Below, piece after piece: positions 1-64,000 of a stretch of 64,000 nucleotides of DNA; position 1 is the first letter of the stretch, and the number at the start of each line of letters is the position of its first letter. The notes beneath the pieces were generated by a model that was given only the letters and a program-made list of their open reading frames with translations, searched no databases and had not been told where the DNA came from. Source of the stretch: Roseimicrobium sp. ORNL1 (GTDB lineage: Bacteria > Verrucomicrobiota > Verrucomicrobiia > Verrucomicrobiales > Verrucomicrobiaceae); the NCBI RefSeq assembly GCF_011044495.1, contig NZ_CP049143.1:682001-746000 (forward strand), in the 5' to 3' direction. The translations under genes were made by a program, and so were the position numbers.

Positions 1-1063
1 AACCACCCAGGGCACCTAGCGCAACGGCGACGAGCAGGGAAACTAGGAGCAGGCCCGGCGTGATGTCTGCTTCGATCTTGCCGCGCAGCCACGGGGTGGC
101 CTGGATGAGTTTCGTGCCGACGACTCCGAGCATGCAACCGATGGCGCCACCAACAAAGCCGAGCACCACCGACTCCAGCAGGATCATGCGGCGGATGCGC
201 GAACGTTTCCAGCCAATCGCGAGCAGCACGCCAATCTCATCGATCCGCTCGAAGACACTCATGAGGATGGTGTTCATCACGCCAACGGCTCCGACGATGA
301 GGGCGATGAGTGAGGTGCCGATGCTCATGGCCTTGGCCAGTTGCACGCCCACGCTGTTCTGCGCGAGTGACCCAGCGCTGAAGGCACTGAAGCCGGGCAT
401 CATGGTCTTGATTTGGGTCTGCAACTCGGCGAGCTGTGCCTCCGTGGTGCCGGGCTCCAGGAAGACCTCGAAGAAGTTCACCTTGTCTTCGCGGTCGCTG
501 AGTTCCTGCATGGCACGAAGGGGCAGGACAATGGAGCTGTTCTCCGCCATGGCTGGGCTGCTGTAGATGCCGACGACTTTATACTCCTTCGTTTCAATCT
601 GCACCGTGTCACCCACGGTTTTGTGCAGGAGTTCGGCAGCAACTTCTCCGACATACGCGGCATCCATGGAGTCCGGTGCAGGAATGGCACCTTTCACCGT
701 GCGCACCTTCTCCCATGATGGGGCTCCGGGTTCCCATCCAGCCACAATCATCGTGGGCGCGTCTTCGATGCTGTAGATGTCGCAAAGTGTTCCTGCGACG
801 GTCTGCACATGAGGCAATGCACGCAGGGCAGTGATGTAGGTGTCGTCAAACGCCGCCGGCATGGCCCCGCGAATCTTGGACTGCGTGACGATGAGATCCA
901 CGCCGCGCGAGCGATACACGTTCGACCAGCTCAGCTCAAAACCCCACGCCAGACTCGTGAGTGCCACCACGGCCGCAATGCCGATGGCGATGCCCAGCAG
1001 CGTGAGCAGGCTGCGCGAAGGCCGCCGGAGCAGGTTCTTGAAGATGAGCGTGAGGAAAGCCAT
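1..1063 (-). CDS. MacB/FtsX-type ABC transporter permease (3' end outside window)
   Basis: The ATG is at 1063 and the frame stays open to base 1, so only the first 354 codons are present. The N terminus (MAFLTLIFKNLLRRPSRSLL) is followed by a transmembrane helix, then a long extracytoplasmic domain. Two further hydrophobic segments follow, with the FtsX-family stretch GVMNTILMSVFERIDEIGVL and then a cytoplasmic KRSRIRRM loop before the next helix. This is the MacB/LolC architecture: periplasmic core between TM1 and TM2 and FtsX domain at the C terminus. The cognate ATPase gene ends 8 bases upstream, so the two are almost certainly co-transcribed. The substrate is not visible from sequence; lipoprotein, peptide or drug export are the usual roles. 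Confidence 0.87.
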   Translation of the reverse strand, partial: MAFLTLIFKNLLRRPSRSLLTLLGIAIGIAAVVALTSLAWGFELSWSNVYRSRGVDLIVTQSKIRGAMPAAFDDTYITALRALPHVQTVAGTLCDIYSIEDAPTMIVAGWEPGAPSWEKVRTVKGAIPAPDSMDAAYVGEVAAELLHKTVGDTVQIETKEYKVVGIYSSPAMAENSSIVLPLRAMQELSDREDKVNFFEVFLEPGTTEAQLAELQTQIKTMMPGFSAFSAGSLAQNSVGVQLAKAMSIGTSLIALIVGAVGVMNTILMSVFERIDEIGVLLAIGWKRSRIRRMILLESVVLGFVGGAIGCMLGVVGTKLIQATPWLRGKIEADITPGLLLVSLLVAVALGALGG

Positions 1064-1071
1064 GCGCTCTG

Positions 1072-1764
1072 CTATGCAGCAGGTTTGTGATGCACTATCT
1101 CCTCGACGATTTCACCGTCCAGCATGCGCAGGCTGCGCTCGGCACGCGCGGCCACGGTGGGATCATGGGTGACCATGAGGATGGTCATTTTCTGTTTCTG
1201 ATGCACTTCATCGAGTACCTCCAGAATCATCTGCGCGCTCTTGCTGTCGAGATTGCCGGTGGGTTCATCCGCGAGGAGGAAGCTCGGTTCATTCGCCAGG
1301 CTGCGTGCGATGGCCACGCGCTGGCGCTCGCCACCGGAGAGCTTGGCCGGCAGGTGATGCATGCGCGCCTTGAGCCCCATGGATTCCAGCAAGGTCTCCG
1401 CTCGTGCCTTGCGCTGCGGCCCTGTAAGCGAAGTCTCGAACATAGGCATCTGCACATTCTCCAAGGCGGAGAGTGTGGGCAGTAGGTGGAAGGATTGGAA
1501 TACAAAGCCAATCACCTTGGAGCGGAAGCCTTCGGGGTCCTCCAGCTTCCGGAGATCGAAACCATTGATGCTCAACGTGCCCTCAAACTCATCATCGAGT
1601 GCGCCGATGAGCCGGAGCAGCGTGGATTTTCCAGAGCCACTTGGGCCGGTGATGGACACGAACTCGCCGCGTGCAATTGAGAAGGTCACTCCGCGCAGGG
1701 CCTGCACGGCGTCTTGATCATAGGAGCGCCGGAGGTCCCGCGCTTCGACCATGGGTGATTGCAT
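1072..1764 (-). CDS. ABC transporter ATP-binding protein, MacB/LolD type
   Basis: The 230-residue single-domain ATPase has Walker A GPSGSGKST near residue 40, Q-loop VFQSFHLLPTLSALENV, signature LSGGERQR, Walker B LLADEPTGNLD and the switch His in MVTHD. The DEPTGNLD sequence and Q-loop context are typical of the LolD/MacB/FtsE subgroup that energises FtsX-type permeases. It lies directly upstream of such a permease on the same strand, with 8 bases between them. ATG at 1764 gives the normal family length. Substrate unknown. Confidence 0.94.
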   Translation of the reverse strand: MQSPMVEARDLRRSYDQDAVQALRGVTFSIARGEFVSITGPSGSGKSTLLRLIGALDDEFEGTLSINGFDLRKLEDPEGFRSKVIGFVFQSFHLLPTLSALENVQMPMFETSLTGPQRKARAETLLESMGLKARMHHLPAKLSGGERQRVAIARSLANEPSFLLADEPTGNLDSKSAQMILEVLDEVHQKQKMTILMVTHDPTVAARAERSLRMLDGEIVEEIVHHKPAA

Positions 1765-1848
1765 GTGTAGGGTTCTACCAAAGCCGGGCCGAATCGGAAA
1801 GCAACGAAACCGCGAGGTCGGTCCGCTGCTTTCTGAACGGGGCCTGGC

Positions 1849-3624
1849 TTAGAACCGTCCCGCCAGCAACTCACGCTGGTAGATCAGCTCTTTGGGCAGG
1901 TGGTCGTAGAGGTCGAGGTAGAGCTCCTCGCTGGAGAGCAGCTCGGCGCGCAGTTCTTTGTGATCCACCCGCATGAGGTGCTCGAAGGTCTCGCGGGAGA
2001 TGTGCTCCAGGCCTTTGAGATTGAGCTCCGAGTAGCGTGGCATCCAGCCGAGCTGCGTTTCATGTCCCGCGCCACGGCCGCGGCAGCGGTTCACGATCCA
2101 CTCCAGCACGCGCATGTTCTCCCCGAAGCCGGGCCAGAGGAAGTTGCCGTCCTTGTCCTTGCGGAACCAGTTCACGTGAAACACGCGGGGCAGCTCGGGG
2201 ATATGCTTTCGCATGAAGAGCCAGTGCTTGAAGTAGTCGCCCATATTGTACCCGCAGAAGGGCAGCATGGCCATGGGGTCGCGGCGCACCTTGCCAATGG
2301 TGCCTGCGGCGGCGGCGGTCATTTCGCTGCCCATGTTCGCGCCGATGAAGACCCCGTGCACCCAGTTGAAGGACTGGAACACGAGCGGCATGGTGGTGGC
2401 GCGTCGGCCGCCAAAGATGATGGCGTGAATGGGCACTCCTTCCGGCTTCTCCCAGTCCGGGTCGATGGTCGGGCACTGGCTCGCTGGCGCGGTGAAGCGT
2501 GAGTTCGGGTGCGCCGCCTTGCGACCGCAGTCGGGGGTCCAGTCCAGGCCGGTCCAGTCGGTGAGATGCGCGGGCGGATCGCTCAGACCCTCCCACCACA
2601 CATCGCCGTCATCGGTGAGCGCCACGTTGGTGAAGATGGTGTTCGCCCGCATGGAGGACATCGCGTTCGGGTTGCTCTGCCAGGAGGTGCCGGGCGCCAC
2701 ACCGAAGTAACCGTACTCCGGATTGATGGCGTGCAGGCGTCCCGTGGGACCGGGACGCAGCCAGGCGATGTCATCCCCCACGGTCGTGACCTTCCAGCCT
2801 TCATAACCCTTCGGCGGCACGAGCATGGCGAAGTTCGTCTTGCCGCAGGCGGAGGGGAAGGCGGCCGCGACATAGGTCTTCTGGCCATCGGGCGATTCCA
2901 CGGCGCTGATGAGCATGTGCTCGGCCATCCAGCCGTCATCACGGCCCATCACGCTGGCGATGCGCAGGGCGAGGCATTTTTTACCCAGCAGCGCGTTGCC
3001 ACCGTAGCCGCTGCCGTAGCTCATGATGCTGCGTTCCTCGGGGAAATGGACGATGTATTTGTCCGGGTTGCACGGCCACTGCACGTCCTTCTCACCTTCC
3101 GCGAGTGGCTTGCCCACGCTGTGCAGGCACGGGACGAAGTCGCCATCTTCACCCAGCGCCTCCAGCACGGCGGTGCCCATGCGCGTCATGATACGCATGT
3201 TCACGGCGGCATAGGCGGAGTCGGTGAGTTGCACGCCGATGACGCTGAACTTCGAACCAATGGGCCCCATGCAGAAGGGCACCACGTACATGGTTCGGCC
3301 CTTCATGGAACCGCGGAAGCGCTCCTTGAGGAGCGCCTTCATTTCGAGTGGCACCATCCAGTTGTTGGTGGGACCGGCGTCTTTCTCCCGATGGGAGCAG
3401 ATGAAGGTGCGGTCCTCCACGCGCGCCACGTCGTTGGGATCACTCCAGGCGAGATAGCTGTTGGGCCGCTTCTCCGGATTGAGGCGCTTGAAGGTGCCTG
3501 CCTGCACGAGCTCCTCACACAAGGTATCCCATTCCTCCTGTGTGCCGGTGCACCAGTGGATGCGGTCCGGCTGGGTGAGGGCGGCAGTCTCATCAATCCA
3601 TTGCTGCAGACGAAGGTGTGTCAT
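1849..3624 (-). CDS. pckG: phosphoenolpyruvate carboxykinase (GTP)
   Basis: The 591-residue protein matches the length of GTP-dependent PEPCK (about 600) rather than the ATP form. It has the kinase-1a P-loop [12 protein letters not shown] (about residues 256-267), the upstream [19 protein letters not shown] block (about 203-221) and FGGRR in the C-terminal half, all diagnostic of the GTP family. The enzyme interconverts oxaloacetate and PEP with GTP/GDP in the cytosol, for gluconeogenesis or anaplerosis. About 260 bases separate it from the upstream glutamate dehydrogenase on the same strand. The pair suggests joint handling of amino-acid carbon, but the gap argues for its own promoter. Confidence 0.97.
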
Positions 3625-3882
3625 GAGTCGTGAAAGGGTTTGGTGGAAGTGATGCGGAAAAGGAATGGCGTGCAGACCGGTGAGGCTTGAGTGCCATCAA
3701 ACAAACTTCACTGGCAAAGAACGGCTACACACCTACCGGGGAGAGCACGGCATTTCTTGTGATGGCACATTGCGAAAGCCCAGTTTTTGCCATTGGTCAA
3801 TCAACGGTTGTCCAACAGCGTGAGACTGAAATTCTTTCCAATCCGGAGGATGTCTAAGATGCCTTGAGTGGGAATGTTTTCT

Positions 3883-5145
3883 CTACGGGTATAGCCCCCG
3901 TAGTTCCTTCGTCTCCGCCACACGCTGCACGCCGAGAGCCATGGCGGCGACGCGCTGAGGCAGGTCTTTCTGCTTCGCGAGTGTTTGCACTTCGCGGAAG
4001 CTGGCTGCGAGCATGGACTCGAGCTTTTGCAGCACCTCCTTCTCAGTCCAGGACATGTGCTGCAGCGCCTGCACCCACTCGAAGTAGGAAACGATGACGC
4101 CGCCGCTGTTGCACATGATGTCTGGAATCACAAAGATGTCGTCACGTGCCTCCAAGATGGCATCCGCCTCCGTGGTGGTGGGACCGTTGGCGCCTTCCGC
4201 GAGAACCTTGCAGCGGAGCTTGCTCGCGTTCTCCGCGGTGATCACCCGTTCCAAGGCAGCAGGAATGAGGATGTCGCACTCCAAGGTGAGGAGGTCTTCG
4301 GTGGGAATGGACTCGCCACCGGGGAAGCCGGCCACGCCACGATGCTCAATGGCGTACGGCATGAGCTGGCGGGTATCGAGGCCGTTGGCGTTGTACACCG
4401 CGCCGGTGGCATCTCCCACGGCGATGATCTTCGCACCGTTCATCGAGAGATTGCGCGCGGCGTAGCTGCCCACATTGCCGAAGCCTTGTAGTACCACGGT
4501 CGCGTCCTTCACCTGCATGCCCAGCTTTTCGATGGCCAGCATGGCGAGGAAGGCGACACCGTGGCCGGTGGCTTCGCGGCGTGCCTTGGAGCCGTAGAGA
4601 CCCAGCGGCTTGCCGGTCACGATGCCTGGCTCCAGGGAGCCCACATGCACGGAGTAGGTGTCCACGATCCACGCCATCACCTGCTCATTCGTCCCCACGT
4701 CGGGGGCCATCACGTCGATCTGGGGGCCGATGAAGGGGATCATCTCCTGGGTGAAGCGCCGGGTCAGGCGCTCCAACTCGGGCAGGCTCATCCCTTGCGG
4801 ATTGCACGCGATACCGCCCTTTCCGCCGCCGAAAGGCAGACCGGCGAGGGCGCACTTCCAGGTCATCCATGAGGCCAGCGCGGCCACTTCCCCGATGTCC
4901 ACGGATGGGTGGTACCGCAGGCCGCCCTTCACAGGACCGCGGGAGAGATGGTGCTGCACCCGGTGGGCGAAGAACATCTGCAGCGAGCCGTCATCCATGC
5001 GGACGGGCACGGAGACGGAAATCAGCCTCTTGGGCCACTTGCAGCGTTCCCGGGTATCGGCTTTGAGGTTCAGGAAATCGGCAGCGCGGTCAAATTGCGC
5101 GGCGGCCTGTTTGAAGACCGGACTGGCCAGGAGCATTTCTTGCAT
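3883..5145 (-). CDS. gdhA: Glu/Leu/Phe/Val family dehydrogenase, probable glutamate dehydrogenase
   Basis: The 420-residue protein has the family substrate-binding signature LPFGGGKGGI (about residues 103-112, Lys in the glycine run) and the catalytic Asp region DVMAPDVGTNEQ (about 144-155). The Rossmann fingerprint GFGNVGSYAARN starts near residue 221. It would catalyse reversible oxidative deamination of glutamate to 2-oxoglutarate. Length resembles the 410-430-residue NAD-type hexameric enzymes (GudB/RocG like) rather than the 450-residue NADP GdhA; cofactor choice was not determined. The last codons and stop form a 7-bp hairpin (CTACGGG/CCCGTAG, about 3891-3911 region near the stop) without a T tract. 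An intrinsic terminator in the same orientation lies 110 bases upstream of the start, so leader control is possible. Confidence 0.93.
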   Translation of the reverse strand: MQEMLLASPVFKQAAAQFDRAADFLNLKADTRERCKWPKRLISVSVPVRMDDGSLQMFFAHRVQHHLSRGPVKGGLRYHPSVDIGEVAALASWMTWKCALAGLPFGGGKGGIACNPQGMSLPELERLTRRFTQEMIPFIGPQIDVMAPDVGTNEQVMAWIVDTYSVHVGSLEPGIVTGKPLGLYGSKARREATGHGVAFLAMLAIEKLGMQVKDATVVLQGFGNVGSYAARNLSMNGAKIIAVGDATGAVYNANGLDTRQLMPYAIEHRGVAGFPGGESIPTEDLLTLECDILIPAALERVITAENASKLRCKVLAEGANGPTTTEADAILEARDDIFVIPDIMCNSGGVIVSYFEWVQALQHMSWTEKEVLQKLESMLAASFREVQTLAKQKDLPQRVAAMALGVQRVAETKELRGLYP

Positions 5146-5535
5146 GGCGCGGATGGGGCTGACTTTGGCAGATTATCCCTGCCACCCCACCTCGGGCAAG
5201 CGCGCGATCACATTTCGCACCCTCCTGAAGTATCAGACTGCGTTACCTGTCGTGCAAAAAAGCGGGCGTCCCAGTTGCCCAGGACGCCCACCGAAACAAT
5301 TCCCTCCCCAATACCAAAAAAGCAGGGAATTAATTTCTATGCGCATATTATGTCTTCCATCTCACCAGTGATGGAGCCATGACCAGAGGTTACCCTCTGA
5401 ATACGGCATGAGGTAAGACGACGATGAATGAACTTTCTTATATAGGTAACTTTGCGTAGGGTGAAAAAGGTTCCGGCTTGCCTTCAAAGACACGGGCAGG
5501 CATGATGGCCCGGCACGTGCTTTTCTTTGGAAAAT
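5146..5535. other. divergent intergenic region with a structured minus-strand leader
   Basis: This 390-base gap separates the divergent gdh (minus) and LuxR-type gene (plus). It holds an intrinsic terminator for the minus strand at 5256-5289. A possible 15-residue minus-strand peptide at 5362-5409 has three Trp near its end, but no Shine-Dalgarno precedes it. Base composition is more AT-rich around 5315-5350 and 5425-5455, where promoters could lie. No other gene is supported. Confidence 0.5.
5256..5289 (-). terminator. intrinsic terminator in the gdh leader or at the end of a small RNA
   Basis: Read on the minus strand there is a perfect 8-bp stem (GGGCGTCC pairing with GGACGCCC, positions 5282-5289 and 5264-5271). 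It has a 10-base loop and is followed by GC and six T residues at 5256-5261. No annotated minus-strand gene lies upstream, because the next gene is on the plus strand. The terminator must therefore end either a short leader transcript of gdh (attenuation) or an unrecognised small RNA that starts between 5290 and about 5526. Confidence 0.7.
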
Positions 5536-6309
5536 ATGGTCAGCCTTCCCTCAGAAACCTGGAAGAGAGTGACAGAAGCCTCGCGCTTGATTCATGCTCA
5601 CGGGCACGGTGAGCTGTCCGGCAGGCTTTTCGAAGCGGCGGAGATGCTCTTTGAGGGCATCTGCTGTGCCTTTGAAATCTATGGGCCAGATGGGTCTCAT
5701 CTGATTTGGGAGAATGTCCCTTTCCCGGAAGCGAAGCGTGAGGCCATCCAGCAGCGCGTGGGTGAGCTGGTGCCGTTTGAGCATCCGGCATTCCCATACC
5801 TGATGGAAGGCAGCCGCTCCTGCATGCGCATGAGCGACCTCATCAGCCAGCGGGAACTGAAAAAGACCCATCTGTACAATGAAGTCTTCTGCGAAGCGGA
5901 GGTGAAGCACCAGATTGTGATTCCCCTTCATGCCAGCAATGGCGTTGGTGGGATGACCCTCAATCGTGGCGGACGCGACTATTCAGAGGAGGATCTCTTC
6001 GTTGCGTCCCTGCTGGCTCCCCATGTGATCACGGCCTACGAGTCAAACCTCCTGCTCAAGGAAGTGGCGCCCAAGAAAGAAAAGAAGATGAAGCTGGACT
6101 ACACCAAGCTGCGGGAGCTGGGACTGACCCGCCGCGAGAGTGAGGTGATGTCCTGGATGGTGGAGGGCAAGCGCGACAGTGAGATCGGTACCATCTTGAG
6201 CATCAGCGTACGCACGGCCAATGTGCACGTGCGTAACATCCTGACCAAGCTCGGTGTCGAGACCCGGACCACCGCCGTGGCCCACGTGATGAACGAAGGT
6301 CTGCTCTGA
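5536..6309 (+). CDS. LuxR-family transcriptional regulator with an N-terminal GAF-like sensor
   Basis: The C-terminal 65 residues form a LuxR/GerE helix-turn-helix: LTRRESEVMSWMVEGKRDSEIG, then SISVRTANVHVRNILTKLGV. The N-terminal about 175 residues have the alternating hydrophobic pattern of a GAF or autoinducer-binding-like fold, but I cannot identify a ligand pocket. No response-regulator receiver domain and no LuxI-type synthase is nearby, so this is an orphan regulator. The ATG at 5536 is preferred; an in-frame TTG at 5527 would add three residues, and neither has a clear ribosome-binding site. The MFS gene begins 81 bases downstream on the same strand and could be a target. Confidence 0.85.
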   Translation: MVSLPSETWKRVTEASRLIHAHGHGELSGRLFEAAEMLFEGICCAFEIYGPDGSHLIWENVPFPEAKREAIQQRVGELVPFEHPAFPYLMEGSRSCMRMSDLISQRELKKTHLYNEVFCEAEVKHQIVIPLHASNGVGGMTLNRGGRDYSEEDLFVASLLAPHVITAYESNLLLKEVAPKKEKKMKLDYTKLRELGLTRRESEVMSWMVEGKRDSEIGTILSISVRTANVHVRNILTKLGVETRTTAVAHVMNEGLL

Positions 6310-6390
6310 CCCCGGACGTCGGCAGCGCGGTCTAAGAAACACGCCTGCTTGCACATGGCGGCATAGGGTGGATGGGTATTCTCCCCTCAC

Positions 6391-7611
6391 GTGTCCTCAC
6401 CGCGCCGCACCCAGTTCTTCCTCATCTTTGCCACCATCCTGCTAAGCACCATCGGCTTTGGTGTGTGCATTCCGGTGCTCCCGCTGTATGCCCAGCAGTT
6501 TCAGGCGAGCAATTTTGAGAACGGACTGCTCACGGGCATCTTCTCGCTCATGGTGGTGATCGGTTCGCCGCTGTGGGGAAGGCTGTCTGATCGCGTGGGC
6601 AGAAGGCCCGTGCTGCTCATCAGCATCCTCGGCTCGGCGTTGGGCTATTTCATCATGGGCCACGGACACTCGCTGGCCATGCTCTTCGTGGGACGCATCA
6701 TCGATGGCGCTTCGGGTGGCAATGTCTCCTGCGCCCAGGCGTACATTGCGGACATCACGAAGCCCGAGGAACGCTCTCGAGCCATGGGCATGATTGGCGC
6801 GGCCTTCGGCCTTGGCTTTGTGATTGGGCCGGCGCTGGGTGGTTATCTTGCGGGGATTGATCCTAGTGCGCCCTTCTATGCCGTGGGTGTGCTGTGCCTG
6901 CTCAACGCGCTGTTTGTGTATACCTCCCTGCCGGAGAGCCTGGGCCCGGAGAAACGAGGACAGCATCGGGAAAAGCAGCCTCTCTCCACCGTGCTGGCCC
7001 ATGCGGATGCGCCGCTGTATCTCAGCACCGCCTCCTGTTACCTCGTGAATCTCATTGCGTTCGCGATCATGACGCAGGTCTTCTCACTCTTCGCGAATCA
7101 CCGCTTTGGCATGAATGAACGGCAGGTGGGGCACGTGATGGCGGTGATAGGTCTGGTGGGAGTCTTGATGCAGGGTGTGGTTGTGCGGCGACTGCTGCCC
7201 ATTTTGGGCGAAGTAAAAATGGCGCGCACCGGCTTTGTCTGCCTGTTGTTTGCGTTCTCCCTCTTTCCCCTGGTGGGACACGACTGGCGGCTCTATGCGC
7301 TGAGTTGCTTCGTGGCCATGGGCAATGCGCTGGTGCAGCCCACGCTCAATGGCATTGCCTCCCAGAGTGTCTCTGCCCGATGGCAGGGCAGTGCGATGGG
7401 CTTCATGCAATCCGCCGGGAGCATGGGGCGCTTCCTCGGCGCCACCGTCGGCGGTTGGCTGCTGACGTTTGATGAAGGTCTGCCGCACTACGGCCGCACC
7501 CCGTTCTGGGTGGCTGCGGCGCTTATGGTGTTCACGCTGGCGATTGGAATAAGACTGCGACAGCCCGTGATGAGAGAGGTGTCAGTGTCCACGGTGCCGC
7601 CAGTGGCATGA
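6391..7611 (+). CDS. MFS transporter, drug/H+ antiporter (TetA-like) type
   Basis: The 406-residue protein has about 12 hydrophobic segments. The cytoplasmic loop after TM2 carries motif A in the form GRLSDRVGRRPVL (about residues 60-72). Motif C-like GFVIGPALGGYL lies in TM5, which is typical of the DHA1 antiporter branch (TetA, multidrug exporters). It starts with GTG at 6391; the preceding bases lack a strong Shine-Dalgarno. It would export a small molecule in exchange for protons across the inner membrane. Substrate unknown. It lies just downstream of a LuxR-type regulator. Confidence 0.92.
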   Translation: MSSPRRTQFFLIFATILLSTIGFGVCIPVLPLYAQQFQASNFENGLLTGIFSLMVVIGSPLWGRLSDRVGRRPVLLISILGSALGYFIMGHGHSLAMLFVGRIIDGASGGNVSCAQAYIADITKPEERSRAMGMIGAAFGLGFVIGPALGGYLAGIDPSAPFYAVGVLCLLNALFVYTSLPESLGPEKRGQHREKQPLSTVLAHADAPLYLSTASCYLVNLIAFAIMTQVFSLFANHRFGMNERQVGHVMAVIGLVGVLMQGVVVRRLLPILGEVKMARTGFVCLLFAFSLFPLVGHDWRLYALSCFVAMGNALVQPTLNGIASQSVSARWQGSAMGFMQSAGSMGRFLGATVGGWLLTFDEGLPHYGRTPFWVAAALMVFTLAIGIRLRQPVMREVSVSTVPPVA

Positions 7612-7631
7612 CTCGCGAAGTCGCGTTTCAT

Positions 7632-7687
7632 CGAAACAAAAAGCCCGACCAACGGTGCGCTCTTGGTGCGCTACCACGGGCCGGGCT
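7632..7687 (-). terminator. intrinsic terminator, minus strand
   Basis: On the minus strand AGCCCG (7682-7687) pairs with CGGGCT (7642-7647) around a longer partly self-complementary loop. CTTTTTGTTTCG (7632-7643) follows. It is correctly placed about 70 bases beyond the stop of the small minus-strand gene at 7755-7904. On the plus strand the same structure lies 30 bases after the MFS stop and may slow read-through there too. Confidence 0.65.
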
Positions 7688-7754
7688 ATTGTTCGGGGGG
7701 AAGAATTTTTATCGAAGGGGGAAGCGTGGCGCGTAAGTGCGCTCTTGTTGATTG

Positions 7755-7904
7755 TTAATTTTTGCCGATCATTTCCAAAACCCGGGAGACCTTCACTCCG
7801 AGGCGAATGGCAATGATGTCAGGGGCTTTCCCATTGGCATGAAGGCGTCGCACTTCCTTCACCAAGGGGGACACGGTAACTGATGAGGGGCTCTTGGTTT
7901 TCAT
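7755..7904 (-). CDS. small helix-turn-helix-like protein of unknown function
   Basis: The ATG at 7904 has GAGGA about 8 bases upstream, a good ribosome-binding site by local standards, and gives a 49-residue product. An upstream in-frame start at 7991 has no such site. The C-terminal half (DIIAIRLGVKVSRVLEMIGK) reads like a helix-turn-helix, similar to sigma region 4 or resolvase-type HTH. Its N terminus is Ser/Thr rich and basic. A minus-strand intrinsic terminator about 70 bases downstream supports a real transcript. Function unknown. Confidence 0.55.
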   Translation of the reverse strand: MKTKSPSSVTVSPLVKEVRRLHANGKAPDIIAIRLGVKVSRVLEMIGKN

Positions 7905-8232
7905 GTGTGATCCTCGTTCAACAGGGTACGTCTGTGCACTGGTGAACATCATGTAAATACAGACCTCTGGCGAAACGCGGCGTTCAGCCAAAACGATGTA
8001 TTTGAGAGAGGCGAAGGTGTGCCCACTAATGATTGTGATAAGAAATAACGATAAGGGCAGGTCCTTGGGTGGGAAAGTTCAACTAATGCCCTGAGAACTT
8101 GAGTAGGAAAATGCAAGCGACCGAGTGCTGGGAAGGATGCTATTGAATTCTCCATCGAGTTGTTAGACACTTCATTCATGAAGCTCTCGTTTTTCCTGCT
8201 CGGGGACTTTGCGGACTTGTTCCAAGACCACC
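7905..8232. other. intergenic region, no gene supported
   Basis: These 328 bases separate the small minus-strand HTH-like gene from the plus-strand McsA-like gene. The region is more AT-rich than its surroundings (around 8020-8065 and 8140-8170), as expected for divergent promoters. A 76-codon minus-strand frame here has no recognisable motif or ribosome-binding site. Confidence 0.4.
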
Positions 8233-8700
8233 ATGCCTCTCTGTGAACAATGCCAGGAAAATGAAGCGCTCGTGTTCATCACGCAGATCATTCATGGACA
8301 CGTGACGAAGATGGCCTTCTGCACACCGTGCGCTGAAGCCAAAGGGATACTTCCCACTGGGAATCCGCCCACATTCAAACTGCCTCCAGAACTGGAGGCA
8401 TGGGGACTGCCCACCCTCTCACGGGAAGAGGTGATACGAGCGATGGGCATGGATCCGGAGGCGTTGATGGCGAAGGAATCGGCGGAAATTCTTGATCTCC
8501 CGGAGGATGCGCCCACCGAAGTGACACTACCAGAGAACATGACCGTGCGGGAGTTGGCAGAGGCCCTGCATGCCAACTGGCACCAAGTGGTCTACGTCCT
8601 GATGCAGCACGGAAAGTTTACCCAGCCACATCACGAGATCGATTTCGCCACCGCCTCGCTGGTGTGCGAGCAGTTTGCGGTGGTAGCACGGAGGGCGTGA
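8233..8700 (+). CDS. McsA-like zinc-finger protein with a C-terminal IF2_N-like domain
   Basis: The N terminus has paired cysteines in McsA/UvrB-associated style: CEQCQENEALV, a beta-hairpin with Ile/His residues, then CTPCAEAKG about 25 residues later. This predicts a treble-clef or rubredoxin-like zinc site. After an acidic linker (about residues 65-105) the last 50 residues begin MTVRELAEALHANWHQVVYV and continue LMQHGKF. This matches the pattern of the IF-2 N-terminal helical domain (VRELAE..L......VI..LM..G). The ATG at 8233 is chosen because the cysteine motif begins four residues later; a longer frame from 8209 is less likely. McsA normally pairs with the arginine kinase McsB, which is not in the window. 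Role probably regulatory or ribosome-linked; unproven. Confidence 0.75.
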   Translation: MPLCEQCQENEALVFITQIIHGHVTKMAFCTPCAEAKGILPTGNPPTFKLPPELEAWGLPTLSREEVIRAMGMDPEALMAKESAEILDLPEDAPTEVTLPENMTVRELAEALHANWHQVVYVLMQHGKFTQPHHEIDFATASLVCEQFAVVARRA

Positions 8701-8705
8701 ACTTG

Positions 8706-8831
8706 CTACTCACCCTTCCCGGTGTCCGGATCCGCTTCGTTCTCTTCCGCAGGACGTTCCACGTCCTTCTCCAATTCTTCATCTTCGTCGGGGCGGCCGT
8801 CGGGTTCGATGTGATGATGGTGGGCATGCAT
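8706..8831 (-). CDS. small His- and Glu/Asp-rich protein, unknown function
   Basis: A perfect AGGAGG (cctcct on the plus strand, 8839-8844) lies 7 bases upstream of the ATG at 8831. This is the clearest Shine-Dalgarno noticed in the window. The 41-residue product begins MHAHHHHIEPDGRPDEDEEL and continues strongly acidic to the stop at 8706. The His cluster followed by an acidic tail could bind a transition metal, but that is inference. The stop is 5 bases from the stop of the converging McsA-like gene, and it is divergent from the SGNH hydrolase. An ATG at 8837 would be too close to the AGGAGG. Confidence 0.55.
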   Translation of the reverse strand: MHAHHHHIEPDGRPDEDEELEKDVERPAEENEADPDTGKGE

Positions 8832-8917
8832 GCTCATGCCTCCTGAATCGCATGCCGCGCGTGAAATGCCGGACGCACCTGCTTGTGTGTACGCGGGACC
8901 TGTGAATACTCCGTCGC

Positions 8918-9769
8918 ATGATGCGCTCCCGACTGCTTCCTGTATTTGCCGGTGCCCTGCTCTGTGCTGCTCCGGTTACCACCTTCGCTGCGGACGTTGC
9001 GAAGCCTGCCACTACCGAGCCCACGAATGCCAAGGAGTCTGCTGACAAGAAGGCAGAACAGGATGCCAAGCGGGACGCGGACTACGCGGCGTTGGTGGCC
9101 AAGCTGCCACCGGAGGAGCAGGCCTGGGAAAAGACACTGCAGGAGAATCTGGGAAACTTCTACCTGCCGATTCACAAGACCGAGCGCACCCAGAACCGCC
9201 GCAATGCCTGGGAGTTTGTGAAGGATGACCCGGCGCTGCCCCGCGTGCTGCTCATCGGTGATTCGGTATCACGCGGCTACACGTTGGCAACGCGGGATGC
9301 GCTGAAGGGAAAGGCTAACGTCCACCGCGCTCCGGAGAACTGCGGCCCCACGGCCAATGGATTGAAGAAGCTGGACATCTGGCTCGGCACCGGGAAGTGG
9401 GATGTGATTCACTTCAACTTCGGCATCCACGACCGAGCCACCCCACCGGCGGACTACGAGAAGCGGCTGGAGGAAATCGTGGCGCGCCTGCAGAAAACCG
9501 GGGCCAGGCTCATCTGGGCCAGTACGACTCCCATTCCCGCTGACGCGGCGAAGAAACAGGACCCTGCTTCCATCGTGGAGCGCAATGCCATCGCGGCCCG
9601 GGTAATGGAGAAGCACGGCGCGGCAGTGGACGATTTGTTCGGGTATATCACACCTCATCTTGCCACGGCGCAGAATCCCAATGATGTGCACTTCAACGCG
9701 AAGGGGTATGACATGCTGGGCGGGCAGGTGGCGGCTTCCATCCAGCAGGCGCTACAGGGAAAGCCCTAG
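8918..9769 (+). CDS. secreted SGNH/GDSL-family hydrolase
   Basis: A signal peptide (about residues 1-24, ending TTFA-AD) precedes a charged Ala/Lys linker and a SGNH domain. Block I is LLIGDSVSRGY with the nucleophile Ser near residue 116. The block III-like FNFGIHDR follows, and the catalytic Asp-His pair is NDVHFN near the C terminus. Members are serine esterases or carbohydrate deacetylases acting outside the cytoplasm. Length of 283 residues is normal. It stands alone; the following sensor kinase starts 52 bases later but is probably a separate unit. Confidence 0.88.
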   Translation: MMRSRLLPVFAGALLCAAPVTTFAADVAKPATTEPTNAKESADKKAEQDAKRDADYAALVAKLPPEEQAWEKTLQENLGNFYLPIHKTERTQNRRNAWEFVKDDPALPRVLLIGDSVSRGYTLATRDALKGKANVHRAPENCGPTANGLKKLDIWLGTGKWDVIHFNFGIHDRATPPADYEKRLEEIVARLQKTGARLIWASTTPIPADAAKKQDPASIVERNAIAARVMEKHGAAVDDLFGYITPHLATAQNPNDVHFNAKGYDMLGGQVAASIQQALQGKP

Positions 9770-9821
9770 CAGGGATCCGCTCGCAGAGGTCCCCGTCGTC
9801 CGCTAGAATTCAGGTGCGCCC

Positions 9822-11459
9822 ATGATTCTGGAAATGCTGACCTCTCCGCAGGAAGACTTGCGCGTGGTCATTGATACCATTCCAGCGTTGGTGTGGAGTG
9901 CGTTGCCGGACGGGCAAATTGACTACTTGAACCGGCAATGGCTGGAGTACACCGGCCTCTCCCTGAAAGAGGCCAGTGGCTGGGGCTGGCAGCGGGCCAT
10001 CCATCCGGAGGACCTCGCCGGCCTCATGGTCTACTGGAAGTCCATTCTCACCGCAGGAGTCATGGGTGAGTATGAGGCGCGGCTGCGCAGGCATGACGGC
10101 GCCTACCGGTGCTTCCTCTTCCGCGGAGTGCCGCTGCATGGTGCATCAGGTGCGGTCATCAAATGGTACGGTACCAATACCGATGTGGAGGAACTGCGGT
10201 ACTCCAAACATCTGGCTCGCGGTCAGACGGAGGCCCTGACCCAGACGCTGGCGGCGCTTGCACGGGAGTCCCATCCGGACCGCCTGCTGGAGCATGTGCT
10301 GCGCACCATTGGAGATCGCTTGGGGGCACACAGCATCGGCGTGTGGGAAATGAATCCTTCCACGGAAAAGGTGGAGTTGGTGGGGAATTGTGAGGGCGGC
10401 CGGTTGGACATGAATCCCGTGCCGGAAGGGGCCAGTGTCATGCAGCCGCCTTCTGGAAGCGAGGCGCATCCGGTGTGGACGGAATTCTTCACGCGTGGCT
10501 GGCATTGTGTGGCGGGGAAGTTCGAGAACGGCGGAGCCAAGGTCCGCACGCTCGATGGCACCAATGGTCCCTGGTATGACTGGAGCGCGGAGGCAGTGGC
10601 AAATCCCATGGTGCCGGTGCTCATGGAGCGATTGAAGAGCAAGGGGGTCACGTCCACACTTTCAGTACCCATGTTTGTGGCGGGAGCGGTGAAGGGGTTT
10701 TTGAGCATTCGTTTCAGCAAGGAGCCCGACTTTCATTGCGATGAGATTGAGCTGGCGACAGCGCTCGCGAACCAGGCCATGCTGGCCATCCAGCTCATGA
10801 AGCTCTCGCGGGAGAGTCGCCGCCTCGCCGTGGTGGCGGAGCGAAATCGCATGGCTCGCGAACTGCATGATACGCTTGCCCAGGGCATCACCGGCGTGCT
10901 GGTACAACTGGAGGCGGCAGAGGATGCTTCAGGGCGGCAGCTTACTGAAGCAGTGCAACATCACCTCAAACGGGCGCGCGAACTGGCACGTGAAAGCCTG
11001 CGGGAGGCGCGGCGTTCGGTGCACGGCATGCGATCCCAGGCGCTGGAGCAGCAGTCGCTGTGTGATGCCCTGGGCAGTCTGTTCAAGAGCATGACGGAAG
11101 GCACCGCACTACGGGCGCGGTTTGAACTGCGTGGCACGCCTTGGGAAATGCGACCGCGCTGGGAGGATAACCTGCTCCGCATGGTGCAGGAGATCCTGAC
11201 CAACACCCTCCGCCATGCCCAGGCCACCCAGTTCCACGCAAGGCTCACCTACACGCCTGCGCGGTTGCGGCTGCAACTGCATGACAACGGCCGGGGATTC
11301 AACACCAGGGAAAGCCATGATGGTTTTGGACTTGTCGGCATCCGCGAGCGGGTGGAGACCATGCATGGTCACATCTCCATCCGCAGCAAGGAGGGGAGGG
11401 GCACGGCCATCGGCATTTGCATTCCGGAGGAGAAGCCGGATAGCGAAGCGCAGACGTAG
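9822..11459 (+). CDS. PAS-GAF sensor histidine kinase, NarX/DegS-type (HisKA_3)
   Basis: The 545-residue protein has an N-terminal PAS domain (about 12-125; TIPALVWSALPDGQIDYLN and the WQRAIHPED pattern) and a GAF domain (about 145-325). A HisKA_3 dimerisation helix follows with the phospho-acceptor in ERNRMARELHDTLAQG (His about 349). The HATPase domain has N-box EILTNTLRHA and G-boxes DNGRGF and GFGLVGIRERV. No transmembrane helix is evident, so sensing is likely cytoplasmic. The response regulator starts 13 bases after the stop. The signal is unknown. Confidence 0.95.
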   Translation: MILEMLTSPQEDLRVVIDTIPALVWSALPDGQIDYLNRQWLEYTGLSLKEASGWGWQRAIHPEDLAGLMVYWKSILTAGVMGEYEARLRRHDGAYRCFLFRGVPLHGASGAVIKWYGTNTDVEELRYSKHLARGQTEALTQTLAALARESHPDRLLEHVLRTIGDRLGAHSIGVWEMNPSTEKVELVGNCEGGRLDMNPVPEGASVMQPPSGSEAHPVWTEFFTRGWHCVAGKFENGGAKVRTLDGTNGPWYDWSAEAVANPMVPVLMERLKSKGVTSTLSVPMFVAGAVKGFLSIRFSKEPDFHCDEIELATALANQAMLAIQLMKLSRESRRLAVVAERNRMARELHDTLAQGITGVLVQLEAAEDASGRQLTEAVQHHLKRARELARESLREARRSVHGMRSQALEQQSLCDALGSLFKSMTEGTALRARFELRGTPWEMRPRWEDNLLRMVQEILTNTLRHAQATQFHARLTYTPARLRLQLHDNGRGFNTRESHDGFGLVGIRERVETMHGHISIRSKEGRGTAIGICIPEEKPDSEAQT

Positions 11460-11472
11460 TGAATGATGTCCA

Positions 11473-12123
11473 ATGCACTCCAGCAAGCCCTCTCTCTCCA
11501 CGAACTCCAAACTTCGTGTGCTCGTGGTGGACGATCATGTGACCGTGCTGGAGGGACTCGCGGCGATCATCGGCCGCCAGGAGGACATGAGCGTGGTGGC
11601 AGAGGCTTCCACCGGGCATCATGCGGTGGAGCTGTGGAAGATTCACCGGCCGGACGTAATCCTCGTGGACATTCGCATGCCGCAGATGGACGGCGTGGAG
11701 GTCATCGAGGCCATCCGCAGGCTGGACGGGGATGCTCGCATCGTCGTGCTGACCACGGTGGACACGGACAACGAAGTATACCGTGCCGTGCGTGCCGGGG
11801 CGAAGGCATATCTCTTGAAGGACTGCCCGCGGGAAGAACTGGTGGAGACCATCCGTCGTGTGCATCGCGGCGAGACATGTCTGGCGCCCTCCGTAGTGGC
11901 GAAGCTGGCAGCTGGCGTGAGCAGCGATCCTCTGACACCCCGTGAGCTGGAGGTGCTGCAGCTTCTGGCGCAGGGCTACAGCAACAAGGAAATCGCCACG
12001 AAGCTCTTTATCAGCGAGCCCACGGTGAAGACACACCTGCGCAGTGTGTTTTCAAAACTGGATGTGCTAAGTCGGACAGAGGCCATTGCCGTGGCTAGCC
12101 AGCGCGGGTTGGTGAAGTTGTAG
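11473..12123 (+). CDS. NarL/FixJ-family response regulator
   Basis: The N-terminal receiver domain has the acidic pair VVDDH, phospho-acceptor Asp about residue 66 ([13 protein letters not shown]), conserved Thr in VLTTVD and Lys in YLLKDC. The C-terminal LuxR-type HTH begins [20 protein letters not shown] and contains [20 protein letters not shown]. It is the partner of the HisKA_3 kinase immediately upstream. ATG at 11473 leaves an unusually long Ser-rich N terminus (12 residues) before the first beta strand. Targets unknown; the hydrolase-monooxygenase-amidohydrolase run downstream is a candidate. Confidence 0.95.
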
Positions 12124-12131
12124 TCACGCCT

Positions 12132-12151
12132 CCTCATCCAAAAGGATGAGG
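12132..12151 (+). terminator. hairpin after the two-component pair, possible terminator
   Basis: CCTCATCC and GGATGAGG form a perfect 8-bp stem with an AAAA loop, 8 bases after the response-regulator stop. There is no T run behind it, so intrinsic termination is uncertain; it may only stabilise the 3' end. Confidence 0.35.
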
Positions 12152-12306
12152 CCGGCGTCATTCCTTTGGGCAAAGGGAATACCATTCCCCCGCAACGTGG
12201 CGCTGGTGTGAAAATCGTGACACCCTTGAGCACGATGCTGGACAGAGATTCCGGCATTTCACCCACTCATACTCATTCACCCCATCTTCACCTCGAAGTC
12301 ACAGCC

Positions 12307-12984
12307 ATGAGTCCTTATCACAAGCTTTACACTCCTGAAGACAGTGCGGTCGTGTTCATCGATCACCAGCCGCAGATGACCTTCGGTGTGGCGAACATTG
12401 ATCGCGCCACGCTCATCAACAATGTCACGCTGCTGGCCAAGGTTGCGAAGGAGTTCAACGTGCCCGCCGTGCTCACCGCGGTGGAGACGGAATCCTTCAG
12501 CGGCTATGTCTGGCCACAGCTCCTGGATGTCTTCCCCGGACAGAACGTGGTGGAGCGCACCTCCATGAACTCGTGGGATGATGAAGGCTTCCGCAAGGCA
12601 ATCGAAGCGACAGGCCGCAAGAACATCCTCATGACCGGTCTCTGGACGGAAGTGTGCGTGACGTGGCCCACGATCGAGATGCTGGGCGCAGGCTACAACA
12701 TTTACGTGGTGGAAGATTGCTGCGGCGCTACCTCCCCGGCGGCGCATGAAGCAGCGCTCTCCCGCATGGTACAGGCCGGTGCGGTGCGGGTGACGACCAT
12801 TCCTGCTCTGCTCGAGTGGCAGCGCGACTGGGCGAAGCGCGAGCACTACAACAATCTCATGGGCCTCATCAAGGGTCAGGGCGGCGCATACGGCGTGGGC
12901 GTGGAATATGCCTACACGATGGTGCACAAGGCGCCGCAGTCGGCCATCAAGCCCCAGGTGGTGCCGCAGAAGGCGGCTCACTGA
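12307..12984 (+). CDS. isochorismatase-superfamily hydrolase, YcaC type
   Basis: The 225-residue product (start MSPYHKLYTPEDSAVVFIDH) has the Asp of VVFIDHQPQM, a central VERTSMNSWDDEGF block, and the nucleophile Cys in LMTGLWTEVCVTWP. This is the cysteine-hydrolase arrangement seen in YcaC and related proteins. The C-terminal extension after VTTIPALLEWQRDWAKREHY is typical of the YcaC branch. The ATG at 12307 aligns with family starts; an open frame extends upstream from a TTG at 12166 without support. The substrate of YcaC proteins is unknown. It begins a plus-strand run with a monooxygenase-like protein 41 bases downstream and an amidohydrolase. Confidence 0.9.
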   Translation: MSPYHKLYTPEDSAVVFIDHQPQMTFGVANIDRATLINNVTLLAKVAKEFNVPAVLTAVETESFSGYVWPQLLDVFPGQNVVERTSMNSWDDEGFRKAIEATGRKNILMTGLWTEVCVTWPTIEMLGAGYNIYVVEDCCGATSPAAHEAALSRMVQAGAVRVTTIPALLEWQRDWAKREHYNNLMGLIKGQGGAYGVGVEYAYTMVHKAPQSAIKPQVVPQKAAH

Positions 12985-13025
12985 ACCGAACAACTTCATC
13001 CCCAAAACCAGGAAGCCGTACGAGC

Positions 13026-13568
13026 ATGGACGAAGAAACCGTGCATGTCGCCATCACGCGACGGGTCCGGGCGGAACATGTCGGTGCCTTTGAAAAGGCG
13101 CTGGCGGAATTCGCCCGTGACTCGCTCGAGGCTCCGGGGACGAGAGGTGTGCAGTTTCTCTACCCAGCACCGGGTTCCGGATCGCTGGAGTACGGCATCC
13201 TGCGCACCTTCTCCAACCGCGAGGCACGTGAGGCATTCTATCAGTCGCCGCTCTACCAGCAGTGGCAGGACCGCGTGCGCCACATGGTTGAGGGTGATCC
13301 CACGTGCCGTGACCTTCACGGCCTGGAGGCCTGGTTCCGGGATCCCGGCGCTGGGCAGCATCCACCCCGGTGGAAGATGGCCCTGATCACCTGGAGCGCG
13401 GTGTGGCCGGTGAGCATGCTCATTCCGGCCATTGTTCTACCGTTCATCAGTTCGCTGCCGCACATCCTGCGCGCAGGTGTGATTTCCGCAGGCATCACCG
13501 CCACGCTTACTTGGGTGGCCATGCCGCAACTTGTGAAACTCGCGCACCGCTGGCTGCGACCTGAATGA
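13026..13568 (+). CDS. antibiotic-biosynthesis-monooxygenase (ABM) domain protein with C-terminal membrane segments
   Basis: Residues about 5-110 have the dimeric alpha/beta-barrel ABM pattern (VHVAITRRVRAEHVGAFEKA, then LEYGILRTFSNREAREAF and a short-helix LYQQWQDRV). A Trp-containing LEAWFRDPG motif ends the domain. The last 60 residues contain two hydrophobic helices (MALITWSAVWPVSMLIPAIV and the stretch after LPHILRAG). This fusion is widespread in bacteria with no defined activity. ATG at 13026 fits the domain start. The gene follows the YcaC-type hydrolase by 41 bases, suggesting co-transcription. Confidence 0.85.
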   Translation: MDEETVHVAITRRVRAEHVGAFEKALAEFARDSLEAPGTRGVQFLYPAPGSGSLEYGILRTFSNREAREAFYQSPLYQQWQDRVRHMVEGDPTCRDLHGLEAWFRDPGAGQHPPRWKMALITWSAVWPVSMLIPAIVLPFISSLPHILRAGVISAGITATLTWVAMPQLVKLAHRWLRPE

Positions 13569-13628
13569 GCGATGCGTGAGGCCAATGTGCATGTTTCCAA
13601 ATGACAGTGCACCCAGACACATCATCTT

Positions 13629-15494
13629 ATGAGTGCTTCCATCATTCCGGACCTGATACTTACCAACGGACGCATCACCACGCTGGATGCGGCCAAGCCC
13701 GAGGCTCGTGAAGTGGTCATCAAGGATGGCCGCATCGTCGGCTTGGACAATGCAGGCGACTTCGCCACCAGCCATCAGACGAAAGTCATCGACCTGAAGG
13801 GCAGGCGTGTCATTCCCGGCCTCAATGACTCTCACTTGCACGTCATCCGTGGCGGCTTGAACTACAACATGGAACTGCGCTGGGACGGCGTGCCCTCCCT
13901 CGCGGATGGGCTGCGCATGCTGAAGGCACAGGCGCAACGCACGCCTCCGGGACAGTGGGTGCGCATCGTGGGTGGTTGGAGTGAGTTTCAGTTTGCCGAG
14001 CGCCGCATGCCGACGTTGGAGGAGATCAATGCAGCCGCGCCGGATACACCGGTCTTCGTCCTCCATCTCTACTGCCGTGCGTTGTTGAACAAAGCGGCGC
14101 TGCGTGCGTGCGGCTACACGAAGGACTCGCCCAATCCGCCCGGCGGTGAAATCCAGCGCGACTCCGCAGGGAATCCCACAGGTCTGCTCATCGCGCGACC
14201 GAATGCGACCATCTTGTATGCCACCCTCGCGAAGGGGCCGAAGCTGCCACCGGAGCATCAGGTCAACTCCACGCGCCACTTCATGCGCGAGCTGAACCGC
14301 CTGGGCCTCACCAGTATCATCGACGCCGGTGGCGGTTATCAGAACTATCCGGAAGACTACGCGGTCATCGACGAACTGCACAAGCGCGGCGAGATGACGC
14401 TCCGCATCGCCTACAATCTCTTCACGCAAAAGCCCAAGGAGGAGAAGGCCGACTTTGCCCGCTGGATCAAGATGACCGGCCCCGGCGTGGGGGATGACTA
14501 TTTCCGGTGCAATGGCGCGGGAGAGATGCTGGTGTTCTCCGCCGCAGACTTCGAGGACTTCCTGGAGCCAAGGCCAGACCTTGTTTCATCGCTTGAGAGT
14601 GAGTTGAAGGAGGTGGTGTCGCTACTCGCGGCAAACAAGTGGCCCTTCCGTCTGCATGCCACCTATGACGAAAGCATCACGCGCTTCCTGAATGTGTTCG
14701 AGGAAGTGAATCGCGAAACACCCTTCGATGGGGTGCACTGGTTCTTCGACCACTGCGAAACCATCACCGACAAAAACCTGGAACGAGTGAAGGCGCTTGG
14801 CGGCGGTGTGGCCATCCAGCATCGCATGGCGTATCAGGGTGAGTACTTCATCGGGCGCTATGGGAAGCAGGCGGCGGAGCGCACCCCACCCGTGCGGCGC
14901 ATGCTGGAGATGGGCATCCCCGTGGGTGCAGGCACGGATGCGACTCGTGTAGCGAGCTACAATCCCTGGGTCTCGCTCTACTGGCTCACGACCGGAAAGA
15001 CCGTGGGAGGCATGTCCATGTATCCGGAGAAGAACTGCCTCACGCGTGAGGAGGCGCTGAGGCTTTACACGCAGGGCAGCAGTTGGTTCTCCACGGAGAA
15101 TGGCAAGAAGGGCAGCCTTGCGAAGGGGCAACTCGCGGATCTCGCCGTGCTCACGGACGATTATTTCAGCGTGCCCGAAGAAGCCATCAAAGGCATCGAG
15201 TCCGTGATGACGGTGCTTGGTGGGAAGGTGGTGCATGCCACCGGTGATTTCTCAGGTCATGCACCGGAGGCCCTGCCGGTGCTGCCGGAGTGGTCTCCGA
15301 TCTCGGTATTCGGCGGCTATGGCGCACCGCTGGATGTGAAGAAGGCCGTGCGTGCCGGTGTGCCCCTGCCGGAAGGGCATGCAGCGAAGACAAGCCTTCG
15401 TGGCGTGAGAAGGGCGCCGGCGACACAGCGTGATGATGCGTCGGGCGCGTTTGACTCCTTCTGGGGCTCGGGCTGTGACTGTTTTGCGTTCTAG
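13629..15494 (+). CDS. amidohydrolase-family protein, YtcJ/TIM-barrel type
   Basis: The 621-residue protein has a beta-sandwich N terminus (LILTNGRITTLDAAKPEARE) and the metal-binding HxH of VIPGLNDSHLHV (His about residues 70-72). It also has a His in the FRLHATYDES strand, a DHCE motif and the catalytic Asp region GAGTDATRVASYNPW (about 435). This is the YtcJ-like branch of metal-dependent amidohydrolases. No signal peptide is visible, so it is cytosolic unless exported otherwise. Substrate unknown. Its association with a YcaC-type hydrolase and ABM protein suggests degradation of an amide or aromatic compound, but this is inference. Confidence 0.9.
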   Translation: MSASIIPDLILTNGRITTLDAAKPEAREVVIKDGRIVGLDNAGDFATSHQTKVIDLKGRRVIPGLNDSHLHVIRGGLNYNMELRWDGVPSLADGLRMLKAQAQRTPPGQWVRIVGGWSEFQFAERRMPTLEEINAAAPDTPVFVLHLYCRALLNKAALRACGYTKDSPNPPGGEIQRDSAGNPTGLLIARPNATILYATLAKGPKLPPEHQVNSTRHFMRELNRLGLTSIIDAGGGYQNYPEDYAVIDELHKRGEMTLRIAYNLFTQKPKEEKADFARWIKMTGPGVGDDYFRCNGAGEMLVFSAADFEDFLEPRPDLVSSLESELKEVVSLLAANKWPFRLHATYDESITRFLNVFEEVNRETPFDGVHWFFDHCETITDKNLERVKALGGGVAIQHRMAYQGEYFIGRYGKQAAERTPPVRRMLEMGIPVGAGTDATRVASYNPWVSLYWLTTGKTVGGMSMYPEKNCLTREEALRLYTQGSSWFSTENGKKGSLAKGQLADLAVLTDDYFSVPEEAIKGIESVMTVLGGKVVHATGDFSGHAPEALPVLPEWSPISVFGGYGAPLDVKKAVRAGVPLPEGHAAKTSLRGVRRAPATQRDDASGAFDSFWGSGCDCFAF

Positions 15495-15533
15495 TGACAA
15501 GCGCCGTGAGCTGGAGAAGTATGCGCTTCATGG

Positions 15534-15661
15534 CGGAGGTTGGACTTTCCAGTCCGACGGTGGGTGTTAGGCCTTCCGGCCTGACGGATGCGGTGGTAAA
15601 GTTCTTGCTGTCGGGCCGGAAGGCCCAACGCCCACTGTCAGGGCAGAAGCCCTAACCTCCG
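15534..15661. repeat. long hyphenated palindrome (REP/REPIN-like), single copy seen
   Basis: The outer ends CGGAGGTT (15534-15541) and AACCTCCG (15654-15661) are perfectly complementary. Inside them a second block GGCCTTCCGGCC (15571-15582 area) faces GGCCGGAAGGCC (15614-15625 area), with GTGGG/CCCAC further out. The whole element fills the gap between the amidohydrolase and the porin gene, ending 6 bases before the porin ATG. It resembles the two-arm inverted repeats at 17.0 and 34.2 kb in layout but not in sequence. Confidence 0.75.
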
Positions 15662-15667
15662 TAGTGT

Positions 15668-17008
15668 ATGCAGAGAGCGCTGTGGTATGCAGGAGTGTTC
15701 TTGGCCTTTGGCATGTCTCAGACATCTGCACAGGTGCAAGACGCTGCAGCCGATGATGATGTATCGAACGCTGTGTCGATGCCGTCGCTGCATGACTGGA
15801 AACTCAGCGTGGAAGGTCATGCTCGCACCATGCAGGAGACCTATCGTGGCGTTGACTTTGGGCTGGGTGACATCGACGACGATGCGTGGGTGCATCAGCG
15901 GGTGCAGGTGATGCTGCGTGCGGATTACAAGTCCGCTTTCGCGCTGGCCACTGAACTCACGTGGGGACGCATGTGGGGGAAGAAGAACCCGCTGGCGCCG
16001 CCGGATGAAGACAAGCCGGACTTCCTGCAGCTCTTCGCAGAATGGAAACATGCCATTGCCATGGCCGGCGAAGCGGAAGATACCCTGCTGGTGCGAGCGG
16101 GAAGACAGACGCTCTACTACGGATCCGGACGTCTATTGTCCCTGCGCGAAGGCGCAAATCAGCGGCTCGCACATGATGCATTCCTCATCTCGCTGAGGCG
16201 CGAGCAAGGTGCGCGGGTGGATGCCTTCATCGCGTCACCGGTGCAGATTGAAGATGGCGCCTTTGACAACACGTCCCATCCTGATGAAGTTCTCTTCTGG
16301 AGCGTGTACGCAGTGCTGCCGTCGCCGCTGGGGGAGGATCACTTTGTGGATCTCTACTACATCGGCCTGCGCAATGAGGACTCCATCTTTGCCGAGGAGG
16401 GAGGTCGGGAGCTGCGCCACACGGTCGGGACACGCTGGTGGAGTGAGGTGGAGCCGTGGGTGTACAATACGGAATTCATCCTGCAGTTCGGCGAGGCCGG
16501 GGAACGTGATATCCTTGCGGGTGCTGCGAGCCTGGGTGTGGGGTATGTGTTTCGGGATACCCCATGGCACCCGACACTGGCGCTGAGGGCCGACCTTATC
16601 TCCGGTGGTGATGCCACAGGAGACCTGCACACTTTCCATCCGCTCTTCCAGGCGAACAATTACTTCAACGAAGGTGGCTTCGTCTCGCCATCGAACCTTT
16701 GTAATATCAATCCCCTCGTGAAGCTGAAGCCACATCCGAAGGTGGAACTCACTCTGGGCGTGAATTTCCTCTGGCGCTACAGCGTGGAGGATGATGTGTA
16801 TGGTCCACCACTACAGAGGCTTGCCGGTCCTGCACCGGGTGGTGAGCGCTATCTTGGCACCGCGTACAATGCGGCGGTGTCATGGCAGGCGGCTTCGAAC
16901 ACGGAGCTGTCCCTGGGCTTCACGCATCATGAGGCTGGGCCTTCCCTCATCCGCGTGGGTGGTGGCGATGAGGATTACTTCCAGGCGAGCGTGCGCGTGG
17001 AGTTTTGA
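15668..17008 (+). CDS. alginate-export-family outer-membrane porin
   Basis: A signal peptide (residues about 1-21, LAFGMSQTSAQ) is followed by a beta-barrel-like sequence of alternating hydrophobic strands. The family-typical blocks are present: VRAGRQTLYYGSGRLLSLRE, GARVDAFIASPV, and DLYYIGLRNEDS. A conserved YFNEGGFVSPSNLCN region and a C-terminal strand ending in Phe (SVRVEF) follow. Length of 446 is normal for the Alginate_exp domain family (AlgE relatives). It probably admits or exports an anionic sugar or small acid through the outer membrane. Its ATG is only 6 bases from a palindromic repeat, so translation may depend on that structure. Confidence 0.85.
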   Translation: MQRALWYAGVFLAFGMSQTSAQVQDAAADDDVSNAVSMPSLHDWKLSVEGHARTMQETYRGVDFGLGDIDDDAWVHQRVQVMLRADYKSAFALATELTWGRMWGKKNPLAPPDEDKPDFLQLFAEWKHAIAMAGEAEDTLLVRAGRQTLYYGSGRLLSLREGANQRLAHDAFLISLRREQGARVDAFIASPVQIEDGAFDNTSHPDEVLFWSVYAVLPSPLGEDHFVDLYYIGLRNEDSIFAEEGGRELRHTVGTRWWSEVEPWVYNTEFILQFGEAGERDILAGAASLGVGYVFRDTPWHPTLALRADLISGGDATGDLHTFHPLFQANNYFNEGGFVSPSNLCNINPLVKLKPHPKVELTLGVNFLWRYSVEDDVYGPPLQRLAGPAPGGERYLGTAYNAAVSWQAASNTELSLGFTHHEAGPSLIRVGGGDEDYFQASVRVEF

Positions 17009-17031
17009 GGAGACGGAGATGCAGGACACGG

Positions 17032-17176
17032 CCCTGGGAGCGCTGGCCTCAGGCCGGCGTGGGCAAGCCGGGACGAGCTTCAATCTGCCTCGAAACGGGA
17101 TGGCACTCGCGACTTCAGATACTGCTTCACCTGATTGCACCCCAGAAACGCCGGCCAGAGGCCAGCGCTCCCAGGG
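17032..17176. repeat. inverted repeat, family member 1 (29-nt arms, 87-nt spacer)
   Basis: The left arm (17032-17060) begins CCCTGGGAGCGCTGG. The right arm (17148-17176) is its reverse complement with one mismatch and ends CCAGCGCTCCCAGGG. The right arm is identical over all 29 bases to the right arm of the element at 34198-34277, and the left arms differ at one base, while the spacers are unrelated. The element lies between two convergent gene ends. Confidence 0.92.
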
Positions 17177-17187
17177 CTCGGGGGAAA

Positions 17188-18156
17188 TTACTTTCCGGTC
17201 TTCGTGGCACCGCCGTTCTGGAACCACGCATCGCGCTGGCGGCGCAGTTCCTGGATGCGCTCGGCTTCGGACTGGCTCACGGCACGCACGCCAGCGCTCG
17301 CTGCGACTGAGCTCGTGGGAAGCTTGCCCAGTTCGTTCCGCTGGTAGGCCATGGAGAAGGGATTGTTCGTGCCCCAGGTCTTCCACGGACCATCGGGCAC
17401 GTCGTCTTCTTCCACGAATTTCCAGTCCACGGCCTGGCCGCTCTTGAATCCAAGGTAGTCACGCACCGCCGGGGCGATATCGAGACCTGCGCCGTTGTTT
17501 TTGCTGTTCTTGGGCCGGGCGTTACCAAAGACGTAGTCCGCGTCGTCCGTGACGAAGGGTCCGCAGTCGCCCCACTGGGCATAGCACATGCGGGTGCCAA
17601 AGCGGATGGCAATCCAGCGATCTTCCAGCACAGACTTGCCTTCACGGGTGAAGGTGCCCTTGAACCACGGGATGATCTTCTTCGCCTCTTCCTTGTGCGT
17701 GTCGTAATCGACTACGTCATTGTACGGCAGCGCAAAGTAGAAGGGATTTTGCTTGGGCGTGAACTTCGCCGGCTTGAAATTCGTGGTGGCCTTGTCTTCA
17801 TCGGGGCAATCATAACCGCCAAAGGTCTTCATCCATTTCGGGTCCCAGGAGCTTGCAGTGTTTGGCACGGGATTTTTTTCCGTGGCCAGTTCACCGACCC
17901 AGAAGATGGTGGTTACGATGTTGGTCTTCCATGCATACTGGGGGCACTCGCCGGGGCGCTGGTTGGCCTGGTAGACACTCGGTTTGGACAGACCTTGGGC
18001 GGGCGTGGTGAGCGAGGAGAGACCCTCGGGTGTGTTGAAGTTCCCATTGCGGTTGGAAATACTCACCCCGGAAGGTGCGAGCATTTGAGCGGCAAGAGAA
18101 CCAGCGAGGAGCAGGGGAGCGAGAAACGCAGTGCGGGAAAGCAGGGTTCTAATCAT
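17188..18156 (-). CDS. secreted protein of unknown function
   Basis: The ATG at 18156 gives a signal peptide (MIRTLLSRTAFLAPLLLAGS, cleavage after LAAQ) and a 322-residue product. The longest frame starts 56 codons earlier without signal-peptide features. The middle of the protein (about residues 95-250) has Trp/Asp/Gly-rich blocks YFALPYNDVVDYDTH, RFGTRMCYAQWGDCGPFVTD, GLDIAPAVRDYLGF and WKFVEEDDVPDGPW. The pattern of a small Cys-bearing beta-barrel with terminal Asp residues is reminiscent of double-psi barrel or RlpA-like domains, but I cannot assign it. The C-terminal 60 residues are charged and helical (SEAERIQELRRQRDAWF). No partner gene is evident. Confidence 0.75.
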   Translation of the reverse strand: MIRTLLSRTAFLAPLLLAGSLAAQMLAPSGVSISNRNGNFNTPEGLSSLTTPAQGLSKPSVYQANQRPGECPQYAWKTNIVTTIFWVGELATEKNPVPNTASSWDPKWMKTFGGYDCPDEDKATTNFKPAKFTPKQNPFYFALPYNDVVDYDTHKEEAKKIIPWFKGTFTREGKSVLEDRWIAIRFGTRMCYAQWGDCGPFVTDDADYVFGNARPKNSKNNGAGLDIAPAVRDYLGFKSGQAVDWKFVEEDDVPDGPWKTWGTNNPFSMAYQRNELGKLPTSSVAASAGVRAVSQSEAERIQELRRQRDAWFQNGGATKTGK

Positions 18157-18382
18157 TCGTTGGTGGCAGCTGAATGGAGGAATTTTTTCTGAACCGGCGG
18201 TGTTAGGCATCCTTGCGCGGCGTGTGTTCAATATTTTGATGCTGTTCACTTGCCATGGGCGCAGTTCATGCAAGTTGCACCTTGGTTGTATGGATTTTGC
18301 CTCGCCACATGCGAAGGCGCGCATGTATCATCGCAAAACGCACGCCGCCTCACTCCGCATTTCTTGCTTTCCATTCCTTCTC

Positions 18383-20053
18383 ATGAAGCCCGCCCCGACC
18401 CTTTGGCCAGTCCTTGCCCTCCTCGCGTGCTTCACCCTCAGCAGTTGCGCGCGCTATGCGACCGTCACCGAGAGGCGCCCCCAATTCCGCCCGGTGCGCA
18501 CGGCAGTCGGAGCACTGCTCTCCGTGGAGAAGGACCTCATCGATGTGACGAGAAACAGCCGCCGGGAGCCCATGGAGGCATTGGGCCGCTCCCTCTCCGC
18601 GGCACGGGTCGCCCAGGCAGAATTGGACCGCGATCCCACGAATGAAGAGGCTCGCAATGCCTACAACTTTGCCCTGTCCCGTGTCTTCATGATCATTCGG
18701 GATGCGAAGCTGGACCCGTGGACAAAGCCCCTGGCCGTACCCACGGCGAACGGCACGCTGGAGCTGACGCACCGGCCCGATTCCCGGGCCAAGTGGAATC
18801 CTGCACTGTATGACTTCAAACCCTCCGACCAGTTTGATGTGGGCGGAGTGTTTGTGAAGGAGCACATCACCAAGGACGGCCTCGGTGCCCCGCTGGTGGC
18901 CATTGGCAAGGAACAGAACGAAGACGAACGTGAAGAGTTTTTCCTGCCCCGCACTTACTACGGGGTGACAGCGGTGGTGAGATTCCAGGGCGCTCGTGCA
19001 GAGATTGCCTTCTACGACCCGCTGGCCACGGAAGACGTGCACGCCGGCAAACACACGTTCCCGCTTGCTGCGGACTTCTCCACGCCCGTGGCGGTGCTGC
19101 TCGCCAGCACGAGGCCGGAGAAGATGGGTCTCGCCCGGCTCATCAACCCGGAGAAGTATGCAGACACCGCCCGCATCGCCCGCCTGCAGCCCTATGACCC
19201 AAACAAGAAGGTGGTGCTCGTGATTCACGGCCTGAACTCCTCACCGCCCACCTACACGCCGATGATCAATGCGTTGCGTGGCGATGCGAACATCCGCCAG
19301 AACTACCAGTTCTGGTTTTTCAGCTATCCCAGCGGCTATCCGTATCCGCATTCCGCGGCCATCCTGAGACATGAGCTGGATGCGATCCAGAAGCGGTTCC
19401 CGCTCAAGAAGAAGATGGTCGTCATCGGCCACAGCATGGGTGGTTGCATCAGCCGGCTGCTAATTACCGATGTGGGTGACAAGCTGTGGCTGCAGATGTT
19501 TGGCAAGCCACCGGAACAGGTGGACATCTCCGAAGACACCAAGAAGCTGCTCACGGATGCGCTCATCTTCAATCATCGGCCGGAAGTGGGTCGTGTGATT
19601 TTCATCTGCGCGCCGCTGAAGGGAGCAGACCTGGCCAAGGGCCCGATAGGCCGCATCGGATCGAGTCTGGTAAGGGCGCCGTTGAGACTGCTGAAAGCCG
19701 GCAAGGAGGTGATGCATGTGGTTGTGCTGCACGACGATGCGATGCCCCTCCGGCGCATTCCCAACAGTGTAGACACGCTCGCACCCAACAATGGCTTCGT
19801 GCTGGCCATCAATCAGTTTCCCCTGACGCCTGGCATCCCGCACAACACCATCATTGGGGACCGCGGGAGAGGTGGGAACAAGGACAAGACCAGGCCGGTG
19901 AGTTCTGATGGCATTGTGCCCTACTGGAGCAGCCACATGCCGACTGCTGAGAGCGAGCTTATCGTGCCAACTCATCACGGCGCACACCAGCATCCCGCTG
20001 CCATCGAGGAAGTTCGCCGCATCCTGCTGAAGCATGCGGGTGTGAAGGAGTGA
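18383..20053 (+). CDS. lipoprotein alpha/beta hydrolase (lipase-like)
   Basis: The ATG at 18383 gives a lipoprotein signal peptide with lipobox LSSC (Cys about residue 22). An upstream open frame from 18131 lacks any signal. After an N-terminal unknown region of about 270 residues comes the hydrolase core: strand plus oxyanion loop KVVLVIHGLNSSPPTYTP, then the nucleophile elbow VVIGHSMGGCISR. The late sequence contains SDGIVPYWSSHMP and a catalytic His candidate in THHGAHQHP. Gene is divergent from the secreted unknown upstream (226-base gap). Likely an envelope esterase or lipase; substrate unknown. Confidence 0.88.
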   Translation: MKPAPTLWPVLALLACFTLSSCARYATVTERRPQFRPVRTAVGALLSVEKDLIDVTRNSRREPMEALGRSLSAARVAQAELDRDPTNEEARNAYNFALSRVFMIIRDAKLDPWTKPLAVPTANGTLELTHRPDSRAKWNPALYDFKPSDQFDVGGVFVKEHITKDGLGAPLVAIGKEQNEDEREEFFLPRTYYGVTAVVRFQGARAEIAFYDPLATEDVHAGKHTFPLAADFSTPVAVLLASTRPEKMGLARLINPEKYADTARIARLQPYDPNKKVVLVIHGLNSSPPTYTPMINALRGDANIRQNYQFWFFSYPSGYPYPHSAAILRHELDAIQKRFPLKKKMVVIGHSMGGCISRLLITDVGDKLWLQMFGKPPEQVDISEDTKKLLTDALIFNHRPEVGRVIFICAPLKGADLAKGPIGRIGSSLVRAPLRLLKAGKEVMHVVVLHDDAMPLRRIPNSVDTLAPNNGFVLAINQFPLTPGIPHNTIIGDRGRGGNKDKTRPVSSDGIVPYWSSHMPTAESELIVPTHHGAHQHPAAIEEVRRILLKHAGVKE

Positions 20054-20155
20054 GGATGTGTGTGTACAATGGAGGGGTGATTCGCAGCCAGAGCGACACC
20101 TCTCCTGGATCCGGATTGACAGTACGCGTCCGGCTACGGTAGTTTCTCTTCACAG

Positions 20156-20824
20156 ATGATAATGAGTCACCTGCGCACGAGGCTGGGAGTGCCGCTTCTG
20201 GCATTTCTTTTCTCTCTGGTACTGCCGGTGCTTGCGGAGGGGAAGCCGTCGTATCCTACGAAGTATGCCTTCAAGATACGGCAGGCCACCGCCACCCTGC
20301 AGTTCGAGTTGAAGGAAGGATCCCTGGTGGATCATCTGCGTCTCGAATTCTCGAACCCACGCATCCCGACGCAACGCATTCCCTGCCTTGACGTGATTGA
20401 GCTCAATCCTTCGGAAGTCAATCCGGGCTTTGAAGCCGATGATTACGATGGCGACGGTTACTGCGACTTCAGTTTGTGTGATGTCTCGGGAACTCCGTCA
20501 TATGTGATCCGCATCTATTTTCTCTATTCTCCCACGCTCAGGAGGTTCGAGCGCTGTCGTATGCTGGACGATGCGGGCGTGGGACACTTCGATCCCAAGA
20601 CCCGCACCTTTGTCGGCTATCGTCGGTCCGGCCCCAGCAAATTCGCGGCAGAGTATCGCCTGGAGGGTGGCAAACTCCGTCTCCTGCGCACCGTGCAGGA
20701 AGACTGTGCCCGTCAGTTTCGCGATATTCTGCCAAAGGCGGACGAATTTGACCCCTATCGTGTGACTACCATCTACAGGGCAGATGGCACGGTGCGTCGC
20801 TTCTACCGGCGGGTGGGCCAGTAG
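20156..20824 (+). CDS. secreted XAC2610-like protein
   Basis: A signal peptide (about 1-28, ending LPVLAEG) precedes a beta-rich domain. The Asp-rich loop GFEADDYDGDGYCDFSLCD is followed by YVIRIYFLYSPTLRRFERC. The DxDxDGxxD block followed by an aromatic Tyr-Leu-Tyr strand is the hallmark of the XAC2610/FG-GAP-like calcium-binding blade, here apparently single. Function of this family is unknown. ATG at 20156 is used; ATG at 20162 is equally possible. It lies 102 bases after the lipase-like gene. Confidence 0.72.
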   Translation: MIMSHLRTRLGVPLLAFLFSLVLPVLAEGKPSYPTKYAFKIRQATATLQFELKEGSLVDHLRLEFSNPRIPTQRIPCLDVIELNPSEVNPGFEADDYDGDGYCDFSLCDVSGTPSYVIRIYFLYSPTLRRFERCRMLDDAGVGHFDPKTRTFVGYRRSGPSKFAAEYRLEGGKLRLLRTVQEDCARQFRDILPKADEFDPYRVTTIYRADGTVRRFYRRVGQ

Positions 20825-20903
20825 AGCATTTTAACGCACTCGCCCTTTGGTGACAAAGGTGGCACGCCACCGCGCAAAAGTGATGCAGGCGCGAATCCAC
20901 TGC

Positions 20904-21329
20904 ATGAGCACGACTCTTAAAGAACTCCAGCAGACCCTCGCGGATGGCGTCGAGGGATTCACCAAGGCTGCCGAATCCGTCAAGGATCCCGGCCTGAAAA
21001 CCCTCTTCTCCGGCTTTGCCGCGGAGCGGGAGGAAATGGCGCATGAACTCAAAGAGTATGCCCATGCAGAGTCCGAAGAGGACTCCTCCATCACCGGTGC
21101 GCTGCATCGCGGATGGATCAATCTCAAAGGCACACTTACCTCCGGAGATGACCACGCCATCCTCGCCGAGTGTGAGCGGGGCGAGGACCATGCACTGGAG
21201 GTCTTCCGCGAAGACCTGGACGACGATGTCCCACCGGAAGCCCTGTCCACCATCAGTTCCATCTCCACGCGCATCCTCGCCGTGCACAACAAGGTGAAGG
21301 AACTGCGCGACAGTTCGAAGGCGGCATAA
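20904..21329 (+). CDS. PA2169-family four-helix-bundle protein (DUF2383)
   Basis: The 141-residue product begins MSTTLKELQQTLADGVEGF. It has four amphipathic helices with the ferritin-like Glu/His pattern (FAAEREEMAHELKEYAHAES; ECERGEDHALEVFREDL). This is the DUF2383/PA2169 family, associated with stress responses; metal binding is suggested by the Glu-x-x-His pairs but unproven. An upstream in-frame start at 20847 adds a basic non-family tail, so 20904 is preferred. The next gene is convergent, 42 bases away. Confidence 0.88.
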   Translation: MSTTLKELQQTLADGVEGFTKAAESVKDPGLKTLFSGFAAEREEMAHELKEYAHAESEEDSSITGALHRGWINLKGTLTSGDDHAILAECERGEDHALEVFREDLDDDVPPEALSTISSISTRILAVHNKVKELRDSSKAA

Positions 21330-21371
21330 GCCCGCATTGCACCAGCCTGCGACGCATCGATTTCTGCCGCC

Positions 21372-22523
21372 TCACTTCACGAGGTGCTTCGGAAAGTCTG
21401 TCACGCGCTCACAGGCGATTTGTTCCATCACCTGCTGGATCTGGCGTTTCAGCATGGTGATGGTATGCGCGCCGCCCTTCTTCCCGAGGGCGCCCACGCC
21501 ATACATGAAGGTGCGGCCCATGAAGGCAAACTTCGCGCCGCAGGCTAGGGCGCAGGCCACATCCGGGCCGGAGCGCAGGCCGCTGTCGATCATGAGTGTG
21601 GTGCGGTGGCCGAATTTCTCCGCAAGTTCCTGCAGGGGCTTGATGGTGGACTGTCCGGCATCAAGCTGGCGGCCGCCGTGGTTCGAGACGATGAGTCCAT
21701 CCACGCCCAGGCTCAGCGCCTTCTCGGCATCTTCTTCGTTTACGATGCCCTTCACCACGAGCTTGCCCTTCCACTTGTCGCGGATGGCCGCAATGCGTGA
21801 GGGACTGAGCCTGCCGGAGAAGGTCTTGTTCATGAAGATGCCCAGGTGCTTCATGTTCGTCCCCTTGGGGATGTACGGAGTCAGCGTCTTGAACTGTGGT
21901 GCGCCCGCGCGGAGCTGGCTGAAGGACCACGTGGGGTGCAGCATCATCTGGAAAATATTCCGCAGCGTCATCTTCGGCGGGATGGAGAGGCCATTGCGAA
22001 TCTCCTTCGGCCGGTAGGCAAAGGTGGGGGTGTCTGCGAGGATGACCAGCACGGAGATGCCGGCCTCCTCAGCGCGCTTCAGCAGTTTGTCCCGCAGGCT
22101 CTCCTTCGTGGGGTGGTAGAGCTGGTACCACGCCTGCCCCTGGGTGATCTCTCCCACGGTCTCGATGCTCGCCGTGGCCACCGTGCTGAGGATGAAGGGC
22201 ACGTTCGCCTTGTAGGCCGCGCTGGAAAGAATCTCCGTGGCCTTCGGCCAGATGAGTCCCTGCAATCCGATGGGCGCGATGCCGAAGGGGGCATCGTAAG
22301 TCTTGCCGAAGAGTTCCGTCTTCAGGTCACTGCCCCCATATTCACGCAGGTAGTAGGGGCGGAGCTGCACCTCGCGAATCTCATCCGTGTTCCTCCGTAG
22401 ATTGATCTCTGAGAAGCAGCCGCCTTCCAAATACTCCAGGACGAAGCGTGGCAACCGTTGCCGTGTGCGGTTGCGCAGATGCTCAACGGACGGATACAGG
22501 GAGCTGAAGTAATTGGGGTCCAT
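21372..22523 (-). CDS. FMN-dependent alpha-hydroxy-acid oxidase/dehydrogenase
   Basis: The 383-residue protein (start MDPNYFSSLYPSVEHLRNRT) has the LldD/glycolate-oxidase family sequence order. FGIAPIGLQGLIWP lies at the N-terminal FMN region, then LSTVATASIETVGE and QAWYQLYHPTKES. The catalytic His motif is GLIVSNHGGRQLDAGQSTI and the phosphate-binding loop is MIDSGLRSGPDVACALACGA. It would oxidise a 2-hydroxy acid such as lactate or glycolate. A longer frame reaching 22658 has a non-family N terminus. The gene stands alone and is divergent from a 70-codon gene. Confidence 0.92.
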   Translation of the reverse strand: MDPNYFSSLYPSVEHLRNRTRQRLPRFVLEYLEGGCFSEINLRRNTDEIREVQLRPYYLREYGGSDLKTELFGKTYDAPFGIAPIGLQGLIWPKATEILSSAAYKANVPFILSTVATASIETVGEITQGQAWYQLYHPTKESLRDKLLKRAEEAGISVLVILADTPTFAYRPKEIRNGLSIPPKMTLRNIFQMMLHPTWSFSQLRAGAPQFKTLTPYIPKGTNMKHLGIFMNKTFSGRLSPSRIAAIRDKWKGKLVVKGIVNEEDAEKALSLGVDGLIVSNHGGRQLDAGQSTIKPLQELAEKFGHRTTLMIDSGLRSGPDVACALACGAKFAFMGRTFMYGVGALGKKGGAHTITMLKRQIQQVMEQIACERVTDFPKHLVK

Positions 22524-22705
22524 GAAGAGGAGGGAAAGTGCACTGAGTGGCGACAGAATAAGGTTCCCATCAGGCAATCCTTTCTTCTTCGCCACTGTGG
22601 ATTTGGCGCGTGTGGTGCCCGCCTTGCAGATTTTTGGGGCATCCCCGGACTCTGTCACCCATTTCCTTCTCGACTCCCGGGCCTGAGGTCTTTAGGATTT
22701 TCTCC

Positions 22706-22918
22706 ATGCGCGTTCTCTTTCACCTCACAGAATCCAGCGGAGAGGCCAGTACGGCAGCGGATATGGAGTTGCCGGCAGCACCTCGTGTCGGGGACATGGT
22801 CCAGGTCCTGCTCCCGGATGGCAGCCCCTTGCAGCTCACCGTGAACAATGTTCTGTGGGACCTGCGAGACGCGGAAGCGCCCACGGTCTATGTCTGGGGG
22901 CTTGAGGACAGGCCTTAG
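22706..22918 (+). CDS. small hypothetical protein
   Basis: ATG at 22706 gives a 70-residue product beginning MRVLFHLTESSGEASTAADM. The last 40 residues have a short beta-strand pattern (GDMVQVLLPDGSPLQLTVNN, VYVWGL), like a small SH3-type or beta-barrel fold. It is divergent from the FMN oxidase. Not recognised; kept because it starts with a plausible ATG after the oxidase promoter region and has normal codon use. Confidence 0.6.
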   Translation: MRVLFHLTESSGEASTAADMELPAAPRVGDMVQVLLPDGSPLQLTVNNVLWDLRDAEAPTVYVWGLEDRP

Positions 22919-23053
22919 GCATACGCCGTTGCGTAACAGCAGAGAGAGAGAGGTTCGGCGCTGTTTTGCTGCGCCCTCTTGTGCCGTGTGCCGGCCGTCA
23001 GCACATCGCGGTCACGGCTCACGAAATGCTGTTCCAGTTCTTCGACAGGGGTA

Positions 23054-24592
23054 TCACCCTAAATTCCTTCCGGCTTCGCCTGCGTTTTCTACGGCGGGTT
23101 TATCCTCCTGCCGCTGGCTTCCTCCACCGCTGGGGAAAGTGAGGGTCATCGTGGTGCCGGAGCCCACGTTGCTGATCACGGTGATGGTGCCGCCATGCAG
23201 ATGTACCACAGTCTTCACCAGGGCGAGTCCCAAACCGGTGCCGCCGTCTTCCTGCGAGACGGTGCGTGCCGCATCCACGCGGTAGAATCGATCGAATAAC
23301 TTCGGCAGGTGCTCCGCGGGGATGCCGGTACCGGTATCGCTCACATCGATGCGGCAGAACTCGCGCGATTCGCCAATGGTGACCTGCACGCTGCCGCCGG
23401 AGGGTGTGTGCCGCAGCGCATTGGAGACAAGATTGGAAAGCGCCAGTCTCAGCAGCGTCACATCGCCATAGGCCGTGCCCTGGCCGACGACCCGCAGAGT
23501 GACGTGGCGCTCCTCCGCCAGTGCGGAAAAGAAGTCCAGTACCTCTGCGCCCAGAGTGGCCATGTTTACATTGGATCTCTTGAGCACAGCCTCTGCATTG
23601 TCCGCACGCGCGATGAAGAGCAGGCTGTCCACCATGCGCTTGAGCCGTTCATACTCCTCCAGATTGGTGGCGAGGGCGTGACGGTATTCCTCGCTATCAC
23701 GGTCCTGGGCGAGCATGAGGCTGGTGGAAATCATGAGCCCATTCAGCGGGGTACGCAGTTCATGGGCGGCATCCGCGGAGAACTGGGTGAGCCGGTGGAA
23801 GGCCTCACGCAGACGCTCCAGCATGAGGTCGAACTCGCCTGCCGTGTCCGCCAGTTCTCTGGGCCATGGGTTGTGCCCCAGGCGCTCATCCAGGCCGCTC
23901 GCACCCACGCGTTTCATGGCCGCAGTGATCTGGTGCAGGGGGCGCAGGCCCCGACGCGTGATCAACCACGCCAGAATGCCCGAGAGCGTGGTTCCCGCCA
24001 GCACCACCCAGATGAGCTCATTGCGGAACTCGCGCATCCAGTCATCGATATGGCTCACATCCAGCGCGACGCGGTAGATCAGCAGGACATTCGTCTGCTC
24101 TCGCCTCACCTCCGCAGAGGCAAGAAGCAGCATAGGGGAGGAGGGCGACGTCCGGTAGCGCACCGCATTGGTGAGTTCCTCATCCTTTCTAATGGGGGGC
24201 GGGAAAGCACTGTCGTCCGGTACCAGTTCGTTGAAGCCGGGCGCTTCCACAATCACCTTGCCCCCAATAGTTCGGATCTGGCCGAACAGCGCATCCATCG
24301 TGCGATACGTGTGCGACTTGGCAATCAGTTCCTTCGCGGCGGGTATGTTCGTGGGCACCTTGGCCATTTCAGCGCGCAGGGTGTTGATGTGCGCATCCAG
24401 AAACTCGGTATCCTCCTCCTCGAAACTTTCATACAGCCGGTGGTACAGGAAGGCGGCCCCTGAGGACAACGTAATGAGTGCCACCAGCACGTAGCCTGCG
24501 ACCAGGCGCGTGGTGAGTGCCGTCGCGTGGGTGTGCCACGCTGATGCCGGCGGGGGCATGGAAGCTGCTGCTGGCGATGGAGCGTCAGCCAT
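23054..24592 (-). CDS. membrane sensor histidine kinase, OmpR-partner (CusS-like)
   Basis: The 512-residue protein starts at ATG 24592, overlapping the response-regulator stop by 8 bases; the longer frame to 24769 only reads through the regulator gene in another frame. There are two transmembrane helices (RLVAGYVLVALITLSSGAAF near the N terminus and ELIWVVLAGTTLSGILAWLI), with an extracytoplasmic domain between. HAMP-like region, HisKA with phospho-acceptor in FSADAAHELRTPLNGL, N-box LVSNALRHTPSGG, G1 DTGTGIP and G2 GGTGLGLALV follow. It phosphorylates the adjacent OmpR-family regulator. The stimulus is unknown; domain order resembles copper or silver sensors. Confidence 0.94.
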   Translation of the reverse strand: MADAPSPAAASMPPPASAWHTHATALTTRLVAGYVLVALITLSSGAAFLYHRLYESFEEEDTEFLDAHINTLRAEMAKVPTNIPAAKELIAKSHTYRTMDALFGQIRTIGGKVIVEAPGFNELVPDDSAFPPPIRKDEELTNAVRYRTSPSSPMLLLASAEVRREQTNVLLIYRVALDVSHIDDWMREFRNELIWVVLAGTTLSGILAWLITRRGLRPLHQITAAMKRVGASGLDERLGHNPWPRELADTAGEFDLMLERLREAFHRLTQFSADAAHELRTPLNGLMISTSLMLAQDRDSEEYRHALATNLEEYERLKRMVDSLLFIARADNAEAVLKRSNVNMATLGAEVLDFFSALAEERHVTLRVVGQGTAYGDVTLLRLALSNLVSNALRHTPSGGSVQVTIGESREFCRIDVSDTGTGIPAEHLPKLFDRFYRVDAARTVSQEDGGTGLGLALVKTVVHLHGGTITVISNVGSGTTMTLTFPSGGGSQRQEDKPAVENAGEAGRNLG

Positions 24593-25295
24593 CTCCACGG
24601 TCCTCCAGGCTGTAACCGAGACCACGGTGGGTGTGGATGAGTCGGTTCTTGAAGGGCTCGTCCACCTTGCGCCGCAGACGTCCCATGGCCATGTCCACCG
24701 CGTTGGAATCGGCGCTGAAATTGATGTCCCACACCATCTCCGCGATGGTACTGCGGGAGACCACCTCACCCGTGCGCCGTGCCAGCAGGCTGAGCAGTTG
24801 AAATTCCTTCGCCGTGAGATCGATCATCCTGCCCTCGCGTCGCGCCTTCATGCCGGGCAGGTCCAGTTCGAGGTTCGCCACCTTGATGACTTCCTTGAGC
24901 GCAGCGGGCGTCTGGGCCGCCGTCACCGCCGTCGTTGTGACGCGACGCAGTGCCGTGCGCACCCGCGCGAGGAACTCCGCCCACGCGAAGGGCTTCACGA
25001 GGTAATCATCCGCGCCGAGCTCCAATCCACGCACGCGATCCTGCACCGCATCCCGCGCCGTGAGGAAGAGCACAGGCACCTGCACGCCCGCGGCGCGTGC
25101 GCGCTCCAGCACCTGCCACCCATCAAGGCCGGGCAGCATGATATCCAGCACAATCAGGTCATGCGTACGCTCCAGGGCCGCCTGCAGGCCAGTTTCCCCA
25201 TTGTCCGCAGTGGTCACCTCATAGCCGGACTCGCGCAGTCCCCTCGCGAGGGAGTCGCGGCTGCGTCGGTCGTCTTCGACAATGAGGATATTCAT
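24585..25295 (-). CDS. OmpR/PhoB-family response regulator
   Basis: The receiver domain begins MNILIVEDDRRSRDSL and has phospho-acceptor Asp about residue 51 (DLIVLDIMLPGLDGW), Thr in LFLTARD and Lys in YLVKPFAW. The C-terminal winged helix has LTAKEFQLLSLLARRTGEVV, then AVDMAMGRLRRKVD and THRGLGYSLE. It is co-transcribed with the sensor kinase by an 8-base overlap. Output genes unknown. Confidence 0.96.
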   Translation of the reverse strand: MNILIVEDDRRSRDSLARGLRESGYEVTTADNGETGLQAALERTHDLIVLDIMLPGLDGWQVLERARAAGVQVPVLFLTARDAVQDRVRGLELGADDYLVKPFAWAEFLARVRTALRRVTTTAVTAAQTPAALKEVIKVANLELDLPGMKARREGRMIDLTAKEFQLLSLLARRTGEVVSRSTIAEMVWDINFSADSNAVDMAMGRLRRKVDEPFKNRLIHTHRGLGYSLEDRGDG

Positions 25296-25532
25296 GGGTG
25301 CTGCAACAGGGCGCCGGCGACGGTCTGCCAGCGAATCCCGGCAACCCTAGCACAAGCGGCCCGGAGCCCGGAAGCGCTGTTTTTGCTTGTTACCTCCGAT
25401 GATGGAGGAACGCAACGGGGACGACGATGCCCATGGCGGCAGAGGCGCCGTTCTCAAAGGGTGGGACGTTCTTGTCCCTTTTGCGAGGTGACACCCCTCC
25501 AAACAAAATCAGGTCCTACCACCCTGCTCAGC

Positions 25533-25919
25533 TTACGCAGCAAAACCGCCGGTCAGAGCCGCGGCACGACGCTCGCGCAGCTGGTCTGAGGGGTCACGTC
25601 GCATGTCGCTCGGCAACTTTCCCTTTTCTCGAAAGAAGGCCCGGCAGAAGGCGGAAATGCTCATGTAGCCCACCTCCGTAGCCACCTGTCCGATGGCGCG
25701 GTTTGTGGTGCGCAGCAGTTCCTCAGCCCGGTCAGTTCTCAGTTTGCGGATGTAGTGGGGAATCGTGATTTGATTCACCCGGTAGAACAGGCGGCTCATC
25801 TGATACGGGCTGATGCCGGACGCGTTCGCGAGGTCGGTCAGGCTCGGAGGGTTGACGAAGTCAGCCTCGATCATCTGTTGGGCCTGCAGGCCTGCCTGCT
25901 TCTCAAAATCCTGCTGCAT
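25533..25919 (-). CDS. minimal AraC-type transcriptional regulator (DNA-binding domain only)
   Basis: The 128-residue product starts MQQDFEKQAGLQAQQMIEAD. It consists almost entirely of the AraC double helix-turn-helix: SLTDLANASGISPYQMSRLF, then LLRTTNRAIGQVATEVGYMS and AFCRAFFREKGKLPSDMRRD. The about 170-residue effector domain of typical AraC proteins is absent, so regulation must be through abundance or partners, as in SoxS or MarA. ATG at 25919 is chosen: the longer frame begins with TTG and would run through a perfect palindrome. That palindrome (25929-25946) lies 10 bases upstream of the ATG, suggesting autoregulation. Confidence 0.88.
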   Translation of the reverse strand: MQQDFEKQAGLQAQQMIEADFVNPPSLTDLANASGISPYQMSRLFYRVNQITIPHYIRKLRTDRAEELLRTTNRAIGQVATEVGYMSISAFCRAFFREKGKLPSDMRRDPSDQLRERRAAALTGGFAA

Positions 25920-25928
25920 GTGGAGATT

Positions 25929-25946
25929 ATTAACAAATTTGTTAAT
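25929..25946. promoter_or_regulatory. 18-bp perfect palindrome, probable operator of the AraC-type gene
   Basis: ATTAACAAATTTGTTAAT is perfectly self-complementary and ends 10 bases before the AraC-type ATG. Its inner 14 bases TAACAAATTTGTTA recur exactly in the palindrome at 59306-59323. This supports a binding site for a dimeric regulator. Confidence 0.6.
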
Positions 25947-25959
25947 TTTGCAATGCAAA
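25947..25959. promoter_or_regulatory. second inverted repeat adjoining the palindrome
   Basis: TTTGCA and TGCAAA are inverted around a single central A, immediately next to the 18-bp palindrome. It may extend the operator or bind a second factor; chance in an AT-rich stretch cannot be excluded. Confidence 0.35.
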
Positions 25960-26239
25960 GGTTAGGACATCGGAAAAAACCTTTAGTCCTCAGGCAATTC
26001 CGGCACAGTAGTTGTGCTGATATTGCAGGATTGCCCCCATACAAGGGGTGGAAAGATGGGCTATATCGAGCACCGCCTGGCGCATTTGCCACCCGTGGAG
26101 GGAGGGGGAGCGTGTGCTCTGCGGGTCCGAGGTGCCTGCAGCTACACCGGAGCCGGGCATGCCTAGGTATATCTGTTTATATTATACCATCCTATACCGT
26201 GGCTGGCGATGCCCCGGTGAAGGTCATGTTCACCAAAGT

Positions 26240-26320
26240 ACCTGAGACAGGACTCGAACCTGCACTAGTTTCCCAACCAGATCCTAAGTCTGGCGCGTCT
26301 ACCAATTCCGCCACTCAGGC
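26240..26320 (-). tRNA. tRNA-Leu (anticodon UAG)
   Basis: On the minus strand the gene begins GCCTGAGTGGCGGAATTGG. It has D-loop GGTAGAC, anticodon stem CCAGA/TCTGG with loop CTTAGGA (anticodon TAG) and a long class II variable arm. T-loop GGTTCGAGTCC and acceptor CTCAGGT plus discriminator A complete it. The 3' CCA is not encoded. Confidence 0.95.
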
Positions 26321-26433
26321 ATGAGTGAGTATGTCGTGAGGCGGAAGGTGGCGGTGGGGCGGCGCAGTGGCAACGAATTTTTGAGGAGGGATGCATCTGC
26401 ACGTGGGCATACGCTCTCCCACTGCCGGCCTGC

Positions 26434-27414
26434 CTACTTCCCGCCTTCCGTCCTTCCGCCCTTCCCCCAGTGCACGATCACCAGCACCACGACGCCGGTG
26501 AGCAGCACGGCGATGAGGGGCACGATGCCGACGATGGGACTCACGATGGCGCGGCAGGTGTTTGGCGTCATCCAGGGGACAAACTCCCCCTCACGCAAGG
26601 CTTTGGAGGTGAAGACCACGCCGCCGAAGTACTTCATGCCGGAGACCCACCCGGCGTGCAAGCCGATGGAGAGCCACAGGCCGCCGGTGGAGAGTCGCGC
26701 GCGGCCCAGCACCCAGCCCACGGCGGCGAGCAGCAGGAACTCGCTCACAAAATTCTCCCAGCGACCGAAGCCGCGGAAGAGTTGCGTGATCACCCAGAAG
26801 CCGCTCGTCCACGTGACGGATGCATCGGGAAGCGCGCCATCGATCGGGGGCTTCAGGAAATGCACAAAGGCGAAGATGCCGGTGGTCCACCACAGCCCGG
26901 CACGAGTGCCCAGCGAGCGGCACAGGATGCCCAGAACCGCGCCGCGAAACAGGAACTCCTCAATGATGCTCACGCTGAATCCAGAGAGGAGGGGTTTGAA
27001 AAGGTTGCCCCACTTCGCGGTGGGGTGGATGCGGCATGCCTCTACCCACCAGCAAAACCCGCCCATGAGGGCGATGAAGATGAGCGCCGTGAAAAATCCG
27101 AGGGCCGTCTCACCGGCGCCGCGCGACAGTTGTGTCTCGCCCACAATCTCGTGCCACTTCATGCGCAGCGCCTTCAGCAGCGGCCACAGGCCCAGTACGG
27201 CGGCGAGGAGGACGGCGCGATTGAAGTAGCCAGGGAATTCCTTCCCTTCCAGGATGCCTGCGAGGAAGCTGTTTGGTGAGTTCTGGACTACACTCTTCGC
27301 CGCGAAGAAAAGCGGCGGCGCCAGCAGCGCCCCCAACAGCAGCACCCCGGCGACATAGCCGAGAATGAGCAGCAGCGTATTGGAGGACTTGGAAGCCGAA
27401 GCGCGGGGGGGCAT
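26434..27414 (-). CDS. CPBP-family intramembrane metalloprotease
   Basis: The 326-residue membrane protein has the three CPBP (Abi) motifs in order. These are EEFLFRGAVLGIL (Glu-Glu-x-x-x-Arg), FAFVHFLKP (Phe-x-x-x-His) and a final GLWLSIGLHAGW with the third metal ligand. About seven to eight hydrophobic helices are visible, starting LLLILGYVAGVLLLGALLAP. Members cleave within the membrane, acting on prenylated or bacteriocin-type peptides. ATG at 27414 gives a normal cytoplasmic start; the longer frame from 27639 overlaps the divergent DAHP synthase start. No bacteriocin gene is seen nearby. Confidence 0.9.
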   Translation of the reverse strand: MPPRASASKSSNTLLLILGYVAGVLLLGALLAPPLFFAAKSVVQNSPNSFLAGILEGKEFPGYFNRAVLLAAVLGLWPLLKALRMKWHEIVGETQLSRGAGETALGFFTALIFIALMGGFCWWVEACRIHPTAKWGNLFKPLLSGFSVSIIEEFLFRGAVLGILCRSLGTRAGLWWTTGIFAFVHFLKPPIDGALPDASVTWTSGFWVITQLFRGFGRWENFVSEFLLLAAVGWVLGRARLSTGGLWLSIGLHAGWVSGMKYFGGVVFTSKALREGEFVPWMTPNTCRAIVSPIVGIVPLIAVLLTGVVVLVIVHWGKGGRTEGGK

Positions 27415-27637
27415 CGTTTGCGGTAGCGTGGCAGGCAGGGAATGACAAGCGGGGATACGACGGGGAATGGAGCGGTGGAGTAGGGGAATGTTGGAATGGT
27501 GGGAACTGACAAAGCCTGTAGGGGTCGACTTCGCTGAAAGCCCTATTGCGGCGCATCCGCCGCCGCGTTTCGCACGATTTTCCTTATAAAGAGTGAACGC
27601 CCAAGATAGAGTCCGAGTCACTGCCGAAACCCAAGCC

Positions 27638-28711
27638 ATGCCCCGCGTTACAGACCTTCATGTTGTCACGAATACCGCCTTGCCTGCGCCGCAGGACATG
27701 GTGCGGGAGATTCCGCGCACCGAGACGCATGCGGAATTTGTGGCAAAGGCGCGTGGCGAGATCGAGAATATCTTGAGCGGTAAGGATGAACGACTGCTCG
27801 TCATCGTGGGTCCCTGCTCCATCCATGAGCTGAAGGCGGGTCGCGAGTATGCCGAGCGCCTGGCCACGCTGGCTCAGGAAGTGAAGGAACGCATGCTGCT
27901 GGTGATGCGTGTGTATTTTGAGAAGCCACGCACCTCCCTGGGGTGGAAGGGGCTCATCATGGACCCGCACCTGGATGGCACGAATGACATCCCAGGCGGC
28001 CTGCGCCTGGCCCGCACTTTCCTGCGGGATGTGCTGGACTGCGGCGTGGCCACGGCCACGGAGATGTTGGATCCCATCACACCACAATACATCGCGGACC
28101 TCACCTGCTGGAGCGCCATCGGCGCGCGCACGGTGGAGTCGCAGACACACCGGCAGATGGCCAGCGGCCTCTCCATGCCGGTGGGGTTCAAGAACGCCAC
28201 CTCCGGCGCGGTGCTGCCCGCCATCAATGCCATCAAGGCCGCGACCCAGCCGCAGACTTTTTTGGGCATCAGTGAGGATGGACGCGCGAGCGTGGTGAAT
28301 ACCACCGGCAATGCCGCGAGCCATCTCATCCTGCGCGGTGGCGAGGATGGACCGAACTTCGATGCAGACTCCGTATCATCCGCACTCGCTGCCCTGGAGA
28401 AGCACAAGCTGCCTCCCGTGGTGATGATCGATGCCAGCCACGCGAACTGCGGCAAGGACTGCACGCGTATGCCGGATACCTTCCGGGAGATTGTGCGCCA
28501 GCGTGTCACCGGCACCCGCGGCATCATCGGCGCCATGCTGGAGAGTAATCTCGTGGCCGGCGCGCAGAATCTCGGGTCTTCACGTGAAGGCCTCGTCTAT
28601 GGTCAGTCCATCACCGACCAGTGCATGGATTGGGAGACCACGCAGGAACTCATTCGGAAGACGGCGGGTCGCCTGCCCGGCGTCACCCTCGGGCAGACGG
28701 TGTTTGCTTGA
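27638..28711 (+). CDS. 3-deoxy-7-phosphoheptulonate (DAHP) synthase, class I
   Basis: The 357-residue enzyme matches E. coli AroF/G/H in length. It has the catalytic KDERLLVIVGPCSIH block, then FEKPRTSLGWKGLI (PEP site), ATEMLDPITPQYIADL, and the metal site VVMIDASHANCGKD. It condenses PEP and erythrose 4-phosphate in the first step of the shikimate pathway. The ATG at 27638 aligns with the E. coli start; a GTG at 27593 would add 15 residues. I see no leader peptide or Trp/Tyr/Phe operator upstream, and no other aro genes lie in the window. Confidence 0.95.
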   Translation: MPRVTDLHVVTNTALPAPQDMVREIPRTETHAEFVAKARGEIENILSGKDERLLVIVGPCSIHELKAGREYAERLATLAQEVKERMLLVMRVYFEKPRTSLGWKGLIMDPHLDGTNDIPGGLRLARTFLRDVLDCGVATATEMLDPITPQYIADLTCWSAIGARTVESQTHRQMASGLSMPVGFKNATSGAVLPAINAIKAATQPQTFLGISEDGRASVVNTTGNAASHLILRGGEDGPNFDADSVSSALAALEKHKLPPVVMIDASHANCGKDCTRMPDTFREIVRQRVTGTRGIIGAMLESNLVAGAQNLGSSREGLVYGQSITDQCMDWETTQELIRKTAGRLPGVTLGQTVFA

Positions 28712-28741
28712 GCCGGGCGCACGCTGCGCTACCACTGGGGC

Positions 28742-29353
28742 ATGGACTGCCGCGCCTCACGTACCCAGGACCCGGACGAGTGGATTGCCACCTGCCCGCC
28801 GTACTCGAAGCCGCTGTGTGAGGAGCTGCGCGAGTGGATCTTCCGCTGGGAGCCGGACCTCACCGAGTCCATCAACAGCAACATGCTCTGCTACTCGCGG
28901 AAGAAACGCGTGGTCTCCCTCGGCGCCTTCACGGACCATGCCGAGATCTGCTTCTACCGTGGCGGGGAGCTGAACGATGCCGCGAAGCTCTTCAACCACG
29001 GTGAGGGCAACATGGGCATCCGCGGCATCAAGGTGAAGTCACTCGATGAATTGGAAAAAGGCGCACTGCGTGCCCTCGTGCACGCCGCCGTGGCACTCGA
29101 TACCCAGCCCGCACTGCCACCTCCGCCGAAGGTAAAGCGCGAACCCTGGCCCATGCCGCCACTGCTGGAGGAAGGATTGAAGAAGAACAAGAAAGCCGCC
29201 GCCTTCTTCACGAGCCTGAAGCCCACCTATCAGCGCGAGTACATGGTGTGGGTGAGCACCGCGAAACGCGAAGAGACGCAACAGGAGCGCCTGAAAGACA
29301 CACTCAAAGCCCTCGCCGCAGGAAAGAAGTGGGCGCAGCGGAAAGAAGCGTAG
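28742..29353 (+). CDS. DUF1801 plus YdeI/OmdA-family protein
   Basis: Residues about 20-120 match the DUF1801 fold (SINSNMLCYSRKKRVVSLGA; AEICFYRGGELNDAAKLFNH; GIRGIKVKSLDELE). After a Pro-rich linker (about 125-135) the C-terminal 65 residues contain AAAFFTSLKPTYQREYMVWV, which is the OmdA/YdeI signature. These small cytosolic fusion proteins have no defined activity. The ATG is 30 bases after the DAHP synthase stop, so they may be co-transcribed. Confidence 0.85.
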   Translation: MDCRASRTQDPDEWIATCPPYSKPLCEELREWIFRWEPDLTESINSNMLCYSRKKRVVSLGAFTDHAEICFYRGGELNDAAKLFNHGEGNMGIRGIKVKSLDELEKGALRALVHAAVALDTQPALPPPPKVKREPWPMPPLLEEGLKKNKKAAAFFTSLKPTYQREYMVWVSTAKREETQQERLKDTLKALAAGKKWAQRKEA

Positions 29354-29509
29354 AAGAGTTTGCGGTGGTTGAGCGATGGCTGAGCAGTTGTTGAGCCATG
29401 GTTTTGGTTGCCACTACTCGATCTGAGCTATCCCTCAATTTCCTCTGCGTCTTTGTGCCTCTGTGTTGAAATCCTTGATCCTGCCACCGCTTTGCATGGA
29501 GGCGCATCC

Positions 29510-30649
29510 TCACTTCTTTTTCTTCTTCACCGTCGGCTTCTCCGGCATCGGCGCTGGCGCGGCGAAGTCACCGGTGATCAGTTCCACCAATCTCGCGCCG
29601 CCCGAAGTCAGCGTGCCGGTGTTGCCACTGCCTGACACATAGCCGCGGCAGTGGTACGCATGGGGAATGCCCACATCCCGCACCCAGGTCACGGTGGGTT
29701 TATTTACCGTCAGGGAGCTCGGCTTCACGCTCATGGGTAGGCCGGACTCACTGAGCGTGATTTCCCAGGAGGGCGAGCTCTGTTCCAGCCCCTGACCCAG
29801 CCACGGGTACAGCTTCACGATTTCCGGTTCACCCTTGCGCGGCGTCACCACCTTGAACCCTTCAGGGCCGGACTTCACAAAGTCGGCCACCGTCAGTGCG
29901 GGATTCTTACGATGCTCCAGGAAGAGACCGGCGACGTTCATGCCGGAGAGGTTCAGCCCGTTGTACACGCCGTGGTGATTCGGGCTGGGACGGAAGTTCT
30001 TTGAATGCCACTCCTCGAAGCGGCTGCTGAGGAACATGTTCACCTCCACGTGCACATGCGAGCGGCGACGGTCGATGCCCGCGCCAGTGTGGCCCATCAC
30101 GCCGATCACACTCCCCGGTTCCACCTTCGCGCCCACGGTCGTGAGGCAACCGCTCAGGTGCGCATACAGCGAATAGAAAGGCCCCTGCCCCCAGTCATGT
30201 CGGATGACGATGTAGCGACCGTAGTTGCTCGCGCCGGGCGAGTCTGACACATGCACCACCTCGCCAGCCGAGATGCTGTAAATTTTGTCCTGCGGTTCGC
30301 CTGAGGCATCGCGATGCACCGGAGCGATGTCGATGCCTTCATGAAAGTGCATCTGCACCACCTGCGGGCCGAAGCGGACGGGGCCCCGCACAAAGCCGAA
30401 CTGCCCTCCCTCCCACGGTGTGGACTTCTCCTTCTCGAAATCGCGGTCTACGAACATGTAGAATCCCGGGCCGTCATTGCGGAAGAGCGCGTCATTATCC
30501 GTGGGCAGCCGCAGTGTCATGCTGGCACCCGGGGCCGTAGCCGAAGCTGCGCCGGGAGTCTGGGCATCCACGCGCATCGTCACCGTGAGCGTGACGGTGG
30601 CCGTGGCGAGAAGGAGAGTCAGCAGGAGGGGAAGAGGCGTGAAGCGCAT
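29510..30649 (-). CDS. secreted M23-family metallopeptidase
   Basis: A signal peptide (about residues 1-29) precedes a LytM/M23 core: first zinc ligand His and Asp in HFHEGIDIAPVHRD. Then IVIRHDWGQGPFYSLYAHLS, GVMGHTGAG and the HxH motif SHVHVEVNM follow. The HxD...HxH set is complete, so a catalytically active peptidoglycan endopeptidase or similar glycyl peptidase is expected in the periplasm. The C-terminal 130 residues form a further unknown domain ending in a Lys-rich tail (KPTVKKKKK). It stands alone. Confidence 0.9.
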   Translation of the reverse strand: MRFTPLPLLLTLLLATATVTLTVTMRVDAQTPGAASATAPGASMTLRLPTDNDALFRNDGPGFYMFVDRDFEKEKSTPWEGGQFGFVRGPVRFGPQVVQMHFHEGIDIAPVHRDASGEPQDKIYSISAGEVVHVSDSPGASNYGRYIVIRHDWGQGPFYSLYAHLSGCLTTVGAKVEPGSVIGVMGHTGAGIDRRRSHVHVEVNMFLSSRFEEWHSKNFRPSPNHHGVYNGLNLSGMNVAGLFLEHRKNPALTVADFVKSGPEGFKVVTPRKGEPEIVKLYPWLGQGLEQSSPSWEITLSESGLPMSVKPSSLTVNKPTVTWVRDVGIPHAYHCRGYVSGSGNTGTLTSGGARLVELITGDFAAPAPMPEKPTVKKKKK

Positions 30650-30864
30650 GAGATGTCAGAGAAAGGGAAAACGCAGGACGGCGTGGAAAGCTGGCAGCGG
30701 GAATGATGCCGGACCGCAACGTATCGAAGCGATAGCGGATTTTGGCCGTCCACACATGCGTGGTGGACCCCAGCGGGTTGCCATTTCCCGCCAGTCGGCA
30801 CGTCTGCACGGTCGTGCCGTGTGCAGCGCGCATGCGTGCCGGTGCCTTGGGTTGACTGGTCCGC

Positions 30865-31629
30865 TTACCGTGGCAGTGGCGGCAGCGAGGCAGGGGGCGC
30901 GGGCCGGGTGGGCATGGCGGGTGCCGCGGGTTGCTGTTGCTGCGGGGGCACGCCGGGCGTCGTGGGGGCTCCGGGAGGTGCTCCCCCTTCCACCGGCATC
31001 TGGCTGCTGACATTGCCAGCGGGCAGGCTGGGGATTTCAGTCTCCACGGGCTTGCCGGCCTTGCGCGCCTTCTCCGCTTCTTTTTCCAGGCGGTCAGCCT
31101 CCTGCTTCGCCCTCTTGCGCTCCTTGCGGGTGGAGGGGACCATTTCCATGTCCGTCGACATGGTCGGAGGTCCGCCCGGCTTGATGCGGCGGATCTTCTT
31201 GTCCATCTCGACGATGACTTCCTCCGGGACGCCCTGCCAGATGGTGAACAGTCCATCAGACACCGGGCGTGTGATCTGGGAGTAGTCCACCGGCTTGCCG
31301 TTTACCATGGCGATCAGGAGTTCACCCTGCCGCATGCGGGTGGCCATTTCGAGTGTGCCGCGTCCGCGCACCTCGAGCTGGAGCGCCACACCCATGCCAT
31401 TACCGTTGTCCGCCGGGAAGGGGTGAAAGGCCACCACATTCTCCTGGGTGATTTCAGCCAGCTTTTTGAAGACCATCTGCTTTCCCCCGACGCTCACGGG
31501 GAACATCGTCTGGGGCACATCCATCTCTTCCGCCTGGGCATGGATGCTGATGGTGAACTTCGGCTTCTTGCTCATGCCCATGAAAAGGGGGGCCAGAGCC
31601 AGGAGGAGGAGGGGGACAATGCGACGCAT
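30865..31629 (-). CDS. secreted protein with charged coiled-coil and Pro/Gln-rich tail, unknown function
   Basis: ATG at 31629 gives MRRIVPLLLLALAPLFMGMS as a signal-like N terminus. Then a globular part (about 30-150) with FPVSVGGKQMVFKKLAEIT and ELLIAMVNGKPVDYSQITRP; the VDYSQI region resembles a small beta domain. A Lys/Glu-rich helix follows (RKERKRAKQEADRLEKEAEK), then a Pro/Gln/Ala tail rich in PPQQQQ. I do not recognise the family. The longer frame from 31773 has no signal peptide. The gene is divergent from the large hydrolase, 161 bases away. Confidence 0.7.
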   Translation of the reverse strand: MRRIVPLLLLALAPLFMGMSKKPKFTISIHAQAEEMDVPQTMFPVSVGGKQMVFKKLAEITQENVVAFHPFPADNGNGMGVALQLEVRGRGTLEMATRMRQGELLIAMVNGKPVDYSQITRPVSDGLFTIWQGVPEEVIVEMDKKIRRIKPGGPPTMSTDMEMVPSTRKERKRAKQEADRLEKEAEKARKAGKPVETEIPSLPAGNVSSQMPVEGGAPPGAPTTPGVPPQQQQPAAPAMPTRPAPPASLPPLPR

Positions 31630-31790
31630 GGGGAGATTGAAACGGGAGTGCGGCCATTTTGCAAGGAAAGGAAGGGCAAGTGTGACCCGCCTTCGCGCTG
31701 CCGTACTTATCTCGCGAGGTGTCCTACGAATCTCACTCCACTGGGACGGGATGCTTGACGCGACCATGTCCATTTGATTCGCTTTGCTCC

Positions 31791-34169
31791 ATGCGCCCGC
31801 CTCTCACCGCCCTTCTCGTGGCCGCCGTCGCCCTGGCCCAACCCGGGTACACCCAGCCAACGCAACCGCCACAGATACAAGGGCAGGCGCAGGCACAGCT
31901 GCCGTCGCTGGCGGGTACTGCACCCCTGGAGCCCGCGACGGGAGATGAGCGCTCCGTCGCCATGGTGGCGGGCATTGACCGCGCGGTGATGCGTGAAATT
32001 CAGGAAGCTGCGGGGAAACGCGAGGCCCTCTGGCAGCGGGATTTTTCCTCGCCGGAAGCCTATGACAAATCCGTCGAGCCGAACCGCCAGCACCTGCGCC
32101 GCATCCTCGGCGTGCTGGAGGAGGACAAGCGGAAGCCTTTCTCCGGTCTGGAACTGGTGACCACCACGGATCGCGGCTCCCAGGTGGCGGAGGCGCAGAC
32201 TTATGAGGTGCATGTGGTGCGCTGGCCGGTGCTGGAAGGCGTGAATGGCGAGGGCATCTACCTCAAGCAGCGTGGCGAGCCCAAGGCCCGCATCGTTCTC
32301 CTGCCGGATGCTGGACAGACTCCGGAGGAGGTGGCCGGTCTCATCAAGGGACAGGAAGCGCTCGGCCAGTGCGCGCATGAGCTGGCCCTCGCCGGGTGTG
32401 ACGTGGTCATTCCCGCGCTCATCAATCGCGAGGCGGAGTTCTCGGGAAATGACGCCATCGGAATCAAGGCGGAACTTCCCCACCGCGAGTACATCTACCG
32501 CCAGTCGTTTGAAATGGGGCGTCACCTCATCGGGTATGAGCTTCAGAAAGTGCTTGGATTGGTGGAGTGGATGAGCGGCCGGGGGAATGCGCCCGTGGCC
32601 GTCGTGGGATATGGTGAAGGCGGATTGCTGGCTCTCTTTGCGGGAGCCATCGACACCCGTGTGGATGCCACCCTCGTGTGCGGCGCGTTTGAGAATCGCG
32701 ATGACGTGTGGAGCCAGCCCATCTGCCGGAATGTGCAGGGACTGTTGAAGGAATTTGGCGATGCGGAGATCGCTTCCCTTGTGCTGCCACGACAGCTCAT
32801 CATCGCGCACGGTTTGTATCCAGAAGTGCCCAGTGTCACCGGGACCAAGGTCGCACCCGGCAGCCTGGTCACACCGCTGGTGAATGAGGTGCGCAACGAA
32901 GTGAACCGCGCGCGTAAGCTCACCCAGGGGAAGTTCGACCGCAGCCTGCGCTTCGTCGTCGCTGAGGAAGAGGCCGAGGGGAAGGATACACCCTATCCCA
33001 CCATCGCCACGGGCTGGCTGCTGAAGACCCTGAAACTCACCGCTCGGGCAGCGCCCTCGCCCCTGCGCATGAGCCGCCATCCGCTGCCCGAGGACAAGGA
33101 CCGGCAGGAGCGCCAGGTGCGCGAGCTGGAGCGGTACACCCAGCGGCTCCTCCAGGTGTGTGAGGACGAGCGCACCGCCACCTTCTGGAAGAAGCTGCCG
33201 CTCACTCCCATGGAGAAATATGAGGAGGCCACGAAACCACAACGCGAGCATTTCTGGAATGACGTCATCGGCCGCAATCCAGACCCCTCCGTGCCTGCAA
33301 ATCCACGCTCACGCTTCTTGTATGCCAATGAGAAATTCACCGCGTACGAAGTCATGCTGGATGTCTGGCCGGACGTCCCGGCCTGGGGCTACCTCCTCGT
33401 GCCCAAGGGCATCAAGAAAGGGGAGAAGCGCCCCGTGGTGGTCTGCCAGCATGGCTTGGAAGGACTCCCCGAGGACGTGGTGAATGAAGACCAGAACAGC
33501 AAGGCCTGGAAACCCTATAAGGGCTTTGCGGCGAATCTCGCCCGGCAGGGTTACATCACCTTCTCCCCGCATAACTTCTACCGGGGGCAGGACAACTTCC
33601 GGGTGGTGCAGCGCAAGCTCAACCTCATGGGCAAGACGCTCTTCACCGTCATCATCGGCCAGCACCAGCGCATTCTCGAGTGGCTCGCCACGCAGCCGAA
33701 TGTGGACCCCTCACGCATCGCCTTCTACGGCCTCAGCTACGGTGGAAAGAGCGCCATGCGCATTCCCGCTGTGCTGGATGGCTACTGCCTCTCCATCTGC
33801 TCCGGCGATTTCAACGAGTGGATCCGCAAGAACATGACCACCGACCATCGCGCGAGTTACCTCTTCAATCGCGAGTACGAGATCTTCGAGTGGAACCTCG
33901 GCCGCACCTTCAACTACGCCGAGATGGCCGTCCTCATTGCCCCGCGCCCCTTCATGGTGGAGCGCGGCCACGATGACGGCGTCGCCATCGATGAATGGGT
34001 CGCCTGGGAATACGCCAAGGTGCAGCGCCACTACGTCAAACTCGGCATTGGCGACAAGACCGAGATCGAGTACTTCAACGGACCCCACACGATTAACGGC
34101 GTGGGCACCTATGCGTTTCTCAAGAAGCATCTCAAGTGGACTCCAACACCCGTGAGCGGGAAGAAGTAA
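31791..34169 (+). CDS. secreted two-module alpha/beta hydrolase, C-terminal module active
   Basis: After a signal peptide (about 1-20) the 792-residue protein has two hydrolase-like halves. In the first the nucleophile elbow reads VVGYGEGGLLALFAGA (about residue 275), so the catalytic Ser is replaced by Glu and the half is probably inactive. The second half has VVVCQHGLEGLPEDVV and the intact elbow RIAFYGLSYGGKSAMRI. FMVERGHDDGVAID and a late GPHTING supply Asp and His. The active half resembles acetylxylan-esterase/dienelactone-hydrolase-like proteins common in Verrucomicrobiota and Planctomycetes. It probably acts on esters in the periplasm. Start at ATG 31791 is preferred over 31719, which lacks a signal peptide. 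Confidence 0.85.
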   Translation: MRPPLTALLVAAVALAQPGYTQPTQPPQIQGQAQAQLPSLAGTAPLEPATGDERSVAMVAGIDRAVMREIQEAAGKREALWQRDFSSPEAYDKSVEPNRQHLRRILGVLEEDKRKPFSGLELVTTTDRGSQVAEAQTYEVHVVRWPVLEGVNGEGIYLKQRGEPKARIVLLPDAGQTPEEVAGLIKGQEALGQCAHELALAGCDVVIPALINREAEFSGNDAIGIKAELPHREYIYRQSFEMGRHLIGYELQKVLGLVEWMSGRGNAPVAVVGYGEGGLLALFAGAIDTRVDATLVCGAFENRDDVWSQPICRNVQGLLKEFGDAEIASLVLPRQLIIAHGLYPEVPSVTGTKVAPGSLVTPLVNEVRNEVNRARKLTQGKFDRSLRFVVAEEEAEGKDTPYPTIATGWLLKTLKLTARAAPSPLRMSRHPLPEDKDRQERQVRELERYTQRLLQVCEDERTATFWKKLPLTPMEKYEEATKPQREHFWNDVIGRNPDPSVPANPRSRFLYANEKFTAYEVMLDVWPDVPAWGYLLVPKGIKKGEKRPVVVCQHGLEGLPEDVVNEDQNSKAWKPYKGFAANLARQGYITFSPHNFYRGQDNFRVVQRKLNLMGKTLFTVIIGQHQRILEWLATQPNVDPSRIAFYGLSYGGKSAMRIPAVLDGYCLSICSGDFNEWIRKNMTTDHRASYLFNREYEIFEWNLGRTFNYAEMAVLIAPRPFMVERGHDDGVAIDEWVAWEYAKVQRHYVKLGIGDKTEIEYFNGPHTINGVGTYAFLKKHLKWTPTPVSGKK

Positions 34170-34508
34170 GCCTCCACCTCGAATATCATCACTACAGCCC
34201 TGGGAGCGCTGGCCTCCGGCCGGCGTATTCACGTGGCCAGCGAATAACACGCCGGCCAGAGGCCAGCGCTCCCAGGGCCGGTGGACCTAACGCGTTCCGA
34301 GGACCATCACACACTGATGTGGTGTGATGCCACGGATAGTAAAAGACGAGATCTTGTGCACGAAACGTGGCTTCGCCAAAGTGGCTCACGCTGCCCTCAG
34401 CGTGAACCGTGGCAGGCCCCCTGAGGATGCCGTCCCCCACAACCGCAAACGTGCGAAGTCAGCGGCTTATCCAACGGATGATCTGCCGTTCTTCGATTGC
34501 ACAACAAT
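34170..34508. other. intergenic region with the REPIN-like repeat and two further hairpins
   Basis: These 339 bases lie between the convergent ends of the large hydrolase and the GyrB-like gene. They hold the inverted repeat at 34198-34277 and an 8-bp inverted repeat CATCACAC/GTGTGATG near 34305-34330. A CACGCTG/CAGCGTG hairpin lies near 34388-34406. No gene is supported. Confidence 0.6.
34198..34277. repeat. inverted repeat, family member 2 (29-nt arms, 22-nt spacer)
   Basis: The left arm (34198-34226) begins CCCTGGGAGCGCTGG and pairs with the right arm (34249-34277) except for one mismatch. The right arm is identical to that of the element at 17148-17176. The spacer (34227-34248) is short and unlike that of the other copy. 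Conserved arms around a variable spacer, between two convergent genes, fit a REPIN or similar non-autonomous element. Confidence 0.92.
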
Positions 34509-35504
34509 TCACAAAATCCCCGCTTCCCTCATCGCTTCCAAAACGACCTGGCGTACCTGACCACGCAACTCCTTATTGACGACCTTGGCTCGCATGGGAG
34601 CGGAGAAACGCGGCTCTTTCATGATGGCGCTGATCATCGCAACGGCGGGAGTCCAGTCCTTGCGCCGCAGCGCATCACGAAATCCATCCACATGCGTGCC
34701 ATGCAGACGAGTCCCAGTGCCGTTGCACCAGGAGAGCCATTGGCATTTCGCGGACGAACCCACTGCGGCGGCCTCCACGGTCAACTCATCCGACTCGTGC
34801 CGTACATGAAGCAACCTTGAAGGCTCGGAGGCATGGCACAGGTCTTCATTTTGTGATGCCAGGAACTGCACATAGTCCGCGAGCCCGCCGGGCGCGTGGA
34901 ATGTCTCATCGCCCAACTGGACCTTCATTCCCGGAAAGAGATGCGCCACATCAAACAACCGGCGCCGCTGCACATGCATGCGGGGCAGTGAGGCTTGGAG
35001 AACATCACGATCCGCCGTGAATGTTATCGATGTGCCTTTCGCGGAGGAGACGCTTGTTATGGGAGCGCCGACAATCTCTCCTTTGGCAAAGTGCTGTTCC
35101 CACCGTATTCCATTCCGGTGGGACACCACCTTGAGATTGGCGGAAAGGGCGTTCACCAACACCAGACCCACTCCGGTGGCATTCAAGTGTACGTGAGGAG
35201 CATGTCCATCTGCCGTCGGCGTGTCGTGCAGGTGGGTGAGCCAGTGCACCGCCTTGGGAACGGAATTCATTTCAACATGATCGAATGGCAGTCCAGGTCC
35301 ATCATCGCTCACCGAGATGCTGGTCCCGTTGATGGTGACACTGACTTTGGTGGCCTTTCTGGACAGGAAGAGATCGATGCTGTTAGCCACCAACTCGTAG
35401 ATGAGGTGCTCGATGCCTTGCTCGCACGGATCTCCGATGTACATGCCCGGTCGTTTGCGAATGGCTTCGACTGGGGAAAACCGCGGCGCGCGCTCGGGAT
35501 CCAT
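34509..35504 (-). CDS. stand-alone GyrB/ParE-like ATPase (GHKL plus transducer, no TOPRIM)
   Basis: The 331-residue protein starts MDPERAPRFSPVEAIRKRPG, continuing MYIGD, as GyrB proteins do. The GHKL motifs are present: N-box ELVANSID (catalytic Glu and Mg-ligand Asn kept), DDGPGLP, and the G-box NATGVGLVLVNALS. The lid region lacks the usual Gly-Gly-x-His and Lys. The transducer domain continues to EPRFSAPMRAKVVNKELRGQ and stops about 15 residues later. The QTK loop of GyrB is PMR here, so the Lys that contacts the gamma phosphate is Arg. The TOPRIM and C-terminal parts of a type IIA topoisomerase are absent, so it cannot support DNA cleavage alone. Start at 35504 avoids an unsupported 49-residue extension. 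Confidence 0.85.
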   Translation of the reverse strand: MDPERAPRFSPVEAIRKRPGMYIGDPCEQGIEHLIYELVANSIDLFLSRKATKVSVTINGTSISVSDDGPGLPFDHVEMNSVPKAVHWLTHLHDTPTADGHAPHVHLNATGVGLVLVNALSANLKVVSHRNGIRWEQHFAKGEIVGAPITSVSSAKGTSITFTADRDVLQASLPRMHVQRRRLFDVAHLFPGMKVQLGDETFHAPGGLADYVQFLASQNEDLCHASEPSRLLHVRHESDELTVEAAAVGSSAKCQWLSWCNGTGTRLHGTHVDGFRDALRRKDWTPAVAMISAIMKEPRFSAPMRAKVVNKELRGQVRQVVLEAMREAGIL

Positions 35505-35621
35505 GCTGTCATCGTTAGCAAGAACATCGATGCGAACAAGCTCACATTGTGAGGTCCCGTAACTCCCGGAACGCGTGGAATAATCTTGAACGTGAGTCGT
35601 GGTTCTGATTGCCTCATCCCC

Positions 35622-36047
35622 ATGGAAGACGAAAGCGCAGCGTGGCTGCAACTGAAACGTGAGATACGTGTGCTCCGGGTTGGCTTGTTTGCGGTGTTGG
35701 GCACCCTGATGGCAGGGCTTCTAGTGGCAAATCTTGCCACCGTGCTGTTGCTGTCACCCATGGCGCGTGTTTTCGAGGACATGCTGGGGTCTGCGAGCAA
35801 GGCTCCCCAGCTCACGCAGATGGTTTTGTCCTATGGGAGGGTGTCTGCCGGCATGCTTCCTTTTCTGGTACTCACGCTGGTGTCTCTCCCTGCTTGTACC
35901 GTGATGGTGATGTATCGGCGTTCCCTCTGGCCGATCACAGTGATGGGTTTGGCCCTGATATTCCTCGCAATTCATGTTGTGGTCGTCTGGCTGGCCATGC
36001 TGATTCCCCTGGTGCAAATCATCCAGGGGATGAATGGCCGTCCTTGA
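35622..36047 (+). CDS. small membrane protein of unknown function
   Basis: The 141-residue product (start MEDESAAWLQLKREIRVLRV) has four hydrophobic helices: VGLFAVLGTLMAGLLVANLA, AGMLPFLVLTLVSLPACTVM, LWPITVMGLALIFLAIHVVV and WLAMLIPLVQIIQG. It begins with an acidic cytoplasmic tail. It is divergent from the GyrB-like ATPase and slightly overlaps or abuts the HAD phosphatase region downstream. Unknown family; could be a small transporter subunit or a toxin-like protein, but nothing supports either. Confidence 0.75.
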   Translation: MEDESAAWLQLKREIRVLRVGLFAVLGTLMAGLLVANLATVLLLSPMARVFEDMLGSASKAPQLTQMVLSYGRVSAGMLPFLVLTLVSLPACTVMVMYRRSLWPITVMGLALIFLAIHVVVVWLAMLIPLVQIIQGMNGRP

Positions 36048-36102
36048 GATGTCCATCCTCAGCTTGCAAATCGCGCTCACTGCCCGACCTTCCTTGCCCC
36101 CA

Positions 36103-36765
36103 ATGGCTCTACCAGCAGCGAAAGGCGGCGTGCGCGCCCTGATTTTTGATTTCGACGGCCTCATCCTCGATACCGAGGTGGCCATCTTTGATGCCTGGCG
36201 GGAGATCTATGAGGATCATGGAATTCCGCTCACCCTTGAAACATGGGCGCAGTACGTGGGCAGTGACTTCGACCCGAAGGTGGAGCTGGAGCAATTCCTC
36301 GGGCGCGCGCTGGACTGGGCGACCTTGACCGACAGGCGCCGCAAGAGGGTGAATGACATCCTGATGGACAAGCAACCCATGCCCGGCGTGCGCGAGCGAC
36401 TGCGGGAGGCGCATGAGCACGGCCTCGTGTGTGCCGTGGCCAGCAGCTCGAGCCACAGTTGGGTGGACGGCTGGGTCGACCGCCTGGAACTGCGGTCGTA
36501 CTTCAGCCACGTGAGTTGCCTGGAAGACACGGGCAAGGCCAAGCCGGATCCCAGCCTCTTTCTGCACGCGGCCGCCGCTTTGAGCGTGGACCCTGCGGAG
36601 GCTATTGTGCTGGAGGATTCGCTCAACGGTCTGCGCGCCGCTCATGCCGCCGGCATGCGCTGTGTGGTGGTGCCCTGTGATGTGACCCGGCACCTCGCCT
36701 TTGACGGCGCGTGGAAGCATCATCGCTCGATGGTGGAGTTCACCGTACCGGACCTGTTTGTGTAG
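36103..36765 (+). CDS. HAD-superfamily hydrolase, beta-phosphoglucomutase-like
   Basis: The 220-residue core has HAD motif I LIFDFDGLILDTE, motif II Ser-Ser in AVASSSSHSWVD, motif III Lys in DTGKAKPDPSLFL, and motif IV VLEDSLNGLRAAHAAGM. The cap domain follows motif I, as in subclass IA enzymes. This group includes beta-phosphoglucomutases and sugar-phosphate phosphatases; the substrate is not assignable. ATG at 36103 puts the first Asp about 16 residues from the N terminus as usual; earlier in-frame ATGs at 36034 and 36049 are possible. Confidence 0.9.
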   Translation: MALPAAKGGVRALIFDFDGLILDTEVAIFDAWREIYEDHGIPLTLETWAQYVGSDFDPKVELEQFLGRALDWATLTDRRRKRVNDILMDKQPMPGVRERLREAHEHGLVCAVASSSSHSWVDGWVDRLELRSYFSHVSCLEDTGKAKPDPSLFLHAAAALSVDPAEAIVLEDSLNGLRAAHAAGMRCVVVPCDVTRHLAFDGAWKHHRSMVEFTVPDLFV

Positions 36766-36837
36766 CCACGCGGAACGGCGGTTGCATTCGCCCGCCTCCC
36801 GTTCACACTGCGCCGCCCCCAAGGCGCTCTTTACCGC

Positions 36838-38193
36838 GTGACGAAAAACTTCAGCCTCTACCTCGCTCTTCGCTACTTGCGGCCGAAGCGGACCTTCGTG
36901 TCTGTCATCACGGTGATCTCCGTCCTCGGCGTGAGCCTCGGCGTCGCCCTGCTCATCGTGGTGATTGCGGTCATGGCCGGGTTCCACGCGCAGATGAAGG
37001 AACTCGCCGCCGGGTATGAGACCCACATCGAGGCGCAGGACCGTTACGGCACCTCCATGATGGATTCCAATCATCGCCCAAAGGATGCGACGGACAAACC
37101 ATGGCGCGAGATTCTGGAGCAAATCAAAAAGACTCCCGGCGTGGCCAGTGCCACGCCCATGGTGCGTGGCCTGCTCCTGGTGGAATCTGAGACCGGCATG
37201 TCCATCACTGCCATGTGGGGACTGGACGGCACCGATGGCAATCGTCTTGCGGCCAAGCACAAGGACTTCCTGAGAAAGGAGAAAGGCGCCTCCATGGAGC
37301 TTTCCGGAGACAGCATCGTGCTGGATTCCAAGCTGGCCGATCCCTGGGGACTCAAGGTGGGCGACACCATCACCGCATGGGCTCCGACCAATCTCAAGCA
37401 GATAGTAAACCTGACTCGGCAAATCGATGAGCTGCCTGAGGACCAAAAGCAAACGGCGTACAAACAGCTCAAGGATCTCACCATTCCCCAGGAGCTCACC
37501 ATCACCGGCATCATCGAGCCACCACAATTCCAAGATTCGAGCAAGGTGCCGCTGGCCATCGTACCTCTGGGGCGGGCTCAGGAAATGCGTGATCTCGGAG
37601 ACGGCATTTCCAGCATCGGCATCGAGTTGAACGAGCCCTACCAGGCCGGAGCGATTCGTGACCAGTTGATGAAGTCCGGTGTCATCCCTCCCGGCTGGGA
37701 TGCCTACACCTGGACAGAGGCCCACCAGGCTCTCTTCAGTGCGGTGCAGACTGAGCTCATGATGATGTATGTGATTCTCTTCTTCATCATGATTGTGGCT
37801 GCCTTCTGCGTGATGAACACCATGATCACCGTGACCGTGCAGAAGCGGCGTGAGATTGGCATCGTGGCCGCCCTCGGCTCTCGTGTCGGCCAGACCATGT
37901 CGGTATTCATCATCCAAGGCATGATCGTGGGCGCGGCGGGTGCCGTGCTGGGCCTCGGCCTCGGCATCCTGATCGCAAGCAACATCAATACGATCAAAAA
38001 CAAGCTGGGCGAGTGGATGGGCATGGACATGTTCAATCCAGAAATCTACGGCTTGATCGATCTGCCCGCCAAAATCCTCCCGGGCGACGTGGCCTTCATC
38101 TGCGGCAGTGCCTTCCTCCTCAGCTCCCTCGCCTCTGTCATCCCCGCCTGGCTCGCCGCGAAGGTGGAACCGGCGCAGGCGTTGCGGGATTGA
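36838..38193 (+). CDS. LolC/LolE-like ABC transporter permease
   Basis: The GTG start gives MTKNFSLYLALRYLRPKRTF, then TM1 and a large periplasmic domain (about 45-290). FtsX-type TM helices follow, including MMMYVILFFIMIVAAFCVMN and MVGVA-like segments. The ARSRVxxTMSVF-like loop (GSRVGQTMSVFIIQGMIVGA) and the C-terminal VIPAWLAAKVEPAQALR are LolC/LolE hallmarks. These permeases extract lipoproteins from the inner membrane with the ATPase LolD. No ATPase gene lies next to it, so it may use a distant LolD. It is followed by tRNA-Gln. Confidence 0.9.
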   Translation: MTKNFSLYLALRYLRPKRTFVSVITVISVLGVSLGVALLIVVIAVMAGFHAQMKELAAGYETHIEAQDRYGTSMMDSNHRPKDATDKPWREILEQIKKTPGVASATPMVRGLLLVESETGMSITAMWGLDGTDGNRLAAKHKDFLRKEKGASMELSGDSIVLDSKLADPWGLKVGDTITAWAPTNLKQIVNLTRQIDELPEDQKQTAYKQLKDLTIPQELTITGIIEPPQFQDSSKVPLAIVPLGRAQEMRDLGDGISSIGIELNEPYQAGAIRDQLMKSGVIPPGWDAYTWTEAHQALFSAVQTELMMMYVILFFIMIVAAFCVMNTMITVTVQKRREIGIVAALGSRVGQTMSVFIIQGMIVGAAGAVLGLGLGILIASNINTIKNKLGEWMGMDMFNPEIYGLIDLPAKILPGDVAFICGSAFLLSSLASVIPAWLAAKVEPAQALRD

Positions 38194-38278
38194 AGCCTCG
38201 TGTGTCGCTCCTGACGTCAATTCCTCCTTGCACGCAGGGGCAAACCGGGTACTTTGGGCCTCCTTTTTCCCCACCAAC

Positions 38279-38352
38279 TGCCACGTGGTGTAACGGTAGC
38301 ACAAGAGATTTTGGTTCTCTTTGTTAAGGTTCGAATCCTTACGTGGTAGCCA
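38279..38352 (+). tRNA. tRNA-Gln (anticodon UUG)
   Basis: Cloverleaf elements: acceptor TGCCACG/CGTGGTA (with G-U pairs), D-loop TAACGGTAGCA, anticodon stem AGAGA/TCTCT with loop TTTTGGT (anticodon TTG). T-loop GGTTCGAATCC, discriminator G and encoded CCA at 38350-38352 follow. Confidence 0.95.
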
Positions 38353-38709
38353 CTTTGATATCGAGGGAGGTATCAGGTGGCGAGACTCTCTTGCGCAAGG
38401 ACAGCGCCTGTCCACATCTTCCGAGGAGAGGGCAAAAAGCGTTCGGTAACGAGAATTTGTCTCAATAACGCTCATCTTTCGATTGCTGTTGAGATATTGT
38501 CGCAATAGAGGTGCAGCCTCTCGAAGCTCTCTGCTCAAGAGTTCTGCTGCTAAAGACCTCAACATCAGTCCAACATGACGCGCTCATTCGAGCATTCGCT
38601 GTTTCTCTGACCTGCAACTTACCGTCCCAGCCCCTTCCGGGCTGATTTCCCAAACCTCCACCATTCCAGCACCCACCTCCGGCACCGAAGGTGACCTTCA
38701 GTCTTCCTG
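38353..38709. other. intergenic region after tRNA-Gln, no gene supported
   Basis: These 357 bases lie between tRNA-Gln(UUG) and the CBM9/DUF5916 gene. A hairpin TGATATC/GGTATCA (about 38356-38376) follows the tRNA at once but lacks a T tract. The rest shows no motif or credible small ORF; promoter elements for the downstream gene may lie in its AT-richer middle (38445-38520). Confidence 0.4.
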
Positions 38710-40878
38710 GTGATTTTCTTCCTGCGTCAGCACTTCCTTGTCCTCATTGGCTGCCTGCTCAGTCTGGAGCATCATCTGCATGCTGAGAGTCCGCGGGTGA
38801 AGGCTTTGGATTTGAAGGAAGGTATCGCGCCGCCGGAGCTTGATGGGGTGCTGAATGATCCCTGCTGGGAAAAGGCCGCGGCAGTCACCGCCTTCAGCCA
38901 GGTTTTCCCCAAGGAGGGCGCGACCCCGAGCGCGGCCACGGAGGTGAAGTTTGCCCACGATGGGTGCTACTTGTACATCGCCATCCGCGCGGAGGACAAG
39001 GAAACCGACCGCATCACCGCGAGGGAGCTGCAGCGTGACTCCTTCGAAGATGAATCCTTCCCCGCCGATGACCACGTGCAGATCGCGCTGGATCCGTTTG
39101 GTAGGGAGCGTGACGGCTTTCTCTTCGCCGTGAATCCCCTCGGCGCCATGACAGATGGCCGCATCGAGCACGGCGGCTCCACTGCGAAGGAGTGGGATGG
39201 TATCTGGGATGCGCGTGCGCAGCGCGATGCCCAGGGCTGGACCGCCGAGCTGCGCATCCCTTTCACCACATTGAGCTTCGACCCGGCAAAGGATGCATGG
39301 GGTGTGAACGTGCAGCGTGTCATTCGCCGAAAGGAGGAGATGATTCGCTGGACCCAGCCCTCCCAATCACGCGAAGGCGACTGGCTGGATGACATCGCCC
39401 AGCTCGAAGGCATGAGCGGGCTCAATCAGGGCCTCGGTATCGAACTCAAGCCGTACACCGTCTTCCGCCATCTCGATGAAGTGAATGGTGGAAGCTCCAC
39501 GGAACTGCGCGCCGGTTTCGATGCGAACTGGCTCATCACTCCCGCGCTCACTGCCACGCTCACCGTGAACACCGACTTCGCCGAGGCGGAGGTGGATGAC
39601 CGGCAGATCAATCTCACACGCTTCCCACTCTTCTTCCCGGAGAAGCGAGACTTCTTCCTGAGGGATGCTCCTTATTTCAACTTCCCCTACGGCACCGCGC
39701 TGATGATGCCCTTCTTCTCGCGCACCATCGGGCGCAGCGAAGACGGCGAGCCGGTGGACATTCTGGTAGGCGCGAAGTTCACCGGTCGCGCAGGGCCATA
39801 CACCATCGGCATTCTGGACGTGCAGCAGGATGCGCACGACGGTGTCGATGAGAAGAATCTCCTCGTGGCACGTGTCACTCGCGAACTGGCCGCAGACCAC
39901 ACGCTGGGCGCTATCATCACCCATGGCGACCCATATTCGAATGGAGACAATACCGTGCTGGGCCTCGACTACCAGTGGCGTACCTCCACCTTCATGGGGG
40001 ACAAAAATTTTGACACGCAGCTCTGGGCTATCGGAAGTGACAGCAGCGGTTTTGGTACGGGCGAATCCATCGGTGCTTCCTTTGGCTACACCAATCAGCC
40101 ATGGTTCTTGTACGGCATCTTCGCCCAGATTGGCGAGGAGTTCTATCCGGCCATGGGGTACCTCGCGCGGCGGGGCGTGCGGGAGTACTACTTCGACGTC
40201 ACCTATCAGTGGCAAATTAACGAAGGTGGCCTGCGCACCTTTGACCTGCAGGTGCTGCCCTTCATCATCACCCGCTTGGATGGCGAGATCGAGACCGCGG
40301 AAGTCATGCTGCCTGGTATGCGCTGGACCTGGGACAGCGGCGGTGAACTGGCCTTCTGGCTGAACTTCAAAGAAGAGCAGTTCTTTGAACCCTTCGAGAT
40401 TCAACCCGGTGTGATGGTACCCGTGGGCGACTACAAATTCCGCAGCGTGCAGATGGAATACGAAGGCGCACCTTCACGCGTGATTACTCCCAATGTGGAA
40501 GTGGAGGTTGGCGAGTTTTTGAATGGAGACATTGTCGCGTGGAATGTGGGCGTAGCGTATCGCCCCTCGCCGTATCTTCACCTCGGTCTATCCTATGCCG
40601 AGCAGGCCGTGGATCTGCCGCAGGGGGAATTCACCACACGTCTCGCTTCGGTGAATCTCCGTCTGGCCTTCTCCCCGCGCCTCTCGTGGAACACCCTCGC
40701 GCAATACGACAACGAATCAGACAGCTTCGGCGTCAATAGCCGTATCCGCTGGACTGTGCGTCCCGGTACAGACATCTACCTCGTGCTGAACCAGGGTTAC
40801 GTGGTGGAGGAGCGCAACCGCCTGCGCCGCGTGGGCACGGAAGCCGCGCTTAAGGCGGGAGTGACGTGGAGGTTCTGA
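38710..40878 (+). CDS. CBM9/DUF5916-family outer-membrane protein
   Basis: GTG start; signal peptide about residues 1-25 (LVLIGCLLSLEHHLHAE). The N-terminal domain (about 30-225) is a family-9 carbohydrate-binding-like fold: PPELDGVLNDPCWEKAAAVT, then DGCYLYIAIRAEDKETD and FLFAVNPLGAMTDGRIE. The remaining 480 residues are DUF5916-like, with ITPALTATLTVNTDFAEAEV, FPEKRDFFLRDA and repeated amphipathic strands, ending in a terminal aromatic (VTWRF). This pattern predicts an outer-membrane barrel. Such proteins often accompany polysaccharide utilisation; no SusC/D pair is present here. Confidence 0.88.
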   Translation: MIFFLRQHFLVLIGCLLSLEHHLHAESPRVKALDLKEGIAPPELDGVLNDPCWEKAAAVTAFSQVFPKEGATPSAATEVKFAHDGCYLYIAIRAEDKETDRITARELQRDSFEDESFPADDHVQIALDPFGRERDGFLFAVNPLGAMTDGRIEHGGSTAKEWDGIWDARAQRDAQGWTAELRIPFTTLSFDPAKDAWGVNVQRVIRRKEEMIRWTQPSQSREGDWLDDIAQLEGMSGLNQGLGIELKPYTVFRHLDEVNGGSSTELRAGFDANWLITPALTATLTVNTDFAEAEVDDRQINLTRFPLFFPEKRDFFLRDAPYFNFPYGTALMMPFFSRTIGRSEDGEPVDILVGAKFTGRAGPYTIGILDVQQDAHDGVDEKNLLVARVTRELAADHTLGAIITHGDPYSNGDNTVLGLDYQWRTSTFMGDKNFDTQLWAIGSDSSGFGTGESIGASFGYTNQPWFLYGIFAQIGEEFYPAMGYLARRGVREYYFDVTYQWQINEGGLRTFDLQVLPFIITRLDGEIETAEVMLPGMRWTWDSGGELAFWLNFKEEQFFEPFEIQPGVMVPVGDYKFRSVQMEYEGAPSRVITPNVEVEVGEFLNGDIVAWNVGVAYRPSPYLHLGLSYAEQAVDLPQGEFTTRLASVNLRLAFSPRLSWNTLAQYDNESDSFGVNSRIRWTVRPGTDIYLVLNQGYVVEERNRLRRVGTEAALKAGVTWRF

Positions 40879-40894
40879 TCTGCGGCGAACGCCA

Positions 40895-42103
40895 CTACTC
40901 CAGCTTCCCAAACATGATGCGTTCTTTCCGCTCATTGGAAGAATCACCTTGCGTGACCGCCACATAGATGGAGCCATTGTATTCGGCGAAGACAGGATAC
41001 TGGAAGGACTTGGTCGTTTCGAAACGGTACTTCCGTTCCCACTGCTTCCCATCTTTGGAAACCTCCACATTGAAGACAGAGCGGCTCACCCCATCAATGC
41101 GGGTGCCTTCCTGCCAGCCCAAGTAGTAGACATCGCCAAACTTGTCGAGCGTGGGCTTGGAACTGGCGCCATTCGTGACGAAGGACCGCTCTTCGTTTTC
41201 TGTCCACTTCCTTCCATCCATGCTGGTGGCAAAGGTGTAGTTGCGAGTTCCGCCTTCCTGCCGGCAAATGGCCAGCCACGTGCCACCAGGCAACTGATGC
41301 GCTGCTGATTCAGAGAGCTTCAGATCCGTGGGCTCGTGGAAATGTCCGAGCACTTCGAAGGTATCGAGCGAGGGATGCACCAAGGCAAGCGCGTTCTGGC
41401 AGATGGGATAGTTGTTCAGCGTGACATAGGTCTTGCCGCCGATGGTCTTGAAGTTGTCGAAGATGTAGAGCCCGAAGTCCTTTGCAGGATGCTTGAAGCC
41501 CTGAGCGACTGCGTCCTCGTAGAAATATTGTGGCTGCATGTCATGCGTGCCGCTGGCAGTCTTCAGCTTCACCTTGTGGATGCGATTAGTGAAGCACATG
41601 CGGTCCATGTCGAAGTCCGTGTACCACATCTGGGACTGGCGCTCGCCAGGGGATTCACTGGCAAAGTAGCAGCGTAGGGTCTTCTTGTCCTTCTGGATGA
41701 TGCGGGGCACGAAGCACGCGCCGACGGGCAGCGTCTCATTTTCGAAGACCTGCTCTCCCCGGGCGAAGTCGATGACATTTTCTACCTCTTGCGTCTTCAG
41801 GTTCACGATCGAGAGGGTCACGTAGACATAGGGCCACTTCGCTGCCTCGCCGGGCTGCACGTCATTCGCCTCGGCCACAATCCACGCCCGGTCCCGGGCC
41901 AGGACCATGCCGGCGTCGTGCGCCCCCTTCACGCGGGGAGCCGTGGTATTGACCAGTCCCTGCATCACCCGGTCGCCCGCCTCCTTGGGGTTCCACCCGG
42001 GAGGGAGGAGCGAAGCCGGATTTTCTTGGCCACGGACCGCGGAGGCCCCCAGAAACAGGGCGATCAGCGCGGGAAAACAGGAGCGGATGGAAATCGGAAG
42101 CAT
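40895..42103 (-). CDS. secreted sialidase/BNR-fold protein
   Basis: ATG at 42103 gives a signal peptide (LPISIRSCFPALIALFLGAS) and 402 residues. Repeated six-bladed-propeller-like stretches include Asp-box-like TSMDGRKWTENEE and VSKDGKQWERKYRFE. It also has YFASESPGERQSQMWYTDFD and SAAHQLPGGTWLAICR. No obvious catalytic Arg triad was confirmed, so enzymatic activity is uncertain. It sits convergent to the CBM9/DUF5916 gene and just downstream, in reverse, of tRNA-Gln(CUG). Role may be binding or hydrolysis of a glycan. Confidence 0.75.
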   Translation of the reverse strand: MLPISIRSCFPALIALFLGASAVRGQENPASLLPPGWNPKEAGDRVMQGLVNTTAPRVKGAHDAGMVLARDRAWIVAEANDVQPGEAAKWPYVYVTLSIVNLKTQEVENVIDFARGEQVFENETLPVGACFVPRIIQKDKKTLRCYFASESPGERQSQMWYTDFDMDRMCFTNRIHKVKLKTASGTHDMQPQYFYEDAVAQGFKHPAKDFGLYIFDNFKTIGGKTYVTLNNYPICQNALALVHPSLDTFEVLGHFHEPTDLKLSESAAHQLPGGTWLAICRQEGGTRNYTFATSMDGRKWTENEERSFVTNGASSKPTLDKFGDVYYLGWQEGTRIDGVSRSVFNVEVSKDGKQWERKYRFETTKSFQYPVFAEYNGSIYVAVTQGDSSNERKERIMFGKLE

Positions 42104-42196
42104 GCGGGAGGGAAAAGAAAGACGGCGCGACCAAGGGAATTTGCACACCGGAGTTGCCAAGCCCGGCGGATTGGTTATGGTCACCCTCCAGCCGAT

Positions 42197-42270
42197 TGCC
42201 GCGTAGTGTAACGGTAGCACGTGGGATTCTGACTCCCCCAGTTAAGGTTCGAATCCTTACGCGGTAGCCA
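42197..42270 (+). tRNA. tRNA-Gln (anticodon CUG)
   Basis: Acceptor TGCCGCG/CGCGGTA, D-loop TAACGGTAGCA, anticodon loop TTCTGAC (anticodon CTG) on a TGGGA/TCCCC-type stem, T-loop GGTTCGAATCC, discriminator G and encoded CCA at 42268-42270. The T-arm is identical to the tRNA-Gln(UUG) at 38.3 kb. Confidence 0.95.
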
Positions 42271-42293
42271 CTCTCTGAGAGACAGAGAGTTTT
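42270..42293 (+). terminator. intrinsic terminator of tRNA-Gln(CUG)
   Basis: ACTCTCT pairs with AGAGAGT around a 7-base loop and is followed by TTT, beginning on the last base of the encoded CCA. Short but correctly placed. Confidence 0.55.
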
Positions 42294-42360
42294 GGCAACG
42301 GCAGCGGTGTGTGGCCTCTGCCTTCTGAGGTAGATACTTTGGAACCTCGAAGCCCGCGGC

Positions 42361-43731
42361 CTACAGCTTCCACCCCGCGCGATACTCGCGTGTGAGCAGC
42401 TTGTTGGCACCCTCGTCATCCGTCTTTCCGGCGACGTGATCCCACGTGATTTTCTTCCCGGTACGGTAGGCGACACCGCCGAGGTGGTTGGCGACGGTGA
42501 GGAGGCCGCTGTAGCTGAAGTCGCACGAGGATTTCTTCCCGGCCATGGCCGCCTCGACCCACTCCTTCTGGTGCCCAGGCGAGTCGGGGATGAAGGGCTT
42601 GGGTGGGGTGAAGCCCTTGAACTTCTCTTCCGGCATCAACGTGTGCTTGCCGTAGTCGGCGAAGAGCATGCCTTTCTCACCGACGAAGAGGACTCCGTTT
42701 TTCACGGAGTTCGGCAGGAGGCCGTCCTTGATGGGCTTGGGCACCGCTGTGCCCTGGTACCAGTGCATGGTTACGGGGGCGAGGTCGCCACGTTTCCCGT
42801 AAGTCCAGGTGGCGGTCATGTTCGCAGGAGCAATCTCCTTGTGCGGAGGCGGGCCGCTGGCCTCGATGGTCTTTGGGTGGTCGAGTTTCAGCGCCCAGAA
42901 GGGAAGATCATTCCAGTGGCTGCCAAGGTCGCTCATGGTGCCGTTGGCAAAGTCCCAATAGCGATACCAGCGCGGGCCGGGCAGGTAGATGTCATGATAC
43001 TCACGCATGGGCGCGGGCCCGATCCAGAGGTCCCAGTCAATCTGCGGAGGTACAGCCATGCCCTTCTCCGGCATCTTGTCGATGTAGTCCAGCAGGCCTG
43101 CCTTCACGAAGAGGTCATCATTCTTCTCCGCCTCAGCACGCGTCTGCATGCCCCACGAACGGCCCACCCACACATGCACTTCACCCACCTGGCCGATGGC
43201 GCCGCTTTGAATCAATTCTACCACTCGATGATAGTTCGCGGTGGCATGCATTTGGGTGCCCATCTGCGTGGTCACATCCGCCTTCTTCGCCTCTTCCATC
43301 ACCACGCGGGCCTCATGCACATCGCGCGTGAGGGGCTTTTCACAATACACGTGCTTCTTCGCGCGGAGCGCCGGCACCACGGCAAAGGCATGCGTGTGCT
43401 CCGTGGTACTCACCACCACAGCATCGAGGTCATCCATCTTCGTGTGGAACTCACGGTAGTCGCGATACTTCCGCGCCTGCGGGTGTGAGCCAGCGGCGTA
43501 TTCGAGATTCTTCTCATTCACATCGCAGAGCGCCACGATGTCGGAAATCTGCGACACCTCCTTGAGGTTGCTCGCGCCACGACCACCGCTGCCGATGACG
43601 CCCACATTCAACCGACCATTGGGCGAGCGGCTGGAAACGACCGCCGGGAAGCCCAGCACCGAGGCCCCGGTTGCCAGAACGGACTGCTGCAGGAAACGAC
43701 GGCGCGAGGAAGTGGGGATGCGTGGGTTCAT
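42361..43731 (-). CDS. TAT-exported Gfo/Idh/MocA-family oxidoreductase
   Basis: The N terminus carries a twin-arginine signal (SSRRRFLQQSVLATGASVLG). The Rossmann fold follows with LNVGVIGSGGRGASNL (about residues 38-52), VVVSTTEHTHAFAVV and the family EKPLTRDVHEA motif. A central substrate domain holds EVHVWVGRSWGM. Members oxidise or reduce sugars and inositols with NAD(P). The TAT signal and the 456-residue length match the planctomycete/verrucomicrobial periplasmic branch. The gene lies between the tRNA-Gln and an aldo/keto reductase in a sugar-related run. Confidence 0.92.
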   Translation of the reverse strand: MNPRIPTSSRRRFLQQSVLATGASVLGFPAVVSSRSPNGRLNVGVIGSGGRGASNLKEVSQISDIVALCDVNEKNLEYAAGSHPQARKYRDYREFHTKMDDLDAVVVSTTEHTHAFAVVPALRAKKHVYCEKPLTRDVHEARVVMEEAKKADVTTQMGTQMHATANYHRVVELIQSGAIGQVGEVHVWVGRSWGMQTRAEAEKNDDLFVKAGLLDYIDKMPEKGMAVPPQIDWDLWIGPAPMREYHDIYLPGPRWYRYWDFANGTMSDLGSHWNDLPFWALKLDHPKTIEASGPPPHKEIAPANMTATWTYGKRGDLAPVTMHWYQGTAVPKPIKDGLLPNSVKNGVLFVGEKGMLFADYGKHTLMPEEKFKGFTPPKPFIPDSPGHQKEWVEAAMAGKKSSCDFSYSGLLTVANHLGGVAYRTGKKITWDHVAGKTDDEGANKLLTREYRAGWKL

Positions 43732-43832
43732 GGCGAGAAGGCGTGAGTCCAAAGGAACGGAACAACCCAAGGTGTTTGGTCAGCACTTTTGTGATGAACC
43801 TCGCTCTATCCGTGCTGCCTGAAAATCCTGCC

Positions 43833-44744
43833 TTACGGTATCTGCCTTCCCTGCGCCGCCTCCCAAAGCGCATACCAATCCTCACGCTCCAGTGTGATCT
43901 CCACCGAAGCCGCCGCACTCTGGATGCGCTCAATCTTGTTCGTGCCGAGGATGGGCAGGGGCCGACTGGGATGCGCGAGAATCCAGGCGTAGGCGAGCTG
44001 CTCCAGCGAGGCGCCGTTGTAGCGCGGGGCCATCTTGTCTGCTGCGTCCTTCAGCCGGACAGCCGCCTCATTCTTCGGATCAAAGATACGACCCTGCGCC
44101 ATCGGACTCCACGCCATGGGGGCGATGCCGAGTTGCTCGCACTGGCTGAAGGTGCCGTCGTAGATCGGATCCATGTGCAGCAGGTGGTATTCGAGCTGGT
44201 TCGTCACCAGCGGCTGCTCCATCTGCGAGTTCAGCAGGCTGAACTGGTGCACATTATAGTTGGATACACCCGTGCTGCGTACCTTGCCGGAGCGCGCGAG
44301 ATCATTGAGACCCTTCGCCGTGTCGTCTGCGCGCGTGAGCCAGTCGGGGCGATGCACCAGCAGCAGCTCCACGTGATCCGTGCCGAGGAAGCGCAGGGAC
44401 TTCTCCAGGCTCTTCACCATGCGCGCGCCGGTCGCGTTGTAGTGCGCGGTGCGGCGTTCGGGGTGGAATTTGTTTGGCACGTAGATGCCCGCCTTGGTCA
44501 CGATTTCCAGCTTGTCCCTCAGGCCTGGGGTGAGCGCGAGCGCACGGCCCAGCGCCTCTTCCACTTCATAGCCGCCGTAGATCTCCGCGGTGTCCAGCGT
44601 GGTCATGCCGAGCTCCAGGCAGACCTGAATCCGGCGGTTCAGCTCCTGTGGCGTGGGCGTCGGATCATCAATGATGCGCCACGTGCCGTACGCGATGCGG
44701 GAGAACTCAGGACTGTGCGGAGCGAGGCGGATGCGGGGAATCAT
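43833..44744 (-). CDS. aldo/keto reductase, YdhF-like
   Basis: The 303-residue TIM-barrel protein has a full catalytic tetrad: Asp and Tyr in MTTLDTAEIYGGYEVEEALG, Lys in IVTKAGIYVP and His in LLLVHRPDWL. The cofactor segment STGVSNYNVHQ and the late ILGTNKIERIQSA complete the pattern. It reduces a carbonyl with NADPH; substrate unknown. YdhF-type members are cytosolic oxidoreductases. The ATG at 44744 gives the family length. Confidence 0.92.
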   Translation of the reverse strand: MIPRIRLAPHSPEFSRIAYGTWRIIDDPTPTPQELNRRIQVCLELGMTTLDTAEIYGGYEVEEALGRALALTPGLRDKLEIVTKAGIYVPNKFHPERRTAHYNATGARMVKSLEKSLRFLGTDHVELLLVHRPDWLTRADDTAKGLNDLARSGKVRSTGVSNYNVHQFSLLNSQMEQPLVTNQLEYHLLHMDPIYDGTFSQCEQLGIAPMAWSPMAQGRIFDPKNEAAVRLKDAADKMAPRYNGASLEQLAYAWILAHPSRPLPILGTNKIERIQSAAASVEITLEREDWYALWEAAQGRQIP

Positions 44745-44810
44745 GGGAGGAGTGCAGAGGGTTTGGCTGGGAGATTGAAGAGCAGGAGCGCGAGCGCGGG
44801 CAAGAGATTT

Positions 44811-45662
44811 TCAGCGGGCAAAACCAAAGCCGAGTTCGGTGAAGACACGCTCCGGAGTCCAGCCTTGCTCGCGTAGCGTGCGCAACGCGCGTGCATTGTC
44901 ACGTTTCGCGAGCCGCTTGCCTTCGCTGTCGGTCACGAGCTTGTGATGTTTCCACTTCGGCACGGGGAGGCCAAGCAGGGCTTGCAGCAGGCGGTGCAGA
45001 TGCGTGGCCGTGAGGAGATCCTCCCCGCGAGTCACCAGCGTGATGTCCTGTGCCGCGTCATCCACCACCACCGCGAGGTGATAGCTGGTGGGAGTTTCCT
45101 TGCGCGCCAGCACCACATCTCCCAGCACCTCCGGCTTTGCGATGAAAGTCCCGTAAGCGAGATCTTGCCACACCAGCTCGCGACCACCGAGCGCGAGAGC
45201 CTTCTCAATATCAAGCCGGAGCGCGTAGTCACGCCCCGCAGCCTTGCGTTGCTGGGCCTCCTCCGGCGAAAGACTCCGGCACGTGCCAGGATAGAGCGGT
45301 CCCTCCGGTCCATGAGGCGCAGCTCCGGCGCGGGCGATTTCCTCCTGGATCTCCTTTCTGGTGCAAAAGCAGGGATACAACAGACCCATGGTATCAAGCT
45401 TGGCGAGAGCCTGCCGATAATCCTCAAAATGCTCACTCTGCCGGCGCACCGGCTCCTCCCAGGTGAGACCGAGCCAGCGCAGATCCTCGTAGATGGCAGC
45501 CTCGTATTCCGGACGCGAGCGTGTGGTATCGATGTCCTCCAGACGCAGAAGGAACAGGCCTGCAGTTCCAGCCCGCTGCGCCTCCTCCGCAGCGAAGAGC
45601 GCTGCGTACGCATGACCCAGATGCAACCAGCCAGTGGGTGAGGGGGCGAAGCGGGTGGTCAC
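44811..45662 (-). CDS. gluQ: glutamyl-Q tRNA(Asp) synthetase
   Basis: The 283-residue protein is a truncated GluRS: TRFAPSPTGWLHLGHAYAA contains the HIGH-type HLGH, KRLAKRDNARALRTL the KMSKS-type motif. The zinc-site cysteines CFC and PGTC flank the insert as in E. coli GluQ. No anticodon-binding domain is present, which separates it from GluRS. It charges queuosine-34 of tRNA-Asp with Glu. Note two tRNA-Gln genes in the same region, but they are not its substrates. Confidence 0.94.
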   Translation of the reverse strand: MTTRFAPSPTGWLHLGHAYAALFAAEEAQRAGTAGLFLLRLEDIDTTRSRPEYEAAIYEDLRWLGLTWEEPVRRQSEHFEDYRQALAKLDTMGLLYPCFCTRKEIQEEIARAGAAPHGPEGPLYPGTCRSLSPEEAQQRKAAGRDYALRLDIEKALALGGRELVWQDLAYGTFIAKPEVLGDVVLARKETPTSYHLAVVVDDAAQDITLVTRGEDLLTATHLHRLLQALLGLPVPKWKHHKLVTDSEGKRLAKRDNARALRTLREQGWTPERVFTELGFGFAR

Positions 45663-45793
45663 GTCTTGGGGGCCGGTTGGTGCGATTCAGTGCTGTCCTG
45701 CGGTTGAGGGTTGAGCGAACGCCCAATCTCACGCAAAATTCTCGCACTCATACAGTCCCGCCGGATTCATTTTTCAACCCGCAACTTTCCGCC

Positions 45794-46321
45794 ATGCCCA
45801 TCTACGAGTTCTTCTGCCCGGACAACAACCGGATCTACCAGTTCCTGGCTCGCAACAGTTCCGAGGGCGGCAGAACCCCCCGGTGTCCGGATGACGCCAA
45901 GTTCCGCATGGAGAAGCGCGTCTCCCGGTTCGCGATGCTCAAGGGACTGCAGGAGGAAGGCGGCGATGACCCCTTCGCGGGCATGGATGAGACCAAGATG
46001 GAAGCCATCATGGCGGAGATGGAGCGCGACATGGCGGGCATGGATGAAAACAATCCCGACCCCCGCCAACTCGGCCACGTGATGAAGAAGATGACCGACC
46101 TCATGGGTGACAAGGTGCCGCCGGAAATGCGCGAACTGGTGCGCCGCCTCGAATCAGGCGAGGACCCCGAAAAGCTGGAGAGCGAATTCGGCCACCTCGA
46201 AGACGGTGGCGAGGGCAGTGATGGCACGGACCTCTTCGCGCAGACAGTGAAGAAGATTAAGGCCAGCTTTGCCGCGCCCGTGCGGGATCCGAAGCTGTAT
46301 GAAATGAGCCAGTGGTCGTAG
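45794..46321 (+). CDS. FmdB-like protein with degenerate zinc ribbon
   Basis: The 175-residue product begins MPIYEFFCPDNNRIYQFLAR, the FmdB start, but only one Cys of each CxxC pair remains (FFCPDN and PRCPDDAKF), so a normal zinc ribbon is unlikely. The remaining 130 residues are Met/Asp/Glu-rich and helical (MEAIMAEMERDMAGMDENNP; DPEKLESEFGHLEDGGEGSD). Start at 45794 is supported by this motif; the longer frame from 45521 is unrelated. Convergent with the AKR-like gene across the palindromic repeat. Confidence 0.8.
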   Translation: MPIYEFFCPDNNRIYQFLARNSSEGGRTPRCPDDAKFRMEKRVSRFAMLKGLQEEGGDDPFAGMDETKMEAIMAEMERDMAGMDENNPDPRQLGHVMKKMTDLMGDKVPPEMRELVRRLESGEDPEKLESEFGHLEDGGEGSDGTDLFAQTVKKIKASFAAPVRDPKLYEMSQWS

Positions 46322-46339
46322 CCGAAACGGGGGCGCACT

Positions 46340-46511
46340 CCCAAGGAGCGGCGTGCTTTAGCCGCCGTGGGAGCGTGAAAGGCATGCTACGTATCCTTGT
46401 CGCGGGTTCACCTGACAGGAACTCACAGGTGCTGAATTGGCGTCCATGGTCACGCAGCACTCCATGCCATGGCGACCCTTCCACGGCGGCTAAAGCACGC
46501 CGCTCCTTGGG
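46340..46511. repeat. inverted repeat, distinct family (perfect 31-nt arms)
   Basis: The left arm (46340-46370) and right arm (46481-46511) are exact reverse complements over 31 bases, with a 110-base spacer. The left arm contains GAGCGGCGTGCTTTAGCCGC. It lies between two convergent gene ends. Its sequence is unrelated to the repeats at 17.0 and 34.2 kb, but the layout is alike. Confidence 0.9.
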
Positions 46512-46533
46512 GTGAGGCCTGTGTTTTGCGCTC

Positions 46534-46564
46534 CATGAAGAAAGCCGCGTCAAATGACGCGGCT
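46534..46564 (-). terminator. terminator of the AKR-like gene
   Basis: AGCCGCGTC and GACGCGGCT form a perfect 9-bp stem with loop AAAT (46543-46564). On the minus strand it is followed by TTTCTTC. It is correctly placed about 50 bases past the AKR-like stop. Confidence 0.65.
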
Positions 46565-46614
46565 CCTCCTGATGCAGATCTGATTCGGCGGAAGCCGAGG
46601 TTACTTTCAGGAGC

Positions 46615-47739
46615 TTACCACGCCCACGTCGCGCCGAGACCCCAGCGCTCGGCCACGCGAAGTTGCCCTTCTTGGATGGGCCACTCGTCGGCGCGCGGAT
46701 CCTGGCCGGCGTGGCGCTCGCTGGCACCCTTGAGCTTCATGCAGCCGGTGTTGTCGCCGATGGCCGCGATCTCCTTCACCTCTTCCGGCGTGAAGGTGAC
46801 TTCTGGCAGCGCGGCGAGTTCGTCCACCTTGCTCTCGATGCTCTTCGCGCCCTCGTAGGCTTCCTGAATCAGCGTCGGCACCACGCTCTTCACCGGTTCC
46901 TGCGAGAGATCCCAGATGGCGGAGAACTGCAGCATGGTCAGGCCATACTTCTCAGCGATGGGGCGGACCTGCTCCAGCTTCTCGCAGCCGTGCTCCACCC
47001 AGCCCTGCGGGCGGAAGGTGCGGTGGTCGCCATCGCGGAATTTGTGCCCGGGCTTCACGTCATCATGGAAGATGCCGCCGAAGTCCACCACGCGGGCGAG
47101 CAGGTCGATGTTGTGCTTTTTCGCCGCCGCGAGCACATGCTGCCCGGGCCAGGGTTCGAAGGGATTGAGGATGATCATCGCCCAATCGATGTCCGCCGCG
47201 AACTTTTCAAAGCAGCCGATGATGTCCAGCGTGAAGCCATTGGCCGGTCCCGGGGCGATGCCCAGGCGGTCCACCAAGCCACGCTGCTTCAGGGTGCGCA
47301 GGCCGTCCCACACTGCCTCGCTGCTGTAGCCGACGGAATCCGGATTGTGCAGCATGAGAAGGTCGAATTTCTCTGCGCCGCAGCGCTCCAGGGACTTCTC
47401 CGTCGCCATGGCCAGATAGCTTGCATACTCCTCGGGGCTGCGCAGCCCGGGTTCGGTGAAGCGGGGGTAGCCCTTCGCACCCGCGCGGAGACCACCGTAG
47501 AAGTCGTGGCCCACGATGCCGGAGAGGTTGTAGGTGCTGCGGTCGATGCCCTTGAGCGCCTCACCCAGAAGGGTGTCCGCACGACCGCCGCCATACACAT
47601 CCGCCGTGATGAAGCTGCGGGTGCCCATTTCGTACGAGCGGTGGACGAGGTTGATGTAACGCGCGTCATCCAGCGCTTCGCCAAAGTGCATGAAGCGACC
47701 GCCGCTCCAGCTTCCAAATGCAGTACGAGTAAGGTTCAT
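46615..47739 (-). CDS. aldo/keto reductase-fold protein with altered catalytic residues
   Basis: The 374-residue protein has the AKR barrel layout: SFITADVYGGGRADTLLGEA, LSGIVGHDFYGG, LLMLHNPDSVGY and the long C-terminal helices. Compared with its neighbour at 43833-44744, the catalytic Asp position is Ile (FITADVY instead of FDTA) and the Lys position is in a Gly-His context, though Tyr and His remain. Loss of Asp and Lys suggests a changed or absent reductase activity. Cofactor binding was not resolved. ATG at 47739 (MNLTRTAFGSWSGGRFMHFG) fits. Confidence 0.8.
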   Translation of the reverse strand: MNLTRTAFGSWSGGRFMHFGEALDDARYINLVHRSYEMGTRSFITADVYGGGRADTLLGEALKGIDRSTYNLSGIVGHDFYGGLRAGAKGYPRFTEPGLRSPEEYASYLAMATEKSLERCGAEKFDLLMLHNPDSVGYSSEAVWDGLRTLKQRGLVDRLGIAPGPANGFTLDIIGCFEKFAADIDWAMIILNPFEPWPGQHVLAAAKKHNIDLLARVVDFGGIFHDDVKPGHKFRDGDHRTFRPQGWVEHGCEKLEQVRPIAEKYGLTMLQFSAIWDLSQEPVKSVVPTLIQEAYEGAKSIESKVDELAALPEVTFTPEEVKEIAAIGDNTGCMKLKGASERHAGQDPRADEWPIQEGQLRVAERWGLGATWAW

Positions 47740-47991
47740 GGGGTAAGGAAGTGAGAAATTGAGTCAAGGGTAGGCCGGAATGCTGCCGGGTCAAAGTGCA
47801 GGATTGCGCAAGCAGCGGCATTTCCTGCTGTCCCCGAACAGCTCAGGACTCTCCACAGAAAATACGGCGAGGCAGGAGCATTCTGCTCTGTGTCTTATAG
47901 AGAACCACGCCCTCTGCTACTGTGCTGACGAACATCGCGAGGGGAGATTCCAAGGGAAACGTCTCCAAGACAAAGCCCATGAATCAAGCGA

Positions 47992-48993
47992 CTACGCAGG
48001 CACCTCTTCTTCGTTCGCCACCTCGCCTTCACCTTCACTGACCTGAGACTGGGGGATGGGTGGTGGCTTCCCGAAGTTATCCACCTCCTCCCGCGTGGGA
48101 ATCGCGTCCTGTGCGCCCAGGCGGGTGGTGGTGATGGCGCCGGCGATGTTGGCCTTGCGTACGCTGGAGAGCAGATTGTGCGTCTGGGCCCAGTGGACCG
48201 CGAAGGCTCCGGCGAAGGCATCCCCCGCTCCCGTGGTATCTTCGACCTCCACTTGGGGTGGCGGCACCTTGTAGGCCTGGTTCGCGCTGAAGGCGAAGGT
48301 GTGCTCTTTTCCGCGGGTGATGATCAGGGTGCCTACTCCCAGGTCTGCCATCTGGGCGCGTACCGTGGAGGCTTCATTCGTGCTCTCCACGAAATAGCCC
48401 AGCAGCGCGGCCGCTTCGCGTTCGTTCACGATGAGGAAATCAATCGGCACCTGTCCCCAGGGAAACTCCGGGTTGATGGGGGAGGCATTCAGGATCGTAG
48501 TTTTCCCCAGCTCTGAGGCGCGCTGGAGGCCTACCACCACGGCTTCGATGGGCACCTCGCACTGGGCCAGTACCACATCCGAGGCTGCCAGCAGCGATTC
48601 CTGCGCCAGCACGAGCTCGGCGGAGAGGTACATGTTCGCGCCCTGATTCACCACAATGGTGTTCTGTCCCGCGGAGTCGATGGTGATGTAGGCGCGCCCC
48701 GTCTGCATCTGCTGCAGCGGCTGGATGCCACTCACGCCCACCTGCTGCTCAATCAGGCTGTTCACATACGCCGAGCCTACGGGGTCGTCCCCCACGCAGC
48801 CGATGATGCTCACCTCGCCACCCTGTCGGGCGGCGGCAATCGCCTGGTTCGCCCCCTTCCCGCCGTAGCGCGCATCCCACCCCGAGCAGATGACTGTGGC
48901 CCCGGGTTCGGGCAGGTGGGGGACAGTGAGCAGGGTGTCGAGGTTCAGGGATCCGACGACAGTGACGGTGGGCGTGGCTGCAAGCTCGGGCAT
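47992..48993 (-). CDS. rbsK: ribokinase, PfkB family
   Basis: The 333-residue kinase has PfkB motif 1 ARYGGKGANQAIAAARQGG and motif 2 VEVEDTTGAGDAFAGAF with catalytic Asp. The core VVGSLNLDTLLTVPHLPEPG start and INPEFPWGQVPIDFLIVNER follow ribokinase order. It phosphorylates ribose or a related sugar. ATG at 48993 is preferred over the longer frame to 49059. Substrate assignment to ribose rests on family similarity only; no ribose transporter is nearby. The C terminus ends in an acidic tail (SEGEGEVANEEEVPA). Confidence 0.88.
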   Translation of the reverse strand: MPELAATPTVTVVGSLNLDTLLTVPHLPEPGATVICSGWDARYGGKGANQAIAAARQGGEVSIIGCVGDDPVGSAYVNSLIEQQVGVSGIQPLQQMQTGRAYITIDSAGQNTIVVNQGANMYLSAELVLAQESLLAASDVVLAQCEVPIEAVVVGLQRASELGKTTILNASPINPEFPWGQVPIDFLIVNEREAAALLGYFVESTNEASTVRAQMADLGVGTLIITRGKEHTFAFSANQAYKVPPPQVEVEDTTGAGDAFAGAFAVHWAQTHNLLSSVRKANIAGAITTTRLGAQDAIPTREEVDNFGKPPPIPQSQVSEGEGEVANEEEVPA

Positions 48994-49104
48994 GGTTGGG
49001 AGGGAAGGACTCAAATGTAGGCGCAGATGGTGTGCCCGCTGCGCCATACATGTGATCAACGCGCCAAAAAACGCGAACTTGAGCCGTTGCGTGCAAATTC
49101 CTCG

Positions 49105-50172
49105 TCAATCAGCAGCTTTCGGGCTGACGAGGCCCTGGCCGGCTACTATCTGGCCAGGAGACGTGCCCAGTTGCTCCTCCAGGATGGAGCGCGAACACAG
49201 AATCGGCAGGGAATAGTGACCCTCGCCGTCCATGATGGTGAGCTTGGCATTGGGCATGCGGCTCGTGAATTTCTCCACCAGCGAATGCGGGATGTTCAGA
49301 TCGAGTGAACCGTGCCAGTAGCGGACGGGGTAGGTGACTTTTTCCAGCTCGATGCCCCAGTCGGAGGTGTAGATGTTGCCATCCAGCGTCATGGCTCGGT
49401 GCCCAGACTCCAGGCCCACGCGGCCGCTGCCCATGATGATGCGAGTGTTTTCCACCGAGCGCAGTGCTTCCTGATCACGAGGCCCGAGGCTGGAAATGAA
49501 CGTCCGCAGCGGCAGCGAGTCGGGAGGGAGGCGCAATACCTTGGCAGAGAGCGCCAGTCCGGGCGCCAGCAGGAGGGGGGTGTGGCGTTGCCCCCACAGA
49601 GCGAGTTTGTACGTCCACATCAGCTCGCGCGTGCCCACTTCCTTCAGGGGAGGCGCTCCGCAAATCACCGTGGCACTCAGGACGCGGTCCGGCATGGTGT
49701 GCGCCGTGGCCAGCACATACGGTCCGCCACCGGATACGCCCATGACGTGAAATTTCTCCGCGCCCACATGCGCCGCCAGTTCTTCCAGCACCGGCGGCCA
49801 GTCGAGCAGCTGCCGGCCTGGCTGAAAATCCGAGAGCCCCAGACCTGGGCGATCCGGCGAGATGATGCGCAGGCCCAAATCCTTGCCGATACCATCGAGC
49901 AATTCTCCTTGGGAGCGCGAGCTCGGCCATCCATGATAGTAGAACAGTGGCACTCCCTTCGGGTCCCCATACTCCGCATATCCGAGCCTACGTCCTGAAG
50001 AGAGCGTGATGGTGTGATCGTGATCAGTCATCATGGGTGAATCGTGCGTGATGGCTGCGGGTGCGTTCGGGGTGGAGGTGGATGTTCCAGCCTCCGCCAC
50101 GGGCAATGAAGTGCAGCTTACCGCCATCGTGCAAATGGCGAAACTGATACCTACATGAACTGGCAGGGGCAT
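49105..50172 (-). CDS. lipoprotein-like alpha/beta hydrolase
   Basis: ATG at 50172 gives a lipoprotein-type signal (MPLPVHVGISFAICTMAVSC, lipobox AVSC). The 355-residue product has a classical hydrolase core: FYYHGWPSSRSQGELL (oxyanion region), the nucleophile elbow FHVMGVSGGGPYVLA and late Asp in YWHGSLDLNIP. The late His is in DGEGHYSLP. Such enzymes cleave esters or amides in the envelope. Longer frames to 50319 have no signal peptide. Divergent from the small lipoprotein gene (257-base gap). Confidence 0.85.
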   Translation of the reverse strand: MPLPVHVGISFAICTMAVSCTSLPVAEAGTSTSTPNAPAAITHDSPMMTDHDHTITLSSGRRLGYAEYGDPKGVPLFYYHGWPSSRSQGELLDGIGKDLGLRIISPDRPGLGLSDFQPGRQLLDWPPVLEELAAHVGAEKFHVMGVSGGGPYVLATAHTMPDRVLSATVICGAPPLKEVGTRELMWTYKLALWGQRHTPLLLAPGLALSAKVLRLPPDSLPLRTFISSLGPRDQEALRSVENTRIIMGSGRVGLESGHRAMTLDGNIYTSDWGIELEKVTYPVRYWHGSLDLNIPHSLVEKFTSRMPNAKLTIMDGEGHYSLPILCSRSILEEQLGTSPGQIVAGQGLVSPKAAD

Positions 50173-50429
50173 CGCTGGGTTGAGAAAAAGAAGCTGGGCA
50201 GCGCTGGTGTGAAGGGCGCTTGGGAGCCACGAAGTGTGGGCACAGCCTATCGTGACGCGAATTGATAATCCGTTCACTGCCATTGAGGATACCAATAATC
50301 GATGGAGCCCGCGCTGCAAAAGCGGGCTAATGCTGACGTCCGCCGTGAAGGAGGGCTGCGATTTTCAGCTAAGCATCCATGCCTGTCTGCAAAACCGACA
50401 TGTCTGCGCAAACCACCCAAACCAACAAC

Positions 50430-50687
50430 ATGAAAACCCTGCTTTGTACCCTTGCCGCTGCCTGTGCAGCCTGCTGCCTAACCTCTTGTGATACTGATGT
50501 GAATGTGCCGCCTGGCGAGTCCAAGACCACCATCGTCACCCCCGGCGAGAAAAAGGAGGAGCACAACACAACCATCGTGACCCCGTCCGCCGAAAAGAAG
50601 ACTGAATCCAGTTCCTCTACCACGACGACCAACAGCGGTGGCGGCTCTACGACCCAGAGCACGCAGACCGAAACCAAGTCGAACTGA
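50430..50687 (+). CDS. small Ser/Thr-rich lipoprotein
   Basis: ATG at 50430 gives a lipoprotein signal (MKTLLCTLAAACAACCLTSC) with lipobox LTSC. The mature part is low complexity: two near-repeats of TTIVTP followed by EKK, then Ser/Thr/Gln-rich sequence to the stop. It has no enzymatic motif. Downstream is a strong hairpin with T-rich tail, so it is its own unit or leads into the phospholipase gene weakly. Confidence 0.8.
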   Translation: MKTLLCTLAAACAACCLTSCDTDVNVPPGESKTTIVTPGEKKEEHNTTIVTPSAEKKTESSSSTTTTNSGGGSTTQSTQTETKSN

Positions 50688-50713
50688 GCGAGGCTGACAT
50701 CGATTCCATTTTG

Positions 50714-50780
50714 CGCCCCCCAACTCCTGTCCATAAGGTACGCCGAGGTGACAGGAGCGGGGGCGTGTGTGTTGTTTCTT
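50714..50780 (+). terminator. strong intrinsic terminator between lipoprotein and phospholipase genes
   Basis: CGCCCCC...CTCCTGTC pairs with GACAGGAG...GGGGGCG (15 pairs with a small bulge) around an 18-base loop, followed by TGTGTGTTGTTTCTT. It excludes the upstream GTG at 50767 as a real start of the phospholipase gene. Confidence 0.65.
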
Positions 50781-50826
50781 CTATCCCGTTGAGATTGCGG
50801 CAGCCTCGGCTATAGCGGGTGAAACC

Positions 50827-52626
50827 ATGCGCTCGGGGCCCCCGGCTACTCTTGTCCGCCTGCGCTTCCTGTGGAGGCTTGGGCCATGGCTGGCGCTTCT
50901 CTTCTGCGGACTGGGAATGACAGGCTGCAAATCCGTGCTTGGAGCGCGCGCCGAAGCGATGGCTGAGTCACGCGCGGTCGCTCCCAAGGCGAATGTCGCC
51001 TTCACCACGGGGGAATCGGCTTCGACCTCGACAACGCCGCGTCGTGGAGAAAGTCCCATCCGCATCTCCGAGGTCGCACACATGCATGATGGCATGGAGG
51101 CCTTCACCGCGCGCGTGGCGCTCGCTCGGTTTGCTCAGCAGTCGCTGGACATGCAGTACTACATCTGGGACGGCGACCAGACGGGCAGCTTTCTTTTGTC
51201 GGAACTGATCGCTGCCGCAGATCGAGGCGTGCGTGTGCGCCTGCTGCTGGATGATATCACCTCGCGAGGCATCGTGGACGGGATGCTGCAGCAACTCGCC
51301 GCTGCAGCGCGTGCGGCTACGGCAGATCTGGAGGACACCCTGGCGGAAATCACGCCGGATGACTTGGAGCGCAAGGACCGCATCCGTGACCTCATGGATG
51401 AGATTCATACGGGCGGACGCGATCTCATTGCAGCAGCGCTGGACACGCATCCAAACATTGAGGTGCGCATGTTCAATCCCTTCAATTCGCGAAAGCGCGG
51501 CGGCATGGGACGCGCCTTCCAGTTCCTCGCGGATTTCTCACGCCTGAACCGCCGCATGCACAACAAGGTCTTCGCCGCGGACAATCAGATCGCCATCGTG
51601 GGCGGCAGGAACATTGCGGACAACTACTTCGGCCTGCATGAGAAATACGATTTCCGCGATCTCGATCTCATGGTGCGTGGTCCGGTGGTGCAGGATGTGT
51701 CAGAAAGCTTCGACCTCTATTGGAATAGTGAGTGGGCCGTACCGGTGCACACCTTTTCCATGAAACACCGGTCGGAGCAGCGCCTCGCCGGATTGCGCAA
51801 GGAACTGGCCGAGGCATTCCAGTGGGAGAAACACCCCCGGCTGAAGGAACTGGAAGGCGATGCCGAGACCACGAAAGCACTGCACCGCATCACCGCACGC
51901 ATGGTAAAGGCGCCGGTGCGTGTGGTGGCAGACCTACCGGGCAAGGTGCAGAAGCCCATGGGTGAGCCACTCGTGGCCGAGGCGCTGGCCGCACAAGCAC
52001 GTGGATCGGAGAAGGAGATCCTCGTGGAGTCCGCCTACTTCGTGCCGGTAAATGTGACGTTTGAAAACATGCACGAGCGCATCGATCACGGCGTGCACGT
52101 CTGCATTCTCACGAACTCACTGGCCTCCACGAACCAGATGCCCGCGTATGCCGGGTATGCCAAACATCGTAAGCGGTTGCTGGAGACCGGGGTGTCGTTG
52201 TATGAACTGCGTCCCTATGATTCTGGCACTGTGGCGACAAACGGGAAGCAGCGCGGACCGCGTACGGTGTTGCACACCAAGGCAGTGGTCTTTGACCGCG
52301 AGCAAGTCTTCGTAGGTACTTTCAATCTGGATCCACGCTCCGCGGACCTGAATACGGAAATCGGACTGATGGTGAACCACCCCAAGCTGGCTGGTGAGGT
52401 GGCGGGCCTAATCGAGAGCGGCATGAAGCCGGATCGCAGTTGGCGGCTTTCGCTGGGAAAACCTGATCAAAAGGAAAAAGAACACATGAAGACACGCGGT
52501 CCTGTGTGCTGGTGTGGCGACAACATGGAAAAGCACACGGTCTTGCGACGCGAGCCGGAAACACGCTGGGGTTCACGTTTCTTGATGCGCCTGGTGTCGT
52601 GGCTGCCCATTGATGAGATGCTGTGA
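50827..52626 (+). CDS. lipoprotein phospholipase D-like protein (cardiolipin synthase type)
   Basis: ATG at 50827 gives a lipoprotein signal with lipobox MTGC. The 599-residue protein has two HKD motifs: first RRMHNKVFAADNQIAIVGG (His about 245), second RTVLHTKAVVFDREQVFVGT with FNLDPRS after it. A charged helical insert (about residues 160-200, DLEDTLAEITPDDLERKDRI) lies between early strands. Two HKD motifs in one chain match the PLD/cardiolipin synthase superfamily; lipoprotein anchoring is unusual for cardiolipin synthases, so a phospholipase D or endonuclease role is equally possible. Confidence 0.88.
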   Translation: MRSGPPATLVRLRFLWRLGPWLALLFCGLGMTGCKSVLGARAEAMAESRAVAPKANVAFTTGESASTSTTPRRGESPIRISEVAHMHDGMEAFTARVALARFAQQSLDMQYYIWDGDQTGSFLLSELIAAADRGVRVRLLLDDITSRGIVDGMLQQLAAAARAATADLEDTLAEITPDDLERKDRIRDLMDEIHTGGRDLIAAALDTHPNIEVRMFNPFNSRKRGGMGRAFQFLADFSRLNRRMHNKVFAADNQIAIVGGRNIADNYFGLHEKYDFRDLDLMVRGPVVQDVSESFDLYWNSEWAVPVHTFSMKHRSEQRLAGLRKELAEAFQWEKHPRLKELEGDAETTKALHRITARMVKAPVRVVADLPGKVQKPMGEPLVAEALAAQARGSEKEILVESAYFVPVNVTFENMHERIDHGVHVCILTNSLASTNQMPAYAGYAKHRKRLLETGVSLYELRPYDSGTVATNGKQRGPRTVLHTKAVVFDREQVFVGTFNLDPRSADLNTEIGLMVNHPKLAGEVAGLIESGMKPDRSWRLSLGKPDQKEKEHMKTRGPVCWCGDNMEKHTVLRREPETRWGSRFLMRLVSWLPIDEML

Positions 52627-52696
52627 GATTCCCGCCAGATTTTTGCAGACCGTGCTGATTCCTGAAAACTGTGGCGCTCGTCCGCGTTAGGCGGGG

Positions 52697-54817
52697 ATGT
52701 GTTTCCGGAAGCTGTTCTCTCTGCTCGCCCTTGCCAGCGCTCTCACTGCCGGTGAAGCGGCTCGCGCGGCGACTTCACTGCCAAACATCGTGGTCATTCT
52801 CTCGGATGACCTGGGCTATGGCAGCATCAATTCTTATGGCGCGGATCCGAAACTCGTGCAGACGCCGAATATCGATCGCCTTGCCAAAGAAGGACGTCGC
52901 TTCACGGATGCCAATACGACTTCATCCGTGTGCTCGCCCACGCGCTACTCGCTGCTCACCGGGCGCTATTGTTGGCGCACCACAGAGAAACACGGAGTGC
53001 TCAGCACATTCTCGCCGCTGCACATTGAAAGCACCCGGTTGAACATGGCTTCCCTGTTGAAGAAGCACGGTTACACCGCCGCTGCCGTGGGCAAGTGGCA
53101 CCTGGGCTACGGCACGGCCACAGACAATCCCAACTGGCGCACGGACTACACCGCGGAGCTTTCACCAGGGCCGCTGGACATCGGCTTTGACTATCACTTC
53201 GCGGTGCCAGCCAACCACGGTGACCTCACCGGTGTCTTCGTGGAGAACCGCTTTGTGTACGGACTGCGCAGCGGGAAGATGCCCGAGGGGGTGAAGATTG
53301 CGGACCTCGGCCCCGACGAAGCGCAAAACTTCCAGGACTCCTACGGTCCGGAAGACACCGAAGGCGGGCGTGGCAACATCCTGCCTCTGGATGCGCCGCG
53401 TCGGAAGAACGATCGCGTGATGGCGCAACTCACACTCAAGGCCACACGCTGGATCGAGCAGCAGCCGGAGGACAAGCCGTTCTTCCTGTACTTCACCCCG
53501 GTGGCGGCGCATAACCCCATCACTCCGGACAAGGACATCGCCGGCAAGAGTCCCGCGGGTCTCTACGGTGACTGGATCAATGAGCTGGATCGCAGTGTGG
53601 GCGCCATCCTTGAGACGCTGGAAAAGAAGGGCGTGGCGCAGAATACCCTGGTGCTCTTCACCAGTGACAACGGTGGCGTTCTCAAGACAGACGGCGATAC
53701 TCCCCAGACACAGGCTTACAAGGCTGGCCTCAAGGTGAATGGCGCGCTGCGCGGCCGAAAGCATGATGTCTGGGAGGGCGGGTTCAAGGTGCCCTTCATG
53801 GTGCGCTGGCCGGGACAGGTGCCTGCGGGTTCCACCTCAAATGAAATGATCAGCCTGGTTGATATCCTGGCGACCACCGCGGAGATCGTAGGGGAGCCCT
53901 TGCCGTCGGCGGAGAAGGCCGCGGAAGATAGTCGCAGTTTCCTCGCCGCGTTGAAGGGTGATGCGAAATCACCGGTGCGGAATGACATGATCGTCCATAG
54001 CTCGGATGGGGTGTATGCCATTCGCAAAGGACCCTGGAAGTGGGTGGAAGGCGTGCCCGCAGAAGGCATCAAGGCAGCCGCGAAAAAGTTGAATGCATCG
54101 CAATTTCGTCCCCAGCTCTTCGATACCAAGGACGATCCCGCTGAGGAAAAGGATGTGAGCGCCGCGCATCCGGAAGTAGTGGAGGAACTGCGCACTCTGC
54201 TGGTACGCTATCGGGACGGTGGCTACAGCCGCGAACTGCCTCCAGCCGTAGTGAAGCAAACGGAGAAGACTGTTGCAACGATGGAGAAAGCACCTGGCGG
54301 CATCGTGCTGGAAGCCGACTTGCAGGAATTTCCCAAAGCACCCTGGGTGGCACGGAAGGACAACTGGACCGCACGGGATGGCGGCCTGTGGGGATCACAA
54401 CTGGCGAAGGACAAGAACGGCGCCGTGATGCGTGTCCCTGTATCACTCACGGATGGCGTCATCGATTATGAGATCGCCTTCGATGGCGCGAACCGTCACT
54501 CCCTGCGCATCGAGTGGGGAGACAAGAAAGGCAGCTTTCGCGTGGAGGTATCTCCAGAAGCTGTGGGCCTGACCAAGAATCCTTCTCCCGGTGAAGCGAA
54601 GGAAGCCATCGGGCGCATCGCGAGGAAGCCGGTGAAGCTTGCGCAGAAGACGTGGTATCCGGTGCGCATCACCTTCAAGGGCGACAAAGCCACCGTGCAG
54701 GTGAACGATGCCGTGATCGAAGGCACACACGCCGTGCTCGGTGAACCCAAGAATGCGCTGAACTTCCTCGTGTTCGAATCAAGTGCTGGATTCCGCAACC
54801 TGCGGGTGACCAACTGA
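52697..54817 (+). CDS. sulfatase with C-terminal beta-sandwich (GALNS-like)
   Basis: Signal peptide (about 1-25). The formylglycine signature is SSVCSPTRYSLLTGR with Cys about 79, metal site NIVVILSDDLGYG and later HLGYGT, with DNGGVLKTDG near 318. After the sulfatase core (about 27-500) the last 190 residues form a beta-sandwich-like domain (DGVIDYEIAFDGANRHSLRI) similar to 3-keto-glucoside hydrolase/laminin-like modules. It begins a sulfatase-esterase run. The Cys-type active site needs a formylglycine-generating enzyme, which is not in the window. Confidence 0.93.
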   Translation: MCFRKLFSLLALASALTAGEAARAATSLPNIVVILSDDLGYGSINSYGADPKLVQTPNIDRLAKEGRRFTDANTTSSVCSPTRYSLLTGRYCWRTTEKHGVLSTFSPLHIESTRLNMASLLKKHGYTAAAVGKWHLGYGTATDNPNWRTDYTAELSPGPLDIGFDYHFAVPANHGDLTGVFVENRFVYGLRSGKMPEGVKIADLGPDEAQNFQDSYGPEDTEGGRGNILPLDAPRRKNDRVMAQLTLKATRWIEQQPEDKPFFLYFTPVAAHNPITPDKDIAGKSPAGLYGDWINELDRSVGAILETLEKKGVAQNTLVLFTSDNGGVLKTDGDTPQTQAYKAGLKVNGALRGRKHDVWEGGFKVPFMVRWPGQVPAGSTSNEMISLVDILATTAEIVGEPLPSAEKAAEDSRSFLAALKGDAKSPVRNDMIVHSSDGVYAIRKGPWKWVEGVPAEGIKAAAKKLNASQFRPQLFDTKDDPAEEKDVSAAHPEVVEELRTLLVRYRDGGYSRELPPAVVKQTEKTVATMEKAPGGIVLEADLQEFPKAPWVARKDNWTARDGGLWGSQLAKDKNGAVMRVPVSLTDGVIDYEIAFDGANRHSLRIEWGDKKGSFRVEVSPEAVGLTKNPSPGEAKEAIGRIARKPVKLAQKTWYPVRITFKGDKATVQVNDAVIEGTHAVLGEPKNALNFLVFESSAGFRNLRVTN

Positions 54818-54876
54818 CTGGCAGCGCAGCTCACATCTTCGAGTTCGTTCCCTCACCTTCCATCATCCATTCCCCT

Positions 54877-56358
54877 ATGAAGAGGCTGTTCCTGCTGACC
54901 GCAGCACTGTTTTCATTCACCCTTCCCCTGGCATCGCAGAAGCCGGATGTGCTGGTGATTCTCACCGACCAGTGGAGCCCCAGATACACGAGCTGGGACA
55001 ATCCCCAGGTGAAGACGCCGCACCTCGACCAGATTGCGAAGGAGGGCATGATCTTTGATGCGTGCTACACCACCTCGCCGGTTTGCATGCCGGCGCGCGT
55101 GTCGCTCATCACCGGACTGTATCCACACAATCACGGCCACGCGCTGTGGGGCAATGCCTCCGGCTACTATGTGAGGGCGGAGTCGGCTCCGATGTTCCGC
55201 GACATGCAGCAGGCGGGCTACACCACGGCGCAGATCGGCAAGCTGCACTGGAACTCAGGTCCGGAGTGGAAGCGTGAGTATCCCACCCCACCGGAGTATT
55301 ACAAGGCCCTCGGTCTGGATATGGTGAAGGACATCGCAGGCCCTCCTGACAATGCGACGGATCGCGGCGTCTATGGCAAGTACTTGAGTGGACTCGGCCT
55401 GCTGGATGCCGTGGCGAAGGATATTCGCCGTCGCTATGTGCTGTGGGAGTTTGAGCCGCGTGCCAGCCTGGCGTCTGTGGAGCAGTACCATGACAGCTTC
55501 ACCACCGGTCTTGCCGTCGACTTCATCAAGGAGCAGCCGAAGGACAAGCCGCTCTGCCTCGTGGTAAGCCTGCACTCACCGCATCCCCCGCTCGATGCGC
55601 CCGGCGAGTATGCCACCATGTACGACCCTGAAAAGCTCACCCTGCCCGCCAATGTGCCGGAGTCCTTCAAGCGGGAGAACCTCACCGTGGATCAGGTGAC
55701 GATGAAGAAGCTGCTGGCGAACTACCTTGGAAAAATCTCCCTTGTGGATCACTGCGCCGGAAGACTCGTAGGTGCACTCAAGGAGCGCGGCACGTGGGAT
55801 AATACCATGGTGGTCTTCACCGCTGACCATGGCGAGATGATGGGCGCTCATGGATTCCTGACCAAGGGACGCTTCCATGAAGAGTCTGCGCGCGTGCCGA
55901 TGGTAGTCCGCTGGCCAACTCAGGTGAAGCCCGGCAGAAGCAAGGCTCCCGTGCAGATGATGGATGCATATCCCACGATTGTCGAAGCAGCGGGTGGCAG
56001 CCTGACCCCAGGCCGCTTCGCTCGCTCGCTGATGCCCATTGCGACTGGCAAGAAGGAGCGCGTACGCCCCGTGGCCATCAGTGAGATTGGGGACAGCCCC
56101 CCTCTGCGCATCATGGTGCGTGATACCCGCTACAAATACTGGGCGGATGAAGCGAAGGAGTACCTGTACGACCTGGATGCGGATTCGCTGGAGATGACCG
56201 ACCTCGCAGCAGACCCCGCCCACCAGGGCACGCTCAGCCGCATGCGCGAGCAACTCCTGCTGCAACTGCGTTCCTCACAGGTAAATTTCGCCGAAGGTTA
56301 TAAAAGCAAGGTGAAGCGCGTACGTGAAGAGGAAGCCTCCCGCCAATCACCCGAGTGA
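54877..56358 (+). CDS. sulfatase, choline-sulfatase/iduronate-sulfatase-like
   Basis: Signal peptide (about 1-20). Cys about 70 in PVCMPARVSLITGLYPHNHG, metal-binding VLVILTDQWSPRY, and TADHGEMMGAHGFLTKGRFH. HxxxGH-type residues and late RDTRYKYWADEAKEYLYDLD complete the sulfatase core. Length of 493 is normal for the short group without an extra domain. It starts 59 bases after the previous sulfatase, so co-transcription is likely. Sulfate-ester hydrolysis of a polysaccharide is inferred. Confidence 0.93.
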   Translation: MKRLFLLTAALFSFTLPLASQKPDVLVILTDQWSPRYTSWDNPQVKTPHLDQIAKEGMIFDACYTTSPVCMPARVSLITGLYPHNHGHALWGNASGYYVRAESAPMFRDMQQAGYTTAQIGKLHWNSGPEWKREYPTPPEYYKALGLDMVKDIAGPPDNATDRGVYGKYLSGLGLLDAVAKDIRRRYVLWEFEPRASLASVEQYHDSFTTGLAVDFIKEQPKDKPLCLVVSLHSPHPPLDAPGEYATMYDPEKLTLPANVPESFKRENLTVDQVTMKKLLANYLGKISLVDHCAGRLVGALKERGTWDNTMVVFTADHGEMMGAHGFLTKGRFHEESARVPMVVRWPTQVKPGRSKAPVQMMDAYPTIVEAAGGSLTPGRFARSLMPIATGKKERVRPVAISEIGDSPPLRIMVRDTRYKYWADEAKEYLYDLDADSLEMTDLAADPAHQGTLSRMREQLLLQLRSSQVNFAEGYKSKVKRVREEEASRQSPE

Positions 56359-56370
56359 CCCTCCATTCCC

Positions 56371-57198
56371 ATGATGCAAACTACACGTAGCCGTTTCCTC
56401 TTCTCCCTTCTTGGTTGCAGCCTGTCGCTGTGCCTTTCGTCCCATGGGGCGGATCCTGCGCCATCGTCGAGCACACCGTTGCCCAAGAAGGAATCCCTGC
56501 ACCTCTACCTGCTCATTGGCCAGTCCAACATGGCGGGCCGTGGCGTGGTGGAGGAAGTGGACAAGAAGCCGCATGATCGCGTGCTCATGTTCACCAAAGA
56601 ACAGAAGTGGGCCCCAGCGCTCGATCCGCTGCACTTTGACAAACCCATTGCCGGCGTAGGCCTGGGCTCCACCTTTGGCCGCGTGATGGCGGATGCAAAT
56701 CCCGGTGTGACCATTGGCCTCGTGCCTTGCGCCGTCGGAGGCACACCGCTGGAACGCTGGCAGAAAGGAAAGGACCTGTATGAAGCGGCATTGGTACGCA
56801 TCAAGGCTGCGATGAAGGACGGCACCTTGAAAGGCATCCTCTGGCACCAGGGTGAGAATGACTCCGGGGATCTGGAGAAATCCCAAACCTATGCCAAGCG
56901 CCTGGCGGCGATGGTGAATGACTGGCGCAAGGATCTGGATGCGCCCAATGTCCCCTTCGTTGCGGGTAAGCTGGGTGAATTCCTCTCGGAAACCTCGAAG
57001 GACGGCAAGCCTGTGCACTGGAAACTGGTGAATGAACAGATCGCGCAAATTCCCACACTGGTGAAAAACTCCGCCGTGGTGGATTCCTCTGGACTGAAGC
57101 ACAAGGGAGACGTGGTCCACTTCGACTCCGCCTCACTGCGTGAGTTCGGCAAGCGCTACGCGAAGGCGATGCAGGAGCTGCAGGCGAAGAGCCGCTGA
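56371..57198 (+). CDS. sialate O-acetylesterase-like SGNH enzyme
   Basis: The 275-residue secreted protein (signal about 1-25) has YLLIGQSNMAGRGVV (nucleophile Ser about residue 52), FGRVMADANPGVTIGLVPCA and the catalytic-His block LWHQGENDSGDLEKS. These are SASA/CE6-family features. It would remove O-acetyl groups from sugars. It begins 12 bases after the sulfatase stop and is part of the same transcription unit. Confidence 0.92.
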   Translation: MMQTTRSRFLFSLLGCSLSLCLSSHGADPAPSSSTPLPKKESLHLYLLIGQSNMAGRGVVEEVDKKPHDRVLMFTKEQKWAPALDPLHFDKPIAGVGLGSTFGRVMADANPGVTIGLVPCAVGGTPLERWQKGKDLYEAALVRIKAAMKDGTLKGILWHQGENDSGDLEKSQTYAKRLAAMVNDWRKDLDAPNVPFVAGKLGEFLSETSKDGKPVHWKLVNEQIAQIPTLVKNSAVVDSSGLKHKGDVVHFDSASLREFGKRYAKAMQELQAKSR

Positions 57199-57311
57199 AG
57201 TGTTCGCAAGGATAGAGGGTTGGGGTTTTGTGAAAGAATCGTGAGCGGTGAGAGATCGGCGGCGGGCCTTCGTTACCACGCCGAAATCCACCGCCAGCGT
57301 TTTTTCACGTC

Positions 57312-58676
57312 ATGAAATCCACCTTGCTCTTCACGGCGCTCCTCGTTCTTGGCTGCGCGTTCTCTGCCTTCGGAGCGGAAACGAAAAAGCCCAACATCCT
57401 GATCTTCCTCTGCGACGACACCGGCTGGGGCGAGTTCGGCTTCCAAGGCGCCAAGGACATTCCAACACCCAACATCGATTCGATTGCGAAGAACGGGATC
57501 CGCTTCACCCAAGGCTACGTCAGCGGGCCCTACTGCAGCCCCACGCGGGCTGGCCTGATGACAGGACGCTACCAGACGCGTTTCGGGCATGAGTTCAACT
57601 CCGCTGCGGCGCAGGACCGTGGACTCTCGCTTGCAGAGACCACCATGCCTTCGCGGTTCAAGGAGATTGGCTACCAGACCTGTGCCATCGGCAAGTGGCA
57701 CCTCGGCATCGCTCCGCAGTTCCGCCCCATGGCGCGAGGGTTCGATGAGTTCTACGGCACGCTGGCGAACACGCCGTTCCTCAAGCCCAACCAGTTCGTG
57801 GATTCCCGGATCTCACCGGAAATCCAGCCGCCTGCCGGTTCCGATTTCTACACCACGGACGCCTATGCGGAGCGCGCAGTGGATTGGCTGGAGAAGAGCA
57901 AGGATCGCCCCTGGCTGCTTTATGTGCCCTTCAACGCCCAGCACGCTCCCCTGGAAGCACCGAAGAAGTACATGGACCGCTTCCCCGACATCTCGGAGGA
58001 AAAGCGCCGCACCTTCTCCGCCATGATGTCAGCGATGGACGACGCCGTGGGCCGCATCCTTGGCAAGGTACGCGATTTGAAACAGGAGGAGAACACGCTC
58101 ATCTGGTTCCTTTCCGACAACGGCGGCCCCACGCAGAGCACCACCTCTCGCAACGGTCCACTGCGCGGCTTCAAGGCCACCACATGGGAGGGCGGTGTGC
58201 GCATACCTTTCTGCGTGCAGTGGAAGGGCCGCCTGCCCGCGGGCGTCACGTATGAGAATCCGGTGATTCAACTCGACATCCTGCCCACCAGTCTCGCTGC
58301 CGCTGGCGTGAAAGCCGATCCTGCATGGAAGTTGGACGGCATTGATATCCTTCCCCACCTGACGGGTGAGAACAAAGGACGCCCGCATGAAACGCTCTAC
58401 TGGCGCTTCGGCGAGCAGATGGCCATCCGCCACGGTGACCTGAAGTTGGTGAAGGCCAATCTCGGAGGTCCCACGGCGGGTCTGTACGATCTCTCCGCGG
58501 ACATCGGCGAAAGCAAAGATCTCGCTGCCTCCATGCCTGACAAGGTCACCGAACTGAAGGCACTCTGGGACAAGTGGAATGCCGAGCAGGCGCCGGCTTC
58601 TGCACCGAAGGAACCGGGGCAAGCGAGGAAGAAAAATGGCCAGGGAAAGAAAAAGGCCAACCGGCAGCAGCAGTAG
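57312..58676 (+). CDS. sulfatase, arylsulfatase A-like
   Basis: Signal peptide (about 1-21, with possible lipobox VLGC). Cys about 75 in GPYCSPTRAGLMTGR, NILIFLCDDTGWGEFG with metal ligands, FLSDNGGPTQSTTSRNGPLR and KWHLGIAP. Length of 454 is standard; the C terminus is a Lys/Gln-rich tail (QARKKNGQGKKKANRQQQ), unlike the others. It lies 113 bases after the esterase. Together the three sulfatases have different subfamilies, which suggests complementary specificities on one sulfated glycan. Confidence 0.93.
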   Translation: MKSTLLFTALLVLGCAFSAFGAETKKPNILIFLCDDTGWGEFGFQGAKDIPTPNIDSIAKNGIRFTQGYVSGPYCSPTRAGLMTGRYQTRFGHEFNSAAAQDRGLSLAETTMPSRFKEIGYQTCAIGKWHLGIAPQFRPMARGFDEFYGTLANTPFLKPNQFVDSRISPEIQPPAGSDFYTTDAYAERAVDWLEKSKDRPWLLYVPFNAQHAPLEAPKKYMDRFPDISEEKRRTFSAMMSAMDDAVGRILGKVRDLKQEENTLIWFLSDNGGPTQSTTSRNGPLRGFKATTWEGGVRIPFCVQWKGRLPAGVTYENPVIQLDILPTSLAAAGVKADPAWKLDGIDILPHLTGENKGRPHETLYWRFGEQMAIRHGDLKLVKANLGGPTAGLYDLSADIGESKDLAASMPDKVTELKALWDKWNAEQAPASAPKEPGQARKKNGQGKKKANRQQQ

Positions 58677-58792
58677 GAGGCAAGTCGCCGGGCCGCGCTC
58701 AGGGACGAGCGGCTGCAGAAATTGTTTTGTCGCAGGTGTCGATTTCCAACGCTCCCATTCGACCAGATGGTGAACCTAGAAAGAATTACACC

Positions 58793-59155
58793 ATGCGATA
58801 CTTGATGCTCATCAACATTCACACCGCCCGCTGGGCGGAACTTTCCAGCGCGGAACGGAACCAGATCCACGCCGACTGCGGAGTCTGGAATGAGGAACTC
58901 GTCCGTGCGGGGAAATCCGTTGACGGGGTGGCGCTGCAGCCTCCTTCCACCGCTACGACTTTGCGGGAGGAAAATGGAAAAGTGACCATCACCGATGGTC
59001 CCTTTGCCGAGACCAAGGAGGTGCTCGGTGGATTTGCAGTCCTGGAGTGCGTGGACCTGGATGAAGTCCTGGCCATTGCGAAGCGCTTTCCCGGGTTGCG
59101 GGTCGGCACGGCACTGGAGTTGCGCCCCTTCATGACTGGTCCTTGTGTGGACTGA
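58793..59155 (+). CDS. YciI/DGPF-domain protein
   Basis: The 120-residue product (start MRYLMLINIHTARWAELSSA) has the DGPF motif in KVTITDGPFAETKEVLGGFA and the YciI-like beta-alpha-beta fold. Upstream open frame to 58574 overlaps the sulfatase C terminus, so 58793 is preferred. YciI-type proteins are small dehalogenase-like or ligand-binding proteins often paired with ECF sigma factors; no sigma gene is seen here. Confidence 0.85.
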   Translation: MRYLMLINIHTARWAELSSAERNQIHADCGVWNEELVRAGKSVDGVALQPPSTATTLREENGKVTITDGPFAETKEVLGGFAVLECVDLDEVLAIAKRFPGLRVGTALELRPFMTGPCVD

Positions 59156-59172
59156 CCAGCGCATTGGAAGAG

Positions 59173-59211
59173 GCACGCTCGTCTGCGGAGATGCCGCGAA
59201 GGCGAGCGTGC
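59173..59211. promoter_or_regulatory. hairpin after the YciI-like gene
   Basis: GCACGCTCG pairs perfectly with CGAGCGTGC (9 bp), and an inner GCGG/CCGC stem lies in the loop. It starts 18 bases after the stop and may act as a terminator, but no T run follows. Confidence 0.45.
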
Positions 59212-59252
59212 GAAGCTCACTTGGAGGCTGGAGATTCGCCGGTTGTCTTGAT

Positions 59253-59297
59253 TGATCCATGCTGGCGAAGTCATGCTTTGGCATGTCTCATGGATCA
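59253..59297. promoter_or_regulatory. two-stem structured element
   Basis: TGATCCATG (59253-59261) pairs with CATGGATCA (59289-59297), and inside it CATGC and GCATG (59272-59285) form a second stem with loop TTTG. It lies directly upstream of the operator-like palindrome. Whether it acts in RNA or DNA is not visible. Confidence 0.45.
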
Positions 59298-59305
59298 CCG
59301 CTCTG

Positions 59306-59323
59306 TATAACAAATTTGTTATA
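59306..59323. promoter_or_regulatory. 18-bp perfect palindrome, operator-like, with nearby half sites
   Basis: TATAACAAATTTGTTATA is perfectly self-complementary and shares its inner 14 bases with the palindrome at 25929-25946. Additional GTTATA/TATAAC half sites follow to 59339. It is about 110 bases upstream of the Arg-rich secreted protein gene at 59433. Confidence 0.6.
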
Positions 59324-59432
59324 GATATAACATGCTATAACGTTGCTGCTCCCCTGGAAGGGATTCGCGGTGTGAAGGAATAATTGGTGGAACTTTGCAA
59401 CCATTGTCCCGGGGACAGGTTTTAGAACGTAT

Positions 59433-60338
59433 ATGAAAACCAATTGCTTCTTCACCATCGCGACAGCGCTGGGACTGTCGCTGGCAGTGCACGCGCAGCA
59501 GCCCGGACCCGATCAAGATCGTCCCAAGGATCCGCCTGCTCCGCCAGTGTCCCGGCCGGATGCTCGACCAGATGCACCGCGTCGCGACTCTGACCGCGGC
59601 CCGGATCGTGGCCCCGGTCAACAGGCGGGACCTGATATGCAAAGGCACCATCAGCACGCAGCATCCACGCCGGATCGTGATGCGCATATTCGTGAAGCGC
59701 TCAAGCACCTGCGTGAAGCAGGGTTGGGTGATGTGGCACAGCGTCTTGAACGTGCCATTGGTGAGCGCCGTCTTGGAAATGACCGCCGCGACGGACAGCG
59801 GAGAGACGTTGCTGAAGGCCGCCGCGTGAATCCTCCTGGTCCTGCTGCAGGCAGTGATGCTCGCCGCCCAGACGAATTCCAACAACGCCAGCATCGCCGC
59901 CATCATAACTGGGCGGAGCAGGGCAGACGTGAAGGCGGCGATACTTTCGCCTCACCCCAGCGCATTCCGAATCCTCGCCCCGATTCAGCGCGCGGCCCTG
60001 AGCGTCGTCCCGACGCCGCACGTGGTCCCGAGCAGCGGCGCGATGGAAATGCCGGCACAGAAGAACTTCGTGGCCAGGTGCAGCGCCTCACCCGCGAAGT
60101 GGAAGCGCTCAAGAACGCACTGAAGCAACAACAGCAGCAGCGCACCCATGACGGCCCTCGTGAGCAGTTCAGTCGCCCTGATGAGCCCAAGCGCGAAGAT
60201 CATCGCTCTGATGGCCCACGTGGGGAAGAACGCCGTCCCGACGCTCCGCGTTCGGATGCGCGCCGTGAGGGACCTCCCGTTCCTCCTCGTGATGGCGCTG
60301 CTCCCAACGCGCAGCCCGAAGGTCGTCGCATTGACTGA
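59433..60338 (+). CDS. secreted Arg/Pro/Asp-rich low-complexity protein
   Basis: Signal peptide (about 1-22, LSLAVHAQQ). The mature 280 residues are dominated by Arg, Asp, Pro, Gly and Gln in runs such as RPDARPDAPRRDSDRGPDRG, with one short helical stretch (about 85-110, DAHIREALKHLREAGLGDVA). There is also a coiled-coil (GQVQRLTREVEALKNALKQQ). It has no recognisable enzyme domain. A strong intrinsic terminator follows (60370). Likely an intrinsically disordered envelope or extracellular protein; function unknown. Confidence 0.78.
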   Translation: MKTNCFFTIATALGLSLAVHAQQPGPDQDRPKDPPAPPVSRPDARPDAPRRDSDRGPDRGPGQQAGPDMQRHHQHAASTPDRDAHIREALKHLREAGLGDVAQRLERAIGERRLGNDRRDGQRRDVAEGRRVNPPGPAAGSDARRPDEFQQRQHRRHHNWAEQGRREGGDTFASPQRIPNPRPDSARGPERRPDAARGPEQRRDGNAGTEELRGQVQRLTREVEALKNALKQQQQQRTHDGPREQFSRPDEPKREDHRSDGPRGEERRPDAPRSDARREGPPVPPRDGAAPNAQPEGRRID

Positions 60339-60369
60339 CGTTCCGCACCTTTCCCATCAACACTCCTAC

Positions 60370-60408
60370 AAGCGGCATTGCCTAATCGGGTAATGCCGCT
60401 TTTGTCTT
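60370..60408 (+). terminator. intrinsic terminator after the Arg-rich gene
   Basis: AAGCGGCATT and AATGCCGCTT form a perfect 10-bp stem with a 12-base loop, followed by TTGTCTTT. Placed 30 bases after the stop. Confidence 0.88.
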
Positions 60409-60517
60409 TGGTGATGCGCAAGGCTTTCACACCCTCACACCGCACTGTGATTTTCGCCAAAACACATCTCTGAGGCAAACCCATAAGAAATGGCATCGGA
60501 GCTCGTTGTAACATCCG

Positions 60518-63028
60518 ATGAAGTTTCTCCTCGCGCTCGCTTCGCTGTTGTTCTTCTCCGTCAAGGCCGCCATAGCCCAATCCCAGCCTCTCCTTGTTGA
60601 TGGCGGTCAGCCGCGCGCGGAGATCGTCATTGCCGAGAATCCGGCTCGCATGGCGCGGCTGGCGGCGCAGGAATTGCAAACGTACGTGCAAAAGGTCAGT
60701 GGCGCCACACTCCCGATTGTGACCACGGAGTCCGGCGGCGGACGCATTCCCATTTATGTTGGAAAAAGCGCCGCGACGGAAAAGCTGAAGGTGGGTGGCG
60801 ATGAACTGCGGCATGGCGCCTTCCGAATGGTCTCGGGGGAGCGGTGGCTGGCCCTCGTTGGACGTGATCGCGATTACACGCCGCGCGAACCCTGGCCGCA
60901 CACCGCCAGGGATCTGGAACGCGTGCGCAGTGAGTGGGACACACTCACCGGCGAGAAGTGGGAGATGGACCTCAATCTCCGGCAGACCTTCAAGATGGAG
61001 AACAAGGAACTGGGCGTGTGGGAGCAGGATGAGCGCGGCTCACTCAATGCGGTGCACGAGTTTTTGCGCGGACTCGGAGTGCGCTGGTACCTGCCGGGAG
61101 ACATCGGCGAGATCGTGCCGAAGCAGGCCAGCATCGCGCTGCCAAAGGGTGACCGCACGGTGATACCGGACTTCCCTCTGCGTTATCCGTATCAGTATGG
61201 GAAACGCTTCGCTGGAAAGACGGAGGAGACCCTGTGGCAGTTGCGACTTGGGTTGAACCAGGCGCCGGATCTCATTGGCCCGGGTTACGTGGCACACGGG
61301 ACAAATAATGTGCACGCGCGCGAGGAGGTGAAGAAGGCACACCCGGAATACTACACACTCATCGACGGGAAGCGCGACACGGCGGAGTCAGGCAAGCCCT
61401 GCCTCTCCTCGCCCGGGTTGCGCGAGCAGAATGTGAAATACGTGCGTGCCATGTTCGACAAGATGGAGATTCCTGTCGTCTCCGTGATGCCCGCAGACGG
61501 CTATGTGGGCATGTGCCAGTGCGACCTTTGCAAGGGCAAGGAGACGCCGGAGCGTGGTTCCTTTGGCCGCTTCTCCGACTACGTGTGGGGCTATGTGGAC
61601 GCGGTTGGCAGGGAACTGCTGAAGACACATCCTGACCGGAAGATTATCTGTGTCGCTTATGGAGCCTCCGTGCTGCCGCCGACGAAGATCGAGAAGTTGA
61701 GCCCGAACATCATTGTGTGCATCGCACAGCAGCGTGCCTCCTTCTACGAAAAGGAGCGGCGCGAATGGATGGACGAACTGCGCCGCAATTGGCTCGTGAA
61801 GCTGCCAGCGGGCGGGACTTCGCTCTGCAACTATGAATACTACCTGCATCCGCGGCAGGAGCGCGCGTATGCCTTTCTCCCGGTCTATTTCCCGCATGCC
61901 ATTGCGGAGGATTTACGCTCGCTGAAGGGCATTTCCATGGGCGACTACATGGAATTCTATCGCGAGGCTGACTTGAAGGCCTTCGGCGTGAATGCGCTCA
62001 ATCTCTACGTGACCTCACGGTTGTGGTGGGACTCCAGCCTGGATGTGGATGCGATGATCAATGAGTACTGCCGCGACCTCTACGGGCCTGCGAGCGAGGA
62101 GATGAAAGCCTTCATTGCCTATGGTGAAGCGCACTGGATGGGCATGAATCAATCGTCCGAGCAGATTGCGGAAGCCTTCACCCTTCTCGCCAAGGCGCAA
62201 CAGAAAGTCGCCGCGGACTCACTGCCCGGTAAGCGCATCGCGTTGGTGGCAGACTACATCCAGCCACTCGTCGCCCGTCGTGAGCAGTTGCTGCGCACCG
62301 CTGGTCGCGAGAATGCACGCGTCCTGCGCATCAATGACAAGGATGGTAAAGAGATCTCGCTCGATGGAAAACTCGATGAACCCCTGTGGAAGAAGATGTC
62401 CGCCTATCAAACCGGCGAGCTCGTCGACTGCACCACGGGTAAGGTGACAAGAGCAAAGACACGCTTCCACGTCTTCTTCTCGGATAACGCGCTCTACTTC
62501 GGCATGCGCTGCGATGACCTGGACATGGCAAATGTACAGAACACCGGCGATAAGAATGATGACCCACGCATCCTTGAGGGCGACAACCTCCAGTTGCTCT
62601 TCGAAACACAAAACCACGCCTTCTACCAGATTGCCGTGAATGCAGCAGGCCGCGTGCTCGACGTGGATCATGATGGGGAGCCGAAGCCTGCGTGGTCATC
62701 CGGTGCAAAAGTGGCGACCTTCACAGGCGACAAATTCTGGAGCGTGGAAATCCGGCTGCCCTTGGGCGGCGATCTCCAGGACGCCGTGGACCCGCTCAAC
62801 GGCATCTCTGGTCGTAAACCGGCCGCCACCTATCCTTGGTATTTCAATGTTTGCCGTCAACGCGTGCGCAACGGCACTGTGGAGCGCTTCGCTCTCTCTC
62901 CCACCTCGAAGCCGGACTTCCTCGACCCCATGAAGTTTGCCCGCTTGAATGGCTATGCGCCGCCCGCGAACTGGGAAAAGGAAAAGCAGCGCCGCGCCGA
63001 TGCCAAGGCTGCACCGGACTCCAACTGA
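60518..63028 (+). CDS. DUF4838-family glycoside-hydrolase-like protein with C-terminal CBM9 domain
   Basis: Signal peptide (about 1-21). The N-terminal region (about 40-95, RMARLAAQELQTYVQKVSGA, IPIYVGKSAATEKL) resembles the GH67/GH20 N-terminal domain. The central 450 residues are DUF4838 (VRWYLPGDIGEIVPK, VISVMPADGYVGMCQ-like VVSVMPADGYVGMCQCDLC and YEYYLHPRQER). The C terminus (about 610-800) is a CBM9-like domain (EISLDGKLDEPLWKKMSAYQ, ALYFGMRCDDLDMANVQ). The protein is probably a periplasmic or secreted glycoside hydrolase acting with the upstream sulfatases, but no catalytic residues were identified. Confidence 0.88.
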   Translation: MKFLLALASLLFFSVKAAIAQSQPLLVDGGQPRAEIVIAENPARMARLAAQELQTYVQKVSGATLPIVTTESGGGRIPIYVGKSAATEKLKVGGDELRHGAFRMVSGERWLALVGRDRDYTPREPWPHTARDLERVRSEWDTLTGEKWEMDLNLRQTFKMENKELGVWEQDERGSLNAVHEFLRGLGVRWYLPGDIGEIVPKQASIALPKGDRTVIPDFPLRYPYQYGKRFAGKTEETLWQLRLGLNQAPDLIGPGYVAHGTNNVHAREEVKKAHPEYYTLIDGKRDTAESGKPCLSSPGLREQNVKYVRAMFDKMEIPVVSVMPADGYVGMCQCDLCKGKETPERGSFGRFSDYVWGYVDAVGRELLKTHPDRKIICVAYGASVLPPTKIEKLSPNIIVCIAQQRASFYEKERREWMDELRRNWLVKLPAGGTSLCNYEYYLHPRQERAYAFLPVYFPHAIAEDLRSLKGISMGDYMEFYREADLKAFGVNALNLYVTSRLWWDSSLDVDAMINEYCRDLYGPASEEMKAFIAYGEAHWMGMNQSSEQIAEAFTLLAKAQQKVAADSLPGKRIALVADYIQPLVARREQLLRTAGRENARVLRINDKDGKEISLDGKLDEPLWKKMSAYQTGELVDCTTGKVTRAKTRFHVFFSDNALYFGMRCDDLDMANVQNTGDKNDDPRILEGDNLQLLFETQNHAFYQIAVNAAGRVLDVDHDGEPKPAWSSGAKVATFTGDKFWSVEIRLPLGGDLQDAVDPLNGISGRKPAATYPWYFNVCRQRVRNGTVERFALSPTSKPDFLDPMKFARLNGYAPPANWEKEKQRRADAKAAPDSN

Positions 63029-63365
63029 AAATCCTGCGCAAGGCCTTATCGTGCGCTGATCCGCTGGTCACGATGCACAGCACCATTCCGACTCTTTGTG
63101 GCATGAAGAGTTGAGGAGGGCTATTGCGTGGGATTGTTCCGTCTGCTTTTCCTTCGGAACCCTGCTCAATCGAAAGGATGATGATGCCTCGCGTGCTGAC
63201 GAGCGTGATGGTCCTTCCGGACCTTCGCGTGAAGAGAGGTAGTAAAGATGGGCGCCAGTTATTTTCAGCGCATTGTCGATAGCTGCGTGGTATCGCTTGC
63301 TGCTGCCGAGAAAGAAACATGTTTGTCTGTAGCTCGGTCCCAAGAATCCATGGGAATCGATCCCG
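63029..63365. other. intergenic region, no gene supported
   Basis: These 337 bases separate two convergent genes. Apart from a short hairpin GGTCC/GGACC near 63210 nothing structured is seen, and base composition becomes more AT-rich toward 63300, matching the following truncated gene. Confidence 0.4.
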
Positions 63366-64000
63366 TCAGCCCTTCATTTTATTCAGAAGTAATAGATCGA
63401 TACCAAATCCACCGGAGGTTGGTGAAAATGGCTTTCTGTCTCGGTGTTGGATTTCCATTCCCGCGGCTCCAATGAGTCCTTGGATGCCTGCGGCAGTGTA
63501 TTTGCGACTGATATACAGTCGGACTGTGTCACCCGCCGTAAAGTTTACAGAGAGGGAATCTGGAAGTCGAAAACTTCTAATGTCCGGACTCTTATTCTCG
63601 TAGAACATGGTTAACCGAATGGCTTTACTCTCCTCCGCATCGGCGTGATATTGGACCCACTCTTCGTTGACCGGTAGATCCGTGTACTGAAGCAATGAGC
63701 TAGTAACAAATTTGCAAAATCGCTTGCTGCCCGCATATTCCTGAGCCGCTAGCTTAACTGTCGCATCGTTTATTGTTTCTGTTGAAGCAACTTCAAGCAG
63801 CAGTTTATCGCCTCCTCGTAGTAAGCGCGATAACCGCTGCAACAGCTCGCCATCGTCTTCAAAATTAGCCAACGTATTTCCCAGTAGAGAGAACAGGATT
63901 GGTTCGTTTCCAACAAATTTGTCCAACATTTCGCGAAGCTCCGCGATGTTTTGTTCGTTTGCGAAATCGATTTGAAGAGGTAGCAATCTGGACAACTTGA
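63366..64000 (-). CDS. EgtD-like SAM-dependent methyltransferase (5' end outside window)
   Basis: The frame is open to the last base, so the N terminus is missing; what is seen is about 211 residues of the C-terminal part. ILFSLLGNTLANFEDDGELL, then LLRGGDKLLLEVAS match the SAM-pocket and GxxxGNF-like region of histidine N-alpha-methyltransferase (EgtD) and relatives. The C terminus has LYISRKYTAAGIQGLIGAAG, corresponding to the EgtD S-x-K-Y substrate region. Codon use and base composition are more AT-rich than the rest of the window, suggesting recent acquisition. No other ergothioneine gene is in the window. Confidence 0.75.
   Translation of the reverse strand, partial: KLSRLLPLQIDFANEQNIAELREMLDKFVGNEPILFSLLGNTLANFEDDGELLQRLSRLLRGGDKLLLEVASTETINDATVKLAAQEYAGSKRFCKFVTSSLLQYTDLPVNEEWVQYHADAEESKAIRLTMFYENKSPDIRSFRLPDSLSVNFTAGDTVRLYISRKYTAAGIQGLIGAAGMEIQHRDRKPFSPTSGGFGIDLLLLNKMKG

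Follow-up and report, generated by a model that had tools for sequence, protein, structure and literature searches.

A stand-alone GyrB-type ATPase and transducer module with a rewritten ATP lid in Verrucomicrobiota

The window (the whole stretch of DNA analysed, 64,000 nucleotides) carries on its minus strand a frame that is uninterrupted for 331 codons at 34509-35504 and encodes a GyrB-type ATPase and transducer; an alternative, longer version of this frame starts at a TTG at 35651. The gene, its parts and its divergent neighbour are laid out as follows.

34509..35504, minus strand: stand-alone GyrB-type ATPase/transducer gene, 331 aa (frame, Pfam, NCBIfam, alignment, AlphaFold2 and solved-fold comparison)
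34899..35474, minus strand: GHKL ATPase domain, residues about 11-202 (Pfam and alignment)
35166..35228, minus strand: rewritten ATP lid, residues 93-113 (HDTPTADGHAPHVHLNATGVG) (signature in five close members and alignment)
34512..34898, minus strand: shortened transducer, residues 203-331, with two deletions relative to E. coli GyrB (alignment and structure comparison)
34590..34598, minus strand: QTK-loop equivalent, residues 303-305, PMR (alignment)
35622-36047, plus strand: membrane-protein gene, divergent neighbour of the 331-aa gene

Pfam recognised in the 331-aa protein a HATPase_c domain (5.9e-10; 40 bits, above the gathering score of 26.4) and DNA_gyraseB (2.4e-9, the first 73 of 173 positions only), and no DNA-binding domain besides these GyrB parts. 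The NCBIfam GyrB models cover residues 12-281 at up to 3.7e-51 without reaching the curated GyrB score (best 174 bits, cut-off 740), and sequence matches in the PDB are mainly GyrB and ParE ATPase chains. A likeness of this extent lies well outside what chance would produce. Neither a TOPRIM nor a C-terminal domain was found in the frame or by Pfam. The same genome (7.96 Mb) also encodes a full-length GyrB (875 aa) and a full-length ParE-like protein (666 aa), which account for its two further matches. The 331-aa gene is real and encodes a GyrB-type GHKL ATPase with a shortened transducer and without TOPRIM; this GyrB-type identity is well supported, and the mechanism set out further below is one that we infer.

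A sequence-only reading of this DNA had described the gene as reproducing the N-terminal half of GyrB almost exactly. The clean gene and its kinship to that half stand; the exactness does not, the window protein being 23-36% identical to 69 'ordinary' GyrB-like rows (53 bacterial, taken from 80 contig-scan loci, and 16 viral, taken from 31 IMG/VR loci, with full length looked at for part of them), the N-terminal brace being gone and the transducer short. Aligned with E. coli GyrB, window Glu37, Asn41, Asp67, Gly71 and Thr158 correspond to Glu42, Asn46, Asp73, Gly77 and Thr165 (E. coli numbering is used from here on unless stated), and the catalytic Glu, Asn and Asp of the GHKL domain are present by both Pfam and alignment, as had been claimed. 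Ten residues are kept in all five close members known from the order (Glu42, Asn46, Asp49, Asp73, Gly77, Pro79, Gly117, Gly119, Gly164 and Thr165); three of these proteins carry Lys and two carry Arg at position 337, and the Arg136 equivalent is retained in four. The glycine box, reported as kept, is so at Gly77, Gly117 and Gly119 and has been replaced at Gly113 and Gly114, the latter in 5/5 close members.

The same five proteins share a set of departures from GyrB, namely Thr for Lys103, Pro for Tyr109, His for Lys110, His for Ser112, Leu for Gly113 and Pro for Gln335, all at positions that hardly vary among the ordinary rows (K103 and Y109 in 68/69 each, K110 in 57/69, S112 and G113 in 65/69 each, G114 in 69/69, and both Q335 and K337 in all 67 non-gap rows). 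The observation that the lid lacks GyrB-typical residues is thereby borne out at Lys103, Tyr109, Ser112 and Gly113. A lid signature, [ST]PTAD[GD]H[AS]PHxHL, is common to all five members and was drawn from these same five sequences. At the QTK position the window protein indeed reads PMR, as first noted, compared with P-T-[KR] in the other four. Arg76 has been replaced in every member, and Tyr5 and Ile10 of the N-terminal brace are missing or replaced in every one, with the true starts of two of the genes (in genomes G053 and G716) being uncertain. Also replaced in the close members is the equivalent of Ser121, which in E. coli GyrB is a side-chain ligand of a K+ site (PMC4388272, in the part of the text accessible to us). 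A transducer is present, as had been stated, and lacks some 22 residues that its E. coli counterpart has at 293-314 (numbered backwards from Gln335), plus some 6 that precede them. The last residue of the window protein aligns with E. coli residue 363, short of the 43-kDa boundary, so that the exit helices leading toward TOPRIM are missing; the truncation had been placed on the domain boundary, which is accurate only as an approximation.

An AlphaFold2 model of the window protein, computed from an alignment of that protein with the 69 ordinary rows and no close relative, reached a mean pLDDT of 88.5 and a pTM of 0.87. Its nearest solved folds are the E. coli GyrB 43-kDa entries 4prx (Z 39.2, rmsd 2.2 over 326 residues, 28% identity) and 1ei1 (Z 37.5, again with 326 residues aligned), and the predicted fold is that of GyrB43, the fragment with which the sequence-only reading had proposed a comparison. 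The likeness extends to Glu42, Asn46, Asp73, Gly77, Thr165 and the positive residue at 337. The differences are the missing brace, the changes at Lys103 (to Thr), Tyr109 (to Pro) and Gln335 (to Pro), the shorter transducer, and the fact that the window gene stops before TOPRIM by nature. A metal site in the lid, suggested by its histidines, was considered and set aside: the model is poor there (residues 100-103 have pLDDT <50), and most of the myxobacterial relatives described below lack His101.

Genes of this kind are rare. A search of 57 relatives returned matches in all 57, nearly all of them ordinary GyrB or ParE, together with a second stand-alone gene of the same kind, in G053, whose product is about 39-41% identical to the window protein. 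With a two-sequence profile (E up to 1e-55), 5 of 386 genomes of the order carry the stand-alone gene, own genome included (G000, G053, G713, G747 and G716); the family contributes 3 of 68, likewise with its own, leaving 65 without a match at the threshold used, and in a sample of the class the gene was found in its own genome only (1/335). In a sample of the phylum, matches at E up to 1e-45 come from 13 of 387 genomes; 12 lie in frames of 804-962 aa, and the window gene is the only stand-alone match of the 13. As scoring covered a subset of the candidates in each genome (as few as 5-6), the absence counts are approximate. The lid pattern HDTPTAD occurs in 3 of 384 genomes of the class, in the window gene and in two unrelated large proteins. 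A contig scan gave at least 80 GyrB-like loci of 27-33% identity, with no close orthologue of the window gene among the matches listed. A profile-guided scan of IMG/VR yielded 31 GyrB-like loci of at most 32% identity, irrespective of a TOPRIM half. The strict lid pattern had no match in IMG/VR; a looser one hit 24 contigs, of which two had a GyrB-like match (about 22-25%), in both cases away from the pattern site. Absence of orthologues from relatives, or frameshifts in them, had been named as evidence that would count against a functional gene; the first holds for 65 of the 68 family genomes. None of the five frames contains an internal stop, and the unusual residues are common to the close members despite 38-49% identity. 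A phage origin was rejected, the PHROG matches of three members going to topoisomerase II families only, as was a role in defence, PADLOC giving no match for three members or for the membrane protein. Two shorter GyrB-like proteins in the same order (205 aa, L149 2898-3515, minus strand, in G008; 230 aa, L150 2802-3494, plus strand, in G038) comprise no more than the GHKL part, in which HPLAEL stands in place of the catalytic Glu/Asn region and the Asp is kept, and may represent a second, inactive stand-alone family.

The surroundings of the gene are informative in two genomes. In both G713 and G747 it lies between a kinase gene (HisKA_3, HATPase_c and a weak F5/8-type match) and a response regulator gene (receiver and LuxR-type domains), with gaps of 29 and 13 bases around it in G747 and a 29-base gap and an overlap in G713, where the contig ends inside the regulator. 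Among the 20 closest-kinase loci in the genus (L192-L211, at least 57% identity), the regulator adjoins the kinase without the gene in all 18 others; in one of these the contig ends inside the regulator. Outside this set, G777, with its kinase split over two contigs, likewise has the regulator adjoining it. Kinase and regulator overlap in ATGCYTGA in 12 of the 13 genomes without the gene that were inspected at base level. Comparison of the kinase-regulator junctions (L192/L195) shows the 8 bases ATGCCTGA at both ends of the inserted gene in G747, where they double as stop and start of the adjoining genes; in G713 the end of the inserted gene overlaps the regulator start likewise. Since this 8-base repeat flanks the insertion, clean loss of the gene would be easy. 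The kinases of G713 and G747 are not sisters in the kinase tree, which implies either repeated clean losses of the gene or its exchange.

Between these two genomes the synonymous divergence of the gene (dS 0.517) is similar to that of the kinase (0.479; both NG86). Its dN/dS is 0.155 (NG86) or 0.183 (YN00), compared with 0.150 and 0.047, respectively, for the kinase, and the differences fall mainly on third codon positions (36, 20 and 91 at the first, second and third). Judged from these substitutions the gene is constrained, perhaps less so than the kinase; the dN/dS values rest on a single pair because dS to the window gene is saturated. The earlier view that the gene is not an evident remnant agrees with these values and with the stop-free frames in four other genomes of the order. 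Elsewhere the stand-alone gene has a sulfatase gene (G053) or pieces of ThuA (G716) among its neighbours, and a myxobacterial relative (G1045) adjoins or, depending on the choice of start codon, overlaps a same-strand GAF-GGDEF gene; TGT-methyltransferase fusions lie near the relatives in two more (G1051 and G1049). The neighbours are thus not conserved across genomes, and a link to signalling rests on two related genomes and one neighbour in a distant relative.

The sequence-only reading had pictured a system together with the divergent membrane protein, and we rejected this partner: in G001, of the same genus, the membrane-protein gene occupies the same place beside HAD and LolC-type genes, and this gene and those downstream of it are kept there without the GyrB-like gene, so that it is not a fixed partner. 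The nucleotide matches between the two genomes (82% and 88%) run over window 36053-44735, and to the left of the membrane-protein gene G001 matches nothing in the window. The membrane protein is 36% identical to its G001 counterpart, compared with 84% and 87% for the neighbouring HAD and LolC-type proteins; its gene either changes quickly or has been replaced.

A looser related group is present in the Myxococcaceae, the family of the L035 genome ('Myxococcaceae bacterium'), in which a search at 1e-5 gave a match for 95 of 96 genomes. At least five of these genomes (G970, G1051, G1052, G1049 and G1045) have their best match in a frame of 358-491 aa; G1048 also carries a stand-alone relative, which brings the number to at least six, and G1049 has at least two copies. 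Four of the seven myxobacterial proteins inspected keep the PTxDG...HxH lid (G970, G1052, G1045 and the 359-aa copy of G1049), the G1051 protein has AT instead of PT, and in the G1048 protein and the 373-aa copy of G1049 most of the lid is gone, as is the Asn46 equivalent. Five of the seven read P-T-[KR] at the QTK position. The catalytic Glu is Asp in the G1045 relative, and the G1051 relative keeps a GyrB-like arm before the ATPase domain that is missing from the five close members. With lid, Asn46 or Glu lost in some, not all of this group can work as the switch proposed below. In a 36-row tree computed without viral rows, the Verrucomicrobial and the myxobacterial groups each form one clade (100/99 and 100/97) and are joined at 99/94 to the exclusion of full-length GyrB and ParE; both stems are long, so the join is suggestive only and may partly reflect long-branch attraction. 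Several rows, chiefly viral, sat on very long branches in an earlier tree, one of them (L170) having been read at a wrong position; in that tree the full-length GyrB of the window's own genome groups with GyrB sequences from named Verrucomicrobia, the basis for placing the organism in Verrucomicrobiota. In one myxobacterial gene the stand-alone GyrB half is fused to an N-terminal DUF7919 (L269 8290-9741, minus strand), and in G1049 two long and one shortened GyrB-half frames form a cluster (L272 6746-10408, minus strand).

Stand-alone GyrB halves as such are already known from deposits. Akin to the window protein, PDB entry 3cwv ('DNA gyrase, B subunit, truncated', Myxococcus xanthus, 2008) is a GyrB ATPase/transducer chain, of 369 aa, with FAGPTK at the QTK position and a fold that matches the window model with Z 30.6 over 301 residues; at 25% identity, however, its sequence is no closer than most GyrB/ParE chains. 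Considered as a direct member of the family, it matches the window protein at E 2.6e-11 and a five-member profile at 7.7e-25 with its lid left unaligned, is not listed up to E 10 by a lid query, and comes last at E 5.6e-8 with one of two myxobacterial relatives while not being listed at 1e-6 with the other. No paper in the literature searched mentions 3cwv. Linear plasmids of Streptomyces (NZ_CP108274 and NZ_CP108712) encode an 'ATP-binding protein' that is likewise a stand-alone GyrB N-terminal half, of about 390 aa, but with Asn46 changed to Tyr, the brace kept, another lid, Ser for Gln335 and a later end; these proteins fall on the stand-alone side in the 36-row tree (96/96) and with full-length GyrB in the earlier one. 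One of the two genes (L031 3312-4490 and L032 4920-6110) adjoins a helicase-domain gene and has the end of its record about 3.3 kb away.

Published relatives outside this group resemble the window protein in part. According to the accessible text of PMC2845627, Arabidopsis GYRB3 is also derived from GyrB and was shown not to be a gyrase subunit, but it lacks the GHKL part and has the transducer and a SANT-like domain; the shorter GyrB paralogue of planctomycetes, by contrast, has a TOPRIM domain (PMC8567305, from the portion available). Archaeal topoisomerase VI B, a type IIB enzyme that we liken by published description alone, has no glutamine in its QTK-loop equivalent, and no hydrolysis-driven change was observed for it (PMC4159350, in the excerpt at hand). 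The accessible part of a 2024 review of protein inhibitors of gyrase names none that is GyrB-like (PMC10886550). A description of the lid-variant family was not found in the literature searched (mostly without subscription journals), in which the family appears new.

What such a protein might do can be approached through the residues that carry the GyrB mechanism. The triphosphate side-chain contacts of E. coli GyrB are Asn46, Lys103, Gln335 and Lys337 (PMC4388272, as accessible). That ATP is hydrolysed by dimers only is explained by the brace that the other subunit contributes; Gln335 is a two-state switch that couples phosphate release to a 12-degree domain swing (both from the available part of PMC4159350). 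In the five close members two of the four triphosphate contacts are kept, namely Asn46 and, as Lys or Arg, position 337, the brace is lost and the switch is replaced, from which we infer ATP binding, slow turnover and no gyrase stroke; the two-component operon in two genomes suggests a regulatory partner. The reading we favour, tentatively, is a stand-alone regulatory ATP-binding protein derived from the N-terminal half of a type IIA topoisomerase B subunit and acting as a nucleotide-gated switch. ATP would most likely be bound in the GyrB pocket with window Glu37 as the base, under a histidine-rich lid (Pro-His-x-His) in place of the lysine-bearing lid of GyrB; hydrolysis would be slow and would drive no gyrase-type 12-degree swing; ATP-bound and empty states would expose different surfaces of the transducer to a protein partner. 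In the weakest step, that partner could be a signalling protein in those genomes that carry the gene within a two-component operon. A bolder version strikes us as unlikely: a gyrase-derived lineage of Verrucomicrobiota and Myxococcaceae would have turned from DNA motor into an ATP-gated signalling protein, with a His-based, possibly metal- or phosphate-sensing lid, the glutamine switch removed and, in some lineages, a place within two-component or GGDEF operons. The GyrB ATPase module is a much-studied drug target, and accounts of how it works lean on a handful of residues that hardly ever vary; a family with the catalytic Glu intact but the lid Lys, the lid Tyr and the Gln switch exchanged is a natural experiment on the role of each, and would demonstrate a use for the module beyond topoisomerases.

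It is about as improbable as that bolder version that the protein tunes the gyrase or topoisomerase IV of its own cell, for instance through mixed N-gate dimers with GyrB or capture of a shared partner. Full GyrB and ParE-like genes in the same genome and the GyrB43-like predicted fold would suit such a role; yet GyrB meets GyrA at its TOPRIM and C-terminal parts, both missing from the protein, all five members lack or have replaced the swapped N-terminal brace by which the GyrB dimer is held together, and 65 of 68 family genomes are without a match. Less probable is an independent DNA clamp operated by ATP, after the manner of the GyrB43 fragment, MutL or MORC. Such a clamp had been the first suggestion made from the sequence, and it draws on the largely retained ATPase site and the partly retained transducer; it is weakened by the loss of the N-terminal brace, of Lys103 and of Gln335, and further by the shortened transducer and the lack of a Pfam DNA-binding domain besides the GyrB parts.

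Marginally less probable again is that the gene is in the course of being lost, or persists as a passenger of no benefit to its host: the gene is rare and often absent at the same site, the repeat flanking the kinase-operon insertion makes clean loss easy, and two distant relatives look degenerate, against which stand a dN/dS of 0.155-0.183 in one pair, stop-free frames in five genomes and the same unusual residues kept at 38-49% identity. We rate lower still, as distinctly doubtful, a role as a decoy or in resistance, the protein binding inhibitors directed at the ATP site of GyrB. Asn46, Asp73, Thr165 and Arg136 of GyrB bind such inhibitors, and the equivalents of the first three are kept in 5/5 members and that of Arg136 in 4/5; a patchy distribution, too, fits an accessory resistance gene. 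Arg76, however, is replaced in all five, and Pfam recognised no resistance or antibiotic gene among the neighbours examined. That the N-terminal half is one subunit of a split topoisomerase is very improbable because no GyrB/ParE C-terminal half was found nearby, whether in the 64-kb window, around the genes of nine relatives (where an adjoining TOPRIM gene had been proposed as the sign of a split enzyme) or in the matching G001 stretch, the best stray matches having E 0.46 and 0.75 in a search that recovered both positive-control loci and in which two of the contigs covered were just 3-4.4 kb long.

Downstream of the 331-aa gene, window 34197-34278 holds a 33-base inverted repeat that is 94% complementary; its 15-base core recurs in the window as an inverted pair at 17036 and 17158 (17036-17172), giving 4 matches where 0.02 are expected.
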